Part shown: positions 1 to 64,000 of the stretch, one piece after another
How positions within the stretch are numbered: position 1 is the first letter of the stretch
Layout of the letters: the number at the start of each line of letters is the position of its first letter
From: Halorientalis litorea
GTDB taxonomy: Archaea > Halobacteriota > Halobacteria > Halobacteriales > Haloarculaceae
Length of the DNA: 64,000 nt
Direction of reading: 5' to 3'
Assembly: GCF_023028225.1 (NCBI RefSeq)
Contig: NZ_CP095482.1
Coordinates: 310,001-374,000, forward strand
Notes under the pieces: model-generated
What the model was told of the DNA's origin: nothing
The model's database searches: none
The model's input: the letters and a program-made list of their open reading frames with translations, nothing else
Translations under genes and position numbers: made by a program

Positions 1-402
1 ACATCGTGGGAGGGCATCTCGGAGTTACTGCACGACGAGGGGCGGAGCGCGCTCGATGCGGCGGAGCGACTCGTCGGTGACCGCGCCCCCGTGGAGCGCG
101 CGACTGTCGAAGGGTCGCCGAGCAGTGAAATCGTCGCGTACGCGCGTGAGAACGACTGTGACCTCGTCGTGATGGGGACACACGGACGGGGCGGTATCAA
201 CCGCCTCCTGTTGGGGAGCGTCGCCGAGCGCGTCGTCCGCACCGCCGACGTGCCCGTCCTCACGGTCCGCGTCGAGAGTCCCGAGGGTGCCGAGGAAGTG
301 GTGGCCAAAGAGCGCGCCGAGGCGACCGACGAACGGACGGCCGAAGAGCGAACGCCCGACCGCGGCAACCGGGAGCCGACGCCCGACCCCGGGGTTCGGT
401 GA
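1..402 (+). CDS. Universal stress protein, UspA family (5' end cut off by the window)
   Basis: Open from base 1 in frame, so the N-terminus lies outside the window. The visible part has the UspA nucleotide-binding signature MGTHGRGGINRLLLGSV (G-x2-G-x9-G-S type), which points to an ATP-binding UspA fold. After the last beta strand (VPVLTVR) there is a tail of about 40 charged, Glu/Arg/Pro-rich residues that most UspA proteins lack and that is probably disordered. The gene converges on the biotin ligase, whose stop lies 27 bp away. Confidence 0.85.
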   Translation, partial: TSWEGISELLHDEGRSALDAAERLVGDRAPVERATVEGSPSSEIVAYARENDCDLVVMGTHGRGGINRLLLGSVAERVVRTADVPVLTVRVESPEGAEEVVAKERAEATDERTAEERTPDRGNREPTPDPGVR

Positions 403-429
403 ACCGCCGGCAGACGCGGGCGCGACGGG

Positions 430-1377
430 TCAGACCGGGCGAAGGTGGTCGCAGTCACCGGCCGTGACCGTGACCTGCCCATCGTCGGTCTCGACCACCA
501 GCGCGCCGGGGAACGTCACGTCGACTGCCTCGCCCACCACCGCACCGCTCGGCGTCTCGACGCGCACGCGCTGGCCGAGCGTCGACGCGTACTCGCGCCA
601 CGCGGGGAGTACCGAGTCGAGGTCGTTGGTGAGTGCGTGGAACTCTTCGAGGACGCGTTGCGTGAACAGCCGCCGGTCCACGTCGCCCCCCTCGGCACGG
701 AGACTGGTCGCGCCCGACACGAGGTCGGACACGTCCACGTTCGCGTTGATGCCGATGCCGACGACAACCCACGAGACGCGGTCCGCTTCGCCCTCCATCT
801 CCGTGAGAATCCCGACGAGTTTCCGCCCGCCGACCGGCGCGTCCGCGTCGTCGGCGGGGACGAGCACGTCGTTTGGCCACTTGATTTCGGCCGGGACGCC
901 CGCCTCACGGGCCGCCCGCGTCACCGCGACAGCGGCCGCGAGCGTAAACAGCGGGGCGTGTGTCGGCGGGACGTCGGGCCGGGTGAGGACCGACAGCCAA
1001 ATCCCGCCGCTGGGTGCCGCCCACTCCCGGTCGAGTCGGCCGCGGCCGCCGGTCTGTTCGTCCGCGAGGACGGCGACGTCCTCCCGGCCCGCCTCCGCGA
1101 GTTCGCGGGCGCGGTCGTTGGTACTCCCGACGGCGTCGTGATACTCCACGTCGAAGGGCGCGTCGAGGCCGAACTCGACCGCCGCCCCGCCGAACTCGGG
1201 GACGCCGACGAGTTCGTACCCGTCGTCGGTACTCGCTATCTCGAACGCCTCGTCGCGGAGTTCCTCGACGTGTTTCCAGACGGCCGCCCGCGACACGTCG
1301 AGTCGCTCCGCCAGTTCGGGACCCGACATCGGCCCGTCCGAGAGCGCGTCCAGTACCCGTCGGCGTGTCTCGTTCAT
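430..1377 (-). CDS. birA: Biotin--[acetyl-CoA-carboxylase] ligase with N-terminal HTH
   Basis: Activates biotin with ATP and transfers it to the lysine of the biotin carrier domain encoded nearby. 315 aa. Residues 1-60 form a winged-helix domain (MNETRRRVLDALSDGPMSG, then an ELAERLDVSRAAVWKHV helix-turn-helix), as in bifunctional BirA, so it may also be a repressor. The catalytic domain shows GGRGRLDREW (biotinyl-AMP loop), KWPNDV, KLVGILTE and VVGIGIN. The ATG at 1377 is chosen because an A/T element (1398-1407) sits 25-30 nt upstream, fitting a leaderless transcript; the reading frame stays open further upstream but overlaps the divergent MaoC gene. Confidence 0.95.
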   Translation of the reverse strand: MNETRRRVLDALSDGPMSGPELAERLDVSRAAVWKHVEELRDEAFEIASTDDGYELVGVPEFGGAAVEFGLDAPFDVEYHDAVGSTNDRARELAEAGREDVAVLADEQTGGRGRLDREWAAPSGGIWLSVLTRPDVPPTHAPLFTLAAAVAVTRAAREAGVPAEIKWPNDVLVPADDADAPVGGRKLVGILTEMEGEADRVSWVVVGIGINANVDVSDLVSGATSLRAEGGDVDRRLFTQRVLEEFHALTNDLDSVLPAWREYASTLGQRVRVETPSGAVVGEAVDVTFPGALVVETDDGQVTVTAGDCDHLRPV

Positions 1378-1397
1378 ACCTCCGATAGCAGCCCGGC

Positions 1398-1467
1398 TAT
1401 ACAAAAGGGCACGCACCCACCGACTGGCGGGCAACGGCGTCGACAGCACGGGACCGGGCTTTAATTC
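1398..1467. promoter_or_regulatory. Divergent promoter region of birA and the MaoC gene
   Basis: In the 111-bp divergent gap, TATACAAAAG (1398-1407) lies about 26 nt upstream of the birA ATG on the minus strand. CTTTAATTC (1459-1467) lies about 27 nt upstream of the MaoC ATG on the plus strand. Both spacings are typical of haloarchaeal TATA boxes for leaderless mRNAs. I see no palindromic BirA operator between them. Confidence 0.55.
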
Positions 1468-1488
1468 CGCGTCAGTCCAATCCGACCC

Positions 1489-1935
1489 ATGCGTTATTTC
1501 GAGGATATCGAGGTCGGGACGCGCCGCGAGTTCGGTGAGTGGACGCTGACCGCGGACGAAATCGTCGCGTTCGCAGAACAGTGGGACCCCCAACGGTTCC
1601 ACACCGACCCGGACGCGGCGGCGGAGTCCGTCCACGGCGGCCTCATCGCCAGCGGCCTCCACACCGTCGCCGTGGCGATGCGCCTGTGGGTCGATTCCTA
1701 CCTCGACGACACCGCCAACATGGGTGCCCGGTACCTCTCGGAACTGGGGTGGCACGAACCGGTCCGGCCCGGCGACACCCTCCGCATCGAGGGCGAACCG
1801 CTGGCGACGGAGACACCTGACCACACGGACACGCACGGGTACGTGGACTACGAACTCACCGCCCACGTCGGCTCGGAGACAGTCATGACGATGGTGAGTG
1901 ACCTCGTGGTGGGGCGACGCGAGGCGGACCGCTGA
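1489..1935 (+). CDS. MaoC-like (R)-hydratase/dehydratase, single hot-dog domain
   Basis: 148 aa. The N-terminus MRYFEDIEVG and the block with AEQWDPQRFHTDPDAA, then HGGLIASGLHT, match the MaoC hydratase signature, including the catalytic Asp/His pair (D in WDPQRFH and the following H). Such enzymes hydrate 2-enoyl-CoAs in beta-oxidation or PHA metabolism; mesaconyl- or 2-enoyl-CoA are possible substrates, but the sequence does not decide. It lies between birA and the carboxylase genes, so a role in propionyl- or acyl-CoA metabolism is inferred from position only. It converges on pccA with a 16-bp gap. Confidence 0.85.
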   Translation: MRYFEDIEVGTRREFGEWTLTADEIVAFAEQWDPQRFHTDPDAAAESVHGGLIASGLHTVAVAMRLWVDSYLDDTANMGARYLSELGWHEPVRPGDTLRIEGEPLATETPDHTDTHGYVDYELTAHVGSETVMTMVSDLVVGRREADR

Positions 1936-1951
1936 GGCGGTCGCAGGCGGC

Positions 1952-3805
<1,854 letters not shown>

Positions 3806-3968
3806 ACGCAACCTATCCGGGGTTCGGGTGATAAAAGTATGCGGAACGGCGACCTCGTAAACGTCCTAGCAGTTGTTTCTAAATCGGATGACAGACGGCG
3901 GCGGTGGACAGGGTGGGTCACATCACAGGTGAAAGAGCTATCACGATGGTCCGTGTCCGACCCGCACG

Positions 3969-4439
3969 ATGGAACACACGGCAATCGCGGACCTCGACCC
4001 GTTCGAGCATCCCGCGGGCGCGACGGACGGTGCGCGCGCGCTCTCGGACGTGCTCGGGACCGAAGAAGTGGCACTCAACCACTACACGCTGGAACCGGGG
4101 GACGCGTGTGACGGCGGCTACCACACGCACCTCGACCAGGAGGAAGTGTTCTACGTTCTCTCGGGGGCGGTGACGTTCGACACCGAGGACGGCGAGCGAG
4201 TCGTCGAGACGGACGAGGTTATCCGCTTCGCCGCCGGCGAGTACCACCACGGGCAGAACGAGGGCGACGAGGCGGCGGAAGTGCTGGCACTCGGCGCGCC
4301 CGGCGCGCGCCACGATTGGGGGAAAATTCGCGTCCCCGTCGCGTGCCCCGAGTGTGAGGACGTGGACGCGCTCGGTGTCGAGTTCGGGAGCGACGGCGGG
4401 TCGCTCCGCTGTCCCGAGTGCGGGACGACGGTCGGGTGA
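3969..4439 (+). CDS. Cupin-domain protein with C-terminal zinc ribbon
   Basis: 156 aa. A single cupin barrel (about residues 35-115) carries likely metal ligands His52, His54 and Glu58 plus a His pair at 93-94. The C-terminus (126-151) holds two CPEC knuckles (Cys126/129 and 148/151) that should form a zinc ribbon. No enzymatic substrate can be named. It is divergent from pccA and faces the minus-strand pccX-pccB pair, inside the carboxylase cluster. A weak TATA-like element (GAGCTATCAC, about 3936-3945) lies near -30 of the ATG. Confidence 0.8.
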   Translation: MEHTAIADLDPFEHPAGATDGARALSDVLGTEEVALNHYTLEPGDACDGGYHTHLDQEEVFYVLSGAVTFDTEDGERVVETDEVIRFAAGEYHHGQNEGDEAAEVLALGAPGARHDWGKIRVPVACPECEDVDALGVEFGSDGGSLRCPECGTTVG

Positions 4440-4440
4440 C

Positions 4441-4734
4441 CTACAGTCTGTCGGCGCGGCTGGCGGCGGCCCACGGGTCCGCGGGTGCCGACTCCGGCAC
4501 GCGGACGTGGCGGCCGTGCTTGCGTCCGAGTCGCCCGGCGTAGGCCCAGCGACGGCCCTCCCAGCCGGGGGTCGCGTCGTCCGTCGCCGCGGCGGCGGCC
4601 GCGCGTTCGCGGTCACTGAGATGGGCACCGAGCGCGACGGCGATGGCGGCGGCCTCGTCCGCGTCGGCGTTCTCCAACTCCGCCGCGATGGCCGCCAGCA
4701 ACGCTGCGTCCGTGCCTGTGCGGTCCTCGGTCAT
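4441..4734 (-). CDS. pccX: Small accessory subunit of the biotin-dependent carboxylase (PccX/epsilon-like)
   Basis: 97 aa, beginning [16 protein letters not shown]. It starts 1 nt after the pccB stop, so the two are co-translated. It is very rich in Ala and Glu at the N-terminus (helical), and the C-terminal half ends in a basic, tryptophan-containing segment ([19 protein letters not shown]). Haloferax mediterranei has a third small propionyl-CoA carboxylase subunit (PccX) in an equivalent position, and actinobacterial carboxylases have epsilon subunits with a similar C-terminal W-rich segment. The assignment rests on gene order, size and composition. Confidence 0.75.
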
Positions 4735-4735
4735 G

Positions 4736-6286
4736 TCACAGCGGAATGTTGCCGTGTTTGCGGTCCGGGTGGTCTTTCCGCTTGTTCCGAACCATTTCGA
4801 GGTCCGAGATGAGACGCGAGCGCGTCTCGGCTGGTTCGAGCACGTCGTCGACGAAGCCACGCTGGGCCGCCGTGTACGGGTTGGCGAAGGCATCGCGGTA
4901 CTCGTCGATGAGTTCCTGCCGCCGGGCCTCCACGTCGTCGGCGTCCGCGAGTTCGTCGTCGTAGAGGACGTTCACCGCGCCCTGTGGCCCCATGACGGCG
5001 ATTTCGGCCGTCGGCCACGCGTAGTTCATGTCCGCACCGACGTGTTTCGACGCCATCACGTCGTACGCTCCGCCGTACGCCTTCCGCGTGATGACTGTCA
5101 GCAGGGGCACGGTAGCCTCGGAGTACGCGTAGAGCAGTTTCGCGCCGTGTTTGATGATGCCGTCGTGCTCTTGGTCGGTACCGGGCATGAACCCGGGCAC
5201 GTCCACGAACGTCAGAATCGGGATGTTGAACGCGTCACAGAAGCGGACGAACCGCGCGCCCTTCATCGAGGCGTCGATGTCGAGCGTCCCGGCGTTGACG
5301 TGCGGGTTGTTGCCGACGACGCCGACGGACCGACCGTCGAGGCGTGCGAACCCGGTGGTGAGGTTGCGGGCGTACCCCTCGGCCACCTCGAAGAAGGAGT
5401 TCTCGTCGGCAATCAGGCCGATGACCTCGCGCATGTCGTAGGGCTTCTGTGGTACCTCCGGCACGATGTCCAGCAGTTCGTCGGGTTCGCGCTCCGGGTC
5501 GTCCCACGGTTCGACGCGGGGCGGGTCCTCGACGTTGTTCTGCGGAAGGAACGAGAGCAGATACTTGATGTCGTCCAGTGCCTCCTCCTCGGCGGCGGCG
5601 GTGAAGTGGGAGACGCCGGACTCGGTGGCGTGGGTCTGTGCCCCGCCCAACTCCTCGAACCCGACTTCCTCGCCGGTGACCGTCTCGATGACGTCCGGCC
5701 CCGTAATGAACATGTGGCTCGTGTCCTGTACCATGAAGATGAAGTCCGTGATAGCGGGGGAGTAGACGGCCCCGCCCGCACACGGCCCCATGATGGCCGA
5801 AATCTGGGGGACGACGCCGGAGGCCAACTGGTTGCGGTGGAAGATGTCGGCGTAGCCGGCGAGCGAGTCGATGCCTTCCTGAATGCGCGCGCCGGCGGAG
5901 TCGTTCAGCCCGATAATCGGACAGCCAGTCTCGACTGCCTTGTCCATTATCTTACAGACTTTCTGGGCGAACGCCTCGCCGAGAGACCCGCCCATCACGG
6001 TGAAGTCGTGGGCGAAGACGAACACCTTCCGGCCGTCGACTTCGCCGTAGCCGGTCACCACGCCGTCGCCGGGCATCTCCCGTTCGTCCATGTCGAAGTT
6101 GGTCGACCGATGTTCCCGGAGCGTGTCGATTTCGTTGAACGTCCCGTCGTCGAGGAAGTAGTCGATGCGTTCGCGGGCTGTCTTCTTCCCCCGGTCGTGT
6201 TGAGCCTCGATGCGGTCCTCGCCACCGCCGAGTTCGGCCTCGCGTTTCTTCTCACGGAGTTCCGCGACGCGTTCTTCCATCGTCAT
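4736..6286 (-). CDS. pccB: Carboxyltransferase subunit of acetyl/propionyl-CoA carboxylase
   Basis: 516 aa, the usual length. Transfers CO2 from carboxybiotin to acyl-CoA. It has two crotonase-type halves: the N-terminal part with [34 protein letters not shown] and [10 protein letters not shown], and the C-terminal part with [20 protein letters not shown] and [14 protein letters not shown]. The C-terminus [12 protein letters not shown] is typical of PccB-family proteins. pccX follows after 1 nt. The ATG at 6286 overlaps the stop of a 12-codon upstream ORF (see the separate entry); an ATG two codons in (6280) is an alternative start. Confidence 0.95.
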
Positions 6287-6321
6287 CCAGTCTCACATCC
6301 CGTCGTCAGGCGTCGGTCCAT
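6283..6321 (-). other. Possible 12-codon leader ORF overlapping the pccB start (ATGA)
   Basis: On the minus strand ATG at 6321 opens [12 protein letters not shown] and stops with TGA at 6285-6283, sharing four bases with the pccB ATG (6286). A TTTACC-type element (about 6344-6354) lies 25-30 nt upstream of 6321, so a leaderless mRNA would begin at this mini-ORF. Translational coupling to pccB is inferred. It may equally be an untranslated 5' leader. Confidence 0.4.
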
Positions 6322-6441
6322 GCGGAGTGAACACGAACACGCAGGTAAAGGATTTTCCGACCTGTCTCGACACAATCGGGTGCGTCGCCGACAGCCACCG
6401 AGCGACACGCAGGAACGCTCGGGCAGGCGGCACGGTGCGAG

Positions 6442-6657
6442 TCAGGCCCGCTCCCGTGCCACATCTAGCGACCAGAAGAAGCCGAAGTAGGCGACGACGC
6501 CCGCGAGCATGAACGTGTAGTACGCCCACTGCGGGCCGTCGACGAACGTGAAGAACACTTCCACGATGGTCACCCACACGAGCGCGAACAGGAGGTCCGA
6601 CACCATGCCAGACCCGTTCTCGCGAACGTGTTCTCGAATCGTCTCGACGAGACTCAC
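6442..6657 (-). CDS. Small two-helix membrane protein, unknown function
   Basis: 71 aa with a GTG start at 6657. An N-terminal amphipathic segment (SLVETIREHVRENGSG) is followed by two hydrophobic stretches, about residues 19-38 and 43-62, separated by a short DGPQW turn, and a charged C-terminus. It looks like a hairpin membrane protein. I recognise no family. It lies downstream of the UspA/symporter genes on the same strand, 64 bp after the UspA stop, and could be the last gene of that transcript. Confidence 0.65.
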   Translation of the reverse strand: MSLVETIREHVRENGSGMVSDLLFALVWVTIVEVFFTFVDGPQWAYYTFMLAGVVAYFGFFWSLDVARERA

Positions 6658-6721
6658 CGCGCGTCACCCCAGCCCGTTCGTGTTGTCGTGTGGTGCATGT
6701 TCGTGTGTCGGGTGCGGACCG

Positions 6722-7216
6722 CTATTCCTCTTGTGTCGGCGGTGCGTCGGTTTCGACATCGTCCCCGTGTACGTCGACGACGAGGACGGGGAGTCGCGTC
6801 CGGCGGAGTACTTTCTCCGTCACGCTCCCGAGGATGACCCGCGAGAGGCCGGAGCGACCGTGTGAACCCATGACGACGAGGTCGATGTCGTTCTCCTCGA
6901 CGAACTTCCGAATCGCCCGGGCCGGTTCACCGACGCGGACGTGTCGCTCGACGGTGAGGCCGTGTTCGGCGGCTAAGTCGGCGACGTACTCCGTCGCTTC
7001 GTCGGCGTCGGCTTGTACCTCCGGCATGTCGTCGATGTGACCTTGACGGATGCGGTCGACCTGTTCGGTGCCCAGCGAATAGCTGGTGGCGTCGACGTCC
7101 ACGACGTAGAGGACGTGGACCGTCGCGTCGTACTTTCCGGCGATGTCGACCGCTTGGTCGACCGCGCGTTCTGCCGTCTTGCTACCGTCCGTGGGGATGA
7201 GGATGTTCTCGTACAT
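6722..7216 (-). CDS. Universal stress protein, UspA family
   Basis: 164 aa, a single complete Usp domain: MYENILIPTDGSKTAERAVDQA at the N-terminus, DLVVMGSHGRSGLSRVILGSV as the ATP-binding signature and VPVL-like LPVLVVDV near the C-terminus, then a short acidic tail. The start lies 3 bp after the symporter stop, so it is in the DUF4212-SSS-UspA transcript. UspA genes coupled to membrane transporters are common in archaea, where they are thought to modulate the transporter; that role here is inferred. Confidence 0.9.
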   Translation of the reverse strand: MYENILIPTDGSKTAERAVDQAVDIAGKYDATVHVLYVVDVDATSYSLGTEQVDRIRQGHIDDMPEVQADADEATEYVADLAAEHGLTVERHVRVGEPARAIRKFVEENDIDLVVMGSHGRSGLSRVILGSVTEKVLRRTRLPVLVVDVHGDDVETDAPPTQEE

Positions 7217-7219
7217 GGT

Positions 7220-8860
7220 TCAGTCGTCCGCGGGGGTCTGGCCCCCGTCGGTGCTGACGACGTCTTCGGCGGTTTGTTGCTGGCCCATCGGTTCCGGGCT
7301 GTGACACTGCCGGACCATCTTCTTGATGTGTTCCGGCGGGTCACTGGTCGCGAGCGAGACGATGATGGTCACGGCGAACACGAGGGGCGTCCCGACGAGT
7401 GCGGCCCCGATGGCCGGCACGAGTTCGCCGTACAACTCGCTGAACGGCATGATGAGGTCGTTGACCACGGCCGCAATCCAGACGACGAGGCCGACGGTCA
7501 TCCCGGAGAGCGCGCCCTGACGGTTGGTGTTCTCCCACCACAGGCCGAGGAAGAACATCGGGAACAGCACGATGGCCGCGAGCGAGAACGCGAGCGCGAC
7601 GAGTTCGCCGATGAGTGCCGGCGGGTCGAGCGCGGTGAGCGTCACGAGCGCGCCGATGCCGACGATGGTCGCACGGCCGAGCAGGACCTGCTGGCGTTGG
7701 GTCGCGTCGGGGTTGATGAGTTCCGTGTAGATGTCGTGTGCGACGGCCGAGGAGGCCGTGATGAACAGGCCGGCAGTCGTCGCAATCGCCGCGGCCATCG
7801 CACCGGCCGCGACGAAGCCGACCAGCCACTGCGGGAGTTGTGCCAACTGGGCCGCCAGCACGACGATGACGTCCCCTTCCGCACCGCTCATGCCGCCAGC
7901 CTCGGCCCCTGCGAACACCTGTGACGCCGAGATGCCGGCGTCAGCCGCGAACAGGTCGACGCCGAGCGCGGCCATCGCGGGGGCCGACCAGTACAGGAGC
8001 ATGATGAAGAACAGCCCCGAGACGGTCGACCAGCGCGCGGTCCGCTCGTTCTCGACGGTGTAGAACCGCACGAGCACGTGCGGGAGGCCACAGGTCCCGA
8101 AGATGAGCGAGAACGCGGTGGCAATCCAGACGTAGAACGGCGCGTTGACGAACGGCTCCGAGAACTGGTTGCCGAGGTCGCTAATCATGGCCCCGTACTG
8201 AATCTGAGGGAGGACCATCCCCTGGTGGTACCAGCCGACGGCGAACACGCCCACGAGGAACGCGACGATGAGGATGACGTACTGGACAGCCATCCCCTTC
8301 GTCGCGCCCAGCATGCCCGAGAGCGCGAGGTAACCGACCGTAATCGCCATCATCACGATGACCATCGGAACGAAGTCGAGGCCGAAGACGTACTGCCCGA
8401 CCAAGCCCATGCCGCTTGCCTGCCCGACCGAGTAGACGTACGCGATGAGCAGCGTCGTGAACGCGGCGATGGCGCGTGCGGTCGGGGAGTTGAAGCGGTC
8501 ACCGACGAAGTCGGGTGCGGTGTACTTCCCGAAGCGGCGCATCTGCGCCGCGAGGAAGATGAGCAGGACGAAGTAGCCCGTCGTCCAGCCGATGACGAAC
8601 GCCAAGCCGTAGAACCCGGCGAGGGCGATGAGACCCGCCAGTCCGAGATAGGAGGCGGCGGACATCCAGTTCGCCGCGATGGCCATGCCGTTCTCGATGA
8701 ACCCGATGCCACGCCCGGCGACCCACATCCCCTCGGTGTCGGCGACCCTGAACAGATAGCCGATGGCGAGGAACGAGGCCATCATCAGGAAGACGATGAC
8801 CGCGCCGGTGGGTTTGAACGAGATGTCGAGTGCCTCCGCCTGGAGTGGGAGCGGCATCAT
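7220..8860 (-). CDS. Sodium:solute symporter, SSS family (ActP/acetate-permease-like)
   Basis: 546 aa with about 13 hydrophobic helices. Typical SSS features are the N-terminal helix followed by GRGIGFIENGMAIAANWMSAASYLG, the sodium-site region, and GTCGLPHVLVRFYTVENERTARWS, a motif shared with ActP and proline/pantothenate symporters. The start ATG at 8860 overlaps the stop of the DUF4212 gene (ATGA), and acetyl-CoA synthetase follows directly upstream on the same strand. An organic monocarboxylate such as acetate is therefore the likely substrate. Confidence 0.9.
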   Translation of the reverse strand: MMPLPLQAEALDISFKPTGAVIVFLMMASFLAIGYLFRVADTEGMWVAGRGIGFIENGMAIAANWMSAASYLGLAGLIALAGFYGLAFVIGWTTGYFVLLIFLAAQMRRFGKYTAPDFVGDRFNSPTARAIAAFTTLLIAYVYSVGQASGMGLVGQYVFGLDFVPMVIVMMAITVGYLALSGMLGATKGMAVQYVILIVAFLVGVFAVGWYHQGMVLPQIQYGAMISDLGNQFSEPFVNAPFYVWIATAFSLIFGTCGLPHVLVRFYTVENERTARWSTVSGLFFIMLLYWSAPAMAALGVDLFAADAGISASQVFAGAEAGGMSGAEGDVIVVLAAQLAQLPQWLVGFVAAGAMAAAIATTAGLFITASSAVAHDIYTELINPDATQRQQVLLGRATIVGIGALVTLTALDPPALIGELVALAFSLAAIVLFPMFFLGLWWENTNRQGALSGMTVGLVVWIAAVVNDLIMPFSELYGELVPAIGAALVGTPLVFAVTIIVSLATSDPPEHIKKMVRQCHSPEPMGQQQTAEDVVSTDGGQTPADD

Positions 8861-9303
8861 TCGTTCACACCCCCGTCGGTGGCCGCCTTCTCACCGGACC
8901 CGCTGGCAGTCCCGGTCGGGGCGGTGGTGTTGATGCCGTACTTCTCGTCGAGTTTGTCCCGGCGGCGGGCGTAGATGGCCGCCAGCACGAGCGAACTCGT
9001 CGGGGCGAACAGGGCGACCATGAAGTAGTGCGCCGGGAACCCGAGGATGGTCAGCGACGTCATCGTACTCGGCGCGAGGAACGTCGCTACGACTGGCCCC
9101 CACGTGGCGAGAACCCAGACGGCGAAACTGCCCCAGACCAGTTTCAAGTGGTCACGCATGAACGGCGTGCTCGGTTTCAGGAGGTTCACTTCGCGATTCA
9201 GGTAGTCGGTGTCGCGGTGGTGCTGTGCGGCACCGGTGACAGTGCCACCGTCGGTATCGACCACCGCGTCGTCGGCCGGTTCGTGTGAGTTGTTCTCTGT
9301 CAT
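8857..9303 (-). CDS. DUF4212 protein, small subunit of the SSS symporter
   Basis: 148 aa. After a hydrophilic N-terminus, two transmembrane segments follow in the order expected for DUF4212: HLKLVWGSFAVWVLATWGPV and then FPAHYFMVALFAPTSSLVLA, ending with the conserved YARRRDKLDEKYGI. In bacteria and archaea DUF4212 is encoded directly upstream of SSS symporters and is treated as a small symporter subunit. That arrangement is exact here, with a 4-bp overlap. Confidence 0.9.
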   Translation of the reverse strand: MTENNSHEPADDAVVDTDGGTVTGAAQHHRDTDYLNREVNLLKPSTPFMRDHLKLVWGSFAVWVLATWGPVVATFLAPSTMTSLTILGFPAHYFMVALFAPTSSLVLAAIYARRRDKLDEKYGINTTAPTGTASGSGEKAATDGGVNE

Positions 9304-9362
9304 AGTTTCGGTCGTGTTGTGTCGTCGTTTGCGTCGTGTGTGTTCGAAAAGCGTGGTGTGAG

Positions 9363-11345
<1,983 letters not shown>

Positions 11346-11582
11346 GATTCATAATTACACTCACCGACATCCCTGTTAAGCCCAGAGTCTAATTATGACA
11401 AGCCGATTCTACGAACGCCGGCGTACAGGCCGCCTGCATTCGGTTTACAAACAAACAAGGAGAAACGAAATTTGTGTTTCAGACACTGGAATCGAGAGTG
11501 TATTTCTTCAGTTTAGAAACCCACGTCGCCGCAGTACGGGGATTACGTCCGCGGCACCACGGACCACTAAACAGTTAGCGGG
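11346..11582. promoter_or_regulatory. acs1 upstream region with promoter and inverted repeats
   Basis: 237 bp without a gene, A/T-rich compared with its neighbours. On the minus strand CTTAAC (about 11374-11380) is near -30 of the acs1 ATG. An 8-bp perfect inverted repeat brackets it: CATAATTA at 11350-11357 and TAATTATG at 11390-11397, 32 bp apart. Further upstream GAAAC (11462-11466) and GTTTC (11476-11480) form a second 5-bp pair. I find no clear match to the Bat-binding UAS known from the bop promoter. Confidence 0.5.
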
Positions 11583-13433
11583 TCAGCGGTCCCACGGCGA
11601 TTCCTGACGGCGGCCGCCCTCCCCCTCGAAGAACTCGCTCAGGAGTTTCTGCTGTGCCCGGCGCAGGTGGTTGTGGAGCGTCGGCGACGTGATGCCGATG
11701 GCGTCGGCCAGTTCCTCGGCAGTACTCCCGCGGGGCCACTCGAAGTAGCCGGCGTGGTAGGCGGCCTGCAGGACGGCCGACTGTTTCTCGGTCAGGCCGT
11801 CGCGGAGCGAGGAACGGAAGGCGGCGGCAGTCTCGACCGGTCGCTCACGCTCACGTTTCGTGACGAGTTCGGTCGCCGGAAACGCGTCCGTGATGGCGTC
11901 GAGCAGTGCGCGGATGTCGGCGTCGGACGGCACCTCGCTGACGACGCGCTGCTGGCCCGAACTCGCGACCATCTCGCGGACCGTCGCCCCCCGTTGGACG
12001 AGAGCCTTCGAGGGGTCGGGGCCGACGACGACGAACTCGAAGAGGGCCTCGTCCTCGTACTCGCGCACGAGGCGGGCGTCGGCGACGGACTCGTGGTCGT
12101 TCACCCATTCGAGCAGGCTGTCGGGCGGGACGTTCTCGACTGCCACGAAGTACAACAGCGAGCGGTCCTCGCCGGGGACGACGCCTTCGAGCGCGAACGT
12201 GCAGTCGTGTTCGGCCGACGCCGCGACGAAGAACGACGCCGGGTCGGTGCTCCGGAGTTCGAGTTCGACGGCGGTGTCGGCGAGAAGCGTCTTCCGCTGC
12301 TGTGCGGCGGTGATGGCACTCCCGATACGGGTCCCGAGGGTGGCGAGCAGTGTCCGCTCCCGGTCGGTGAACGCGTCGGCAGTCTCGGCACCGACGCAGA
12401 GGACCCCGTGTGTCGTCTCGCCGTGTGCCACCGGCACGGCGGCCCCGGCCCGGTAGCCCACCTCCGCGGCGTGGTCCCCCCAGTTGGCGAAAGCGGGGTC
12501 GTCTCGCACGTCCCGCGTCGCCCGTAGCGCGCCTGTCTCGCGTGCCTCGGTGACGGCACTCGCCGTGCCGAGGGGGACCGCCGCCGCGTCCGCCACGCCC
12601 GCGCCCGCCACGACTCGCACGTCGTCGCCCGAGTGCTCACAGAACACCGCGACGGCGTACGCGTCGCCCACGAGTTCCGCACAGGCCGTCCGTGCGGCCT
12701 CGTCGGCAGTCGACGTGCGGACGAGGGCGTCACCGGCGTCCCGGACGGCGTCGAGGACGGCATCGAGACGACTGTCGTCGGCAGGCTTCCCGGCGTCCCC
12801 GTCGGCGGACGGGGCAGCCTCGGTGGCCGTCTCCGCGTCGGGACCGCTCCCCGAGAGAGACGTGTCGGCGAACGCGGCGACCACGTCCTCCGGTTCCGGC
12901 GTCTCGAAGTACGGTTCGAGGCTGGCGAGGCGGTCCCACCCGCCGACGGCCTGCACGACGCGCGGATGCACGCCCTCGTCGGTGAGCGTCTGGTGGGCGA
13001 AGTACCGGCGGAGCACCCGACTCGACGCGTCGGCGAGGCCACCGTCCCCGGTTCGGTCGGCCGCGCGTTCGGCCACCTCGGTGACGAGCATCTGAACCCG
13101 GCGGGGCGTCACCGGCAGTATCCGGTCCTCGGCGTCGACGCCCTCGGCACGGACGAACTGCCGGAAGTCGTGTTCCACGTCGGGCGGGAGGTACGCGGTT
13201 CGGTCCGCCGCCCCCGATTCGTCCAGCACCGTGAGGAGCGAGTGGTCCCGCCCGTCCCGGGAGTGTGTCGACACGTGGGCCGGACGAATCCGGGTCATCT
13301 CCGCGGGCCGGAGGCCGACTTCACCGCCGAGTCGCACGACCAGTTCCTCCCGATGCGTCCGCGTCGCGCGCCGCAATTGCTGGTACTGCCAGTCGGTGAG
13401 TCCGTCGTCCGCGACCGCCTCGCCGCCGACCAT
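11583..13433 (-). CDS. Bat-type transcriptional regulator: recombinase-like domain, GAF domain, HTH_10
   Basis: 616 aa. Residues 10-185 resemble the catalytic domain of tyrosine recombinases (GLRPAEM Arg42; LRRYFAHQTL Arg142; GGW at 164-166; Tyr175). The HxxR histidine is Arg139 and the beta-hairpin lysine is not seen, so strand exchange is unlikely. A GAF domain follows (about 235-375). The C-terminus has an HTH_10 domain (LTEKQSAVLQAAYHAGYF, then TAEELADAIGITSPTLHNHL). This order is known for bacterio-opsin-activator relatives. The start at 13433 is chosen because TTTTTTACTT (13461-13470) lies 28-37 nt upstream; the frame remains open to 13472. Placement between two acs genes suggests control of acetate activation. 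Confidence 0.85.
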   Translation of the reverse strand: MVGGEAVADDGLTDWQYQQLRRATRTHREELVVRLGGEVGLRPAEMTRIRPAHVSTHSRDGRDHSLLTVLDESGAADRTAYLPPDVEHDFRQFVRAEGVDAEDRILPVTPRRVQMLVTEVAERAADRTGDGGLADASSRVLRRYFAHQTLTDEGVHPRVVQAVGGWDRLASLEPYFETPEPEDVVAAFADTSLSGSGPDAETATEAAPSADGDAGKPADDSRLDAVLDAVRDAGDALVRTSTADEAARTACAELVGDAYAVAVFCEHSGDDVRVVAGAGVADAAAVPLGTASAVTEARETGALRATRDVRDDPAFANWGDHAAEVGYRAGAAVPVAHGETTHGVLCVGAETADAFTDRERTLLATLGTRIGSAITAAQQRKTLLADTAVELELRSTDPASFFVAASAEHDCTFALEGVVPGEDRSLLYFVAVENVPPDSLLEWVNDHESVADARLVREYEDEALFEFVVVGPDPSKALVQRGATVREMVASSGQQRVVSEVPSDADIRALLDAITDAFPATELVTKRERERPVETAAAFRSSLRDGLTEKQSAVLQAAYHAGYFEWPRGSTAEELADAIGITSPTLHNHLRRAQQKLLSEFFEGEGGRRQESPWDR

Positions 13434-13586
13434 GTTTCGTCTATATCTCTCAATCCGAAGTAAAAAATCCACCGCAGGCTGCCCGTGTATCCGAACTCTG
13501 GGCCTCCGACGGAGAAATATCCGTCCCAGCGTTTCGTTTTACTTCATTTTCCCGAAGCAGGTCGAGTGTCCCGAGACGACAGGTGG

Positions 13587-15554
13587 TCAGTCCTCGCGCT
13601 CCGGAATCGGGTCGAGTTCGCCGATGACTTCCGGGTTCCGCAGCGCGCTGATGTCGCCGAGGTCGTCGTCGCGGGCGACGGCTCCGAGCAGGCGGCGCAT
13701 TATCTTCCCCGAGCGCGTCTTCGGGAGGTCAGGCGTGAACACGATACCGGCGGGGACGGCGATGGGGCCGATGGCGTCCTCGACGCCCGCGACGATACGC
13801 TCGCGGAGCGTCGCCTCGTCGTCGGCGTTCACCGGCGTGACGTACGCGTAGATGGCCTCACCCTTCAGGTCGTGTGGCGCGCCGACGACGGCGGCCTCTG
13901 CCACGCCCTCGACGGCGGTGATGGCACTCTCTATCTCCATCGTCCCGAACCGGTGCCCCGAGACGTTGATGACATCGTCGACGCGGCCCAACAGCGTGAT
14001 GTAGCCGTCCTCGTCCACGGCAGCGGCGTCCTCGGTGAAGTACGCCCAGTCGAACCGGTCGAGCGGGGGGCGGCCCTGCTCGTGGTCCGCGAACCAACCC
14101 GTGTCCTCGACCATCGACAGCGGCATCGCGGGCCAGGGCTTGTCGACGGTCAGGTAGCCCGCCTCGCCGGGGTCGGTCGGCGCGCCGTCCTCGTCGACCA
14201 CTTCGACGCTAATGCCCGGGAGCGGGCGTCCGGCCGACCCGGGTTTCATGTCGTCGACGCCGGGGAGCGTCGTCACCATCATCGCGCCCGTCTCGGTCTG
14301 CCACCACGTATCGACGACGGGGCACTCGCCGTTCCCGATGTGTTCGTGATACCACTTCCACGCGCGGGGGTTGATTGGCTCGCCGACAGTGCCGAGGAGG
14401 CGCAGGCTGGAGAGGTCGTGGCTCTCCGGGTACTCCGCGCCCCACTTCATGAACGCCCGAATCGCCGTCGGTGCCGTGTAGAACACGTCGACCGCGTTCC
14501 GCTCGATGAGTTCCCACACGCGGTCTTTCTCGGGGTAGTCGGGCGCGCCCTCGTAGAGCATCGTCGTCGCCCCCAACGCGAGGGGGCCGTAGACGATGTA
14601 GGAGTGGCCGGTAATCCAGCCGATATCCGCCGAACACCAGTACGTGTCCTCGGGCTTGATGTCGAGGACCGACCGGGCCGTCCACGCGGTCTGTGCGAGG
14701 TACCCGCCGGTCGTGTGACGCACCCCGGTCGGCTCGCCGGTCGTCCCGGAGGTGTGGATGAGAAAGAGCATGTCCCCGGCGTCTCGGGGCACGGGGTCGA
14801 CCGTCGCGCTGTGGTGCTGTCTGACGAGGCGTTCGTAGTCGTACTCGTCGTCGTCGAGCGGTGGCTGGTCACCGAGTCGGTCGACCACCACCGTCGCCTC
14901 GACGCTGTGGTCGAGTTCGACGCGGGCGTTGTCGGCCTTGCTCTTCTGGTGAACCGGCGTCCCGCGGCGGTAGTAGCCGTCACAGGTGACGAGGTACTCC
15001 GAGTCGGCACTCTCCATGCGGGTGGCCAGCGCGTCCGCGGAGAAGCCGGCGAACACCACCGAGTGAGGCGCGCCGATGCGGGCACACGCCAGCATCGCCA
15101 CCGGCAACTCCGGTATCATCGGCATGTACAGCGTGACGATGTCGCCCTCCTCGACGCCGAGCGCGCGGAGGGCGGCGGCGAACTCGTTGACCTCCCGGTG
15201 GAGGTCCAAGTACGTGTACGCACGACTCTCGCCGAGGCGGCCCGCCCACCGCAGGGCGACTTGGTTCTTCCGCCCGGCCTCGACATGTCGGTCGATGCAG
15301 TTGTACGACGCGTTCAGCGACCCGCCCTCGAACCAGCGGAAAGGCGGGCCGTCGCCGCCGAGGACCGCCTCGTAGTCGTCTCGCCAGTCGAGCAGGTCGG
15401 CGGCCCGCTCCCAGCAGGCCGGCCAGTTCTCCGCGAACTCCTCGCGGAGCGACGCCGCGGTGACGTTGGCTTGTTCGGCGAACGCCGGTGGTGGGGCGAC
15501 GGCCGCGCCGACGGACGCGCTCGCAGACCGCGCCGCCGGGTCCTCAGAGGGCAT
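13587..15554 (-). CDS. acs: Acetyl-CoA synthetase 2
   Basis: 655 aa with the same landmarks as the first copy: HTSGTTGEPTGVRH (the lysine after SGTTG is replaced in this loop), WWQTETGAMMVTT, YWCSADIGWITGHSY, VINVSGHRFGT and PKTRSGKIMRR (K about 617). The N-terminus has an Ala/Ser-rich extension before PPPAFAEQANV. A GTTTATTC element near 15584-15590 lies about 30-36 nt upstream of the ATG. Substrate range (acetate or propionate) is not visible in the sequence. Confidence 0.95.
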   Translation of the reverse strand: MPSEDPAARSASASVGAAVAPPPAFAEQANVTAASLREEFAENWPACWERAADLLDWRDDYEAVLGGDGPPFRWFEGGSLNASYNCIDRHVEAGRKNQVALRWAGRLGESRAYTYLDLHREVNEFAAALRALGVEEGDIVTLYMPMIPELPVAMLACARIGAPHSVVFAGFSADALATRMESADSEYLVTCDGYYRRGTPVHQKSKADNARVELDHSVEATVVVDRLGDQPPLDDDEYDYERLVRQHHSATVDPVPRDAGDMLFLIHTSGTTGEPTGVRHTTGGYLAQTAWTARSVLDIKPEDTYWCSADIGWITGHSYIVYGPLALGATTMLYEGAPDYPEKDRVWELIERNAVDVFYTAPTAIRAFMKWGAEYPESHDLSSLRLLGTVGEPINPRAWKWYHEHIGNGECPVVDTWWQTETGAMMVTTLPGVDDMKPGSAGRPLPGISVEVVDEDGAPTDPGEAGYLTVDKPWPAMPLSMVEDTGWFADHEQGRPPLDRFDWAYFTEDAAAVDEDGYITLLGRVDDVINVSGHRFGTMEIESAITAVEGVAEAAVVGAPHDLKGEAIYAYVTPVNADDEATLRERIVAGVEDAIGPIAVPAGIVFTPDLPKTRSGKIMRRLLGAVARDDDLGDISALRNPEVIGELDPIPERED

Positions 15555-15645
15555 CTATCGCTCGGACCTACGGTCTGACGCGAATAAACGTTGGCACTTC
15601 CGGCCGGCAGTGCGGTGCTGGACCGGGCGGCGTGTGTCTCGGTGG

Positions 15646-17043
15646 TCAGAACGCCGACGTGGGTCGCCGGAGGACGGCGATGGCCGCGACGACACAGAGG
15701 ACGGCGGCGACGAGCAGCCACCGTGCGGGGACCGACACGCCGAGCACGCCCGAGACACTGGAAAGCAGCGTGAAGGTCAAGAACATCGGGAGCACGACCG
15801 CGATGGCGTACAGCCACGGCCGACCGAGCGCGCGCGCTACCCGCCCGGCTCCCGACTCGTACTCCGCCAGCGCGTCACGCCCGAGGACCCACCCGGCGAA
15901 CAGGAGATACCCGAGCAGTCCGACGGTCAGGGCCACGTTCGCGACAGTATCGGCCAGCAGCGTAAACAGCGAGGGGGAGAGCGCGGCGAGGCTTCCGGTG
16001 ACCAGAAACAGGCCGCCGACGCCAGCGGTCGCCCGCGAGCGAGCGATGCCGTGTTCGTCGACGAGGTAGGCGACGGGCACCTCGAACAGCGAGATGGCCG
16101 AGGAGAGCGCCGCCAGCGCGACGACGCCGAAGAAGGCGACGCCGACGAGCCTGCTGTAGGGCAACTCCGCGAAGGCCCCGGCGAGGCTGATGAACAGCGC
16201 GCCGGGGCCGCCCTCGCCGGGCGGGACGCCGAGCGAGAACAGGACCGGGAAGATGACCAACCCGGCCAGCAGTCCCACGGTGGTGTTGAGGACGGCGATT
16301 ATCGTCCCGTCGGCGGCGAGCGAGCGGTCTTCGCCGAGGTAGGAAGCGTAGGTCAACATCACACCCGCACCGACGGAGAGGGTGAAGAGGGCTTGCCCGG
16401 CGGCGGCCGCGGCCACGTCGACGAAGTTCGCTTGGAGGTAGCCCCAGTCCAGCGAGAGGTAGAAGCTGTAGCCACCGGCCACGTCGGGGAGCGTACTCGC
16501 CCACGCGGCCAGCCCGACGAGCAAGAGGACGATGCCGGGAACCATAATCTTCGTCGCCACCTCGATGCCGCGGTCGACGCCGGCGTAGACGATGCCCGCC
16601 GTCACGAGCAGAAAGACGACGTGGGCGACGACCGACCCGAGGCCGTAGTCGATGGCCGCGAAGAACTGCTGCGGGGCCGCGAAGTACGCGCCCGTGACGC
16701 TCCCGAGCAGGTAGCGGAGAATCCAGCCGCCGACGACCGAGTAGAACGAGAGGATGACGACCGAGGCGAGCAACGCGACGCCGCCCATCGCCCGCCAGTT
16801 GCGGCCGCCGAGGGCCGAGAACGCGCCGACGGGGTCGCTCCGACCGCGGCGACCGATGACGAACTCGCCCAACAGACCGGGCACGCCGACCAGCACGACG
16901 AAGACGAGATACAGCAGTAGAAAGGCGGCACCGCCGTTGTCCGCGGTGAACCACGGGAACCGCCAGACGTTCCCGATGCCGACGGCACTCCCCACGGCGG
17001 CGAGGATGAACCCGATTCGCGTGCGCCAAGATGCTCTCGTCAT
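15646..17043 (-). CDS. Sodium-dependent transporter, NSS/SNF family (1)
   Basis: 465 aa with 11-12 hydrophobic helices. The N-terminus RTRIGFILAAVGSAVGIGNVWRFPW is the NSS family signature (LeuT TM1, leucine and sodium site), followed by NGGAAFLLLYL. Proteins of this family take up amino acids or related compounds with sodium. The substrate cannot be read. It lies 43 bp downstream of a second NSS gene on the same strand, so the two may share a transcript. The pair shares architecture with each other but not the near-identical DNA seen in the acs genes. Confidence 0.93.
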   Translation of the reverse strand: MTRASWRTRIGFILAAVGSAVGIGNVWRFPWFTADNGGAAFLLLYLVFVVLVGVPGLLGEFVIGRRGRSDPVGAFSALGGRNWRAMGGVALLASVVILSFYSVVGGWILRYLLGSVTGAYFAAPQQFFAAIDYGLGSVVAHVVFLLVTAGIVYAGVDRGIEVATKIMVPGIVLLLVGLAAWASTLPDVAGGYSFYLSLDWGYLQANFVDVAAAAAGQALFTLSVGAGVMLTYASYLGEDRSLAADGTIIAVLNTTVGLLAGLVIFPVLFSLGVPPGEGGPGALFISLAGAFAELPYSRLVGVAFFGVVALAALSSAISLFEVPVAYLVDEHGIARSRATAGVGGLFLVTGSLAALSPSLFTLLADTVANVALTVGLLGYLLFAGWVLGRDALAEYESGAGRVARALGRPWLYAIAVVLPMFLTFTLLSSVSGVLGVSVPARWLLVAAVLCVVAAIAVLRRPTSAF

Positions 17044-17086
17044 CAGCGAAGATTCCAGCGGCGATGGAAAAAGCGTGTCGAGACGG

Positions 17087-18427
17087 TTAGAACGGCGCGA
17101 AGAACGTCGGCTCCGGTGCTAAGAACAGTTCGTAGACGCCCAGCCCCAGCGTCGCCAAGACCAACAGTGGCACGACCAAGCGGAGTCCCCACAGCCACAC
17201 CGGCCCGAGCGACTCCAAGCCCCCGGCCCCCTTGCGGAGTTCCGCGACTGCGTCGTCCGCGAGGACCCATCCGACGAACAGCACGAGCAACAGCACCGAC
17301 AGCGGCAACAGCAGGCTGTAGGCGATGTTGTCGAACCACGTCAACAGTGACACGTCCCACGCCGAGGGCAGTCCCAAGACGAACAGGCCGACGCCGATAC
17401 CGACCGCCAGCTGGGGCCGCGGGATGCCGAAGTTGTCGTTGGCCCACGCCACCGTCACTTCCATCAGGCTAATCGCGGAGGAGAGTGCCGCCAGTGCCAC
17501 GACGCCGAAGAAGACGACGCCGATGACTTCGCCCAGCGGCAACCCGGCGAACCCGGAGGCGACGGCGATGAACAGTGCCGACGCGCCGCCGTCCAGCGCG
17601 GGGTCGATACCGTTGGCGAACAGAATCGGGAAGACGACCAGGCCTGCGAGGATGCCGATGAGCGTATTGACGACGACGACGGTGCCGCCGTCGACCAGTA
17701 GGTTGTCGTCCTCACCGATGTACGACGAGTACGTTATCATGATGGCCATCCCCAGCGAGAGAGTGAAGAACGCCTGCCCGACGGCGAAGGGGATGGCGGT
17801 GCCAGCGTTGTCGACCATCGCGTCGAGGCTGGGCGTGAGGAAGTAGGCGTACCCCTCACCGGCACCGGAGAGCGTCAGTGCCCACGCCGCGAGGAGGAGC
17901 ATCAGGACGACGATGCTCGGTACCATCACCTTCGTGGCCTTCTCGATACCGTCCTCGATGCCCAGCGCCACGATGCCGACGACGATGACGAGGAAGACCA
18001 GTTGGGCGGCGATGGCCTCCGGTCCGGCCGAGACGGCACCGAAGTACTCCGCCGGCGCGCCGAAGTATGCCCCTTGCGCACTGCCGACGATGTAGCGCAA
18101 CACCCAGCCACCGACGACGTTGTAGTACGAGAGGATCCAGAACCCGGTCACCACCGCCAACGCCCCGAGGACACGCCACTGGCGGTGCCCGAGTTCGGTG
18201 AACGCGTCGACGGCGTTTCGGTGTGTCCGTCGCCCCATGACGAACTCCGCGAGCATCGCCGGGAACCCTATCAACAGGACGGCTATCAGGTAGAAGGCGA
18301 CGAACGCCGCCCCGCCGTTGCCCGCTGTCTTGAACGGGAACTGCCAGAGGTTCCCCAGTCCCACTGCACTACCGATGGCTGCCACCAAGAATCCAGCACG
18401 AGTTGCCCATGTCTCTCGTTCTGTCAT
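17087..18427 (-). CDS. Sodium-dependent transporter, NSS/SNF family (2)
   Basis: 446 aa with 11-12 predicted helices. TM1 carries ATRAGFLVAAIGSAVGLGNL followed by WQFPFKTAGNGGAAFVAFYL, the NSS signature with the unwound TM1 glycine region. GEDDNLLVDGGT and ITYSSYIGEDD in the middle are typical of archaeal and bacterial NSS members. A good Shine-Dalgarno sequence (GAGGTGAG) lies 8-15 nt before the ATG, unusual in this otherwise mostly leaderless region, so this mRNA has a 5' leader. Confidence 0.93.
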   Translation of the reverse strand: MTERETWATRAGFLVAAIGSAVGLGNLWQFPFKTAGNGGAAFVAFYLIAVLLIGFPAMLAEFVMGRRTHRNAVDAFTELGHRQWRVLGALAVVTGFWILSYYNVVGGWVLRYIVGSAQGAYFGAPAEYFGAVSAGPEAIAAQLVFLVIVVGIVALGIEDGIEKATKVMVPSIVVLMLLLAAWALTLSGAGEGYAYFLTPSLDAMVDNAGTAIPFAVGQAFFTLSLGMAIMITYSSYIGEDDNLLVDGGTVVVVNTLIGILAGLVVFPILFANGIDPALDGGASALFIAVASGFAGLPLGEVIGVVFFGVVALAALSSAISLMEVTVAWANDNFGIPRPQLAVGIGVGLFVLGLPSAWDVSLLTWFDNIAYSLLLPLSVLLLVLFVGWVLADDAVAELRKGAGGLESLGPVWLWGLRLVVPLLVLATLGLGVYELFLAPEPTFFAPF

Positions 18428-18713
18428 GTGTGTCTCACCTCGCGGACCTATTCGACCCTGTATGAAATGTTTGTTGACCAGCGTGGCTCGGACTGGTGTC
18501 AGCGCGGAGGTTCGACGGAATGCACACCTATAGCCGAGCGGTCATATCTGGGCCGGGGTCGCCGTGTTCCGTCATTCCTACCCCACGCCTGATGCTGGTC
18601 GCGTCCGGACACAACGAGAGGATGTGCCCGTCGCTGCGGTCGACCGTGGATAACGTGTGCCAGTGCAGGACGCGACTCCTCGAAGAGGTACGTCGGCGTC
18701 CGCCGCCGGACAG
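18428..18713. other. 286-bp gap upstream of the second NSS gene
   Basis: Contains the Shine-Dalgarno sequence just before 18427 and an A/T-rich stretch (about 18455-18475, minus strand AACAAACATTTCATAC) that may be the promoter. The rest is G+C-rich with no convincing ORF, RNA gene or repeat. Confidence 0.4.
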
Positions 18714-19670
18714 TCAGGGCGTCACGACGAGTTTGCCGAAGTAGCTGTCTTCGAGGACGGCGCGGTGGGCCTCGGCGACGTCCGAGAGGTCGTAAGTGCG
18801 GGCCACCTCGGCGGCCACGTCACCGTCGGCCGCGAGCGAGGCGAGACGGGCGAGGACGCCCCCCACGTCCGGCGTGTTGAACATGCTGACGTGGTGGACC
18901 GCGAGGGCTTTCCCGCGACAGCGCGGGACGCTCTCGAACGTGGCCGACTGGGCTTCGTTGCCGATGGCGGCGATGCAGGCACCGAACGCGGCCACGTCGG
19001 CATCGAACGCGAGGTACTCGTCGAGGCGGTGGTCCAGAATCACGTCGGGTCGGCCCGCATCGGTGACTGCCGCCCCGAGGTCGGAGCGCGCGTAGTCGAA
19101 CACGTCGTCGGCCCCCAACTCGCGGAGTCGGTCGTGGTAGGTCGGTGCGGCGGTGGTCGTGACCCGGGCACCAGACGCCGCGGCCAGTTGGACCGCGACG
19201 TGACCGACGCCGCCGGACCCGCCGTGGACCAGTACGCGCTCGCCGGGTTCGAGGCCGCCGCGCGCGACGAGTGACTGCCACGCGGTGACGCCGACCAGTG
19301 CCGTCGCGGCCCCCGTCTCGAAGGAGACGCCGTCGGGCAACACCGCGAGGGAGTCCGTCGGGACGGTGACGTACTCCGCGCAGGTGCCCTGTCGGTCGTT
19401 GCCGAGTCCGGTGGCGAATACGCGGTCTCCTTCTGTGACGGACTCGACGTCGGAGCCGACGGCCGCAACCGTGCCAGCCACGTCGGAACCGGTCGTCCAC
19501 GGGAGGTCACCGGGCGGATACGCGCCGTCTCGAAAGTAGGTGTCGACCGGGTTGACGGCCGCGGCTTCGACAGCCACGAGTACGTCCTCGGGACCGGGGG
19601 TCGGTCGGTCGATGTCGTCTACCTGCAACACGTCTGTCCCGCCGTGGTCGTGGAAGCGAACGGCACGCAT
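18714..19670 (-). CDS. Zinc-independent quinone oxidoreductase (MDR family)
   Basis: 318 aa. GroES-like N-terminal domain (VAVEAAAVNPVDTYFRDG, then TTGSDVAGTVAAVG and GDRVFATG) and a Rossmann domain with HGGSGGVGHVAVQLA (residues 149-163), which binds NADPH. No catalytic zinc cysteines or structural four-Cys lobe are present, so it belongs with QOR/CryZ-type NADPH:quinone reductases rather than zinc alcohol dehydrogenases. Divergent from the glycerophosphodiesterase, with 60 bp between the start codons. Confidence 0.9.
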   Translation of the reverse strand: MRAVRFHDHGGTDVLQVDDIDRPTPGPEDVLVAVEAAAVNPVDTYFRDGAYPPGDLPWTTGSDVAGTVAAVGSDVESVTEGDRVFATGLGNDRQGTCAEYVTVPTDSLAVLPDGVSFETGAATALVGVTAWQSLVARGGLEPGERVLVHGGSGGVGHVAVQLAAASGARVTTTAAPTYHDRLRELGADDVFDYARSDLGAAVTDAGRPDVILDHRLDEYLAFDADVAAFGACIAAIGNEAQSATFESVPRCRGKALAVHHVSMFNTPDVGGVLARLASLAADGDVAAEVARTYDLSDVAEAHRAVLEDSYFGKLVVTP

Positions 19671-19693
19671 GGGGAACCGGTTGGGTGACCGGG

Positions 19694-19705
19694 CAAAAAC
19701 ACTTT
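19694..19705. promoter_or_regulatory. Single A/T tract serving two divergent genes
   Basis: CAAAAACACTTT is the only A/T-rich element in the 60 bp between two start codons (ATG 19670 minus, GTG 19731 plus) and is centred about 30 nt from each. Both genes would be leaderless and would share or compete for one TATA region. Confidence 0.45.
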
Positions 19706-19730
19706 CTCACGCGCCGGCCGATACCTCTCC

Positions 19731-20393
19731 GTGCGCTGTATCGCCCACCGCGGTTTCGCCGAGACGTACCCCGAAAACACCGTCGCCGCGGTCCGCGCCG
19801 CAACGGAACGGGTGAACGCCGTCGAAGTGGACGTTCGTCGCTGTGGCTCCGGCGAACTTGTCCTCGCCCACGACGAGGCCGTCGACCGCGTGACGGACGC
19901 CACCGGCCGGGTCGAGGAGTTCACCAGCGACGAACTCGCTTCGCTCGACGTTCTCGGGTCCGGCGAGGGTATCCCGACGCTCTCGGCGGCCCTCGACGCT
20001 GTCGAGTCGGGCGTCGAACTCAACGTCGAACTGAAAGAGGCGGGGCTCGCGGCCGACGCGCTCGCGTCGGCCGACGACGCGGGCGTCGAGGTACTCGTCT
20101 CCTCGTTCGGGCCGTCGGTCCTCCGGGAAGCGCGCGACGCTGGCGCGGAGCGGGTCGCGTACGTCTCGGCTGAAGACGACGAAACCGGGATTTTGAACGT
20201 CGCACGCACCGAGGACTGCACCGCTGTCCACCCACACTGGCAGCTCTGCGTCGACGATTTCGTCGAGCGCGCCCACGACACCGGCCTCAACGTCAACGCG
20301 TGGACGGTCCCGTCGGTTCACGACGCGAGGGCACTCGAATACGTCGGGGTGGACGGCGTCATCGTCGACCGGCCGGAAGTCTGCCCGGAGTGA
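19731..20393 (+). CDS. Glycerophosphodiester phosphodiesterase
   Basis: 220 aa, GTG start. Splits glycerophosphodiesters into glycerol phosphate and an alcohol. GDPD motifs are present: CIAHRGFAETYPENT (His6, Arg7, Glu15), the metal ligands EVDV (Glu32, Asp34), the second histidine in LVLAHDEAVDR (His47), and NVNAWTV near the end. No signal peptide, so cytoplasmic. The length matches compact archaeal members. Confidence 0.92.
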   Translation: MRCIAHRGFAETYPENTVAAVRAATERVNAVEVDVRRCGSGELVLAHDEAVDRVTDATGRVEEFTSDELASLDVLGSGEGIPTLSAALDAVESGVELNVELKEAGLAADALASADDAGVEVLVSSFGPSVLREARDAGAERVAYVSAEDDETGILNVARTEDCTAVHPHWQLCVDDFVERAHDTGLNVNAWTVPSVHDARALEYVGVDGVIVDRPEVCPE

Positions 20394-20414
20394 GCAGTCG
20401 CTCACCGGTTGTAG

Positions 20415-20497
20415 GAAAGGTGGGGGGTGGGGGGATGGTGGGGGTGGCACAGTAAACTGTGCCAGTACAGCCTACTCACGCCTGCAGATTTATAAAC
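20415..20497. repeat. G-rich tract, perfect palindrome and TATA-like element between convergent genes
   Basis: Three elements lie between the ends of the phosphodiesterase and TFB genes. 20415-20447 is a plus-strand run of G blocks (several of 2-6 G) that could form a quadruplex. GGCACAGTAAACTGTGCC (20446-20463) is a perfect 8-bp inverted repeat with a 2-nt loop. TTTATAAA (20489-20496) is itself palindromic and looks like a TATA box on either strand. The hairpin may be a terminator; the TATA element could start a short antisense RNA. Confidence 0.5.
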
Positions 20498-20522
20498 CCG
20501 TCGGCCGCTGGTCGGGGAGCGA

Positions 20523-21494
20523 TTACCGGACGCCGATGGCTTCGATTTGCTCCTGATAGCGGTTACGGATGGTGACTTCGGTGACCTGGGCGACGTCGGC
20601 GACTTCGCGCTGGGTTTTCTTCTCGTTGCAGAGCAGCGAGGCGGCGTAGATGGCGGCGGCGGCGTAGCCGGTGGGTGACTTCCCGGAGAGGAGCCCCTTC
20701 TCGGCCGTCTCGTCGATGATTTCGTTTGCCTTCGACTGCACCTCCTCGCTGAGTTCGAGGTCGGAGGCGAACCGCGGGACGTACTGTTTGGGGTCGACCG
20801 GCTCCATCTTCAGGCTGAGTTCCTGAGCGACGTATCGGTAGGTCCGTCCGATTTCCTTCTGCTCGACCCGGGACACGTCGGAAACCTCCTCCAGACTGCG
20901 CGGAATCCCCTCCTGTCGGCAGGCGGCGTAGAGACAGGAAGTGGCGACGCCCTCGATGGAGCGGCCACGGATGAGGTCCTCGTTCAGCGCGCGGCGGTAG
21001 ATGACCGACGCGACTTCACGGACGGAGCGCGGGACGCCCAGCGCGGAGGCCATGCGGTCGATTTCGCTGAGCGCGAACTGGAGGTTGCGCTCGCCGGCGT
21101 CTTTCGTGCGGATACGCTCCTGCCACTTGCGCAGTCGGTGCATCTGACTTCGCTTCTCCGAGGACAGCGACTGCCCGTAGGCGTCTTTGTCCTTCCAGTC
21201 GATTTGGGTAGTCAGCCCCTTGTCGTGCATCGTCTGGGTGGTGGGCGCGCCCACCCGGGACTTGTTCTGCCGTTCGTTGTGATTGAACGCGCGCCACTCC
21301 GGCCCGCGGTCGATGTTCTCCTCCTCGATTACCAACCCGCAGTCGTCACAGACGATTTCGCCGCCGTCCGCGCTCGATACCAGATTGTCCGACTGGCACT
21401 CTGGACAGTTCCGCACCTCCTCCGTTTCGTCCTCAGTTTCGTTTTCATCCGCTGTCTCGCGCTCGTGTTGCCGTTGGCGACTCGGACGAACCAT
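20523..21494 (-). CDS. tfb: Transcription initiation factor IIB (TFB), copy 1
   Basis: 323 aa. Recruits RNA polymerase to TBP-bound promoters. Zinc ribbon Cys30, Cys33, Cys49, Cys52 (CPEC...CDDC), then the B-finger ([28 protein letters not shown]), then two cyclin repeats (about 125-210 and 220-310) ending with the helix-turn-helix [16 protein letters not shown] that reads the BRE. An acidic 25-residue N-terminal extension (rich in E, D, T) precedes the zinc ribbon. A second TFB is at 44483-45463; haloarchaea usually encode several. Confidence 0.97.
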
Positions 21495-21496
21495 CG

Positions 21497-21529
21497 TTCT
21501 TATATAGAAAAATCTTTCTTACATTTAAA
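21497..21529 (-). promoter_or_regulatory. tfb copy 1 promoter with palindrome at the start site
   Basis: TTTAAA (21524-21529) lies 30-35 nt upstream of the ATG and is the likely TATA box. TTCTTATATAGAA (21497-21509) is a palindrome with TTCT/AGAA arms that ends 3 nt before the ATG, so it would cover the start site of a leaderless mRNA. Upstream (21535-21620) the DNA is unusually A/T-rich. Confidence 0.5.
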
Positions 21530-21762
21530 CCCTTCGTGGACCCACCCAGACTAATACATACATCCACATATGAGGTAGATGATTAAATTTTGTGTGCTGA
21601 AATCGGATTTGTGCACCACATATTCCATTCGACGGGGCGACCGGCGGCAGCGTGTCGAAGGTAGCTGGCGACCACCCGGTACGTTCGAGGGGAGGACTGT
21701 CGGAACTATTATGCGGGATGTGGCCGATAGATTCGGGTGACTCGCGCTTCGGGGGACGTGGG

Positions 21763-22953
<1,191 letters not shown>

Positions 22954-22992
22954 CTCGACAACTGAGTGGGTGTTGCCCACGGGAAGGGGGAG

Positions 22993-22998
22993 TTTTAA
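22993..22998 (+). promoter_or_regulatory. TATA element of sucCD
   Basis: TTTTAA lies 28-33 nt upstream of the sucC ATG, fitting a leaderless sucCD transcript. Confidence 0.5.
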
Positions 22999-23025
22999 GC
23001 CGGTACCGGACGCCAGTTTCTCCGG

Positions 23026-24171
23026 ATGAAACTACACGAGTATCAGGCCAAAGAGGCCTTCGCGGACGCAGGGATTCCGACGCCCGCGTCCCGTCTCGCT
23101 GGCACCGTCGACGAGGCGGTGGCCGCGGCCGAAGACATCGGGTACCCGGTCGCTATCAAGGCACAGGTACAGGTCGGTGGCCGCGGGAAGGCTGGCGGTA
23201 TCGAACTCGCCGACGACGAAGGCGAGGCCCGCGATGCCGCCGAGTCCATCCTCGGGATGGACCTGAAGGGGTATCACGTCGACCGCGTGCTGGTCGAGGA
23301 GGCAGTCGACTTCGTGAACGAACTGTACGTCGGCGTCACGATGGACCGCGGCGAGGGTCGCCCCGTAGCGATGGTTTCCACCCGCGGCGGCGTGAACATC
23401 GAGGAAGTCGCCGCCGAGGACCCCGACGCAATCGCCCGGGAACACATCGACCCTGCCTTCGGAATGCACCCGTATCAGGCCCGGAAGGCCGTCTACGACG
23501 CGGGCGTCGACCGCGAGGTCGCGGGCGACGTGGCCTCCGTGCTGACCACGCTCTACGACCTCTGGGCGGCGAAGGACGGCTCCGACGCCGAGATAAACCC
23601 GCTGATGGTCACGGCCGACGGCGACGTCATCGCGGCCGACGCGGTCATGAACATCGACGACGACGCCCTGTTCCGGCACCCGGACCTCGCGGAGATGCAG
23701 GACGAGGCGGCCGAGGACGACCTCGAAGCCAAGGCCAACGAGTACGGCTTCGACTACGTTCGCCTCGACGGCAACGTCGGCATCATCGGCAACGGTGCCG
23801 GACTCGTGATGACGACGCTCGACCTCGTGGACCACTACGGCGGCAGTCCCGCCAACTTCCTCGACATCGGCGGCGGCGCGAAGGCCGAGCGCGTGACGAA
23901 CGCGCTCGATATGGTGTTCTCGGACGAGAACGTCGACGCCGTCGTGTTCAACATCTTCGGCGGTATCACCCGCGGCGACGAGGTGGCTCGCGGTATCAAC
24001 GAGGCACTCGAAGCGTTCGACGAGATTCCCAAGCGCGTAGTCGTCCGCCTCGCGGGCACCAACGCCGAGGAAGGGATGGAGATTCTGAACACCGACCTCG
24101 TGACCGTCGAGGCGACGCTGGAGGCCGCCGTCCAGCGAGCGGTGGAGTACGCGGAGGAGGATTCACAATGA
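23026..24171 (+). CDS. sucC: Succinyl-CoA synthetase (ADP-forming), beta subunit
   Basis: 381 aa. ATP-grasp domain ([38 protein letters not shown]-type [14 protein letters not shown]) and a C-terminal CoA-ligase domain ([36 protein letters not shown]). Forms the alpha2beta2 or alpha-beta enzyme with SucD and makes ATP in the TCA cycle. The stop overlaps the sucD start by 4 bp (ATGA). Confidence 0.97.
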
Positions 24172-25037
24172 GCGTTCTAGTAGACGAGAACACCCGCGTC
24201 GTCGTGCAGGGCATCACCGGCGGCGAGGGGAAGTTCCACACCGAACAGATGATGGAGTACGGCACGAACGTCGTGGCCGGTGCGGTTCCCGGCCGCGGCG
24301 GGCAGGAAGTCGCGGGCGTCCCCGTCTACGACACGGTGGACCGCGCGGCCCGCGCCGAGGACGCGAACGCCGCCGTCGTGTTCGTCCCGCCGGCGTTCGC
24401 CGGTGACGCGCTGTTCGAGGCACTCGACGCGCCCCTCGATTTGGTCGTCGCCATCACCGAAGGCATCCCGACCCAGGACATGAGCAAGGTGTACCGCAAA
24501 CTGCGGGAGACGGACACCCACCTCGTCGGGCCGAACTGTCCCGGCGTCATCACGCCCGGCGTCGCCAAACTCGGCATCCTGCCGGGGAACATCTTCAGCG
24601 ACGGCAACGTCGGCCTCGTCTCGCGGTCCGGGACACTTACCTACCAAGTCGTCGACAACCTCACCGAGCGCGGACTGGGCCAGACCACTGCCATCGGCAT
24701 CGGTGGCGACCCCATCATCGGGACGGACTTCGTCGACGCACTGGAGATGTTCGAGGACGACGAGGAGACGCACGCCGTCGTGATGTGTGGCGAAATCGGC
24801 GGCGAGGACGAGGAAGAAGCCGCCCGGTTCATCGGCGGCAACATGGACACCCCCGTCGTCGGCTTCATCGCCGGGCGGACGGCCCCGCCGGGCAAACGGA
24901 TGGGCCACGCCGGTGCTATCGTCTCCGGGTCCGGCACCGGGACTGCCGAGTCGAAAATCTCCGCGCTGGAGAACGCGGGCGTCCCCGTCGGCGACACGCC
25001 CGAGGAAGTCGCGGGCCACGTCGAGGACCTGTTGTAA
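24168..25037 (+). CDS. sucD: Succinyl-CoA synthetase (ADP-forming), alpha subunit
   Basis: 289 aa. Rossmann CoA-binding domain ([14 protein letters not shown]), [20 protein letters not shown], and the phosphohistidine loop [12 protein letters not shown] with His247, the residue phosphorylated during catalysis. Translationally coupled to sucC. Confidence 0.97.
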
Positions 25038-25160
25038 CGGTCCGTCGTCACCCCCGTTTCCTACCACGTATCGGGACGGGCGATTCCGGCTGAAACCCCG
25101 AAATCGAGGGGCGTGAACGTTCCGGTGCAGATATAAGGGACGAATCGGAATGTCACTAGC

Positions 25161-25397
25161 ATGGCTCACACCTGCAGGAACTGCAAACGGACGTTCGCCA
25201 CCGAACTCGAACTGGAGCTCCACCGGGACACGTGTTCGGACGGACAACTCTTCTGTGACAAGTGTGGCGAGCGGTTCGCGGAGCGGTCCGGGACGACCGA
25301 CGGCTGGTACTATCGATGCCCGACAGACGGCTGTGATGGACAGGGAATCGGCGAGGACATTTATCAGGTAGAGAAGGCACGCGTAGCCAAGCAGTAA
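25161..25397 (+). CDS. Small zinc-finger protein
   Basis: 78 aa. Two putative zinc sites: a C2H2-like finger at the N-terminus (CRNCKRTFATELELELHRDTC) and a ribbon (CDKCGERF, then YRCPTDGCDG). Its own TATA element (ATATAAG, about 25130-25136) lies near -27, so it is an independent leaderless gene. Nucleic-acid or protein binding is likely; no named function is recognised. Confidence 0.8.
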   Translation: MAHTCRNCKRTFATELELELHRDTCSDGQLFCDKCGERFAERSGTTDGWYYRCPTDGCDGQGIGEDIYQVEKARVAKQ

Positions 25398-25417
25398 TCG
25401 ACACCCGCCCGCGCCGA

Positions 25418-25873
25418 CTACTCGCCCCCCGTGAGCGTGTCGTCGGCGAGCAGGGCTAGTTCCTGCAGTGCGTTCGCACACACCACCGCGTAGCCACCGG
25501 CGAGCGGCGGTATCTCGAAGACGGGGCGACACGCCTGCTCGCCGTCCCCCACGGCGTCGACGCGATGCCCGGTCGCTGGAATCCGAGCGACGCGCCACGT
25601 CCAGCGGTAGTCCCGACACCCCGTCACCTCGAACGGGAGCCACACGTCGCCGACAGTCCTGACTCGCCCCGTCGTGCCCGCGTCGATGTACCGGCTGTCA
25701 CACTCGACGCCACGGACCGACGGCCCCCAGTCGGGCCATCGGTTCGTGTCGGTAAGCAGGTCCCAACACGTCGCTCGGGGCGCGTCGACGCGCCGCGACA
25801 CGCAGACGCGGCGGCCGTCGGGCGTCCGTTCGACTGCGACTGTCGCGTCGGCGAGTGCCGTCCGAAGTCCCAT
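25418..25873 (-). CDS. SRPBCC (START-like) family protein
   Basis: 151 aa. The N-terminal strand VCVSRRVDAPRATCWDLLTDTNRWPDWGPSV is the usual start of polyketide-cyclase/START-like helix-grip proteins, and the C-terminal helix (GYAVVCANALQELALLADD) closes the cavity. These bind small hydrophobic ligands. Ligand unknown. It converges on the zinc-finger gene and is divergent from the ABC operon. A second SRPBCC gene is at 41520-41963. Confidence 0.8.
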   Translation of the reverse strand: MGLRTALADATVAVERTPDGRRVCVSRRVDAPRATCWDLLTDTNRWPDWGPSVRGVECDSRYIDAGTTGRVRTVGDVWLPFEVTGCRDYRWTWRVARIPATGHRVDAVGDGEQACRPVFEIPPLAGGYAVVCANALQELALLADDTLTGGE

Positions 25874-25963
25874 AGGGAGCGTGGGGAAAGCAGAGCGAAA
25901 AGCGTTGTCCAGTCCGAGAGTCGGGCCAAGGTATACGGTTACGGGTTTCCTACCGGCAGGCGA

Positions 25964-26839
25964 ATGATAGAGGTCCGGGACCTGCGGAAAGAGTATGGGG
26001 GTTTTACAGCCGTCGAAGGAAGTACCTTCTCGGTCGATACCGGCGAGGTGTTCGGCATCATCGGCCCGAACGGGGCGGGCAAGACGACGACGCTGAAGAT
26101 GCTCGCCGGACTACTCGACCCGACGGGCGGCGAGGTGTCCGTCGCCGGGTACGAGGCGGGGGACCCGGAGATGCGGCGGCGACTGGGGTTTCTCCCCGAA
26201 GAGTCGCCGCTGTACGAGGAGATGACACCGCTCACCTATCTCCACTTCTTCGGCGACCTCTACGACGTTCCCGACGGTGTGGCCGACCGGCGCATCCACG
26301 ACACGCTCGACGACCTCGACTTGGAACACCGCGACCGCGCGCTGGGCGACATGTCGAAGGGAATGAAACGGAAGGTTGCCATCGCACGGTCGCTCATCAA
26401 CGACCCGGACGTGCTGGTGTACGACGAACCGGCGAGTGGCCTCGACCCGCTGACGACGAACTACGTCATCGACTTCACGAGCGGCCTCGCCGAGGAGGGC
26501 AAGACCATCGTGTTCAGTGCCCACAACCTCTACCACGTCGAGAGCATCTGTGACCGGGTCGCAATCATGAACGAGGGGCGCGTCGTGGCACAGGGGCCGC
26601 TCGAACAGTTGCGGGCCGACCACGGCGAGACGGAGTACCACGTCTACACCACCGTCGAAGTGCCCGGCAGCGTACAGGAGAACGGCCGGTACCACCGCGT
26701 GGTCGAGACGATGGATGCCGTCGAGGAGACGCGAACGGCGGCCCAGAACGCCGGCGGGTCGGTCGTCGACATCAGGACGGAGGAGTCCAGTCTCGAAGAG
26801 GTGTTCCTGGACCTCGCCGAACCGGAGGCAGAGGTGTGA
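25964..26839 (+). CDS. ABC transporter ATP-binding protein (ABC-2/NatA type)
   Basis: 291 aa. Walker A GPNGAGKTTTLKML, Q-loop region LPEESPLYEEMT, signature MSKGMKRKVAIARSL, Walker B VLVYDEPASGLDPL and switch His (FSAHNLYHVE). The C-terminal extension after residue 215 is typical of NatA/CcmA-type exporters. The start ATG at 25964 has TATACGGTTAC near -30. It overlaps the following permease by 4 bp (GTGA), so the complex is one operon of ATPase plus two permeases. Confidence 0.95.
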   Translation: MIEVRDLRKEYGGFTAVEGSTFSVDTGEVFGIIGPNGAGKTTTLKMLAGLLDPTGGEVSVAGYEAGDPEMRRRLGFLPEESPLYEEMTPLTYLHFFGDLYDVPDGVADRRIHDTLDDLDLEHRDRALGDMSKGMKRKVAIARSLINDPDVLVYDEPASGLDPLTTNYVIDFTSGLAEEGKTIVFSAHNLYHVESICDRVAIMNEGRVVAQGPLEQLRADHGETEYHVYTTVEVPGSVQENGRYHRVVETMDAVEETRTAAQNAGGSVVDIRTEESSLEEVFLDLAEPEAEV

Positions 26840-28686
26840 ACCCCCGGAAAGTCCTGCGCATCGCTCGCTGGGAGGTCACGAAGAACGCGGGCGGTGTCGA
26901 CAAACGGACGGTCGCCGTTGCCCTGCTGACAGTCCTCGCTGCGGCCGTCGTCGTCCCCTTCGCCGCCGCGCAAGGGGCCGCACTGGACGAGGGCATCTAC
27001 CGTGTCGGCGTCGACGAGACGAGTCCGTACCACGAGGTGGTCGCGTCGGATGCGACGTTCACGGTCCGTGAACCGAGCAGAGACGCGCTCCGGGCGGGCC
27101 GCATCGACCTGCTCGTCGAGGGCGAGTCGGTGTACCCGGCCGACACCGAGAAGGGGCGGGCGGCCAGCGCGGAGTTGCGGTCGACGGTCGAGTCGTTCAA
27201 CGACGCACGGATGGCCGAGGAACCGAACCAGTCCGCCGCGTACCCAATCGTCGTAACGCTCGGCTACGCCGAACGGCAGAACGTGCAAAGCGTCGTCGCG
27301 GCGGACGGTGCCGAAAGCGACGACAGCAGTGACGCGGCAGACGGACCCAGCGACGAAGGGGGCGCGACCGCGACGGACGGCGGTGAGAGCAGTGACGACG
27401 GAGGCGAAGCGACAGCGACGACGGCCGCGGACGGCGGCACGTCCGAGGAGTCGGACGGAGCGGGTGCCCTCGGCGGCATCGTCGGGCAGTTAGGCGGCGG
27501 TGGCGGGTCGGGGTCGCCGAGCGACATCGCGCCCCCGTTCCCGTTCCAGTCCCTCGTCCTCGCGTTCCTGTTCGTCCTCCCGATGAACTTCGTCGTGCAG
27601 GCCTACGGGAGTACGATACTCTCGGAGCGACTGAACCGCCGCGGCGAACTGCTGTTGGTCGCGCCGGTCACCCGCACAGACATCATCGCCGGGAAGACGC
27701 TCCCGTACTTCGGTGCGACCATCGGGGTGACAGCCGTCATCGCCACCGCGCTGTCGCTCCCCAGTTTCGACCCACTCTCGGTCGGGGTGGCCGTCATAGC
27801 GATAGCACCCATCGCCGCGCTGTTCCTCTCGGCGACGTTCGTCGGCGCGATGTTCGCGCGGTCGTTCAAGGAACTCACCTTCGTCACGGTGACCGTCACG
27901 GTGTCGCTGACGACGTACGCGTTCGTCCCGGCCATCTTCACCGAGGTGAACCCCGTCGCGCTCATCTCGCCGCTGACGCTCGTCGTGCGGAACCTGCAGG
28001 GTCAGTCGGTCGCACTGGGCGAGTTTGCGTTCTCGACGCTCCCGCCGACGCTGACCGCGGGGGTGTTGTTCGCCCTCGGCGCGGGGCTCTACCGCGAGGA
28101 GGACATGTTCACCCAGCGGTCCATTCCGCTGAAGATTCTCGACGCGTTCGCGGCCCGCGTCCACGGGAAGTGGACAGTCGCGCTGACGAGCGCGATACTG
28201 CTCCCGTTCGTGTTCGTCGCGGAGTTGGTCGGCGTGGCCCTGCTCTTTGCCATCCCGCAGGCGTTCTCGATTCCCGCCATCCTCGTCGTCGTCGCCGTCA
28301 TCGAGGAGGTGGCAAAGAGCATCCACGTCTACGCGGGTTACGCACACCGGCGGTTCGCGCCGGGACTCGTGCCCGCGCTGGTCGTCGGGACGTTCAGCGG
28401 CCTCGGTTTCTTCGTCGGCGAGAAAATGACCCTCATCGCGCAAGTCGTCGGGTTGGAGGAGATAGCTGTCGGACAGGCCGCGCTCGCCTCCGGGACCGAA
28501 GTACCGTCTGTTCCGGTCTTCCTCGGTCTCCTGCTCGCGCCACTGGTCCTCCACACGGTGACGGCGAGCATCTCGGCCGTCGGTGCCAGTCGGAGTCGTC
28601 GCGCCTACTTCCTGGCGGTGGTGGCCGCCGTCGTCGTCCACCTCGCGTACAATCTCACGGTGGTGAACGTCAGTGGCTTGGTCTGA
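26836..28686 (+). CDS. ABC-2 permease fused to a PrsW-like intramembrane protease domain
   Basis: 616 aa, GTG start overlapping the ATPase stop. Residues 1-385 form an ABC-2 permease of the NatB type: TM1, then an extracytoplasmic domain with a low-complexity Ser/Asp/Gly/Ala insert (about residues 155-220), then further helices (FLFVLPMNFVVQAYGSTILSERLNRRGELL). The C-terminal part (about 420-616) is a second polytopic domain with VIEEVAKSIHVYAG (Glu490, Glu491, Lys494) and GTFSGLGFFVGEKM, matching the EExxK and G-x-GF-x3-E pattern of PrsW proteases. The PrsW asparagine after the second Glu is Lys here, so activity is uncertain. Confidence 0.8.
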   Translation: MNPRKVLRIARWEVTKNAGGVDKRTVAVALLTVLAAAVVVPFAAAQGAALDEGIYRVGVDETSPYHEVVASDATFTVREPSRDALRAGRIDLLVEGESVYPADTEKGRAASAELRSTVESFNDARMAEEPNQSAAYPIVVTLGYAERQNVQSVVAADGAESDDSSDAADGPSDEGGATATDGGESSDDGGEATATTAADGGTSEESDGAGALGGIVGQLGGGGGSGSPSDIAPPFPFQSLVLAFLFVLPMNFVVQAYGSTILSERLNRRGELLLVAPVTRTDIIAGKTLPYFGATIGVTAVIATALSLPSFDPLSVGVAVIAIAPIAALFLSATFVGAMFARSFKELTFVTVTVTVSLTTYAFVPAIFTEVNPVALISPLTLVVRNLQGQSVALGEFAFSTLPPTLTAGVLFALGAGLYREEDMFTQRSIPLKILDAFAARVHGKWTVALTSAILLPFVFVAELVGVALLFAIPQAFSIPAILVVVAVIEEVAKSIHVYAGYAHRRFAPGLVPALVVGTFSGLGFFVGEKMTLIAQVVGLEEIAVGQAALASGTEVPSVPVFLGLLLAPLVLHTVTASISAVGASRSRRAYFLAVVAAVVVHLAYNLTVVNVSGLV

Positions 28687-29743
28687 CGTGTTCGGCGGGG
28701 CGCGGGCGGCCATCGCACGGCGTGAACTCACCTCGCTGTCCCGCGAGAAGACAATCGTCCTCGCGTTGCTCATTCAGTTGTTCGTGGCCGCGTTCTCGTC
28801 GTTCCTCGTCGTCGGCCTCACCTCGCTGTACGACCCCGGGTCGGTCTCGGGCGGCGGGGTCGACGTGGGTATCACCGGCGACGACGTGCGCGACCTCGAA
28901 GCCGCCGCGGCGTCGGTCGACGGCGTGACGGCCCTCACGTTTCCCGACAACGCGGCTGCCACCGAGGCGTTCCAGCGCGGGCAGGTCGACGCGATACTGG
29001 CGACCGACCGGGGTGCCGACAGTCGCATCAGCGTGACGGCGACGGCACCAGACAACAGCCTGCGGACCACGCTCATCGTGGTCCAAGTGCGTGACGTGCT
29101 TGAGGCCTACGAGCGCGCGGAGCGACAGGACCGAGCCGGCGACATCGACGCACAACTCGTCTCGCTCCCGCCGGAAGCCCCCGCGAGTCCGTACTTCGGG
29201 TTCACCTACACCGTCCTGCTTCCGCTGTTGCTGTTCCTGCCGCCCTTCATCAGCGGGTCCGTCGCCGTCGACGCCGTCACCGAGGAAATCGAACGCGGGA
29301 CGCTCGAACTCCTGCGTGTCGCGCCCATCACGCTCACCGACATCGTCGACGGGAAAGCGGCGGCGATGGCAGTCCTCGCGCCCGTGCAGGCACTGCTGTG
29401 GCTGGTCTTGCTCTGGTTCAACGACATCGCCATCTCGAACGTCGTGCCGCTGGTGCTCGTCGTCGCGGCGGTCGCGACCATCGTCGTCGCCATCGGCGTC
29501 TCGATGGGACTGCTCCTCCGTGAGCGGCGGTCGGCACAACTCGTCTACTCGACCGGCGTCCTCACGCTGTTCGGGGCGGCCGTGTTCCTGCCGGAACACC
29601 CCGCCACCACCGTCGCGAAACTCGCCGTCGGCAGTCCGACGACGACGACCTACGGGTTGGTCGCGCTGTACGTCGCCGTCGCGGCGGCACTGTACGCGGT
29701 GGTTCGGCGGTACGTCCGCGGGGTCGACGCCGAATCGCTCTGA
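28673..29743 (+). CDS. ABC-2 type permease
   Basis: 356 aa, GTG start that overlaps the previous gene by 14 nt. One N-terminal helix (TIVLALLIQLFVAAFSSFLVV), an extracytoplasmic domain of about 130 residues, then five or six helices beginning at YFGFTYTVLLPLLLFLPPFI, with the coupling-type segment VDAVTEEIERGTLELLRVAPITLTDIVDGK, as in NatB/ABC-2 permeases. Second membrane subunit of the exporter; cargo unknown. Confidence 0.88.
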   Translation: MAWSDVFGGARAAIARRELTSLSREKTIVLALLIQLFVAAFSSFLVVGLTSLYDPGSVSGGGVDVGITGDDVRDLEAAAASVDGVTALTFPDNAAATEAFQRGQVDAILATDRGADSRISVTATAPDNSLRTTLIVVQVRDVLEAYERAERQDRAGDIDAQLVSLPPEAPASPYFGFTYTVLLPLLLFLPPFISGSVAVDAVTEEIERGTLELLRVAPITLTDIVDGKAAAMAVLAPVQALLWLVLLWFNDIAISNVVPLVLVVAAVATIVVAIGVSMGLLLRERRSAQLVYSTGVLTLFGAAVFLPEHPATTVAKLAVGSPTTTTYGLVALYVAVAAALYAVVRRYVRGVDAESL

Positions 29744-29788
29744 GCGCGACCCACTGGTTTTTCATCCTACCGCTGAGAGGGGGCGGGT

Positions 29789-30763
29789 ATGGAGTATACC
29801 ACCCTCGGCGACACCGGCGTCGAAGTGAGTCGCCTCTGTCTGGGTTGTATGAGCTTCGGCGACCCGGACTGGCGCGACTGGGTGCTGGACGGGGAGGACG
29901 CACGGCCCATCATCGAGCGGGCAATCGACCTCGGCATCAACTTCTTCGACACCGCCAACATGTACTCGAAGGGGGAATCCGAGCGCGTCCTCGGGTCGGC
30001 ATTGGAAGGACGGCGCGAGGAGAGCGTCGTCGCGACCAAACTCTTCTTCCAGATGGACGACGACAACCGCTTCTCGCGTGGCCTCTCCCGGAAGGCCATC
30101 GAGCAGGAACTCGACGCGAGCCTCGACCGTCTCGGGATGGAGACGGTCGACCTCCTGCAACCGCACCGGTGGGACTACAAGACGCCAATCGAGGAGACGC
30201 TCCGGGCACTCGACGACGCCGTCCGCCGGGGCCAGACGCGCTACATCGGCGCGAGTTCGATGTGGACGCACCAGTTCGCGGAGGCACTCAACACCAGCGA
30301 CCGTCTCGGGCTGGAGCGGTTCGCCACGATGCAGAACCACTACAACCTCGCGTATCGCGAGGAAGAACGTGAGATGCTCCCGTACTGTCAGAAGCAGGGC
30401 ATCGGCGTCATCCCGTGGAGTCCGATGGCCCGCGGCTTCCTGACGCGCCCCCACGAAGCGGTCGACACGACCACCCGTGGCGATACCGAGGAGCGACTCT
30501 ACGAACACCCGTACATGGAGGGTGGTGGCCTCGAAGTGAACGAGCGGGTCGAGGAACTCGCGTCGGAGTACGACGCCACGATGGCACAAATCGCGCTCGC
30601 GTGGGTGCTCGACAAAGACTGGGTCACCGCACCAATCGTGGGGACGACGAGCGTGGAACACCTCGAACAGGCCGTCGAAGCACTCGACATCGACCTCGCG
30701 GAGAGCGACGTGGCGTACCTCGAAGAGCCCTACGAGCCAGTTCCAGTCTCGGGTCACGAGTAG
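29789..30763 (+). CDS. Aldo/keto reductase
   Basis: 324 aa TIM-barrel oxidoreductase using NADPH. Catalytic tetrad visible: Asp54 and Tyr59 (NFFDTANMY), Lys84 (VATKLFF) and His126 (LLQPHRWDY). The C-terminal APIVGTTSVEHLEQAVEAL is the cofactor-binding segment of the family. Members with this N-terminus (MEYTTLGDTGVEVSRLCLG) resemble YajO/voltage-gated-channel-beta-like AKRs. Followed after 2 bp by the hydrolase gene, so probably co-transcribed. Confidence 0.93.
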   Translation: MEYTTLGDTGVEVSRLCLGCMSFGDPDWRDWVLDGEDARPIIERAIDLGINFFDTANMYSKGESERVLGSALEGRREESVVATKLFFQMDDDNRFSRGLSRKAIEQELDASLDRLGMETVDLLQPHRWDYKTPIEETLRALDDAVRRGQTRYIGASSMWTHQFAEALNTSDRLGLERFATMQNHYNLAYREEEREMLPYCQKQGIGVIPWSPMARGFLTRPHEAVDTTTRGDTEERLYEHPYMEGGGLEVNERVEELASEYDATMAQIALAWVLDKDWVTAPIVGTTSVEHLEQAVEALDIDLAESDVAYLEEPYEPVPVSGHE

Positions 30764-30765
30764 TA

Positions 30766-31842
30766 ATGGCCACTTGGTACGACGAGCCCGGTGACACGCC
30801 GGTCGACCACGTTCCCGCCGACTACTACCCGGAGGGCTGTGGCGCGTGGTTCGAGGTTCCGGCGGGACACGACGCGGGCAAGCGACTGTTCGTCCGGGAC
30901 AGCATCCACGGTTCCGGCGACCCCGACGCGACGGTGGTGCTGGTCCACGGCAATCCCGAGAACTCCTACACCTACCGGAACGTCGTCGACAACCTCCTCG
31001 CGGACGCCGACGGCACCGTCCGCGTCGTGACGATGGACCACGTCGGCTTCGGTCTCGCCGACACCGCCGACTACCAGATGGTCTGTCACGACCACGCTCG
31101 AAATCTCTCGCATCTGGTCGACGCGCTCGACCTCTCGGACGTGACGCTCGTGGTCCACGACTGGGGCGGCCCCATCGGCGTCGGCGGGTTCCTCGACCAC
31201 CCCGGCCTCGTCTCGAACCTCGTCGTGCTGAACAGTACCGTCTTCCCCATGCCCGATACGGGCTACACCTACCACGGGAACTACCCGACGCGACTCCTCC
31301 CGTGGGCGCGTGTGGCCAGCGTCGTGCCGGACGTGTTCTGGCGAGAGGTCGCCGCCTACATCCCCTTCCAGTCCCCGCAACTGCCGGTCAAACTGTACAG
31401 CGGCCTCGTCCTCTACATCATCGCCCGTCGCCTCGGCCGGGTACCCGCCACCGGACGGGATGCGGAGCGCGTGTTCTGCGAGCAGTTCCGTGACCGGGGG
31501 AACGTCCGCAGTTCCAAACGCCTCGTCTGGCAGACGCCGTACTGGGGCCACGGGAACGTCTACGAGGACCCGGACCTCGGCAAGCGAGACACCGGGCCGT
31601 TCTACGAGGCGATGCAGGAGCGTATCGTCGCGGAGTGGGGACCGGACGCCCGTGACATCGGCGTGCGGGCCGTCGTCGGCCGGTGGGACCCCTGCGGCAA
31701 ACCCGAGGTCCTCGACCAGTGGCGCGAAGCGTTCCCGCAGTTAGAGGGGAACGTGGCCGCCTTCGAGGACGCCGGACACTTCATCGAGGAGGCACGCCCG
31801 CAGGCAGTCGCCGACGCCATCACGGACGCGGCCAGTCTCTGA
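30766..31842 (+). CDS. Haloalkane dehalogenase-like alpha/beta hydrolase
   Basis: 358 aa. HGNPENSYTYRN (oxyanion/halide Asn63), MDHVGFGLAD, the nucleophile elbow VVHDWGGPIG with Asp132 followed by Trp133, GRWDPCG, and the catalytic AGHF His338. Asp nucleophile, Asn after HG and Trp after the nucleophile are the residues that bind and release halide in haloalkane dehalogenases; epoxide hydrolases also use Asp but lack this Asn/Trp pair. The ATG at 30766 lies 2 bp after the aldo/keto reductase stop. The activity is predicted only. Confidence 0.75.
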   Translation: MATWYDEPGDTPVDHVPADYYPEGCGAWFEVPAGHDAGKRLFVRDSIHGSGDPDATVVLVHGNPENSYTYRNVVDNLLADADGTVRVVTMDHVGFGLADTADYQMVCHDHARNLSHLVDALDLSDVTLVVHDWGGPIGVGGFLDHPGLVSNLVVLNSTVFPMPDTGYTYHGNYPTRLLPWARVASVVPDVFWREVAAYIPFQSPQLPVKLYSGLVLYIIARRLGRVPATGRDAERVFCEQFRDRGNVRSSKRLVWQTPYWGHGNVYEDPDLGKRDTGPFYEAMQERIVAEWGPDARDIGVRAVVGRWDPCGKPEVLDQWREAFPQLEGNVAAFEDAGHFIEEARPQAVADAITDAASL

Positions 31843-31846
31843 GGCG

Positions 31847-32065
31847 TCAGCCGTGCGGGTCGTCCGCGGTCCTGGCCTGTTCGTGCGTGTGGTGGTAAAA
31901 CCGGAGGCGAGACGCGTCACCGTCGTCGACCGGTTCGAAGCAGACCCGGCGGTACCGCTCGTTGTCGAGCAGGTTGACCATCACGCCGGACTCGTGGACG
32001 GACACCGAGTCGTAGGCCGCCGTACACACCGGGCACACCCTCGGCGGGTCGTCGGGAACGTCCAT
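31847..32065 (-). CDS. Small conserved-looking protein, unknown function
   Basis: 72 aa. One CPVC pair near the N-terminus (VCPVCTAAYDSVSVHESGV) and a single further Cys, so a full zinc finger is not obvious unless His residues (in FYHHTHEQ) contribute. Codon use matches its neighbours. Convergent with the hydrolase (4 bp apart). No family recognised. Confidence 0.6.
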   Translation of the reverse strand: MDVPDDPPRVCPVCTAAYDSVSVHESGVMVNLLDNERYRRVCFEPVDDGDASRLRFYHHTHEQARTADDPHG

Positions 32066-32102
32066 ACGCCCGCTACGGCCGCGACGAACTCATCCCTTCT
32101 GC

Positions 32103-32612
32103 TCACTCGCGGGCAGTCCGCACGTCGTCCGCGACGGCCCGGACAGTCTCGGCGTCGTCCTCGCTGTAGGCGATGACGCGCACGTCCGAGAGCGAGTCGG
32201 ACTCGACAGCGGCTATCTCCTCGCAGATGATGCGCGCGCCGTCCCGCAACTCGAACCCAGCCACGCCCGTCCCGAGGACCGGTATCACGAGCGACTCACA
32301 GCCGAGTTCGGCTGCCCGTTCGAGCGTGTTCCGTGCCGCGTCACGGATGCTGTCCGCGGTGGCCTGCCCGCCCGCCGGCATCGCCGCAGCGTGGATCACG
32401 TACTCGGCGTCGAGGTCGTAGGCGTCCGTGACGGCTACGCCACCGAGGGCGACCGGCCCCTTCGAGACGGCTTCCTCGTCGATGCCGTCGCCCGCTCCCC
32501 GGCGGAGCGCGCCAGCGACGCCCGACCCCATCCGCAGGCCGGTGTTGGCCGCGTTCACCAGTGCGTCCGCGGACTGTGCGGCGATGTCGCCCTGAATCAC
32601 CTCGAAGTCCAT
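32103..32612 (-). CDS. Macro-domain (ADP-ribose-binding) protein
   Basis: 169 aa. MDFEVIQGDIAAQSADALVNAANTGLRMGSGVAGAL carries the macro-domain D and NAAN loop, and VIPVLGTGVAGF is the second ADP-ribose loop. Such proteins bind or hydrolyse ADP-ribose or O-acetyl-ADP-ribose. The ATG at 32612 is preferred; a TTG at 32642 would overlap the helicase stop. Downstream of the Lhr-like helicase and likely co-transcribed, suggesting a tie to DNA repair or NAD metabolism. Confidence 0.9.
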   Translation of the reverse strand: MDFEVIQGDIAAQSADALVNAANTGLRMGSGVAGALRRGAGDGIDEEAVSKGPVALGGVAVTDAYDLDAEYVIHAAAMPAGGQATADSIRDAARNTLERAAELGCESLVIPVLGTGVAGFELRDGARIICEEIAAVESDSLSDVRVIAYSEDDAETVRAVADDVRTARE

Positions 32613-32638
32613 ACCGAGCCGTTCGGCGGCCGGGGACT

Positions 32639-35461
32639 TCAATCCCAGAACGACTGCGTGCGGGCGTATTGACGCTCCTGTGAGAGGATGTCGCGGTAGA
32701 ACTCGTCTTCGTCCTCCCGGAGTTTGCTGATGATGCGAGCGGCGTTGTGCGGGCCGACGCCGCGGGCGGCCAGCGCGACGACGGCCTGCTTGCCGTGGCT
32801 CTGGACGAGGTTGGCCGACTTGTACGCGCGTCGGGTCTGTTTCTCCTGTTCGTCGTCCTTCTCGCCGGACGTGACGGCCGTCACCACCTCGTCAGCCCAC
32901 GGGTTGAGTGCCGCGATGCGGGTGGACCCGCAGTTCGGACACTCCGGTTGGTCCGAGACGCGCTTGACCTCGCGTTTGCGCTCCCAGTCCTGACAGTGCA
33001 GACAGAACAAGAGGATACGGTCGTTCTGGATGCGCTCGCGGACCGTCTGGATGACGCTCGCGTCGGCGTTCTCGGGGGCCAGCAGTTCCTGCCCCGACGA
33101 CCGGCCGCCCAACCCGACGGCCGTCCGCTCGCCGACGGTCGCTATCTCGATGTCGCCACGCTGGATGCGGGCAAGCACCTCGCTCGCCGCGTCGACGGCC
33201 AGTTCCTCGTGGAGCAGTTCGCGCACCGCCTCGTCGTAGACTGGCGTGCCTTCGAGGGCATCGAGGAGGCGGGAGCGGCCGAACCGCTGGCCCGACCCGG
33301 ACTGCCAGTTCTTCAGCGCGCCGAACTTCGTGGCGACCTGTGCGAGTTTGAACTTCAGCGCGTCGGCGTTCTTCAGCGAGAGTTCGATGATGCCCTCGAC
33401 GTGTTCGGGGTCCGTCTCCTCGACGGTGTCGAGTACGTCGTTGACCGTCACGCCGCGCGGGACTTCGAGTTCGATGCGGTACGGGTCGACTTCCAGCCCC
33501 ACCGAGGACCCGGTTCGCTGTCCGATGAGAGCCGAGAGGACACGTCCCAGCGTCTCGTTGATGGTGTGCCCGAAGTGGGCGTTGACTACCACCTCGCGGC
33601 CGTGAAACTCCACGAGGAGTCGGTCGTCGGTGGGAACGGGAGCGTCGTGGTGGGTCAGTTGGTCGATGGCTTCGACGATGGTGTGTTCGTCGGCGGGATA
33701 CCGGCGGGTGAGGTCACGCGCCACGGCCTCGGGTGACGCGCCGTCGAGTTGCGCGCCCGCGACGCCGCGGAGTTCGCCGACTTCCTGTGCCACGTCGTAG
33801 GGGACCGGTATCTCCTGTCCGACCCACGACGGGACTTCGCCCGCGGGGTCCTCGACGGGCGAGACGAGGACCTCCTCGTCCTCCTCGTCTACCTCCGTGA
33901 TTCGCCACATCTCCCCGCCCTGAATGAAGATTTCGCCCGGTGCGGCGAAGTTGACGACGAACTGCTCGTCGAGGGTCCCGACCTGTCGCCCCGAGGCCAT
34001 GTCGGAGACGTCGTAGGTGGCCTCGTCGGGAATCATCGAGAGGTTGTGGTAGAAGTACTGCCACGTCCCCCGCCGCTTCTCGATTCGGTCCGCGTCTTCC
34101 TCTAACCAGACGACGCGGTTGTCCGCGAGTTCGCGGACCACCTGTTTGAACTTCGACTCCGAGAGGTCCCGGAACGGGTAGGCCCGCGTCACGATGTCGT
34201 AGGCCCGCATGGCCGACACCTCGCCGACGTCCATCAGGATGCCCGCGATTTGGTTCGCGACAGTGTCGAGACTGCCGTGGTGAATGTTCGCGGGTTCGAC
34301 GTCGCCCGCGCGGGCCTGCCGGGCGATGGCCAACGCCTCGAAGGTGTCGTCCGGGCGGGTGGTGATGACCGTCCCGGCGGACACTTCGTCGCGGCGGTGG
34401 CCCGCCCGCCCGACACGCTGGAGCAACCGCGACACCTGGCGCGGACTCTGGTACTGGACCACGTGGTCGATGCTCCCTACGTCGATGCCCAGTTCCATCG
34501 AGGACGTACACAGCAGGGCCGACACGTCACCGGCCTTGAACTCGTCCTCGACATCGATGCGGGCCTCCTTGGAGAGCGACCCGTGGTGAACTTCGATGTC
34601 GGTGCCGAGTTCTTTGAACCGCGACCCGAGTGCCTCGGCGGTCTGTCGGGTGTTGACGAACACGAGCGTCGAGTCGTGGCTGGCGACGAGTTCGTCTATC
34701 GCCCGGACGTGACTGGCTACCTCGACGTTGGTCATCAGTTCGCTCGCCAACTGCTCGTCCTCGTCGGTGACTGCCGGCTCCCTGACGGTCACGTCGATTT
34801 TACTGCCCACGTCCACCTCGACGATTTCACAGCCGCGGTCGCCCGTGAGAAACTTTCCTACCTCTTCGGGGTCACCGACAGTCGCGGAGAGGCCGATACG
34901 CTGGACGGAACCGGCGACCTCGCGGAGGCGTTCGAGGCCGATAGTGAGTTGGGCACCGCGTTTCGCCGCCGCGAGCTCGTGTACCTCGTCGACGACGACG
35001 TGGTCCACGTTCGCCAGCGCGACGCGGAGTTTCGACCCCGTGAGCATCGCTTGCAGGGTTTCGGGCGTCGTCACCAGCACGTCCGGCGGGTCGTCGGCCT
35101 GCTTCTGTCGCTGGTAGTCCGTCGTGTCGCCGTGACGAACGTCGACATCTACGTCGAGTGTCTCCCCCCACCACTCCAGTCGGTCGCGCATGTCCCGGTT
35201 CAGTGCCCGCAACGGTGTCACGTACAGCGTGCCGATGCCGAACTGGTCAGTTCCTTCGAGGGCGTCGAGGACGGGGAGCATCGCCGTCTCGGTTTTCCCG
35301 GTTCCGGTCGGCGCGACGATGAGGCCGTTGGCCCCCTCCGAGAGGGGCGGAATCGCGCGACGCTGTGGCTCGGTGGGCGAGGAGAACCCGCGCTCGGAGA
35401 GCGCGTCACGCACGGCCGCCCCGAGTTCCGCGAAGGCGGCCGCAGACCCCGATTCTGCCAT
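32639..35461 (-). CDS. lhr: Lhr-like DEAD/DEAH-box helicase
   Basis: 940 aa. Helicase domains: Walker A APTGTGKTETA (about residues 50-60), motif Ia TPLRALNRD, DEVHE (motif II), SATVGDPEE (motif III) and the C-terminal RecA domain ending in YQSPRQVSRLLQRVGRAGHRR (motif VI). A winged-helix/beta-barrel region (about 410-800) follows as in Lhr. Near the C-terminus CLHC and CPNC (about residues 845-875) form a zinc ribbon, then helix-rich residues with GVGPHNAARI, an HhH-like motif. 3'-5' helicase in repair or recombination by family. ATG at 35461 chosen; the frame extends 11 codons upstream. Confidence 0.92.
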   Translation of the reverse strand: MAESGSAAAFAELGAAVRDALSERGFSSPTEPQRRAIPPLSEGANGLIVAPTGTGKTETAMLPVLDALEGTDQFGIGTLYVTPLRALNRDMRDRLEWWGETLDVDVDVRHGDTTDYQRQKQADDPPDVLVTTPETLQAMLTGSKLRVALANVDHVVVDEVHELAAAKRGAQLTIGLERLREVAGSVQRIGLSATVGDPEEVGKFLTGDRGCEIVEVDVGSKIDVTVREPAVTDEDEQLASELMTNVEVASHVRAIDELVASHDSTLVFVNTRQTAEALGSRFKELGTDIEVHHGSLSKEARIDVEDEFKAGDVSALLCTSSMELGIDVGSIDHVVQYQSPRQVSRLLQRVGRAGHRRDEVSAGTVITTRPDDTFEALAIARQARAGDVEPANIHHGSLDTVANQIAGILMDVGEVSAMRAYDIVTRAYPFRDLSESKFKQVVRELADNRVVWLEEDADRIEKRRGTWQYFYHNLSMIPDEATYDVSDMASGRQVGTLDEQFVVNFAAPGEIFIQGGEMWRITEVDEEDEEVLVSPVEDPAGEVPSWVGQEIPVPYDVAQEVGELRGVAGAQLDGASPEAVARDLTRRYPADEHTIVEAIDQLTHHDAPVPTDDRLLVEFHGREVVVNAHFGHTINETLGRVLSALIGQRTGSSVGLEVDPYRIELEVPRGVTVNDVLDTVEETDPEHVEGIIELSLKNADALKFKLAQVATKFGALKNWQSGSGQRFGRSRLLDALEGTPVYDEAVRELLHEELAVDAASEVLARIQRGDIEIATVGERTAVGLGGRSSGQELLAPENADASVIQTVRERIQNDRILLFCLHCQDWERKREVKRVSDQPECPNCGSTRIAALNPWADEVVTAVTSGEKDDEQEKQTRRAYKSANLVQSHGKQAVVALAARGVGPHNAARIISKLREDEDEFYRDILSQERQYARTQSFWD

Positions 35462-35533
35462 CGACAGCCCTAGCGGTGCGACCCGATTAAGCACACCGCT
35501 TCGTCCGCCGGGCGGCGTCGACGGCGACGGGAC

Positions 35534-36280
35534 TCACACGCGCCGGTAGTCCCCGAGTCGCGTCCCGTCGAGGAGGTACGCCTGCCCGTCGGTCACTCCC
35601 TCGGGGAGGTACGGCGCGAGGAAGTCTTGCCCTTCGACGTTGACCCACGTCCCGCCCGTGCGGTCGTTGAACGCCGGGAAGACGATGAGTTCGCCGCCCC
35701 CGTCGATGGTGGTGTCGTGGAACGCCGCGAACGGGGCACTGTTCAGGTCCCCCCGGAGCCACACGCGCTCGACGCGCGCACCGCCCACGTCGTCCTCCAG
35801 TCGGACCACGGGATGCTCGTGGGCGGTACAGACCACGTCGGCACGGAGTACGTCCGGCGAAGGCCACGTGTGACCGTGTGCGAACCCGACCGACCCGTAC
35901 CGGACCCCGTGCCCGGGCGTCACCGTCACGTCCGGGTAGCCGTCGGTCACGTCCCCGATGTCCCCGTCGTGGTTCCCGCGAACGACCGTCGTCGGTACGG
36001 AAACGGCGTCGAGCAACGCCGTCAGTTCGGCACGCTCCTCGCCGCGTGGGTCACCGATGGCGTTCGCGAAGTCACCAAGGACGACCAGTCTGTCCGCAGC
36101 CGTCCCGTCGAGCAGGGTCTGGACGGCCGTCCGTCGGCTCTCGGCGTCGCTTCGGAGTTCGACGCCCTCGTGCCGCAGGCCGACCTCCAGCCCCGCGTGG
36201 TAGTCTGCGAGGACGAGTGCCCGTTCGTCCGGGAGGGTCGCGACTGCCGCGGGTTCCCCGGGGACCGGCTCGACGGCCAT
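35534..36280 (-). CDS. rpe: RPA-associated calcineurin-like phosphoesterase
   Basis: 248 aa. Metal-binding motifs of the metallophosphoesterase fold: LVLADYHAGLE, VVLGDFANAIG, VRGNHDGD and HGVRYGSVGFAHGHTWPS. The start codon directly abuts the stop of the upstream Rpap gene (0 bp), and the order RPA1-Rpap1-phosphoesterase matches the rpa1 operon described in Haloferax volcanii. The phosphoesterase substrate is not known from sequence. Confidence 0.9.
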   Translation of the reverse strand: MAVEPVPGEPAAVATLPDERALVLADYHAGLEVGLRHEGVELRSDAESRRTAVQTLLDGTAADRLVVLGDFANAIGDPRGEERAELTALLDAVSVPTTVVRGNHDGDIGDVTDGYPDVTVTPGHGVRYGSVGFAHGHTWPSPDVLRADVVCTAHEHPVVRLEDDVGGARVERVWLRGDLNSAPFAAFHDTTIDGGGELIVFPAFNDRTGGTWVNVEGQDFLAPYLPEGVTDGQAYLLDGTRLGDYRRV

Positions 36281-37912
36281 TCAAATGGGTTTCAGCGTCG
36301 CGTCGGCTGGTTCGTAACACCGCCCGTCCATCAGCGCGTCCTGTATCGCTTCCTCGACGGCCTCGGGGTCCGCGCCGTACTCCTCGACGACGCTCGCAAC
36401 CACGTCGTCGTGGTCGGCCCCGTCACCCTCGTCCAGTTCCCGCATCGCGTCCATCGCGGCGTCCGTGAGGTCCACGTCGGCTGTGTCCCCGTCGGCATCG
36501 GCGTCGGGTTCGGCGACTGTCTCCTCGTCGGTTTCGGGCGGTTCCGGTTCCGTCTCCTCGTCGGGTTCCGGGTCCGCGCCCCCGCCGGTCGCCTGCCCAC
36601 CCGCGTCGGCGTCCACGGTTTCGGTGTCCGCGGGGCTCGGTTCGGGGTCTGCCGCGGCCGAGTCCGTCGCCGCCGGCGTCCCCGCCGCCTCCTCGTCGAG
36701 GTCCTCGGGGTCGGGCGTCTCGATGTCGGCTTCGCCCGGTTCTTCGACCTCCGTGCCGGTCGAGAAGTCGGTGCCGTACTCCTCCTCGATGCGTTCGCGC
36801 TCGTCGTCCTCCAACTCGAACTCGCCGCCCTCGAAGTCGCCGATGTCGTCGTCGTCCGTGCCAGTCAGGTCGGCGTCCGCCTCGGACCCACCGGCGTCGG
36901 TCGCCGTGGTCTCGGTCGCTGTCTCGACGGTCTCCGGTTCGCTCGCCGAGTCTGCAGGTTCGGACGAGGTCGGCGTCGTCCCGGTCGACTCGGGTTCGGC
37001 CGGTTCGGTCTCTGTCTGCTCGGCGGCCGGTTCGGCGTCCGTCCGCTCGGCTGACGGCGTGTCGTGGCTCTCTGTCGGGTCGGGGGACGAGTCGTCAGCC
37101 GCGGTGTCGTCTGTCGTCCCGGACGCCGCGGTTTCGGGTTCGGTGTCGGCCTCGACGGCCCCGCCGGTCTCGCCGACCGGCGAATCGAGGGCGTCGAGGT
37201 CGGCGAGTGTCGTCGACCCCGCCGCGTCGGGCGCGACGGACAGTCCTTCGACTTCCTCGCGGTCACCGGCGACGACGCGGGCGGCGTCGAGCGCGACTTC
37301 ACGGAGCGCGCCGAGGTACGTCGGCGTCGTCCCGTAGTGTTCCAGTGCCAGTGCGGTGCCCGAAGCGAGGCTCTCGTCGACGCCGTCCGCGGCGAGGGCG
37401 GCCGCGAGGTCGTCACCGCGCTCTGCACGGCCGAGCGCGTCGGCCATCGTCGCGACTCGGTAGAGGGTCTGCTCGGCCGTCTGCACGACCCAGCGATCCC
37501 GCGTCTCGGCGTCCACCTCGTTGATGCTCTCGGGTCTGACGGAGGTGTAGACGGTGTCGGCGTCGTCGGGTTGGAACGTTCGGGCCTTGCCGGTCAGGGC
37601 GACGAACACCGGTGGCTCCGTGCGTTCGAGAAACGCCAGTGCCTCGGGTTGGTACTGCCCGGCGTAGACGACGAACGCGCCGGTCGGGTCCACGATGCGT
37701 GCCCGAAGCACGTCCTCGTTGACCTGCTCCAGTTCAGTGAGGACACCCACGACGAACAGGCGGTTGACTCGCGCACCGCTCGGCGTGACGACGTAGTTGG
37801 GTGCGCGCTCCTCGTCGCTCTCGGAGTACGAGAAGTCGGCGTCGTCGTACTCGGCGGCGAACAGCCGATAGGCGACCTCTCGACGGCCGGGGCCGCCGTC
37901 GTCGGCACTCAC
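36281..37912 (-). CDS. rpap1: RPA1-associated protein (Rpap1)
   Basis: 543 aa with a GTG start at 37912 (MSADDGGPGRREVAYRLFAAEY). Residues 10-260 form the conserved OB-type domain (APNYVVTPSGARVNRLFVVGVLTE, VFVALTGKARTF). Residues 265-480 are an extremely acidic Thr/Glu/Asp/Pro/Ala-rich linker of about 215 residues, and a short C-terminal helical domain (MDAMRELDEGDGADHDDV) follows. An upstream GTG at 37921 is possible; no ATG is available. It works with RPA1 to bind single-stranded DNA. Confidence 0.88.
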   Translation of the reverse strand: MSADDGGPGRREVAYRLFAAEYDDADFSYSESDEERAPNYVVTPSGARVNRLFVVGVLTELEQVNEDVLRARIVDPTGAFVVYAGQYQPEALAFLERTEPPVFVALTGKARTFQPDDADTVYTSVRPESINEVDAETRDRWVVQTAEQTLYRVATMADALGRAERGDDLAAALAADGVDESLASGTALALEHYGTTPTYLGALREVALDAARVVAGDREEVEGLSVAPDAAGSTTLADLDALDSPVGETGGAVEADTEPETAASGTTDDTAADDSSPDPTESHDTPSAERTDAEPAAEQTETEPAEPESTGTTPTSSEPADSASEPETVETATETTATDAGGSEADADLTGTDDDDIGDFEGGEFELEDDERERIEEEYGTDFSTGTEVEEPGEADIETPDPEDLDEEAAGTPAATDSAAADPEPSPADTETVDADAGGQATGGGADPEPDEETEPEPPETDEETVAEPDADADGDTADVDLTDAAMDAMRELDEGDGADHDDVVASVVEEYGADPEAVEEAIQDALMDGRCYEPADATLKPI

Positions 37913-37979
37913 GCGGACCACCCCCCAGTGGCGAGCGTGGGGTCGCCTGTCCCACCCGGACGGGCGGGGAAAGCGGACC

Positions 37980-39254
37980 TCATCGGCCGACCTCCGCGAG
38001 CAGGTCCCGCGCACGGTCCGCCGGGTCGTCCTCACTCCGCGTGAACGCCGTCGCGTCGAGGTTCGCGCCGTACTCGTCGACCGACAGCGACCCGCGGACG
38101 CGGAACTCGTGGCCGACGACGCGCTCCGCGATGGTGTCCGCGACCACCGACTGGTCCATCTCGTCGCGGGCGTGCTCTTTCGCGGCGTCGAGGCCACCGC
38201 CGTACACCTCGGCGGTCAGGTCGGCCCCGAGGACGGCGGTGACGGTGCCGGTACCGTCGTCGAGGATTGCCTTCGTCCGCAGGTCGTCCTCGCCCTCGAC
38301 GGTCCCGTGGCTCCGGCACTGGCCGTTCTGGACGACGCGCCCGCACTCGGGGCACCGCTCGATGAGGCCGGACCCGTCCCGGATTTCGATGACGTTGCCC
38401 CGGAGTTCCACGTCGTAGGCCCCGCCGCGGTCGACCGCCTCGCGGACGGGGAGCCGTTCGGGGTCGGCGCGGGCCTGCACCGGCGAGTTGAGGGGCGTGA
38501 CCGTGGAGAACTCCGAGAGGTTCACCGACGGGACGCCGCGGAACTCCCGGACGTAGGCGTTCTCGACGCGGACGGACACACCCTCACCGAGCGCGTCGCG
38601 GGGTTCCCAGTCGGTGAAGGGCAGGCGCGCGCTCTCGTCGGCGAGCGTCCCGCTCAGGATTTCGGTCTCGCCGTCGCGGCCGTCGATGACCTTCCGCTCA
38701 CACTCCACGACGCTGACCTCGACGGCCACGCCACGGTCACCGGGAGAGAGGTCTGCGAGGGTCGCGTCACCGCCGATATCGTACGCGATGGCGGGCGAGT
38801 CGTCGACGCGTTCCACGTCGGTGCTCTCCCCGAGGTTGAGTTCGGGATGGCCCTCCCACTCGCGGACGCCCGCGTTGCCGATACGGACCGTCTCGCCGGG
38901 TTGCAGGTCGAAGTCCTCCCACGCGGTGTAGGATATCCTGCCCGTCCCGTCGGCGAGTTCACCCTCGAAGATGACTTGCTCCTCGCCGCGGTAGTGGATG
39001 GGTCGTTTCCCGACGGTCAGGACGGTGGCCGTGACCGTCACCGACGAATCGTCGGTCGACACCTCGGCCACGTCGACGGCACTCGGCGCGCCGGTGTCAC
39101 CGGCCGTGCCATCGCCGTACTTTCGCCGGAGGCTCTGCTTGGCCTCGTCCACCGGGACGCTGTAACTCACCAAGTTCTCAAGGTCAGATTTGACCTCCTC
39201 TTTGTCAACGCCGAGGTCGGAGGCGAGGTCCTCGGCATGGTCGTCGAGTTGCAT
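37980..39254 (-). CDS. rpa1: Replication protein A, RPA1 (single-stranded DNA binding)
   Basis: 424 aa. Three OB-fold domains are visible (about residues 55-170, 170-275 and 275-385), the last one holding a zinc finger Cys301-Cys304-Cys313-His316 (CPECGRVVQNGQCRSH). The N-terminal helix bundle begins MQLDDHAEDLASDLGVDKEEV. The ATG at 39254 is chosen as the first codon of that conserved N-terminus; the frame runs further upstream. First gene of the rpa1-rpap1-rpe operon. Confidence 0.94.
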   Translation of the reverse strand: MQLDDHAEDLASDLGVDKEEVKSDLENLVSYSVPVDEAKQSLRRKYGDGTAGDTGAPSAVDVAEVSTDDSSVTVTATVLTVGKRPIHYRGEEQVIFEGELADGTGRISYTAWEDFDLQPGETVRIGNAGVREWEGHPELNLGESTDVERVDDSPAIAYDIGGDATLADLSPGDRGVAVEVSVVECERKVIDGRDGETEILSGTLADESARLPFTDWEPRDALGEGVSVRVENAYVREFRGVPSVNLSEFSTVTPLNSPVQARADPERLPVREAVDRGGAYDVELRGNVIEIRDGSGLIERCPECGRVVQNGQCRSHGTVEGEDDLRTKAILDDGTGTVTAVLGADLTAEVYGGGLDAAKEHARDEMDQSVVADTIAERVVGHEFRVRGSLSVDEYGANLDATAFTRSEDDPADRARDLLAEVGR

Positions 39255-39322
39255 CACTACCGGGTTCGAGGGGGCGGGATAAAAATCGTGTCCCGCGCCA
39301 CTGCGACGTTCCGCGCCGCCGC

Positions 39323-40354
39323 TCAGGCGGGAGTCGCGTCCTCGTCGCCGGCCGTCGGCGCGTCCGCGTCCCCTTGCCCGCCACCACGGTACCGACCGTA
39401 CAGTGACATCGACAGCGCGCCCAGACCGAACAACACGACGAGTAGCTCCACGAGGCCGCCGAGCAGCGGAATCTGCTTCAGGAGAGCGACCGCCACCAGA
39501 CCGACCAGCAGGCCGACCCAGCGGTTGTCGACGCCGGCCAACCCGCTCAGCCACGTACCGACGGCGTACCGACCGTACACCGCGGCGACCCACAGCAACA
39601 CGAGGTACAGCCCCCAGCCAGCCAGTGCCAGCGGGATACCGACGATGGTCAACATCGTCAGGGTGAGCGCGACAGGGATGCCGACGAGAGCGAGCAGACC
39701 GACACCGCTGCTCCGGCCCGGCGACGCGGACGCCCTGTCGGCGAGCGAGCGGGAAAACACCGGGAAGACGAGCAATAGCACCGCCCCGAGGGCGGCGTTC
39801 ACGAGGAGACCGTACGCGTCGAATGCCCACCCCGGAAGCGACGGGCCGGTGTTCTCGAACGAGCCGCCGACTTCGCCCTGCGTGACGGACCCGCCGACGG
39901 TGGCACCCGATTCGCGGGTGAGGTCGCCGGAGTACGTCAGGTCACCGCCGATACTCGCGGTGCGGGCGAGGGTCAGCGACCGCGCACCTGCGTCGAGGGT
40001 CCCGTCGACAGTCCCGGCGACGGTGACAGTGTCGGCCGAGGCTTCGACGTTCCCGCCGACGGTGGCGTTCGGTCCGAGGACGACGTTGCCGGCGGCGGCC
40101 TCGACGTCACCTTCGACGGTGCCGTCGATGCGGACGTTGCCTCCGAAGGCCGACAAGTCGCCGGTGACCGTTCCCCGAACGACGATGTTCCCCCCGAATG
40201 CGTCGAGGTCACCCTCGACTGTCTCGTTCGGGCCGACGACGACGGACCCACCGCTCCGCTGGTCCGCCGCTGCGATTCCCGGCAGGAGGGCCAGTGCGAC
40301 CACGAAGACCAGTGCCACGGCCACGAAACGGCCGGGCGCGCGCGCAGAAGTCAC
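39323..40354 (-). CDS. Exported membrane protein with bactofilin-like (polymer-forming) repeats
   Basis: 343 aa, GTG start at 40354. A signal-like helix (RFVAVALVFVVALALLPGIAAA) is followed by a right-handed beta-helix region (about 30-190) built of short repeats such as GGNIVVRGTVTGDLSAFGGN, characteristic of polymer-forming cytoskeletal domains. Four to six transmembrane helices follow (about 200-320), then a short acidic tail. The beta-helix should face outside. TTTTATAT (40387-40394, minus) is near -35. Function unknown; surface scaffold or adhesion is inference. Confidence 0.8.
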   Translation of the reverse strand: MTSARAPGRFVAVALVFVVALALLPGIAAADQRSGGSVVVGPNETVEGDLDAFGGNIVVRGTVTGDLSAFGGNVRIDGTVEGDVEAAAGNVVLGPNATVGGNVEASADTVTVAGTVDGTLDAGARSLTLARTASIGGDLTYSGDLTRESGATVGGSVTQGEVGGSFENTGPSLPGWAFDAYGLLVNAALGAVLLLVFPVFSRSLADRASASPGRSSGVGLLALVGIPVALTLTMLTIVGIPLALAGWGLYLVLLWVAAVYGRYAVGTWLSGLAGVDNRWVGLLVGLVAVALLKQIPLLGGLVELLVVLFGLGALSMSLYGRYRGGGQGDADAPTAGDEDATPA

Positions 40355-40468
40355 GATTGCTCTATGCGTGCTGTCACCGGCCGTGAATATAAAAGGACGC
40401 TCCCGCTTCGGGCGACCGCCGGGAAGCCGTTCCGTAAGACGGTTGTCGTCCGGTCCTGAACGGTCGGT

Positions 40469-41131
40469 ATGCGCGTCGTCGTCAACGCCGCGATGAGTGC
40501 GGACGGAAAGCTCTCCTCGCGGGAGCGAACACAAATCGACATCTCCGGCCCCGCGGACTTCGAGCGCGTCGACCGCCTCCGCGCGGAGAGCGACGCCGTG
40601 ATGGTCGGCGTCGGGACGGTGTTGGCCGACGACCCGTCGCTGACAGTCAAGGACGACGACCACAGGGCGACCCGGGAGGCGGCGGGCGAGTCGCCGAACC
40701 CGGCCCGCGTCGTCGCCGATTCGCGGATTCGGACGCCGCCGGACGCGACGGTACTCGACGACGCGGCACCGACCTATCTCCTCTGTAGTGAAGCCGCCCC
40801 GTCCGACTTCGTCGCCGAGATGGCGGACGCGGGCGCGACGGTATTCAGGGAAGGCGAGGACCGTGTCGAACTCGCGGCGGCGTTCGAGCGTCTCGAAGCC
40901 GCCGGCATCGAGCAGTTGCTCGTGGAGGGTGGCGGTGAACTCATCTTCTCGCTGTTCGCCAAGGGACTCGTCGACGACCTCTCCGTGTTCGTCGGGCCGA
41001 CGATACTCGGCGGCCGGGACGCCCCGACGCTGGCCGACGGCGACGGCTTCACCGAGGACTTTCCCGAGCTAGCACTGACTGACGTGGAGCGTCTCGACGA
41101 CGGCGTACTCCTGCGCTGGACCGTCGAGTAG
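40469..41131 (+). CDS. arfC: 2,5-diamino-6-(ribosylamino)-4(3H)-pyrimidinone 5'-phosphate reductase (ArfC/RibD-C type)
   Basis: 220 aa. RibD C-terminal (dihydrofolate-reductase-like) fold: MRVVVNAAMSADGKLSS, SDAVMVGVGTVLADDP, VVADSRIRTP, and LLVEGGGELIFSLF with FVGPTILGG at the C-terminus. Archaea use such a NADPH-dependent reductase in riboflavin and F420 biosynthesis. The length and the absence of a deaminase domain fit the archaeal single-domain enzyme. Confidence 0.92.
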   Translation: MRVVVNAAMSADGKLSSRERTQIDISGPADFERVDRLRAESDAVMVGVGTVLADDPSLTVKDDDHRATREAAGESPNPARVVADSRIRTPPDATVLDDAAPTYLLCSEAAPSDFVAEMADAGATVFREGEDRVELAAAFERLEAAGIEQLLVEGGGELIFSLFAKGLVDDLSVFVGPTILGGRDAPTLADGDGFTEDFPELALTDVERLDDGVLLRWTVE

Positions 41132-41175
41132 AAAGGTCGTCGCGGCGTCGCCGTTCGGCCGTCTGAGGTCGATTC

Positions 41176-41463
41176 CTAGTGGTCGTGGCCGGTCATCTCG
41201 CCGAAGGTCTGTCCGAAGCGGTCCTCGAACAGGTCCATCGTCACCGACTCGACTTCCTGTAGTTCCGGGCTCGGGTCGCCCTGTCCGTGCGCCACGGCAC
41301 CGTGGATGCGCTGGGCGAGGCCGAGCATGGCGATGTCACCGATGATTTCGGGGTTGTCCTCCTCGCCCTCCCGGAGCATGTCGAGCATGGCTACGGGAAC
41401 GGAGAGTTCGTCGACTGTACCGTCGTCTGCTTCGATAGTGAGTGTGACAGTCTCGTCTGTCAT
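41176..41463 (-). CDS. Small haloarchaeal protein, unknown function
   Basis: 95 aa, acidic, beginning MTDETVTLTIEADDGTVDEL. A central helix (MLDMLREGEEDNPEIIGDIAMLGLAQRIHG) and an acidic C-terminus ending in TGHDH. No transmembrane segment and no metal cluster. No family recognised. Convergent with arfC. Confidence 0.6.
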   Translation of the reverse strand: MTDETVTLTIEADDGTVDELSVPVAMLDMLREGEEDNPEIIGDIAMLGLAQRIHGAVAHGQGDPSPELQEVESVTMDLFEDRFGQTFGEMTGHDH

Positions 41464-41519
41464 GCCGTACTGTTGCGCCGCCGGGTTAATCCATCTGTTG
41501 GGTGGGGACGCGTCGGCGG

Positions 41520-41963
41520 TTACGCTCCCTCGGCCGCGATGGCCTCGGCACGCTCTTTGAGCGCGTCGTTCATGGCGTCGAACCCGGCCAGAAGGGGAGC
41601 CTCCTGCAACACGAGTCCCACGAGCAGGCCGCTGAACGTCTCACGCTGGGTGAAGCGGACTCCTCCCGCATCACGCTCCTCGATGTCGAACCCGTGCCGG
41701 CCGTCGAACAGTCCCTGTACGAACAGTTTGCCGTACCACTCCAGTGTCTCGCCCTCGCGGGCCGAGAGGACACGGGGGCGGAACGTCGCGGCACGGCCAC
41801 CCGGCGGCTCCACGCGGACGGTGAGCCGTTCACCGCGTTCGGCTGTCCCCTCGATACTGGTGATGAGTGGGTTCCACTCCGGATACGTCTCGAAATCGGT
41901 GAGCACGCTCCAGACGACCGAGGCGGGTGCGTCGATGTCGACGCTCGCAGATAGGCGTTGCAT
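41520..41963 (-). CDS. SRPBCC (START-like) family protein (2)
   Basis: 147 aa. LSASVDIDAPASVVWSVLTDFETYPEWNPLITSIEG is the polyketide-cyclase/START-like N-terminal pattern, with GGVRFTQRETFSGLLVG in the middle and a long C-terminal helix (FDAMNDALKERAEAI). Probably binds a hydrophobic ligand; target unknown. Downstream of thioredoxin reductase on the same strand (62-bp gap). Confidence 0.85.
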   Translation of the reverse strand: MQRLSASVDIDAPASVVWSVLTDFETYPEWNPLITSIEGTAERGERLTVRVEPPGGRAATFRPRVLSAREGETLEWYGKLFVQGLFDGRHGFDIEERDAGGVRFTQRETFSGLLVGLVLQEAPLLAGFDAMNDALKERAEAIAAEGA

Positions 41964-42025
41964 ACCCGGTAGAGGTCGGCAGAGGACTTCGCTTCGTCGG
42001 TTGCGCGACGGTTCGTCTGACCTCG

Positions 42026-43072
42026 CTAGTCGTCCGCGGCCGCCGTCTCGCCCTCCTCGGCGGCGACAGTGGCGTAGTCTTCGAGGTAGTCGTCGGCGTC
42101 GAGGGCCGCCTTCGAGCCCATCCCGCCGGCCGTGATGGCCTGCTGATAGTGGAAGTCCACCACGTCGCCCGCGCCGAAGATACCGTCGACGGCAGTGCGG
42201 GTCTGGCCACTGCCCCTGCCGCCCTCGGTGACGAGGTATCCATCGTCGTCCATCTCGACGCCAGTGTCCGTCAGATAGTCCGTGTTGGGGGTGTGGCCGA
42301 TGGCGAGGAAGACGGCACCCACGTCGAACTCGAACCGCTCCGTGTCCGGGTCGTCGAGTTTGTCGGTGGGGTGGCCCTCGGGGTGGCGCACGAGGTCGAC
42401 GTAGTCCACGCCATCGGCCTCCGAGCCGTGAATATCGACGGCCTCTGTGTTCCGCATGATTTCCACGTCTCCCGACTCGACTTTCTCCTCGATGCGGTCG
42501 ACCCAGTAGTCCTCGGCACGGAACTCCTCGCGCCGGTGGGCGATGTAGACGGTGTCGGCGAACTTCGTGAGGAAGTTGGCTTCCTCCATCGCGGCGTCGC
42601 CGCCGCCGATGACGAGCATGTCCTCGCCGCGGAAGAACGCGCCGTCACAGGTCGCACAGGTCGAGACACCGAAGCCCATCAGGTCGTCCTCGCCGGGGAT
42701 GCCAAGCGTTCGGGCACTCGCGCCGGAGGCAGCGATGACGGCGTCGGCGGTGTAGACATCGCCGTTCGAGAGTTCCACACGGAAGGGACGTTGCGTGTCG
42801 TCGATATCCGCGACGATACCGTGGTCGATTTCGGCCCCGAACTGCGTGGCCTGCTCTTTCATGTTGTTCACGAGGTCCGGGCCGCTGATGCCGTCGGGGA
42901 AGCCGGGGTAGTTGGCCACGTCGGTCGTGAGCGTCAACTGTCCCCCGGGTTCGTCCCCCTCCAGAACGAGCGGGTCGTTGTTCGAGCGGGCGGCGTAGAT
43001 GGCTGCAGTCAAGCCAGCGATACCGGTGCCAGCGATTATCAGTTGCCGGTGTTCGACGGCCTCGTCTGTCAT
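42026..43072 (-). CDS. trxB: Thioredoxin reductase (NAD(P)H-dependent, FAD)
   Basis: 348 aa. FAD GAGxxG-type LIIAGTGIAGLTAAIYAAR, the redox CATC pair Cys139/Cys142, NAD(P) site MLVIGGGDAAMEEANFL, and FAIGHTP-type VFLAIGHTPNTDYL followed by GIFGAGDVVDFHYQQAITAGGMG. The ATG at 43072 is chosen; the frame continues upstream. The C-terminal 25 residues extend the usual length. Low-molecular-weight (bacterial-type) TrxR. Confidence 0.95.
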   Translation of the reverse strand: MTDEAVEHRQLIIAGTGIAGLTAAIYAARSNNDPLVLEGDEPGGQLTLTTDVANYPGFPDGISGPDLVNNMKEQATQFGAEIDHGIVADIDDTQRPFRVELSNGDVYTADAVIAASGASARTLGIPGEDDLMGFGVSTCATCDGAFFRGEDMLVIGGGDAAMEEANFLTKFADTVYIAHRREEFRAEDYWVDRIEEKVESGDVEIMRNTEAVDIHGSEADGVDYVDLVRHPEGHPTDKLDDPDTERFEFDVGAVFLAIGHTPNTDYLTDTGVEMDDDGYLVTEGGRGSGQTRTAVDGIFGAGDVVDFHYQQAITAGGMGSKAALDADDYLEDYATVAAEEGETAAADD

Positions 43073-43173
43073 ACGTGACGGTACTCCGGGACGGCGTATT
43101 AACCCTACGCTGTCCCGAGTCGGGCACACACCCGAACGACACGCTTAGGGGGCCGTGCCGCCCCGCTTCGGAC

Positions 43174-43458
43174 ATGACCGCGGACCTCACCGAGAAGACG
43201 GACCGGTACGAGAACCTGCTCGCCGAGGCACTCGCCGAAGCCGAGGTGGCGGTGCCCCCAGAGACGCCGCTTGGCGATGCGGCGGGAGAGTTCGAGGAGA
43301 TGGCCCGGTCGTATCTCGAAGACGGACGACACTTCCGGGACGACGACGACCCGGTGAACGCCCTCGCGGCGTTCTCGTACGGACACGCGTGGCTGGATGC
43401 GGGTGCCCGGATGGGGTTGTTCGACGTGCCCGAACACGGACATCTCTTCACCGTGTAG
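43174..43458 (+). CDS. DUF357 family protein
   Basis: 94 aa, all-helical. DRYENLLAEALAEAEVAVP and the segment ARSYLEDGRHFRDDDDPVNALAAFSYGHAWLDAGARMG are the DUF357 pattern of small archaeal proteins. Function unknown. Codon use matches the neighbours. The start ATG at 43174 is the first in the open frame that gives the conserved N-terminus. Confidence 0.85.
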   Translation: MTADLTEKTDRYENLLAEALAEAEVAVPPETPLGDAAGEFEEMARSYLEDGRHFRDDDDPVNALAAFSYGHAWLDAGARMGLFDVPEHGHLFTV

Positions 43459-43516
43459 TCCGCCACACCGCCGCCCGACCCGCCTCGGTTCCACGTAGCA
43501 ACCCGTAAACTCTCGA

Positions 43517-43558
43517 ATACCGAACGTATTGGTATCCCTCCAATACAATTATGATAGA
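43517..43558 (+). promoter_or_regulatory. Nested inverted repeats and A/T-rich element upstream of the DUF4397 gene
   Basis: GTATTGG (43526-43532) and CCAATAC (43540-43546) are perfect 7-bp arms separated by 7 nt. ATACC (43517-43521) and GGTAT (43531-43535) form a second, overlapping 5-bp pair. AATTATGATAG (about 43548-43558), right after them, is the likely TATA element. A GGGGGG Shine-Dalgarno-like run precedes the ATG, so this mRNA has a 5' leader. Confidence 0.5.
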
Positions 43559-43595
43559 TAATCTCGTGTGAAACAAACGTGGGGGGAACCACAAC

Positions 43596-44294
43596 ATGCG
43601 AACCAGCAGACGTAGCTTTCTCCGGGGTATCGGTGCAGGGGCCGTCACCGCGGGTGGCTTGAGCGGCGTGGCATCGGCACAGGAAGACGCATCGAAGCTT
43701 CGGGTCGTCAACGCGCTGCCCGACGAGTCGAGCATCGACGTGTTCACCGACGCGTTTCGGCGGTTCGACGACGTTTCGTTCGGGGATATCGCCCGCTACG
43801 AGTTCTTGATCGACGAAGAGGTGGACATCACCGTCGTGTCGTCGGGGGACGACAGAGACGAGGCACTCCTCGAAACGACCGTCTCACTGGACCCCGGAAC
43901 GAGTTACACGCTCGGGGTGACGAACAGTGCCGACGACCCGGAACTCGCCACGTTCGTGGACGAGAACGAACAGCCGTCACTGAAATCGCGGTTCCGTGCG
44001 GTCCACCTCTCGCCGGACGCTCCGACGCTCGAAGTCGACGAGGAGGACGTGTTCTCGTTCGACGACTTCGTGGCTCGTGACCTCGACTACACGGCCGCGA
44101 GCGCGTACGAGGAATTGTTGACCGGACACCTCTGTTTCGAGGTCGAACCGGCCGACGAGTGGGGCGACAACGACCTCGCGGTGTACGAGGACGAGTTCGA
44201 CAGTGGCGAGACGTACACACTGTTCATCGTCGGCCTGAACGACGCGGACGACGAGGACCCGCCGCTCCAAGTCGTCACCAGCAAAGACACCTGA
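43596..44294 (+). CDS. Exported DUF4397 domain protein
   Basis: 232 aa. Tat signal TSRRSFLRGIGAGAVTAGGLSG with signal peptidase site near VASAQ. Then DUF4397 beta-rich domains: SKLRVVNALPDESSIDVF (about 32-120) and RAVHLSPDAPTLEVDEEDVF with a longer second part (about 125-225). DUF4397 proteins bear the two-repeat pattern of VxxxxPDAPxVDV-type strands. Secreted or cell-wall role is inferred; exact function unknown. Confidence 0.85.
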   Translation: MRTSRRSFLRGIGAGAVTAGGLSGVASAQEDASKLRVVNALPDESSIDVFTDAFRRFDDVSFGDIARYEFLIDEEVDITVVSSGDDRDEALLETTVSLDPGTSYTLGVTNSADDPELATFVDENEQPSLKSRFRAVHLSPDAPTLEVDEEDVFSFDDFVARDLDYTAASAYEELLTGHLCFEVEPADEWGDNDLAVYEDEFDSGETYTLFIVGLNDADDEDPPLQVVTSKDT

Positions 44295-44412
44295 CGGTTG
44301 GGTCCGCCGGGCAGTACGCCCCGACCGGGACGCGTTCCGTGTCGTTACCAGACACGCTTCCCGTGTGTGGGTCTCTGCCACAATCTGTCGAAACGTTTAA
44401 ACACGCTCGGCA

Positions 44413-44450
44413 CTAACGATTAGTTAGGAAATCGCCGGTAAGTTTTTATT
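44413..44450 (+). promoter_or_regulatory. tfb copy 2 promoter with inverted repeat
   Basis: CTAAC (44413-44417) and GTTAG (44423-44427) form a perfect 5-bp inverted repeat with a 5-nt spacer. TTTTTATT (44443-44450) follows, 33-40 nt upstream of the tfb ATG, as TATA element. The repeat therefore sits where a regulator would contact the BRE/upstream face. Confidence 0.45.
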
Positions 44451-44482
44451 GCTTTCCCCACCGGCAATCCAGACCACCCATC

Positions 44483-45463
44483 ATGAGCGACACAACAATA
44501 CGTTCCCCCGAGACAGAACGAACCCGAGAGACCAACACGGAAACCGAGTCGGAGACGGAATCGGAATCGGTCGACCACTGCCCGGAGTGTGGCGGGAACC
44601 TCGTCACCGACACCGAACACGGCGAGACAGTGTGTTCGGACTGCGGCCTCGTCGTCGAGGAGGACGAAATCGACCGCGGGCCGGAGTGGCGCGCGTTCAA
44701 TTCGAACGAGAAAGACGAGAAGTCCCGCGTCGGTGCCCCCACCACCAACATGATGCACGACAAGGGACTGTCGACCAACATCGGCTGGCAGGACAAAGAC
44801 GCCTACGGGCGGTCACTGAACGCCAGCCAGCGTCAGAAGATGCAGCGGCTGCGCAAGTGGAACGAGCGGTTCCGCACTCGCGACTCGAAAGAGCGCAACC
44901 TCAAGCAGGCACTCGGCGAAATCGACCGCATGGCCTCCGCCCTCGGCCTCCCCGAGAACGTCCGCGAGACTGCCAGCGTCATCTACCGCCGCGCGCTGGA
45001 CGAGGACCTCCTCCCCGGCCGCTCCATCGAAGGCGTCTCCACGGCCGCACTCTACGCCGCCGCCCGACAGGCCGGAACGCCCCGGAGCATCGACGAAATC
45101 GTCGCCGTCTCCCGCGTCGAGGAGATGGAGATGACCCGGACGTACCGCTACGTCGTGCGGGAACTGAACCTCGAAATCCAGCCCGCCGACCCCGAGAGCT
45201 ACGTCCCCCGCTTCGTCTCCGACCTCGACCTCTCCGACGAAGTCGAACGCCGCGCCCGCGAACTGCTCGACTCCGCCCGTGACCGGGGCATCCTCAGCGG
45301 GAAGTCGCCGGTAGGACTGGCCGCCGCCGCCGTCTACGCCGCCGCCCTCCTGACCAACGAGAAGGTCACACAGAGTGAGGTCAGCGAGGTGGCGAACATC
45401 AGCGAAGTCACCATCCGCAACCGGTACAAGGAACTCCTCGAATCCGAGGAAGTCCCGCTCTGA
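44483..45463 (+). CDS. tfb: Transcription initiation factor IIB (TFB), copy 2
   Basis: 326 aa. N-terminal Thr/Glu/Ser-rich stretch (about 20 residues), zinc ribbon Cys33-Cys36-Cys51-Cys54, B-finger [13 protein letters not shown] with [15 protein letters not shown], and two cyclin repeats (about 125-215 and 220-315) ending in the [18 protein letters not shown]. Paralogue of the TFB at 20523-21494; the two differ mostly at the N-terminal tail and in the second half. Multiple TFBs may give different promoter preferences. Confidence 0.97.
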   Translation: MSDTTIRSPETERTRETNTETESETESESVDHCPECGGNLVTDTEHGETVCSDCGLVVEEDEIDRGPEWRAFNSNEKDEKSRVGAPTTNMMHDKGLSTNIGWQDKDAYGRSLNASQRQKMQRLRKWNERFRTRDSKERNLKQALGEIDRMASALGLPENVRETASVIYRRALDEDLLPGRSIEGVSTAALYAAARQAGTPRSIDEIVAVSRVEEMEMTRTYRYVVRELNLEIQPADPESYVPRFVSDLDLSDEVERRARELLDSARDRGILSGKSPVGLAAAAVYAAALLTNEKVTQSEVSEVANISEVTIRNRYKELLESEEVPL

Positions 45464-45527
45464 GCGGACAACGGCCGGTGAGTACGCGACAAGCTTTTTC
45501 TTCTCGGGGTGTGTGAACGTAGGACAC

Positions 45528-45707
45528 ATGAGAGAGGCATACGTCCGGTTGCTCTGTCCCGAGTGTAAGAAAGAGTGGGAGTCGACGCCGAACGACCTCC
45601 CGGCGGCGAAGCGGACGTTTCACTGCCCGAACTGTCACGCGAGCAGACGGCTGGCCGAGTTCACCCGGACGGAACGGGACCTAGAGACGCTGAAATCGCT
45701 CCAGTAG
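45528..45707 (+). CDS. Small two-knuckle zinc protein
   Basis: 59 aa: MREAYVRLLCPECKKEWE, then FHCPNCHASRRLAEF and a basic/acidic C-terminal helix. The two CPxC knuckles make a zinc ribbon. Its own T-rich element (CTTTTTC, 45494-45500) is 28-34 nt upstream. Stop codon abuts the aIF2 beta stop (0 bp, convergent). Function unknown; small haloarchaeal zinc-ribbon proteins have been linked to regulation, but nothing here is specific. Confidence 0.85.
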   Translation: MREAYVRLLCPECKKEWESTPNDLPAAKRTFHCPNCHASRRLAEFTRTERDLETLKSLQ

Positions 45708-46112
45708 TCACTCACCGGTCGGAGAGCGCGCGCCACACGCCTCACACTGCAACAGCAACGCGCCCTGCTCACGCACGAACTTCGTGTCTGGGAGTCCGCA
45801 CTCCGGGCAGAGAACGTACGCCTCGGTGTAGGCGTCGATAGCGTCGCTGATGCGGTCGGCGTCGAACGACCCCGTGAGCCGTGCGCGGCCGCTCTCGTCG
45901 ATGTGACCGCTCGTCCCCAAGTCGCCTTGGAGGAACTTCATCACGTGGTCCTCGTCGCGGTCGAGTCGCTTCGTCGTAGCTTGGAAGTTCTCGTAGACAG
46001 TGACGTTCCCCTCCTGCCGTACGTCGGGGTCAGGTACCTCGAAGCGGTCGGAATTCCCCTCGATGTCGGGCGTCGATTCCATCGCACGGTCGAGTTGCTC
46101 GTCGTAGTCCAT
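45708..46112 (-). CDS. eif2b: Translation initiation factor aIF2, beta subunit
   Basis: 134 aa. Core domain with EGNVTVYENFQATTKRLDR and VMKFLQGDLGTSGHIDESGRARLTG, then the zinc-binding C-terminal domain with Cys102, Cys105, Cys123, Cys126 (CPECGLPDT, CEAC). Forms the aIF2 heterotrimer that brings initiator tRNA to the ribosome. The ATG at 46112 is preferred over a short upstream extension, as GGTTTTTG (minus, about 46135-46143) lies 25-30 nt upstream. Confidence 0.95.
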   Translation of the reverse strand: MDYDEQLDRAMESTPDIEGNSDRFEVPDPDVRQEGNVTVYENFQATTKRLDRDEDHVMKFLQGDLGTSGHIDESGRARLTGSFDADRISDAIDAYTEAYVLCPECGLPDTKFVREQGALLLQCEACGARSPTGE

Positions 46113-46324
46113 ACGCGACAGGTACCACTCGCAGGACAAAAACCTTTCAACGAGTGACCACCCGCGACAGCGACGTTCGTACCGGATGTGCTACAACTTC
46201 TCGCTAGTTTCACGTCGTGGGAAATTACTTGAAAACCCCCATATCAAAGGGTCTCCGCCGGGGCTGTGTGTTAACGGCCCTCAGAGTAATACTATAACCC
46301 TTGAGTGGTTAGCCTCGGGTGACC

Positions 46325-46561
46325 ATGAAAAAGCAGGAACTCATCCATCTCCACGGCCTGCTGGCCCAGGTACAGAACCACTACGAAGAAGAGACCGGCA
46401 ACGACGTCGAACACGACGAGTACGCCTCCGTGAGTGTCCGACCGACATCCATCCACATGTCGAAAGACGACCACAAGGACGCCGTGTTCGCGCTGGCGGC
46501 CGGCATCACCTCGGAACTCGCCGACGAAGCGACCGAACAGGTTCCCGCCGCTGCGGACTGA
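46325..46561 (+). CDS. UPF0058 family protein
   Basis: 78 aa. MKKQELIHLHGLLAQVQNHYEE and VSVRPTSIHMSKDDHKDAVFALAAGI match the UPF0058 archaeal family (helical, uncharacterised). The ATG at 46325 is preferred over a GTG two codons upstream. TATAA (46293-46297) is 28-32 nt upstream, so a leaderless transcript. Confidence 0.88.
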   Translation: MKKQELIHLHGLLAQVQNHYEEETGNDVEHDEYASVSVRPTSIHMSKDDHKDAVFALAAGITSELADEATEQVPAAAD

Positions 46562-46645
46562 AGGCTCCTCGTTACTGCTGTTCTCTCCGATTGTAGCGAC
46601 AGCCCCATCGGTCCCACCCTCCGGTCCGTCACCGAACCGCCGGGG

Positions 46646-47131
46646 TCACTTGTCGATGAGTTCCTCGAACTCGGGGAGGACGTCGTCCGTCTCGACCGGT
46701 TCCGACCCCTGCTCGACTTCGATGGCCGACTCGTCGGTCATTTCGGGCGTGTCGGTCGTTTCGACCGTCTCCTCCGTCGTCTCGTCGTCTGGCGTGTCTG
46801 TCTGCTCGACTTCGAGGACTTCGAGCGGGATGTTCTCCAGTCGCTGGCCGATTTCTTTCCGTGCGATGCGGGCGGCGTGTTCGTCCCGCTCGACGTTGAA
46901 CACGGTCATCTCCAGTTCGAGAGCGACGAGACTCTCGTCGGCCGCGATGAACGCTGGTTCGTGTTCTTCCCCACAGTGTGGGCAAGACCGCTCACCCATG
47001 TTTATCTCGACGTAGTTGAGGTCGGGGTTCAGCATCTCACCGGTCTTCGAGATGGCGATACGAACTGCCTCGTCCGCCGTCTCCACGTCGTACACCGGGA
47101 CTGCGGCCTCCACGACGACTCGACAATTCAT
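46646..47131 (-). CDS. UPF0212 (DUF555) family protein
   Basis: 161 aa. The first 115 residues (MNCRVVVEAAVPVYDVETA, YVEINMGERSCPHCGEEHEPAFIAADESLVALELEM, RKEIGQRLENIPLEVLEVE) match the archaeal UPF0212/DUF555 family, with a CPHC knuckle. The remaining 45 residues are an acidic Thr/Glu/Asp tail specific to this lineage. The ATG at 47131 is chosen over an upstream frame extension. Function unknown. Confidence 0.88.
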   Translation of the reverse strand: MNCRVVVEAAVPVYDVETADEAVRIAISKTGEMLNPDLNYVEINMGERSCPHCGEEHEPAFIAADESLVALELEMTVFNVERDEHAARIARKEIGQRLENIPLEVLEVEQTDTPDDETTEETVETTDTPEMTDESAIEVEQGSEPVETDDVLPEFEELIDK

Positions 47132-47269
47132 GCCACACTCTTTGTGGTGCAATGATAAGAAGGTTGGCGTCCGTTCACACGGTAGTCCGTACCTTATTCG
47201 GCCGGAGCGCGCCTGAGCGGGCGAACTGACTCGTAACCCCCAAGCCCGTCGCCGCCGTTGCTTCCCACG

Positions 47270-48178
47270 ATGGAACAGGGCGTCATCGACATCGATTCCC
47301 TCGCCGGCGGCTTCGATTTACAGGCCACCGTCGAGAGCGGACAGTCGTATCTCTGGAACCGCGCCGACGGCACCACCTACGAGACTGACGCCGCCCACGG
47401 TGGCGACGCGTGGTACTGGACGACGTTCCGCCCCGACGAGCGGGCCGACCCGGCGGTCCTCCGGGTCCGGCAGGTCGACGGACAGATACGGTGGGAGTCA
47501 CACGTCGACGCCGCCGAGCGACTCCGCCACTGGCTCAGGCTGGACGACAACCTCGACGCAATCGTGGCGTCGGCCCCGGAGGACCGACTGCTCCGGGACG
47601 CCTACGACACATACCGCGGAATGCGTCTCGTCCGTGACCCGCCTTTCGGCGCGCTCATATCGTTCATCTGCTCGGCACAGATGCGCGTCAGCCGCATCCA
47701 CGGCATGCAGGTGGCTCTCCGGCGAGCCCACGGCGAGGCGGTCGACTTCGACGGGGAGACGTACCACGCGTATCCGACACCCGAGGCGTTGGCGGCGACG
47801 ACGGAGTCCGCGCTTCGTGACCTCGGTTTGGGCTACCGAGCACCCTACGTCCAGCGGAGCGCGGAGATGGTCGCCACCGGCGAGGCCCACCCCGGCGACG
47901 CTCGTGGACTGTCCTACGAGGAGGCCCGCGAGTTCCTCACACAGTTCGTCGGTGTCGGGCAGAAAGTCGCGGACTGCGTGTTGCTGTTCTCGCTGGGGTA
48001 CCTCGAAGCCGTCCCGCTCGATACGTGGATTCGGACGACCATCGAGGAGTACTATCCAGACTGCGAGAAGGGGTCCTACGCCGACACCTCGCGTGCCATC
48101 CGCGAGACGTTAGGCGGCGAGTACGCCGGCTATACCCAGACGTACGTCTTCCATTACCTCCGCAACGGCGGCGAGTGA
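47270..48178 (+). CDS. ogg: 8-oxoguanine-type DNA glycosylase (OGG/HhH-GPD family)
   Basis: 302 aa. OGG N-terminal domain (DSLAGGFDLQATVESGQSYLWNR) and a HhH-GPD domain with the hairpin FVGVGQKVADC, where Lys232 is the Schiff-base lysine, and the catalytic Asp251 in AVPLDTWI. Both key residues are present, so a bifunctional glycosylase/AP lyase is expected. The ATG at 47270 replaces a weaker TTG four codons upstream. Confidence 0.9.
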   Translation: MEQGVIDIDSLAGGFDLQATVESGQSYLWNRADGTTYETDAAHGGDAWYWTTFRPDERADPAVLRVRQVDGQIRWESHVDAAERLRHWLRLDDNLDAIVASAPEDRLLRDAYDTYRGMRLVRDPPFGALISFICSAQMRVSRIHGMQVALRRAHGEAVDFDGETYHAYPTPEALAATTESALRDLGLGYRAPYVQRSAEMVATGEAHPGDARGLSYEEAREFLTQFVGVGQKVADCVLLFSLGYLEAVPLDTWIRTTIEEYYPDCEKGSYADTSRAIRETLGGEYAGYTQTYVFHYLRNGGE

Positions 48179-48217
48179 GGGCGGGGTTTTTCGGGCAGGA
48201 CGAGCGTACCTCGGTGC

Positions 48218-48499
48218 ATGAGCGACGACAGAGCGCGCGCACACGTGTTCGTCTCGGGAACGGTCCAAGGCGTCTACTACCGAGCGACGACGCGGGACAC
48301 CGCCCGCGAGCGTGGTGTCGACGGCTGGGTCCGCAACCTGGACGACGGCCGCGTCGAGGCCGTGTTCGAGGGCCCCGAACCGGCCGTCGAGGGGATGGTC
48401 GAGTGGTGTCACGAGGGGAGCCCACAGGCCACCGTCGAGGGTGTCGAGGTGGAGTACGGAGAACCACAGGGCCTCGACGGGTTCGAGGTTCGGTGGTAG
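48218..48499 (+). CDS. Acylphosphatase
   Basis: 93 aa. ARAHVFVSGTVQGVYYRATTRDTAR holds the substrate loop (GxVQGVxxR) with the catalytic Arg and GWVRNLDDGRVEAVFEG the catalytic Asn. Hydrolyses the carboxyl-phosphate bond of acylphosphates. 39 bp downstream of the glycosylase gene. Confidence 0.95.
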   Translation: MSDDRARAHVFVSGTVQGVYYRATTRDTARERGVDGWVRNLDDGRVEAVFEGPEPAVEGMVEWCHEGSPQATVEGVEVEYGEPQGLDGFEVRW

Positions 48500-48571
48500 C
48501 GACCGCCCGGCCCGCGGCGAGCGACGGGGAACCACCGCAGGCTTAACGGCGCGCCCCCCGAAGCGGGCCAT

Positions 48572-50005
48572 ATGATGCGGGCACAGGACCAAGCGGTCCT
48601 CGACGAGAACGCCGCGGCACTCGGCGTGCCGCGGAAACAGTTGATGGAGTCGAGCGGGAACGCCGTCGCACGGGTCGTCGAAGACGTGGCCGACGACGGC
48701 GACGACGTGGCCGTCCTCGCCGGACGGGGCAACAACGGCGGCGACGGGTTCGTCGCCGCGCGCTTCCTCCGTGATTACGACGTGACCGTTCACCTACTGG
48801 GTCGCGCCGAGACGATTACCACCGACATCGCACGGGCGAACTGGGACGCCCTCCAGCGGGCCGAACTCGACGCCCACGCGGTGCGAGACTCGACCGCCCT
48901 CGAACTCGGGGACCCCGACGTACTCGTCGACGCGATGCTCGGCACGGGCGTGACGGGCGCGCCTCGGGAACCCGAGGCGACTGCCGTCCGGCAGGTCAAC
49001 GACTGCACTGCGACAGTCGTCGCCGTCGACGTTCCGTCGGGCGTGGACGCCGACACGGGCGAGGCCGCCGGCGTCGCCGTCGACGCCGACCACGTGGTGA
49101 CCTTCCACGAGACCAAGCCCGGACTGGCCGACGTGGACGCGGCGGTGACCGTCGCGGACATCGGCATCCCCGAGGCCGCCGAGACGTTCGTCGGCCGGGG
49201 GGACCTCCTGCGTCTCTCGCGTGACCCGACGAGTCACAAGGGCGACCACGGCGAGGTGTTGGTCGTCGGTGGCGGACCCTACACCGGCGCGCCCGCACTC
49301 GCCGCCCAGTCCGCGTTCCGCGCCGGTGCCGACCTCGTGCGGGTCGCCTGCCCCAAGTCGGTCGCCAGTGAGGTACAGGGCTACGAGGAGGGCATCATCA
49401 CCCGCCCGTTCGCCGGGCAGATGCTCCGACCGGGCCACGTGGACGAACTGCTTGACCGAGCAGTCGAACACGACACCGTCGTGTTCGGGCCGGGACTGGG
49501 GAACGCCGACGGGACGCTGACGGCCGTCCGGGAGTTCCTCGCCGAGTACGACGGACGGGCCGTCGTGGACGCCGACGCACTGCAGGTCGTCCCCGAAGTA
49601 GACACCGACGCGACGTTGCTCTGTACGCCACACCAGGGCGAACTCCGGCAGATAGGCGGGGAGACGAGCGAAGACTGGCGCGAGCGGCGGGCACTCGTGG
49701 CTGACTTCGCGGCGGACGTCGGGCACACGCTGCTCGTCAAGGGGGCCGACGACGTGGTGTCCGACGGCGAGACGACGCGCGTCAACCGGACCGGGAACCC
49801 CGGGATGACCGTGGGCGGCACCGGCGACGTACTCGCGGGCGCGGCCGGCGCGCTCCTGTGTACGCAGACGCCGGTGGACGCCGCGGCAATCGCGGCGTAC
49901 GCGAACGGGCGGGCGGGCGACATCGTGGTCGACGAGCGCGGCCACGGCCTCATCGCCTCGGACCTGTTCGACGCGCTCCCGACGGCACTCTGGGGGGAGC
50001 GATGA
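48572..50005 (+). CDS. nnr: Bifunctional NAD(P)HX epimerase/dehydratase
   Basis: 477 aa. Repairs hydrated NAD(P)H. N-terminal YjeF/NnrE epimerase (about 1-205: LAGRGNNGGDGFVAARFL, VDAMLGTGVTG, DVPSGVDADTG) fused to a C-terminal YjeF/NnrD dehydratase (about 210-477: SHKGDHGEVLVVGGG, TPHQGEL, KGADDVV, GNPGMTVGGTGDVLAG). The usual bifunctional layout. The stop overlaps the moaC ATG by 4 bp. Confidence 0.95.
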   Translation: MMRAQDQAVLDENAAALGVPRKQLMESSGNAVARVVEDVADDGDDVAVLAGRGNNGGDGFVAARFLRDYDVTVHLLGRAETITTDIARANWDALQRAELDAHAVRDSTALELGDPDVLVDAMLGTGVTGAPREPEATAVRQVNDCTATVVAVDVPSGVDADTGEAAGVAVDADHVVTFHETKPGLADVDAAVTVADIGIPEAAETFVGRGDLLRLSRDPTSHKGDHGEVLVVGGGPYTGAPALAAQSAFRAGADLVRVACPKSVASEVQGYEEGIITRPFAGQMLRPGHVDELLDRAVEHDTVVFGPGLGNADGTLTAVREFLAEYDGRAVVDADALQVVPEVDTDATLLCTPHQGELRQIGGETSEDWRERRALVADFAADVGHTLLVKGADDVVSDGETTRVNRTGNPGMTVGGTGDVLAGAAGALLCTQTPVDAAAIAAYANGRAGDIVVDERGHGLIASDLFDALPTALWGER

Positions 50006-50514
50006 GCGACGACACGGGCGGGGCGGCGAGCGAAGGGACGGACGACGACCTGACGCACACCGACGAGAGCGGCGACGTGCAGATGGTCGACGTGGGCGAC
50101 AAGCCCGACACGGCCCGCCGGGCGGTGGCCCGCGGGGAGATACGGCTCCAGCCCCCGACGCTCGCGGCCATCGAGGGGAACGAAGTCGCCAAGGGAGACG
50201 TGCTCGCGACGGCCCGCGTCGGCGCGGTGCAGGCCGTCAAGCACACGTGGGAGACGATTCCGATGTGCCACCAGATTCCCATCACGAACGTCGAGACGGA
50301 CTTCGAAATCGGGGAGGAACGCGTCACGCTGACCGTCGCCGTGGAGACGACGGGCAAGACTGGCTGTGAGATGGAGGCACTCGAAGGCGTCACCACCGGC
50401 CTGAACGTCGTCTGGGACATGGTGAAAGCCGCAGAGAAGGACGACGACGGCCAGTACCCGGACACGGGCATCGCGGACGTGCGGGTCGTCGAGAAGACGA
50501 AACGGCCGTTGTGA
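50002..50514 (+). CDS. moaC: Cyclic pyranopterin monophosphate synthase
   Basis: 170 aa. LTHTDESGDVQMVDVGDK, AVKHTWETIPMCHQIPIT and GKTGCEMEALEGVTTGL are MoaC landmarks. Second step of molybdenum-cofactor synthesis. N-terminal 15 residues are a polar extension. Translationally coupled to nnr (ATGA), an arrangement seen in other haloarchaea to my knowledge. Confidence 0.95.
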   Translation: MSDDTGGAASEGTDDDLTHTDESGDVQMVDVGDKPDTARRAVARGEIRLQPPTLAAIEGNEVAKGDVLATARVGAVQAVKHTWETIPMCHQIPITNVETDFEIGEERVTLTVAVETTGKTGCEMEALEGVTTGLNVVWDMVKAAEKDDDGQYPDTGIADVRVVEKTKRPL

Positions 50515-50608
50515 GGGTTCACGGCGGTAGTTCGTAGCGTTGTGAATCTTCTGTCTCCGGCCGAACCACGACACATAAGTCCGGGAAGGCCCAACTGTCA
50601 GGTAGCAT

Positions 50609-51427
50609 ATGAGGAATTTAGGACTCAAAGCGCGAATGGCCGTCGTCGGGTCGATACTGTTCGCGTTCTACACCGTCGGAATCGGGTTCTTCTACCTCAC
50701 GTTCGGAGCCCCGATTCCGCTGCTGGTGGGACTGAGCGTGGTCTTCGTTCTCTTCCAGTACAAGTTGAGCAAGTGGTTCACCCTCCGGTCGCTCAAGGGA
50801 CAGGAGTTGCCCGAAGAAAAGTACCCGGAGATACACCGCTTCGTCGAGCGTACCAGCAGGGAGATGGGCATCGAGAAGCCCACGCTGTACCTCGTGGAGA
50901 TGGGCGTCCCCAACGCCTTCGCGCTGGGACGCCAGGGGAACGGGACCGTCGCGGTGTCGCGGGAACTACTCCAGATGCTCGACCGTGACGAGGTGGAGGG
51001 CGTCGTCGCCCACGAACTCGCACACCTGCAGAACCGCGACTCTATCGTCATGCAACTTGGACAGGGCGTCGCCTCCGTCGTCGGGTTCGCGGCCTACTTC
51101 GCGGTCCTCATGTCGGGCGACAACGACCTAGTAAACGTCTTTCTCGGCCTCATCGTGAGCAACATCGCACAGATGCTCGTGATGGTGTTCGTGTTCGCTA
51201 TCTCGCGTCACCGCGAGTACGTCGCCGACGAGGACGCCGCCGAGGTCCTTGGTCGTGGTGACCCGCTGGCACGGGCACTCGAGAAGATATCCCGCGGCGC
51301 ACAGCGGCGTGACCCTACCGACGAGGCGAAAGAAGTCAGCGCGCTCTGTATCTTCGGCACGGGCGGGAGTCTTCTCTCGACACACCCGCCGACCGAGAAG
51401 CGAATCGAGCGCCTCCGACGGTACTGA
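50609..51427 (+). CDS. htpX: HtpX-like membrane metalloprotease (M48)
   Basis: 272 aa. Two N-terminal transmembrane helices (about 8-52), the zinc motif HELAH at residues 135-139 and the third-ligand helix RHREYVADEDAAE, then two further hydrophobic stretches (about 150-195). M48 proteases degrade misfolded membrane proteins. An upstream ACATAAG element (about 50571-50577) lies 30-38 nt before the ATG. The stop codon overlaps the following gene by one base. Confidence 0.93.
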   Translation: MRNLGLKARMAVVGSILFAFYTVGIGFFYLTFGAPIPLLVGLSVVFVLFQYKLSKWFTLRSLKGQELPEEKYPEIHRFVERTSREMGIEKPTLYLVEMGVPNAFALGRQGNGTVAVSRELLQMLDRDEVEGVVAHELAHLQNRDSIVMQLGQGVASVVGFAAYFAVLMSGDNDLVNVFLGLIVSNIAQMLVMVFVFAISRHREYVADEDAAEVLGRGDPLARALEKISRGAQRRDPTDEAKEVSALCIFGTGGSLLSTHPPTEKRIERLRRY

Positions 51428-51669
51428 TGGTGGGAACGCGGGAACTCCTCGCTGTGGTGCTTGGCGTCGGTGTCGGCCTCTTTTTCGTGGCCTTCCCTGA
51501 CGCTGTCGTCCGCATCCAAACCGCCGGACGGGTTCCCAGCGACAGAGGCGGCGAGTACGGCGAGGACGGCGACACCCCGCAGACTTACCGCGTGCTGGTC
51601 CGTGGTGTCGGCGCGCTCACGATACTAGTGGGACTGTACATCGGTGCGGGAGCGTTCGGCGTCCTCTAA
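51427..51669 (+). CDS. Small membrane protein, unknown function
   Basis: 80 aa with two hydrophobic helices (about 8-26 and 58-78) and a polar loop (GRVPSDRGGEYGEDGD) between them. Starts within the htpX stop (TGATG), so co-translated with the protease, and its stop overlaps the convergent hflX stop by 4 bp. Function unknown; a partner of HtpX is possible. Confidence 0.7.
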   Translation: MVGTRELLAVVLGVGVGLFFVAFPDAVVRIQTAGRVPSDRGGEYGEDGDTPQTYRVLVRGVGALTILVGLYIGAGAFGVL

Positions 51670-52982
51670 GCGGACTCGGCGGGCACGAGGTCACCGGCCT
51701 TCGCACGCGACCGTTCGACGACGGCGGGGCGGGCCTCGAACTCGATTATCACTTCGTCGCCGTAATCGACCGTCTCGACGACGGCGTGGTCGTGAATCCA
51801 CGAGACTAAACTCATCGTGTCGTCGGTCATCGGGAGGACGAGTCGTTCGTGCTCGAACGGCGGGAGTTCGCGGTCCACACGGGTCTCGAGTGTGTCGACG
51901 TTCAGTCCCGCCTTCGCGCTCACGGCGACGGGGTTCGGTGCGAGCGCGGAGATGGCCTCGCGCTTGCGCTCCAGTTCCGCCTCGTCGACCTGGTCTATCT
52001 TGTTCAGGACGGTGACGATGGGTGCCTCGTTGCGCTCGGAGAGCGTGTCGTGGGCGGTGACGAGTTTCTCGCGGATGTCTTCGACCGGTTCGCTCACGTC
52101 AACCACCAGCAAGACCAAGTCCGCGCGGTAGACGGCGTCGAGCGTGGACTTGAACGACTCGACCAGCCAGTGTGGCAGGTCGGAGATGAACCCGACGGTG
52201 TCGGTGACCAGCACGTCCCGACGACCCATCTCGGCCCGGCGCGTCGTCGTGCCGAGCGTGGTGAACAGGCGGTTCTCGCTCTCGGCCGTCGTGTCGATGT
52301 CGGGGTGCCGGTCCGCGTTCTCGTCGACGTCCAAGTCCGCCGCCAATTGCCGGAGGAGCGTCGATTTCCCGGCGTTCGTGTACCCCGCGAGTGCCACGAG
52401 GTCGAACCCGGACTCGCGGCGTTGTTCGCGACGGTGCTGTTCGGTCTGCTCGATGTCTTCGAGTTCGTCGCGGATGCGGGCAATCCGCGATTTGATGTCC
52501 TGCTCGCGGCTCTCGTCGTACTCCCCGAGACCCATGAACCCCGGCCGCTCGTCGCGTTTCGCGAGGCTGGCCTTGGCCTCGGCACGCGGCAGTTCGTAGC
52601 GCAGTTCCGCCAGTTCGACCTGTAGCTGTGCCTTCCGGGTCTGTGCCCGCTGGCCGAATATCTCCAAGATGAGGCGGAAGCGGTCGAGCAACCGCACGCC
52701 GTCGGGGAGTTCGTTCCCGAGGTTGTAGGTCTGGTAGGGACCCAACTGGTTGTCGAAGACGACGACTGCGGCGTCTTCGGCGGCGACGGTGGCCGCCAGC
52801 GTCTCGGCTTTCCCCTCACCGATGTGCATGGCCGGGTCTTCGGTCCGGGTCTGGGTGACTTCGCCCACGACATCGTACCCGGCGGCCCGGGAGAGGTCAC
52901 GTATCTCCGCTGTATCCGCCGTCCCCGAATCCACCCGCTTGACGACGACGGCACGGTCTGTCTGAGAGTCGTTTGCCGTCAC
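51666..52982 (-). CDS. hflX: GTPase HflX
   Basis: 438 aa with a GTG start. The N-terminal HflX domain (AAVVVFDNQLGPYQTYNL, DRFRLILEIFGQRAQT), a coiled region, and the G domain: GYTNAGKSTLL (G1), DTVGFISDLPHWLVESF (G3) and TVLNKIDQVD (G4). A 28-residue insert between G1 and the switch threonines (about residues 212-240) is an unusual spacer. Ribosome-associated rescue by family. Divergent from FUN14, sharing an A/T-rich promoter. Confidence 0.93.
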   Translation of the reverse strand: MTANDSQTDRAVVVKRVDSGTADTAEIRDLSRAAGYDVVGEVTQTRTEDPAMHIGEGKAETLAATVAAEDAAVVVFDNQLGPYQTYNLGNELPDGVRLLDRFRLILEIFGQRAQTRKAQLQVELAELRYELPRAEAKASLAKRDERPGFMGLGEYDESREQDIKSRIARIRDELEDIEQTEQHRREQRRESGFDLVALAGYTNAGKSTLLRQLAADLDVDENADRHPDIDTTAESENRLFTTLGTTTRRAEMGRRDVLVTDTVGFISDLPHWLVESFKSTLDAVYRADLVLLVVDVSEPVEDIREKLVTAHDTLSERNEAPIVTVLNKIDQVDEAELERKREAISALAPNPVAVSAKAGLNVDTLETRVDRELPPFEHERLVLPMTDDTMSLVSWIHDHAVVETVDYGDEVIIEFEARPAVVERSRAKAGDLVPAESA

Positions 52983-53006
52983 TTACACCCCCGTAGGATA
53001 CCTGCA

Positions 53007-53050
53007 TATTTAAAAATCGGGTCGAGCGGAGGGACACAAGAGCCTTATTC
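53007..53050. promoter_or_regulatory. Divergent promoters of hflX and FUN14
   Basis: TATTTAAA (53007-53014) lies 25-32 nt upstream of the hflX GTG (minus). TTATTC (53045-53050) is 27-32 nt upstream of the FUN14 ATG (plus). Confidence 0.5.
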
Positions 53051-53076
53051 TAGCGTGGACAGGGGGCCGATGTGAC

Positions 53077-53394
53077 ATGGTTGACATAGGTTTACAGCAG
53101 GTCGGACTGGAGATCGGTGGTGGTGCCCTCATCGGGGGTATCATCGGCTTCGCAGCGAAGAAAATCGCGAAGCTCATCGCCATCATCGTCGGCCTCGAAC
53201 TGGCTCTGTTCAAGTTTCTGGAGACGAGGGGTATCCTCTCGGTGAACTGGGAGGCCATCTCCGGTGCGGCGGGGAACTCGACCTCGACGGCCACGTCTGC
53301 TCAACCGCCGGGATGGCTCACCAGCCTCCTCTCGGCACTCCCGGTGAGTGCTGGCTTCGCTGGCGGCTTTCTCGTCGGCTTCAAAAAAGGATAA
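53077..53394 (+). CDS. FUN14 family membrane protein
   Basis: 105 aa. Two or three hydrophobic segments (GGGALIGGIIGFAAKKIAKLIAIIVGLELALFKFLE and VSAGFAGGFLVGF) with the FUN14 pattern of glycine-rich helices. Archaeal homologues of the mitophagy protein family; function in archaea unknown. It converges on the DUF4350 gene with a 12-bp gap. Confidence 0.85.
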   Translation: MVDIGLQQVGLEIGGGALIGGIIGFAAKKIAKLIAIIVGLELALFKFLETRGILSVNWEAISGAAGNSTSTATSAQPPGWLTSLLSALPVSAGFAGGFLVGFKKG

Positions 53395-53406
53395 CCGGCG
53401 GACCGG

Positions 53407-54411
53407 TTAGGAGCGCGGAACCGGCGGTGTCGAACCGGGCGAACCGGCCGAGGTACCGTCTGCGGACTGTTGCGGTTTTGGCCGCTTGTCACCGCTGACG
53501 AGGAAGTCGGCGATGTTGCCGACCAGCACTTCGTTGTCGGCCGTTCGGTAGTTCTCCGGCGTCAGGAACGACGAGTCGCCCATCACGACGACGTCGTCGT
53601 TCCGTGCGGCGACGGTGTAGGTATCCGTCTCGCGCGTCGAGGAGAGAGCCGTCCCCTCGACTGCGGACAGGGCAACCGTCGCGTCCGACCCGGCGGTCAC
53701 CGCCGTCGACTGCCGGAGGACGACACGGTCGACGCCGTCAGTCAACTCGCTCGCGTTCGGTGGCGTCGCGTAGACGCTCTTGAAGTTGTTGGCGTTGTCC
53801 TCCATGTTGAACAGGTAGGGTGTCCCAACGTCCATCCCAAACTGCGAGGCGAGGCCGGTGAGTTGGCTCTGGACCTGCTGGACGGAGATGCCGAGCAGTC
53901 CACCGCCACCGACACCGACGCGGATGCTCTGTGGTTCCCCGAGCATGAGGACGCGACCACCGCGGTCGGCGAAGTCGGCGACGCCCGCCCGCTCGCTCGG
54001 CGTGAACGAGGACGCGGGCGAGACGACGACGTACGCGTCAGCCGGCCGGAGCGACTCGTTGAGCGAGGTGGCCGGACGACCCTGACGGGACGGCGAGCCG
54101 TGGAACCGGACCTCGTGGCCGTTCCGGACGAGGGCGTCCACGAGCGGCGCGAGGTCGGACTGTGAGTAGGCGTTGGCGTGTGCCGCGTCGATGAGAACGA
54201 CCTTGCCGCTCTCCTCAGCCTCGACGGTCACCGACCCGTCTTCGGCCGATGGCGTGACGAGGTTCTGCTGTGGGTCGAACGAGCCAGTGTTGCTCACGGT
54301 CCGTTCGTCGGACCCACCGGAGGCAGTCACCAGCGGTCCGAGCGCGGCGGCGACCAACACGACGACGAGAACGACGGTGAACACCGCACCGAGGCGGTTA
54401 CGGTCAGCCAC
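53407..54411 (-). CDS. DUF4350 protein, membrane-anchored
   Basis: 334 aa, GTG start. One N-terminal helix (FTVVLVVVLVAAALGPLV), then a DUF4350/GATase-like Rossmann domain (VVLIDAAHANAYSQSDLAPLVDALVRNGHEVRFHG, VVVSPASSFTPSERAGVADFADRGGRVLMLGEPQ), a second alpha/beta part and a short Gly/Pro/Ser-rich tail. The start overlaps the end of the S49 protease gene by 8 bp, so the two proteins are made together. Role unknown. Confidence 0.82.
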   Translation of the reverse strand: MADRNRLGAVFTVVLVVVLVAAALGPLVTASGGSDERTVSNTGSFDPQQNLVTPSAEDGSVTVEAEESGKVVLIDAAHANAYSQSDLAPLVDALVRNGHEVRFHGSPSRQGRPATSLNESLRPADAYVVVSPASSFTPSERAGVADFADRGGRVLMLGEPQSIRVGVGGGGLLGISVQQVQSQLTGLASQFGMDVGTPYLFNMEDNANNFKSVYATPPNASELTDGVDRVVLRQSTAVTAGSDATVALSAVEGTALSSTRETDTYTVAARNDDVVVMGDSSFLTPENYRTADNEVLVGNIADFLVSGDKRPKPQQSADGTSAGSPGSTPPVPRS

Positions 54412-55321
54412 GGGCGATCACCTCCTCGTCTTCGATGGCACCGTAGAGGGCGAGGAACTGTGGCGTCTGGACGTCGTTGAAGCCGAACGGCTCCTGTTGG
54501 ACGACGACAGTCCGGTTGGCCCCGGACCGGTCGCCGCCGATGGCGATTGCGAACCCAGACAGCCGCTGTGGCTCTTTCTCTACGACCGCGTAGTTGTCGA
54601 GGTCCTCGTTGGCGGCCGCCTCGGCGATGGCGGTGTCGAGGTCACCGATGTCGTCGGCGACACCGTTCTGGGTCGCCCGGGCACCGAGGTAGACGCGTGC
54701 CTCGGCGAGTTCCGTCCGGTCGAGCGAGAGGTCGTCACCGCGGTGGGCGTACACCGTATTGAGGAACTCGTTTTTCAGCGTTCGCACCTGTGCGCGGGCT
54801 TGGTCGACCGTGAAGCCCGACAGTTTGTTCGGCCCCGTCGAGATGATGCTATCACTCGTCAGGTCCTGTGGCACCGACGACCGGACGCCGACACTCCCGA
54901 CTTGCGAGGCGGGGTTGACGTAGATGCGGTCGGCGGGCAGCATCGCGAAGTATCCGCCGGAGGCCGCCATCTGTCCGACGGAGGCCACGAGATACTTCTG
55001 CTGTGCCGTTCGGTTGACCGCATTGTACAGCGATTCCGTGGCGGCGACGCTTCCGCCGGGGCTGTTGACTCGAAGCACGACGGCTTCGACCGATTCGTTC
55101 TGTCGCACCTCGCGGAGGTCTTCGACGACGGGATCGACCGAGTTGTCCGAGATACTCCCGTCGATGTGGACGACCGCGACGGCGGCAGGCTGTCCGCTCC
55201 CGAGACCACTCGTGAGGGCGGCGACGTACGGGGAGAGGGCAGCACCGATCAGGACGGCAGCGACTGCGACCGCCACGAACTTCCACGTGGCAGTCCCAGT
55301 CGAGTCGTTTCCTAGTGACAT
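54404..55321 (-). CDS. sppA: Signal peptide peptidase SppA-like serine protease (S49)
   Basis: 305 aa. One N-terminal helix (WKFVAVAVAAVLIGAALSPYV) then a single S49 domain: LRVNSPGGSVAATESLY, VASVGQMAASGGYFAMLPADRI with nucleophile Ser121, NPASQVGSVGV, and the general-base Lys166 in STGPNKLSG. Single-domain archaeal SppA length. Degrades signal peptides or membrane protein fragments by family; coupled to the DUF4350 gene. Confidence 0.92.
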   Translation of the reverse strand: MSLGNDSTGTATWKFVAVAVAAVLIGAALSPYVAALTSGLGSGQPAAVAVVHIDGSISDNSVDPVVEDLREVRQNESVEAVVLRVNSPGGSVAATESLYNAVNRTAQQKYLVASVGQMAASGGYFAMLPADRIYVNPASQVGSVGVRSSVPQDLTSDSIISTGPNKLSGFTVDQARAQVRTLKNEFLNTVYAHRGDDLSLDRTELAEARVYLGARATQNGVADDIGDLDTAIAEAAANEDLDNYAVVEKEPQRLSGFAIAIGGDRSGANRTVVVQQEPFGFNDVQTPQFLALYGAIEDEEVIARG

Positions 55322-55396
55322 AACGCACGGCGAACAACTCCCGTCCCACGTAGAAATGTTGTTAAAACTTCTGGCCAGTTGTTCGGCGTTTATCCG

Positions 55397-56122
55397 TCAC
55401 CGCGTCGAGATTTCGTCCTCGTCTTCGATGATGCGAGTCTCCGCTTCGCCGCTCGTGTGTTCGTTGACCACGTCGTAGAACTCGTTTTGCATCCCGGCCG
55501 GGAATCGGATGACGCCGACCCACGACCCGTCAGACTGCCACTCCTCGCGTTCGAGGTCACCGAACTGCCGAATCTGCGCCTGCGCGCTCCCGGCGTAGTC
55601 CGGGGGCACCTGGACGGCGACGGTCATCTCGTCGAACCGAATCGGGATGACCGGCCGCAGGAGGTCCAGTGCCTCGTCGACCTGGCTCTCGACGGGTTCC
55701 ATCGGGTCGATTTTGAACCCCGCCTCCTCCAGCGCGGACTCGATTCGCTCGGGTGGGTGCGGAGCGTCGTCCATCTGCGGGTTGACGGCGTTTCGCGTGA
55801 TGTGCTGGACCAACTGCTTGTGTTTCTGCTCCTGCATCTCCCGACGTTGGTCGGCGGTTATCTGTATCTCACCGCGCTCGATGACCTCCGGGATTATCTC
55901 CATCGGCTCCGTCGTCCCGAACCCCTCTTCTAGGGCACTCTCGGCCGGTCGGTCCCCCCGCGAGGCGTCCTCGAACACGTCTTCCGCGGCGATGACGTCT
56001 TCCAGTTCCCCGTCGAACTCCCCGCGTTTGATGGCCAGCGCGGCGTCCGGGTCGACAAGCACCTCGAACCGCTCACCGTGCGATTCGAGTCGGGCCGTCA
56101 CCGCCTCGTCGAGCGAAATCAT
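55397..56122 (-). CDS. sdo1: Ribosome maturation protein SBDS
   Basis: 241 aa. Three-domain SBDS: N-terminal FYSH domain (MISLDEAVTARLESHGERFEVLVDPDAALAIKRGE), central helices (ITADQRREMQEQKHKQLVQHITRNAVNPQ), and a C-terminal ferredoxin-like domain (FDEMTVAVQVPPDYAG). Promotes release of the anti-association factor from the large ribosomal subunit by family. Confidence 0.95.
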   Translation of the reverse strand: MISLDEAVTARLESHGERFEVLVDPDAALAIKRGEFDGELEDVIAAEDVFEDASRGDRPAESALEEGFGTTEPMEIIPEVIERGEIQITADQRREMQEQKHKQLVQHITRNAVNPQMDDAPHPPERIESALEEAGFKIDPMEPVESQVDEALDLLRPVIPIRFDEMTVAVQVPPDYAGSAQAQIRQFGDLEREEWQSDGSWVGVIRFPAGMQNEFYDVVNEHTSGEAETRIIEDEDEISTR

Positions 56123-56180
56123 GTGAGCGGCTACGACTGCCTCGTATAAAAGGAGTTTCCCGCCGTCGGGACCGCACGAC

Positions 56181-56882
56181 TCAGCGAGGGAGCCACACCG
56201 CGACGCGCCGCGCCGCCGACCGGATGGCGTCCTGCTTGTAGTAGCCGAGGACCGAGAGGAGAATCAGGAAGGCAACGAGTGCCAGTCCCTCGACGAACCG
56301 CCCGCTCCCGAGTTCGCCACCGGCGTACACCGTGAGGACGTAGGCGGGCGACCGTCCGATGACGATGGCGAGCATGAAACTCCGAAGCCGCAGGCGAGTG
56401 AGGCCGGCGAGAAAACAGATTGCGTCGTCGGGCAGTCCGGGCACGACGACGAACACGACGAGGCCGGGGAACCCGACACGCTCGACGAAGCCGTCGAAGC
56501 GAGCCACTACGTCATCCTGCAGTGTCTCCTCGACGAACCCACGGCCGTACCGCTTTGCCAGCGTGAACGCGATGGCACTGCCGAGGAAGACGCCGGCGAG
56601 GCTGTACACCGTCCCTTCGACCGGTCCGAAGAGATAGCCCCCCACGAGCGCGAGTGCTTGGCCGGGAATCGGGGCGAATATCACTTGTAGCGTTTGGACG
56701 AGCATGAAGACGAGCGGGGCGAAGATACCGAACTGGCCGATCCACAGCCGGAGTTCGGCGGGTCGGAACAGAAACGGCACGTACCGTTGCAGGGCGAAAT
56801 ACAGCGACACGAGAAGGGCGACACCGACGAGGACGAGGGCGGCCCACCGTCGCCGGTCCGCCGCCGACGAGAACACCCTCAT
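56181..56882 (-). CDS. TVP38/TMEM64 (DedA-like) membrane protein
   Basis: 233 aa with five or six hydrophobic segments. The VTT-domain signature is visible: PGQALALVGGYLFGPVEGTVYSLAGVFLGSAIAFTLAKRYGRGFVEE, then PGLPDDAICFLAGLTRLRLRSFMLAIVIGRSPAYV. The ATG at 56882 is chosen; the frame extends 32 codons upstream without TVP38-like content. Confidence 0.9.
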   Translation of the reverse strand: MRVFSSAADRRRWAALVLVGVALLVSLYFALQRYVPFLFRPAELRLWIGQFGIFAPLVFMLVQTLQVIFAPIPGQALALVGGYLFGPVEGTVYSLAGVFLGSAIAFTLAKRYGRGFVEETLQDDVVARFDGFVERVGFPGLVVFVVVPGLPDDAICFLAGLTRLRLRSFMLAIVIGRSPAYVLTVYAGGELGSGRFVEGLALVAFLILLSVLGYYKQDAIRSAARRVAVWLPR

Positions 56883-57002
56883 GTGTCCCGCAACTACAGC
56901 CCCGAGCGGCGTTAATCCTATCCATCCAAGAGAATGTCCAGCCGACCGGGACAGACGTAGGGTCCGGTCGGCGGTCACCGAGAGGGACCGTCTTGAGCGA
57001 CG

Positions 57003-57782
57003 CTACTCGTCGTCGTCCGCCTCGTCGGGTTCCTCGTCGGCAGTCTCGCTCGCCAGCAGGTCGAGGTCCGTCAGCAACTCCTCGACGTCCTCGTCGCCGA
57101 GGACGGTGTACTCGCGTGTCTCGGCGTCGATGGTGGCGAGGCCGACGCCCTCGGGCGTGAGGCCATCCTCCTCGACGGACGCGAGTGCCCGGAGTGCCAG
57201 CCCGACGGCCTCGTTCAGGGGGATGTCCTCGCTGTAGTTGTCTTCGAGGTAGTCCCGAACCTCGCTCCGGTTGGCACCGACGGCGAGTGCCTGCCACTCG
57301 TAGGGCGTCCCCGAGGGGTCCGTCTCGAACAGGCGCGGTTCGCCGTGCTTGTTGATGCCGCCGACGATGAGCGCGACGCCGAACGGGCGCGCACCGCCGA
57401 TTTGCGTGTACTGCTGGATGTGGTCGGTGACCTCTTTGGTCAGCGTCTCGATGCCGATTGGTTCGTCGTACTGCAACCGGTTACCCTGCGCGCGGCGGCG
57501 CGAGAAGTCGATGAGTCGGCGAGCGTCGGCGACGTGACCGGCACTCGCGATGCCGATGTGGTCGTCGATTTTGTGAATTTTCTCGACGCTCGACCGCTCC
57601 ATCAGCGGCGACCGAACGCGCTTGTCCACCGCGAGGACGACGCCGTCGGCGGCGCGGATGCCGATTGAAGCCGTCCCGCGCTTGACCGCTTCGCGGGCGT
57701 ACTCGACCTGATAGAGGCGTCCGTCCGGGGAGAAGATGGTAATCCCTCGGTCGTACGCCTGCTGTTGTGAGCCTCCTTGCAT
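57003..57782 (-). CDS. psmA: Proteasome subunit alpha
   Basis: 259 aa. Alpha-type N-terminus (YDRGITIFSPDGRLYQVEYAREAVKRG, the gate helix), then the NTN-hydrolase beta-sandwich core (VVLAVDKRVRSPL, SAGHVADARRLIDF, GRPFG-type GARPFGVALIVGG). No catalytic N-terminal Thr, as expected for the outer rings of the 20S particle. A 25-residue acidic C-terminal tail. Last gene of the rnp3-methyltransferase-rnp2-psmA operon (2-bp gap). Confidence 0.97.
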   Translation of the reverse strand: MQGGSQQQAYDRGITIFSPDGRLYQVEYAREAVKRGTASIGIRAADGVVLAVDKRVRSPLMERSSVEKIHKIDDHIGIASAGHVADARRLIDFSRRRAQGNRLQYDEPIGIETLTKEVTDHIQQYTQIGGARPFGVALIVGGINKHGEPRLFETDPSGTPYEWQALAVGANRSEVRDYLEDNYSEDIPLNEAVGLALRALASVEEDGLTPEGVGLATIDAETREYTVLGDEDVEELLTDLDLLASETADEEPDEADDDE

Positions 57783-57784
57783 AG

Positions 57785-58264
57785 TTACTCGAAATCGAGC
57801 GTCGTCGCCCCGACGAACGCCGAGTCCACCCGCACCTCGGCGCGTCCGTCCCGCACGACGGCGGGCCGTTCGGTTGCCTCGAAGGCGACGGTTCGCTGTC
57901 CCGTGACTTCCGTGGGCCGTCGTATATATTTTTCCTCACAAGCACGGACAGTCCCGCTGGTCCCGGCCACACACAGTCCGAGCGGGTCCCCGTCGACGGC
58001 GTCGACACACGCTAGCGCGGCGCGTGCCCGCTCCACCTCGTCGCGGCGCGTCCGCACGATTGCCCAGCCGGCCGGGCCGACACGCTCGAAATCCATCACG
58101 GTGAGGTCCACGTCCGCGCTCCCTGCGTCCCCGTGGAGATTCTGTGCCGCGTACCAGACGTGTCGCTGGAAGTCGTCCCGGCCGAACCCGGCCTCCGGCC
58201 ACGTCTCGAACGCGACGGCGAGGTACCGCCACCGCGGCCGCAGGTGTTTCGGGAGGTGTTTCAC
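57785..58264 (-). CDS. rnp2: Ribonuclease P protein component 2 (Pop5)
   Basis: 159 aa, GTG start overlapping the methyltransferase stop. MKHLPKHLRPRWRYLAVAFE and GWAIVRTRRDEVERARAALACV fit the Pop5/Rpp14 fold. Partner of Rpp30 in archaeal RNase P, which trims pre-tRNA 5' ends. The C-terminal 35 residues extend the usual domain. Confidence 0.92.
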   Translation of the reverse strand: MKHLPKHLRPRWRYLAVAFETWPEAGFGRDDFQRHVWYAAQNLHGDAGSADVDLTVMDFERVGPAGWAIVRTRRDEVERARAALACVDAVDGDPLGLCVAGTSGTVRACEEKYIRRPTEVTGQRTVAFEATERPAVVRDGRAEVRVDSAFVGATTLDFE

Positions 58265-58896
58265 GGGTCGACTGCCTCCGCCTGCGTGGCCACCCGTTCG
58301 GCGACCAGTACGCCGACCTGTCCGTGAACACGCTCGACGGCGGTCAGCGCGAACCCGGCGTCTGTCAACGCGTCGGCGAGCGTTCCCACCGTCGCCGGGT
58401 CGTCCACTTCGGGGCTGTAGAACGGGTCCGCAGGGTCGGGTTCCCCGAAGAACATCACGTCACCGAGGACGAACCGACGCGGTTCCAGCCCCGCAATCAC
58501 GTCTATCGCCTCCCGCTTCTCTGCGTCGCTGAGATGGTGCATCGCGAAGTTCGAGGTGACAACGTCCACGTCGGCGTCCTCGGGCACCTGCGGGTCCCGG
58601 AAGCGGCCCGTCCCGAACTCGACGTTGTCGTGGCCGCCAGCCGCGGCCTTCTCGCGCGCCTGTTCGAGCATCCCTTCGCTGATGTCCCGACCGACGACCC
58701 GGCGAGCGTCCGGGGCGAGTGCGAGCGCGATAGCACCGGTCCCCGTCCCCAAATCGAGGACGGTGTCGTCCGAGTCGACGGCCGCGTGGTCGACGACGAG
58801 ACTCACGCAGGCACGGTACTCCGCGCTCTGGTCGTCGTCGTACTCGCCCGCCACGTCGTCGAAGCGAGCGGCGTGGTCCTCGATGCTCTTTTTCAT
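58261..58896 (-). CDS. Class I SAM-dependent methyltransferase
   Basis: 211 aa. MKKSIEDHAARFDDVAGEYDDDQSAEYRACV (methyltransferase N-cap), motif I VLDLGTGTGAIALALA, VVGRDISEGMLEQAREK and NFAMHHLSDAEK. Sandwiched between two RNase P genes and overlapping rnp2 by 4 bp, an order common in haloarchaea; an RNA-related target is possible but not shown. ATG at 58896 selected. Confidence 0.88.
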   Translation of the reverse strand: MKKSIEDHAARFDDVAGEYDDDQSAEYRACVSLVVDHAAVDSDDTVLDLGTGTGAIALALAPDARRVVGRDISEGMLEQAREKAAAGGHDNVEFGTGRFRDPQVPEDADVDVVTSNFAMHHLSDAEKREAIDVIAGLEPRRFVLGDVMFFGEPDPADPFYSPEVDDPATVGTLADALTDAGFALTAVERVHGQVGVLVAERVATQAEAVDP

Positions 58897-58962
58897 ACAC
58901 GCACAGTCGGCACCGGGACGCAAGAATCCCGCGGATGGGGACGGTGTGGCGGCCGAGTGCGG

Positions 58963-59694
58963 TTACTCGCCGCGGCCGTCCTCGCTGTCCCGGCCGAACG
59001 TCTCCTCGTATGTCCCCTCGCGGACGCCCGGCTCCACGAAGGCGTCGGCCCCCCGCTCGCGGTTGCGCGCCGCGAGTCGTCCCCACTCCGCGAGGCCCCG
59101 GTCGATTGCGGCCGGCGTGAACCCGACAGCCGACCCGACGGCCCGGAGTTCACGCGGCGCGCGCAACTGGAGGTGCGACCGCGGGTCCGCGCTGACCACG
59201 TAGGGCACGTCGTACTGCTCGACCAGTTCCCGGAGTTTGCGCAAGTCGCCGACGGCCCGGACGCGGGTTCCGCCCTGTTCCCGGAGGACACGGCCGAGCG
59301 CGAACTCGACGCGGACGCCGTTCTCGGCGGCGGCCTTGGCGAGGACGTGGTTGAAGTCGCCGCCATCCATCGGGTGTGTGAGCACGTCGACGGCGGGCCG
59401 TTCGACGGCGAAGCGGTTCGTCGCCTCGTCGCCGCCGTGGACACAGACCAGCGTCCGTTCCGGGCGGTAGTTGCCGACGTAGCCGCTGGCTTGGGCGGGG
59501 TCGCTGGCGCGGACCTCGACGGCGTCGACCACGTCGATGTCGTATCTCTCACCGACGGCGGTGAGGTCGGCGTCGTGGTCGCTGTCGCCGTGATTGCGGA
59601 CGACGAGGCCGTCGAACCCGTAGTCGGCGGCGGTCAGCGCGTGCCGGGCGACAGTGCTCTCTCCGTCCGGCCGTGCGTGTACCGCCTCGTACAT
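58963..59694 (-). CDS. rnp3: Ribonuclease P protein component 3 (Rpp30)
   Basis: 243 aa TIM-barrel protein. MYEAVHARPDGESTVARHALTAADYGFDGLVVRNH, VDVLTHPMDGGDFNHVLAKAAAENGVRVEFAL, and VVSADPRSHLQLRAPRELRAVGSAVG are Rpp30 landmarks. Forms the Rpp30-Pop5 core of RNase P. The ATG at 59694 (MYEAV) is preferred over an extension of 7 codons. Confidence 0.94.
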   Translation of the reverse strand: MYEAVHARPDGESTVARHALTAADYGFDGLVVRNHGDSDHDADLTAVGERYDIDVVDAVEVRASDPAQASGYVGNYRPERTLVCVHGGDEATNRFAVERPAVDVLTHPMDGGDFNHVLAKAAAENGVRVEFALGRVLREQGGTRVRAVGDLRKLRELVEQYDVPYVVSADPRSHLQLRAPRELRAVGSAVGFTPAAIDRGLAEWGRLAARNRERGADAFVEPGVREGTYEETFGRDSEDGRGE

Positions 59695-59734
59695 ACTCGC
59701 CTGTGCTAGAGCCACGGGTTTCAGCGTTCGGATG

Positions 59735-60166
59735 CTACCCGGCGACGAACTCGTCGAGTGCCTCGCGGGCGTTCTCGACGGCCTTCTCTTTGGTCGCGGG
59801 ATAGGCCTCGACTTTCGCCCGGAGGGTCAGCCCCTCGCCGAGTTCCGTGCGGCCCGAGAACGCCGCCTGTTTGTCGAGGCGGAGAAAGAGCGAACAGTTC
59901 TCGTCGACGCGTTCGTCGAGTTCGTCCCGCAGGTGCGCACCGTCGAGTTCGGCCACCTGCGAGAGAGCGTGGCGCATCCCGTCGGCGCGTTCGATGCGTG
60001 CCGAGAGGACGACGATGCGGTCCCCGTGGTGTCCCTCCGACGTCGTTCGCTCCACCTCGTGGTCCTCGGGGAGGAACGTGCGGAGTGCCTGCTCGACGCG
60101 CTTCTCGTCTTCCGTCGCGTAGCAGAACGCCCGGAGGTCGATGTAGTGGAAGGGGACCGACGCCAT
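59735..60166 (-). CDS. Putative RNA-binding protein (DUF54/PF01877 type)
   Basis: 143 aa alpha/beta protein: MASVPFHYIDLRAFCYATEDEKRVEQAL, IVVLSARIERADGMRHALSQV, and LFLRLDKQAAFSGRTEL. Matches the archaeal RNA-binding DUF54 family that is often next to Rpp30, as here (41-bp gap). The target RNA is unknown. Confidence 0.82.
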   Translation of the reverse strand: MASVPFHYIDLRAFCYATEDEKRVEQALRTFLPEDHEVERTTSEGHHGDRIVVLSARIERADGMRHALSQVAELDGAHLRDELDERVDENCSLFLRLDKQAAFSGRTELGEGLTLRAKVEAYPATKEKAVENAREALDEFVAG

Positions 60167-60172
60167 CCGTCC

Positions 60173-60352
60173 CTACTCGGCCGCTTCGAGCGAGTCCTCG
60201 GGGACGCCCGACTCCTGACCGTCCTCGAAGTTCACGGTGTAGGTTTCGTCCCCGAACATCGTCTCCATCACCTGCGTGATGGTCCCCTCCTCGCCGTCGT
60301 ACTCGCTGTGTTCGTCGTGCAGAATGACCGTGTCGTCTTCCTCGAAACTCAT
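60173..60352 (-). CDS. Small SH3/KOW-like protein
   Basis: 59 aa, starting MSFEEDDTVILHDEHSEYDGEEGTI. Short beta-rich sequence of the kind annotated DUF1918/KOW-like, with an acidic tail. ATG at 60352 chosen over a GTG three codons upstream; CCCTTTTTGG (about 60376-60385, minus) is near -30. Function unknown. Confidence 0.75.
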   Translation of the reverse strand: MSFEEDDTVILHDEHSEYDGEEGTITQVMETMFGDETYTVNFEDGQESGVPEDSLEAAE

Positions 60353-60467
60353 ACCCGACACCTACTCACGCCCGACCAAAAAGGGACTGATTCGCCCTGC
60401 CCGCGAGGCCGATTGTTCGAGGTACCCGTGTCAAAGACTTATGCCGACTACGGGCGTACAACAGGCC

Positions 60468-60545
60468 ATGAGAACTGCCGTTCGCCTCCACCACGGCACC
60501 GGACGCATCGCTCGCTCACCGCCACCGGAGAGCGCGCGACGATGA
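60468..60545 (+). other. Possible 25-codon leader ORF overlapping the NUDIX start (ATGA)
   Basis: ATG at 60468 opens a 25-codon, Arg-rich ORF (MRTAVRLHHGTGRIARS...) that ends with TGA at 60543-60545, inside the NUDIX ATG (60542). A TATA-like AGACTTATG (60435-60443) is 25-33 nt upstream of 60468, so a leaderless mRNA would start at this ORF rather than at the NUDIX gene. It may be translated as a leader peptide or may just be 5' leader sequence. Confidence 0.4.
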
Positions 60546-61099
60546 CCGCCGTCGACAATCTCTGGTACAAGGCCGACGAGGCGCGCCAGCAGGCCGAACA
60601 GACGTTCCACCGCCTCCGCGAGGCACACGACCCGACGTTCCAGTACGAGCGGACGAAGACAGTCTCCCGACACCGGTTCCGGACGCTCGCCGACCGCATC
60701 CGCGAGAACGGGCTTCCCTACGGCGCGCACACGCTGGTCTCCCGCCCGGACGGCGCGTTGCTCTTGGTCCGCCACGAGGGCGTCGACATGTGGGTCCTCC
60801 CCGGCGGCGAAGTGAACGGCGACGAGTCGCTCCGCGAGGGTGCGGCCCGAGAGTTACGGGAGGAGGCCGGTATCGACGCCGCGTACGACGGGATGGGCAT
60901 CCTCGCCCGCGTGGACGTTCGGGCGGGTGACCACCACACGTGGGGTGTCCTCCCCGTCTACACCGCGCGAACCGACGGTGGCGACCCGGAGGTCCGTGAC
61001 CCGGACGACGAGATTTCCGCCGCACGCTGGTTCGAGACGCTCCCCGAGGACACGCGCGACCGAGCGGAGATACGCGAGTGGCGCGACCGCGCGCTCTGA
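60542..61099 (+). CDS. NUDIX hydrolase with N-terminal extension
   Basis: 185 aa. The Nudix box GGEVNGDESLREGAARELREEAGI (residues 88-111, written in parts: GGEVNGDESLREG and AARELREEAGI) is intact. Residues 1-55 form a helical N-terminal extension (WYKADEARQQAEQTFHRLRE) as in ADP-ribose/NADH-type archaeal Nudix proteins. Hydrolyses a nucleoside-diphosphate derivative; substrate unknown. The start codon overlaps the stop of a 25-codon upstream ORF. Confidence 0.88.
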   Translation: MTAVDNLWYKADEARQQAEQTFHRLREAHDPTFQYERTKTVSRHRFRTLADRIRENGLPYGAHTLVSRPDGALLLVRHEGVDMWVLPGGEVNGDESLREGAARELREEAGIDAAYDGMGILARVDVRAGDHHTWGVLPVYTARTDGGDPEVRDPDDEISAARWFETLPEDTRDRAEIREWRDRAL

Positions 61100-61142
61100 C
61101 ACGGACGGGTGCTTTTTTGCGGTGCGGCGACTGGGCGAAGAT

Positions 61143-61619
61143 ATGGAACAGTCACGGAGGTTCGTCGCCGTCGCGGCCGTCGTGCTGGTCGCCGTCGGCG
61201 GCGTCGCTGCGTTCGGCCCCGGCGTGCTGGAGAGTGAGTCGAACGAACCGGCGGAGACGGCACCCGAAACCGACGCGTCGCCCGCTTCGATTCCGGTCGC
61301 CTACAGTATCGACAACACGAGCGAGTGCGGACGGACCTGCCGGTTGGTCAATACCACAGTCGAGAACAACGGCACCGAGTCGCTGACGAACGTGACGCTC
61401 GGCGTCGACATCTACGCCGACGGCGACCGTGTGTGGGACGGGACCACGCCAGTCGGCACCCTCCAACCCGGCGAGGCAGTCACCAACACGACGCGCGTGG
61501 AAGTCGGCGCAGCTGACGGGCTGAAGATCCGCGGGAACGGCGGCGACGTGACCGTCGTCACGACAGTTCGGGCGGCGTCCGGCCAGCGGACCTTCGAGGA
61601 CAGCGAGAACGTCGGTTAG
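61143..61619 (+). CDS. Exported or membrane-anchored protein, unknown function
   Basis: 158 aa. One N-terminal hydrophobic segment (RFVAVAAVVLVAVGGVAAFG) that is a signal peptide or anchor, then a Glu/Thr/Ser/Pro-rich linker and a beta-rich domain (PVAYSIDNTSECGRTCRLVNTTVENNGTES, NVTLGVDIYADGDRVW) resembling CARDB/FxLYD-like extracellular domains. Two Cys residues may form a disulfide. The stop overlaps the convergent gene by 4 bp. Confidence 0.75.
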   Translation: MEQSRRFVAVAAVVLVAVGGVAAFGPGVLESESNEPAETAPETDASPASIPVAYSIDNTSECGRTCRLVNTTVENNGTESLTNVTLGVDIYADGDRVWDGTTPVGTLQPGEAVTNTTRVEVGAADGLKIRGNGGDVTVVTTVRAASGQRTFEDSENVG

Positions 61620-62440
61620 GCTCCGTACTCCTTCCCGTCGCGCTCCCGGGCCGTCATCCGGCGGAGGGCCGCACGCGCGTTGCTCGCGTCGTACCCGAAC
61701 AGGACCGACTCGCCGTACTCGCTCGCGACTTCGGCGGCGTCGAGCAGGTTGTCGATGTCCACTTCCACGGCGTACAGTTCCACGCTGTAGGGCTTCGGGA
61801 GGGCGTCGGCGAACCCGGAAGCGATAACTTCCAACCAGTAGGTCGTCGTGTAGGCCATGTCGTAGATTGGGACGACGAACTCGTCGACGTACTCGGCCAG
61901 CGCGTCGATGTCGAGTCCGGCCCGTTCGTAGATGTGTCCGGGATACGGGTCGGGATACAGCGTCAGGTAGGTGTCGCCGGGAATTCGCTCGCTGGCCGCA
62001 GCCACGAACTCGGTGATGACGTCAGCGCGCCACGCGTACCAGTCCTCGAAGTCGCTCGCCTCGAACGCCTGCTCACACCGGTCGCAGTGACAGTATTCCG
62101 CGCGCGGGAACCCAACGTCGTCCAACCGCACGTCGGGCGTCACGTCCGCGACATCCGAGACGGTCTCCAGTAGGCCCTCGCGGTAGTCCTCGTGATTGGG
62201 GCAGACGTACGCCCAGTCGAAGTACTCTCGCTCGCGGGTGGCCAACTCGCCCTCGTCGCTGATGGGGATGAGGTCGGGGTTCGCCCCGGCGGCGGCGTTG
62301 TCGCCGAAACAGGAAATCATGCTGATGCTGTCGGCCACGGGCTCGGCGGACCGCCCGGTTACGTCTTTGACCTCGTAGAACCCGCGGTCGAACTCAGACC
62401 ACGCCAGTTCCTCCTCGTTGCGCGTGACGACGCCGTACAT
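61616..62440 (-). CDS. Putative TIM-barrel protein, unknown function
   Basis: 274 aa. MYGVVTRNEEELAWSEFDRGFYEVKDV, then alternating strand/helix segments with FDWAYVCPNHEDYREGL, RLDDVGFPRAEYCHCDRCEQAF and YLTLYPDPYPGHIYERAG, and FVVPIYDMAYTTTYWLEV. Acidic and aromatic residues at strand ends resemble glycoside-hydrolase-like barrels, and a CHCDRC cluster could hold metal. No family is confidently recognised. ATG at 62440 chosen over a GTG two codons upstream. Confidence 0.7.
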   Translation of the reverse strand: MYGVVTRNEEELAWSEFDRGFYEVKDVTGRSAEPVADSISMISCFGDNAAAGANPDLIPISDEGELATREREYFDWAYVCPNHEDYREGLLETVSDVADVTPDVRLDDVGFPRAEYCHCDRCEQAFEASDFEDWYAWRADVITEFVAAASERIPGDTYLTLYPDPYPGHIYERAGLDIDALAEYVDEFVVPIYDMAYTTTYWLEVIASGFADALPKPYSVELYAVEVDIDNLLDAAEVASEYGESVLFGYDASNARAALRRMTARERDGKEYGA

Positions 62441-62514
62441 ACCCACGGGTAGGCGCGAGCGTGGTTAAGACGTTGGGAAACGCCCCCGGTTGGCGCGCGA
62501 TGCCCCGACAGGCC

Positions 62515-62589
62515 CTACTTTTTCACCGCGAGACGGTAGACGAGTACGACGGTGACCAGTGCGGCAAGGAGTTTGACTTTCCTCGACAT
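62515..62589 (-). CDS. 24-residue membrane microprotein
   Basis: MSRKVKLLAALVTVVLVYRL then AVKK, stop at 62515-62517. One hydrophobic helix (about residues 7-19) flanked by basic residues at both ends, the layout of a single-span microprotein. Minus-strand AAAGATTATACTC (62614-62626) is a good TATA element 25-37 nt upstream of the ATG, so it has its own promoter between pyrI and the 61616 gene. Coding is inferred from promoter and composition. Confidence 0.45.
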   Translation of the reverse strand: MSRKVKLLAALVTVVLVYRLAVKK

Positions 62590-62635
62590 TGCGTCCGCAC
62601 AGACGCGGTGTCGGAGTATAATCTTTCCGGGGCCG

Positions 62636-63100
62636 TCAGTCGACCTGAATGTGGTCCGTGATGTCCTCACGGATGATGGTCTCACAGTAGTGACAGCGGA
62701 CGCCGTCGTCGAGGACCTCGAAACGGGAGGCGACCGGTTCGTCCTTCGTGCTGACGCAGTTGCGGTTCGGACATTCGAGGACGCCGACGACTTCGTCAGG
62801 TCGTTCGACCCGGTGTTTCTCCGCGACATCGTACTTCCGGATGATGTTGATGGTCGCCGCGGGCGCGATGAGCGAGAGCACGTCGAGTTCGTCCTGACTG
62901 AGTTCGCGGCCCTCGACTTTCACGATGTCTTTCCGGCCGAGACGGTCGCTCGGGACGTTCATGCCGACGCTGACCTCCTCGCCCCGGGTCCCGTCGATGC
63001 CGAGGATGGCGAGGACGTTCAGTGCCTGCCCGCCCGCGATGTGGTCGATAACCGTCCCTTGCCGTATCTTGCCGACGCGGAGTTCCGGTTCCTCGGTCAT
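62636..63100 (-). CDS. pyrI: Aspartate carbamoyltransferase regulatory subunit
   Basis: 154 aa. N-terminal nucleotide-binding domain ([23 protein letters not shown]) and C-terminal zinc domain with Cys110, Cys115, Cys136, Cys139 (CPNRNC...CHYC). Binds the catalytic trimer and confers allosteric control by nucleotides. The start overlaps the pyrB stop by 4 bp. Confidence 0.97.
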
Positions 63101-64000
63101 GTGTGAGCCTCCAGAATCATGTCCAGCAGAGCCATCCGCACCGGGACGCCGTTGTGGGACTGCTGGAAGTAGTGTGCGTGGTCGGTCTCGTCCACGTCGG
63201 CGGCGATTTCGTCGACGCGAGGGAGCGGGTGCATCACCACGAGGTCGTCGCGCGCCGCGTCCAGCGTCTCGGCGTCGATTTGGTACTGCCCGGCCACCTC
63301 GCGGTACTCGTTCTCGTCGGGGAACCGCTCGCGCTGGATGCGCGTGACGTACAGCACGTCGAGGGTGTCGAGCACGTCGTCCAGTTCCGTGTGTTCCCGC
63401 ATCGTCGCCCCCGCCTCGTGGAGGTCGTATCTGACGCTCCGCGGGAGTTTGAGGCTCTCGGGGCTGATGAAGTGTTGCTGGGCGTCGAAGTTCGTCAGGG
63501 CGTGTGCGAGCGAGTGGACCGTTCGGCCGTACTTCAGGTCGCCCATGATGCCGACGGTGAGGTCGTCAAACCCGGCCGACTCGCGAATGGTGTAGAGGTC
63601 GAGCAGGGTCTGCGTCGGGTGTTGTCCGGCCCCGTCACCGGCGTTGATGAGCGGCACGTCGACGAACTCGCTCGCCATCTTCGCCGACCCTTCGAGCGGG
63701 TGGCGCATGACGAGCGCGTCGGCGTACCCCTCGACGACCCGCACGGTGTCGGCGAGGCTCTCGCCTTTCTTGACGCTCGACTGGTCGACCGGACCCATGT
63801 CGACCACGTCGCCGCCCAGCCGTTTTATCGCCGTCGTGAAACTCATCTTCGTGCGCGTACTCGGCTCGAAAAAGAGGAGTCCGAGGAGCGTTCCGTCGTG
63901 GCGGTCCGCGACCGCATCCGGGTCCGCGGCGATGTCCGCGGCGCGGTCCAACACCGACTCGATGTCGGCCCGGGACAGTTGTTTCGCGCTGATGATGTGG
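63097..64000 (-). CDS. pyrB: Aspartate carbamoyltransferase catalytic subunit (5' end beyond the window)
   Basis: Open to the window end; the visible part begins [16 protein letters not shown], so only about 4-8 residues are missing. [12 protein letters not shown] (carbamoyl-phosphate site), [15 protein letters not shown] and [10 protein letters not shown] (aspartate/phosphate loop) are all intact. Carbamoylates aspartate in pyrimidine synthesis. Operon with pyrI. Confidence 0.97.

Follow-up and report, generated by a model that had tools for sequence, protein, structure and literature searches.

To our knowledge, few archaeal small RNAs (sRNAs) have a known mode of action. Two that have been studied well both come from Haloferax: sRNA132 of Haloferax volcanii, which acts on the 3' untranslated region of its target mRNA and is described as two stems with a 13-nt pyrimidine-rich linker and as reported only from Haloferax (PMC6560208), and s479 of the same species, which pairs with mRNAs via its 3' part and is described as Cas-dependent, with a crRNA-type 5' handle (PMC8155600). 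In Bacillus, C-rich regions of RoxS and FsrA are reported to bind mRNAs and to lower TCA-cycle enzymes (PMC8216469). Also described in archaea are the repetitive quadruplex motifs of Methanomicrobiaceae, in which a single strand carries both G runs and a C track that partly complements them (PMC8044849), and the conserved intergenic haloarchaeal RNAs of halite communities, known from metatranscriptomics (PMC7002113).

Here we describe an element in the window, by which we mean the whole 64-kb stretch of Halorientalis litorea DNA that was analysed, and we conclude that it is probably a minus-strand small RNA gene of a multi-copy haloarchaeal family, whose C-rich tail, presented by a hairpin, would pair with G-rich mRNAs. 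Like RoxS/RsaE, FsrA and CsfG of the Firmicutes, as described, it is short, has a C-rich unpaired region and keeps a similar plan across members, and, in parallel with the TCA role of RoxS/FsrA, several copies adjoin TCA and glyoxylate genes. It differs from them in being archaeal, in its single 5' hairpin at the start, in its BRE/TATA promoter and in its long G-free tail. Rfam includes a RsaE/RoxS model; unlike that family, the element has no match to any Rfam model, and a scan of the window element together with 16 loci matched no family. With sRNA132 it shares a haloarchaeal host, an intergenic position and a pyrimidine-rich single strand; unlike sRNA132 as that source presents it, the element occurs in several copies in many genera, and folds of ten copies gave one stem and a tail. 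s479 is likewise a haloarchaeal sRNA, and no feature resembling its reported 5' handle or Cas dependence was seen in the element. The Methanomicrobiaceae motifs are, like the element, recurrent, intergenic and G/C-asymmetric, whereas in our element the tail is unpaired with the hairpin and a promoter precedes. The family may overlap with the halite-community sRNAs, which were compared by description only. A literature search, with most subscription papers and all supplements beyond its scope, found no description of the element; the RNA family is apparently widespread and unnamed. Small regulatory RNAs are already known, and it is the C-rich hairpin architecture that appears to be new in archaea.

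The element lies between the ends of a GDPD gene and a TFIIB-type gene, with the following features.

19731-20393, plus strand: GDPD gene (Pfam PF03009, E 1.1e-30)
20414-20466, minus strand: predicted small RNA, ~53 nt (R1 match E 1.9e-17, R2 match E 2.5e-19, promoter spacing)
20419-20444, minus strand: C-rich tail without G, 26 nt, conserved in relatives
20419-20444, plus strand: G blocks, the complement of the minus-strand C-rich tail
20445-20464, minus strand: 5' hairpin, TGGCACAG / TTTA / CTGTGCCA (fold, stem conservation, covariation)
20446-20463: 18-mer GGCACAGTAAACTGTGCC, the hairpin core
20489-20496: TTTATAAA, TATA box
20489-20504, minus strand: predicted basal promoter, BRE-like 20497-20504 plus TATA box TTTATAAA 20489-20496
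20523-21494, minus strand: TFIIB-type transcription factor gene (Pfam PF00382, PF08271)

The GDPD gene is convergent to the predicted small RNA, whose end falls ~20 nt past the GDPD stop codon, and the TFIIB-type gene is upstream of the small RNA promoter.

A first-pass annotation had singled out three signals here: G blocks as a possible quadruplex, an 18-bp palindrome and a TATA-like TTTATAAA. All three are present at the coordinates listed, but the palindrome is not strict and the quadruplex is not canonical. The central AA of the 18-mer is unpaired; with an outer T-A it makes a stem of 8-9 bp with a loop of 4-2 nt. Folding, proposed at the outset as a check, gave a hairpin on either strand at about -13 kcal/mol (z -4.4, with 0 of 200 shuffles as good). 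The G blocks exist, but the canonical motif (four G3+ runs with N1-7 spacers) has 0 matches in the window on both strands, and for this tract only a two-tier or irregular quadruplex is possible. Taken alone, the hairpin is ordinary for the window and not beyond chance, as the window has 18 hairpins with a stem of at least 8 and a loop of 2-4, and 20 first-order Markov sequences have 10.65 on average. TTTATAAA is rare, occurring once in the window and in none of the 20 Markov sequences, and the exact 18-mer occurs a single time in its own genome. As judged from the sequence comparisons, what sets the element above chance is the conservation of the hairpin with the C/G tract, and it is on the minus strand that G blocks, hairpin and TTTATAAA read as one object.

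A search with 181 bp recovered the stretch in seven of the eight genus genomes, its own included, the match comprising the palindrome and the G/C tract. Conservation in sister species, on which the first annotation had let its reading depend, was thus found, with hairpin and C/G tract kept in all seven. Each of the six sister loci with a match has GDPD next to the element, the TFIIB-type gene is absent from the fetched DNA of sister loci L003-L008, and genus genome G002 has no copy on the GDPD side. Mean pairwise identity among five orthologous copies is 0.91 in the hairpin and first part of the tail, and 0.61 in the BRE/TATA segment; the two outermost segments of the flanks reach 0.33 and 0.30. 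The stem is invariant in four of the six sister copies and the loop is variable; the exact genus pattern was met three times in public records, always in Halorientalis. The GDPD-side copy of G007 (L015) is mismatched in the stem, lacks a TATA box at the customary spacing, and looks like a decayed copy, a pseudogene of the putative RNA.

Along the minus strand, the TATA box is followed after ~24 nt by the hairpin, then by the C-rich tail and the T run. The window promoter scores 8.7 with a position weight matrix (PWM) and, as copy L013, lies above the 99th background percentile with a PWM trained only on subtype A, defined below. The earlier remark that TTTATAAA could serve as a TATA box on either strand agrees with these scores, the plus strand reaching 10.3; despite that plus-strand promoter score, the arrangement conserved in relatives is the minus-strand one. 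Since the sister copies have ATTTAT at an unchanged distance, the palindromic form of TTTATAAA in the window is incidental. From the TATA box at 20489-20496, the start is expected at about 20466: the RNA would have its 5' end at or within ~4 nt of this position, starting ACUGGCACAG, and its 3' end probably lies close to the T run (TTT, 20416-20418). A 247-codon open frame, antisense to GDPD, crosses the window copy. In the frame that starts at the hairpin GTG, tail frame and length differ among the six genus copies (38 to 109 codons in five others), and the comparison supports the view that the element is not translated. The gene anatomy, conservation, direction and lack of coding are thus shown at the level of compared sequences.

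To trace the family further, we used three covariance models in turn. Model R1, made from six genus sequences and limited to hairpin and tail, had hits at E<=0.1 in 63 of the 146 genomes of the family; they span 15 of its 22 genera, and some of them are false hits to coding DNA. Two subtypes are distinguished by stem, GCACCC/GGGTGC in subtype A and GGCAC./.GTGCC in subtype B, and in each a TATA-like box precedes the stem by ~30 nt. Model R2, from 10 sequences, was run on a sample of 392 genomes of the order and matched 121 of them at E<=0.001, in 40 of 95 genera, again with some coding false hits included. Outside its own family f1, the R2 matches inspected were mostly coding, except in family f7, whose copies have the stem GGCGAT/ATCGCC and a tail and promoter of like kind; we take f1 to be Haloarculaceae and f7 Natrialbaceae. 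Model R3, built from the f7 copies, matched 82 of 392 genomes (77 f7, 3 f1, 1 f16 and 1 f4), some coding false hits included. Inspection by eye extended to the fetched matches of the R1, R2 and R3 scans. In its own genome the family appears to have two clear copies, that of the window (R2 E 2.5e-19) and one at C1:1145310-1145365 (R2 E 9e-8, R3 E 1.3e-4), and one weak copy at C1:261749-261799 (R2 E 0.51), which has a GATAAT element and an ATTTAT box, yet folds no better than shuffles (z 0.03). A pattern search of viral contigs gave 0 matches; blastn against plasmids, with a subtype A copy as query, found none, and its low-complexity filter may have masked the tail.

Alignment A7 comprises 89 copies from 85 source loci, chosen by eye for hairpin and tail with upstream DNA in view; all counts on the 89 copies are inflated by relatedness. 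Thirteen R1 loci were dropped by eye as coding or implausible (L017, L026, L034, L035, L044, L057, L058, L064, L067, L068, L071, L076 and L077), and the decayed L015 and L069, a near-duplicate of L059, also stayed outside the 85 sources. From a second set of 20 loci, 13 were dropped (L125, L126, L127, L129, L130, L132, L134, L136, L138, L141, L142, L143 and L144), mostly coding and several within one protein, which we take to be aconitase. One of these, L138 of family f9 (~2001-2043), has a match that starts GTTTCAATACCCC and resembles a CRISPR-type repeat more than a family member. Alignments A2 and A4 were kept out of the models because MAFFT had misplaced their hairpin gaps.

Across the 89 copies, 99.8% of pair cells are standard. 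Double changes number 24 against 5.1 in shuffled alignments and affect three of the six pairs; the covariation score is 0.117, against 0.029 shuffled and at most 0.029 in slid controls, in an alignment that was fitted to the model and leans towards structure. These comparisons support a stem kept by compensatory changes. The promoter lay outside every model, all of which covered hairpin and tail only. Its pattern, BRE A at -34/-33, TATA T at -30/-29 and WW (A) at -11/-10, agrees with the haloarchaeal promoter elements CGAAA, TTWT and WW given in PMC4983044. When each copy was left out of training in turn, 88 of the 89 passed, with orthologs staying in the training sets; of 3560 random places, 185 passed. 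Across subtypes at a 1% threshold, training on B recovered 37/43 of A and 9/11 of f7, training on A 26/35 of B and only 3/11 of f7, and training on f7 24/35 of B and 19/43 of A. A T run follows in 88 of 89 copies, compared with 289 of 1780 controls. By a crude ORF caller, 50 of the 89 copies have a divergent gene upstream and a convergent one downstream, and 12 lie between convergent genes. The suggestion of a small antisense RNA with an internal promoter is borne out to this extent, that a minus-strand BRE/TATA stands at a fixed distance upstream of the hairpin and recurs in many genera.

The reading that we favour would work as follows. The BRE/TATA promoter would start transcription a few bases at most from the hairpin, and the RNA would consist of a stable hairpin, then ~26 nt of G-free, C-rich single strand, with its end at the T run. 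The 5' hairpin would protect the RNA and present the C-rich tail, which would pair with G-rich stretches of mRNA. In the mRNA of the convergent gene (here GDPD), the 3' region would be its perfect partner, with imperfect partners elsewhere, and copies with different promoters could feed one shared regulatory circuit. Transcription, the RNA ends and base-pairing are inferred. The antisense idea of the first annotation fits, in that the predicted tail would be complementary to the GDPD mRNA around its 3' end. We favour pairing between the tail and G-rich sites because RoxS and FsrA bind through C-rich regions and sRNA132 pairs with a 3' untranslated region. The main rival to tail pairing is a protein platform, in which the tail would be no antisense seed but a landing platform or sponge for a C-binding protein. 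It would suit the tail's composition, C and A with almost no G, which is conserved more than its exact sequence, as expected of repeated protein sites, and also the search of the own genome for trans complements of the tail, which found only family copies and one coding stretch and no good partner. Within the genus, however, the first part of the tail is conserved letter by letter as well, and we regard the protein-binding RNA as unlikely, if the most serious competitor.

Several observations could also suit a DNA element that is never transcribed, be it a repeat of the REP or MITE type, mobile or palindromic, or a site that forms a quadruplex or i-motif: the element is palindromic, has several copies per genome and G/C-asymmetric strands, and repetitive quadruplex-type motifs are described in methanogens (PMC8044849). 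This seems very improbable: copies per genome are few and keep to the same loci (GDPD, rimI-like) from one species or genus to the next, the spacing of the promoter is fixed, stems change by compensatory exchange, and the window copy lacks the canonical quadruplex motif. A bidirectional terminator between convergent genes, which the first-pass annotation had offered as one of its two readings, would account for the position between gene ends in the window and the genus and for a hairpin stable on both strands. A T run directly follows the hairpin on neither strand, however: on the minus strand the 26-nt C-rich tail intervenes, and on the plus strand GTACAGCC comes next. Moreover, a terminator needs no promoter, yet one stands at a fixed distance in 88 of 89 copies, and only 12 of 89 lie between convergent genes, which leaves this explanation slightly less credible still. 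Least credible of all is that the element serves a downstream gene as its 5' leader, attenuator or small open reading frame. A possible sense gene within 150 nt downstream in 10 of 89 copies (crude ORF caller) and the 247-codon frame could speak for this, but 79 of 89 copies are without such a gene, the window frame is antisense to GDPD, and tail frame and length are unconserved in the sisters.

Returning to the small RNA reading with a pairing tail, its neighbours offer a first guess at the circuit. Neighbours were taken as clustered nearest ORFs, from a crude ORF caller that missed GDPD in two loci; Pfam searches with one representative per cluster agree with the names assigned. Divergent neighbours are a GNAT gene (rimI-like) at 38 copies, an HVO_2718-like regulator at 10 and a succinyl-CoA synthetase beta-type protein at four; convergent ones are an aconitase-cluster protein at 16 and a succinate dehydrogenase flavoprotein cluster at four. 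An isocitrate lyase cluster lies downstream of six copies, the genome's own second copy among them, and a BAT/HTH_10 regulator upstream of seven f7 loci. The names 'rimI' and 'succinyl-CoA synthetase' are our assumption for the domain sets found. Because several copies adjoin TCA-cycle and glyoxylate-shunt genes, central carbon flux is our first guess for the circuit; the theme, noticed post hoc and dependent on the crude ORF caller, is a lead. In G002, G001, G003 and G007 (L019, L040, L047 and L042) a copy sits just upstream of a sucC-type gene, divergent to it; the window's gap before sucC (22954-23025, ~70 nt) has no copy. At the sucC-type genes inspected no G-rich leader was seen by eye, which, like the lack of a close trans complement in the own genome, speaks against pairing of the tail.

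In 20 of 35 subtype B copies (e.g. L047, L041, L150 and L025) a GATAAT or GATAAC precedes the TATA box by 20 nt and so occupies -49 to -53 relative to the hairpin G; of 4450 random 40-nt stretches, 25 contained it. This GATAAY is possibly a shared activator site. The window copy is without it. The GATAAY plus TATA pattern has four distinct sites in the own genome, one of them the weak third copy; the others are L190 and L193, which look coding by eye, and L191, and no regulon emerged from this search.

A bolder proposal, which we hold to be doubtful, is that two large haloarchaeal families share a multi-copy set of C-rich hairpin RNAs, a riboregulatory layer that would control the TCA cycle and the glyoxylate shunt in trans and be an independently arisen counterpart of RoxS/FsrA, with GATAAY tying many subtype B copies to one signal. 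The small RNA reading would give a structure-defined RNA family whose anatomy is clear, whose loci are known and whose conservation spans genera, and opens the question of whether archaeal C-rich RNAs meet G-rich mRNA sites as in Firmicutes, for the same metabolism. Models R2 and R3 let annotators mark a gene now left blank.

Some members show further variation in arrangement. Copies in f7 are often tandem, ~320-410 nt apart (~330-365 nt in L133, L135, L137 and L139), and L024 of family f1 has tandem copies 190 nt apart. At L150 and L152 the upstream neighbour, beside the isocitrate-lyase-side copy, carries a transposon-type zinc finger and catalytic motifs and is presumably TnpB-like. In L021 (1501-1560) and L022 (1500-1558) the 3' stem half is repeated (TGTGCCAC and GGTTCCAC) between hairpin and tail, and these short repeats could possibly form alternative hairpins.
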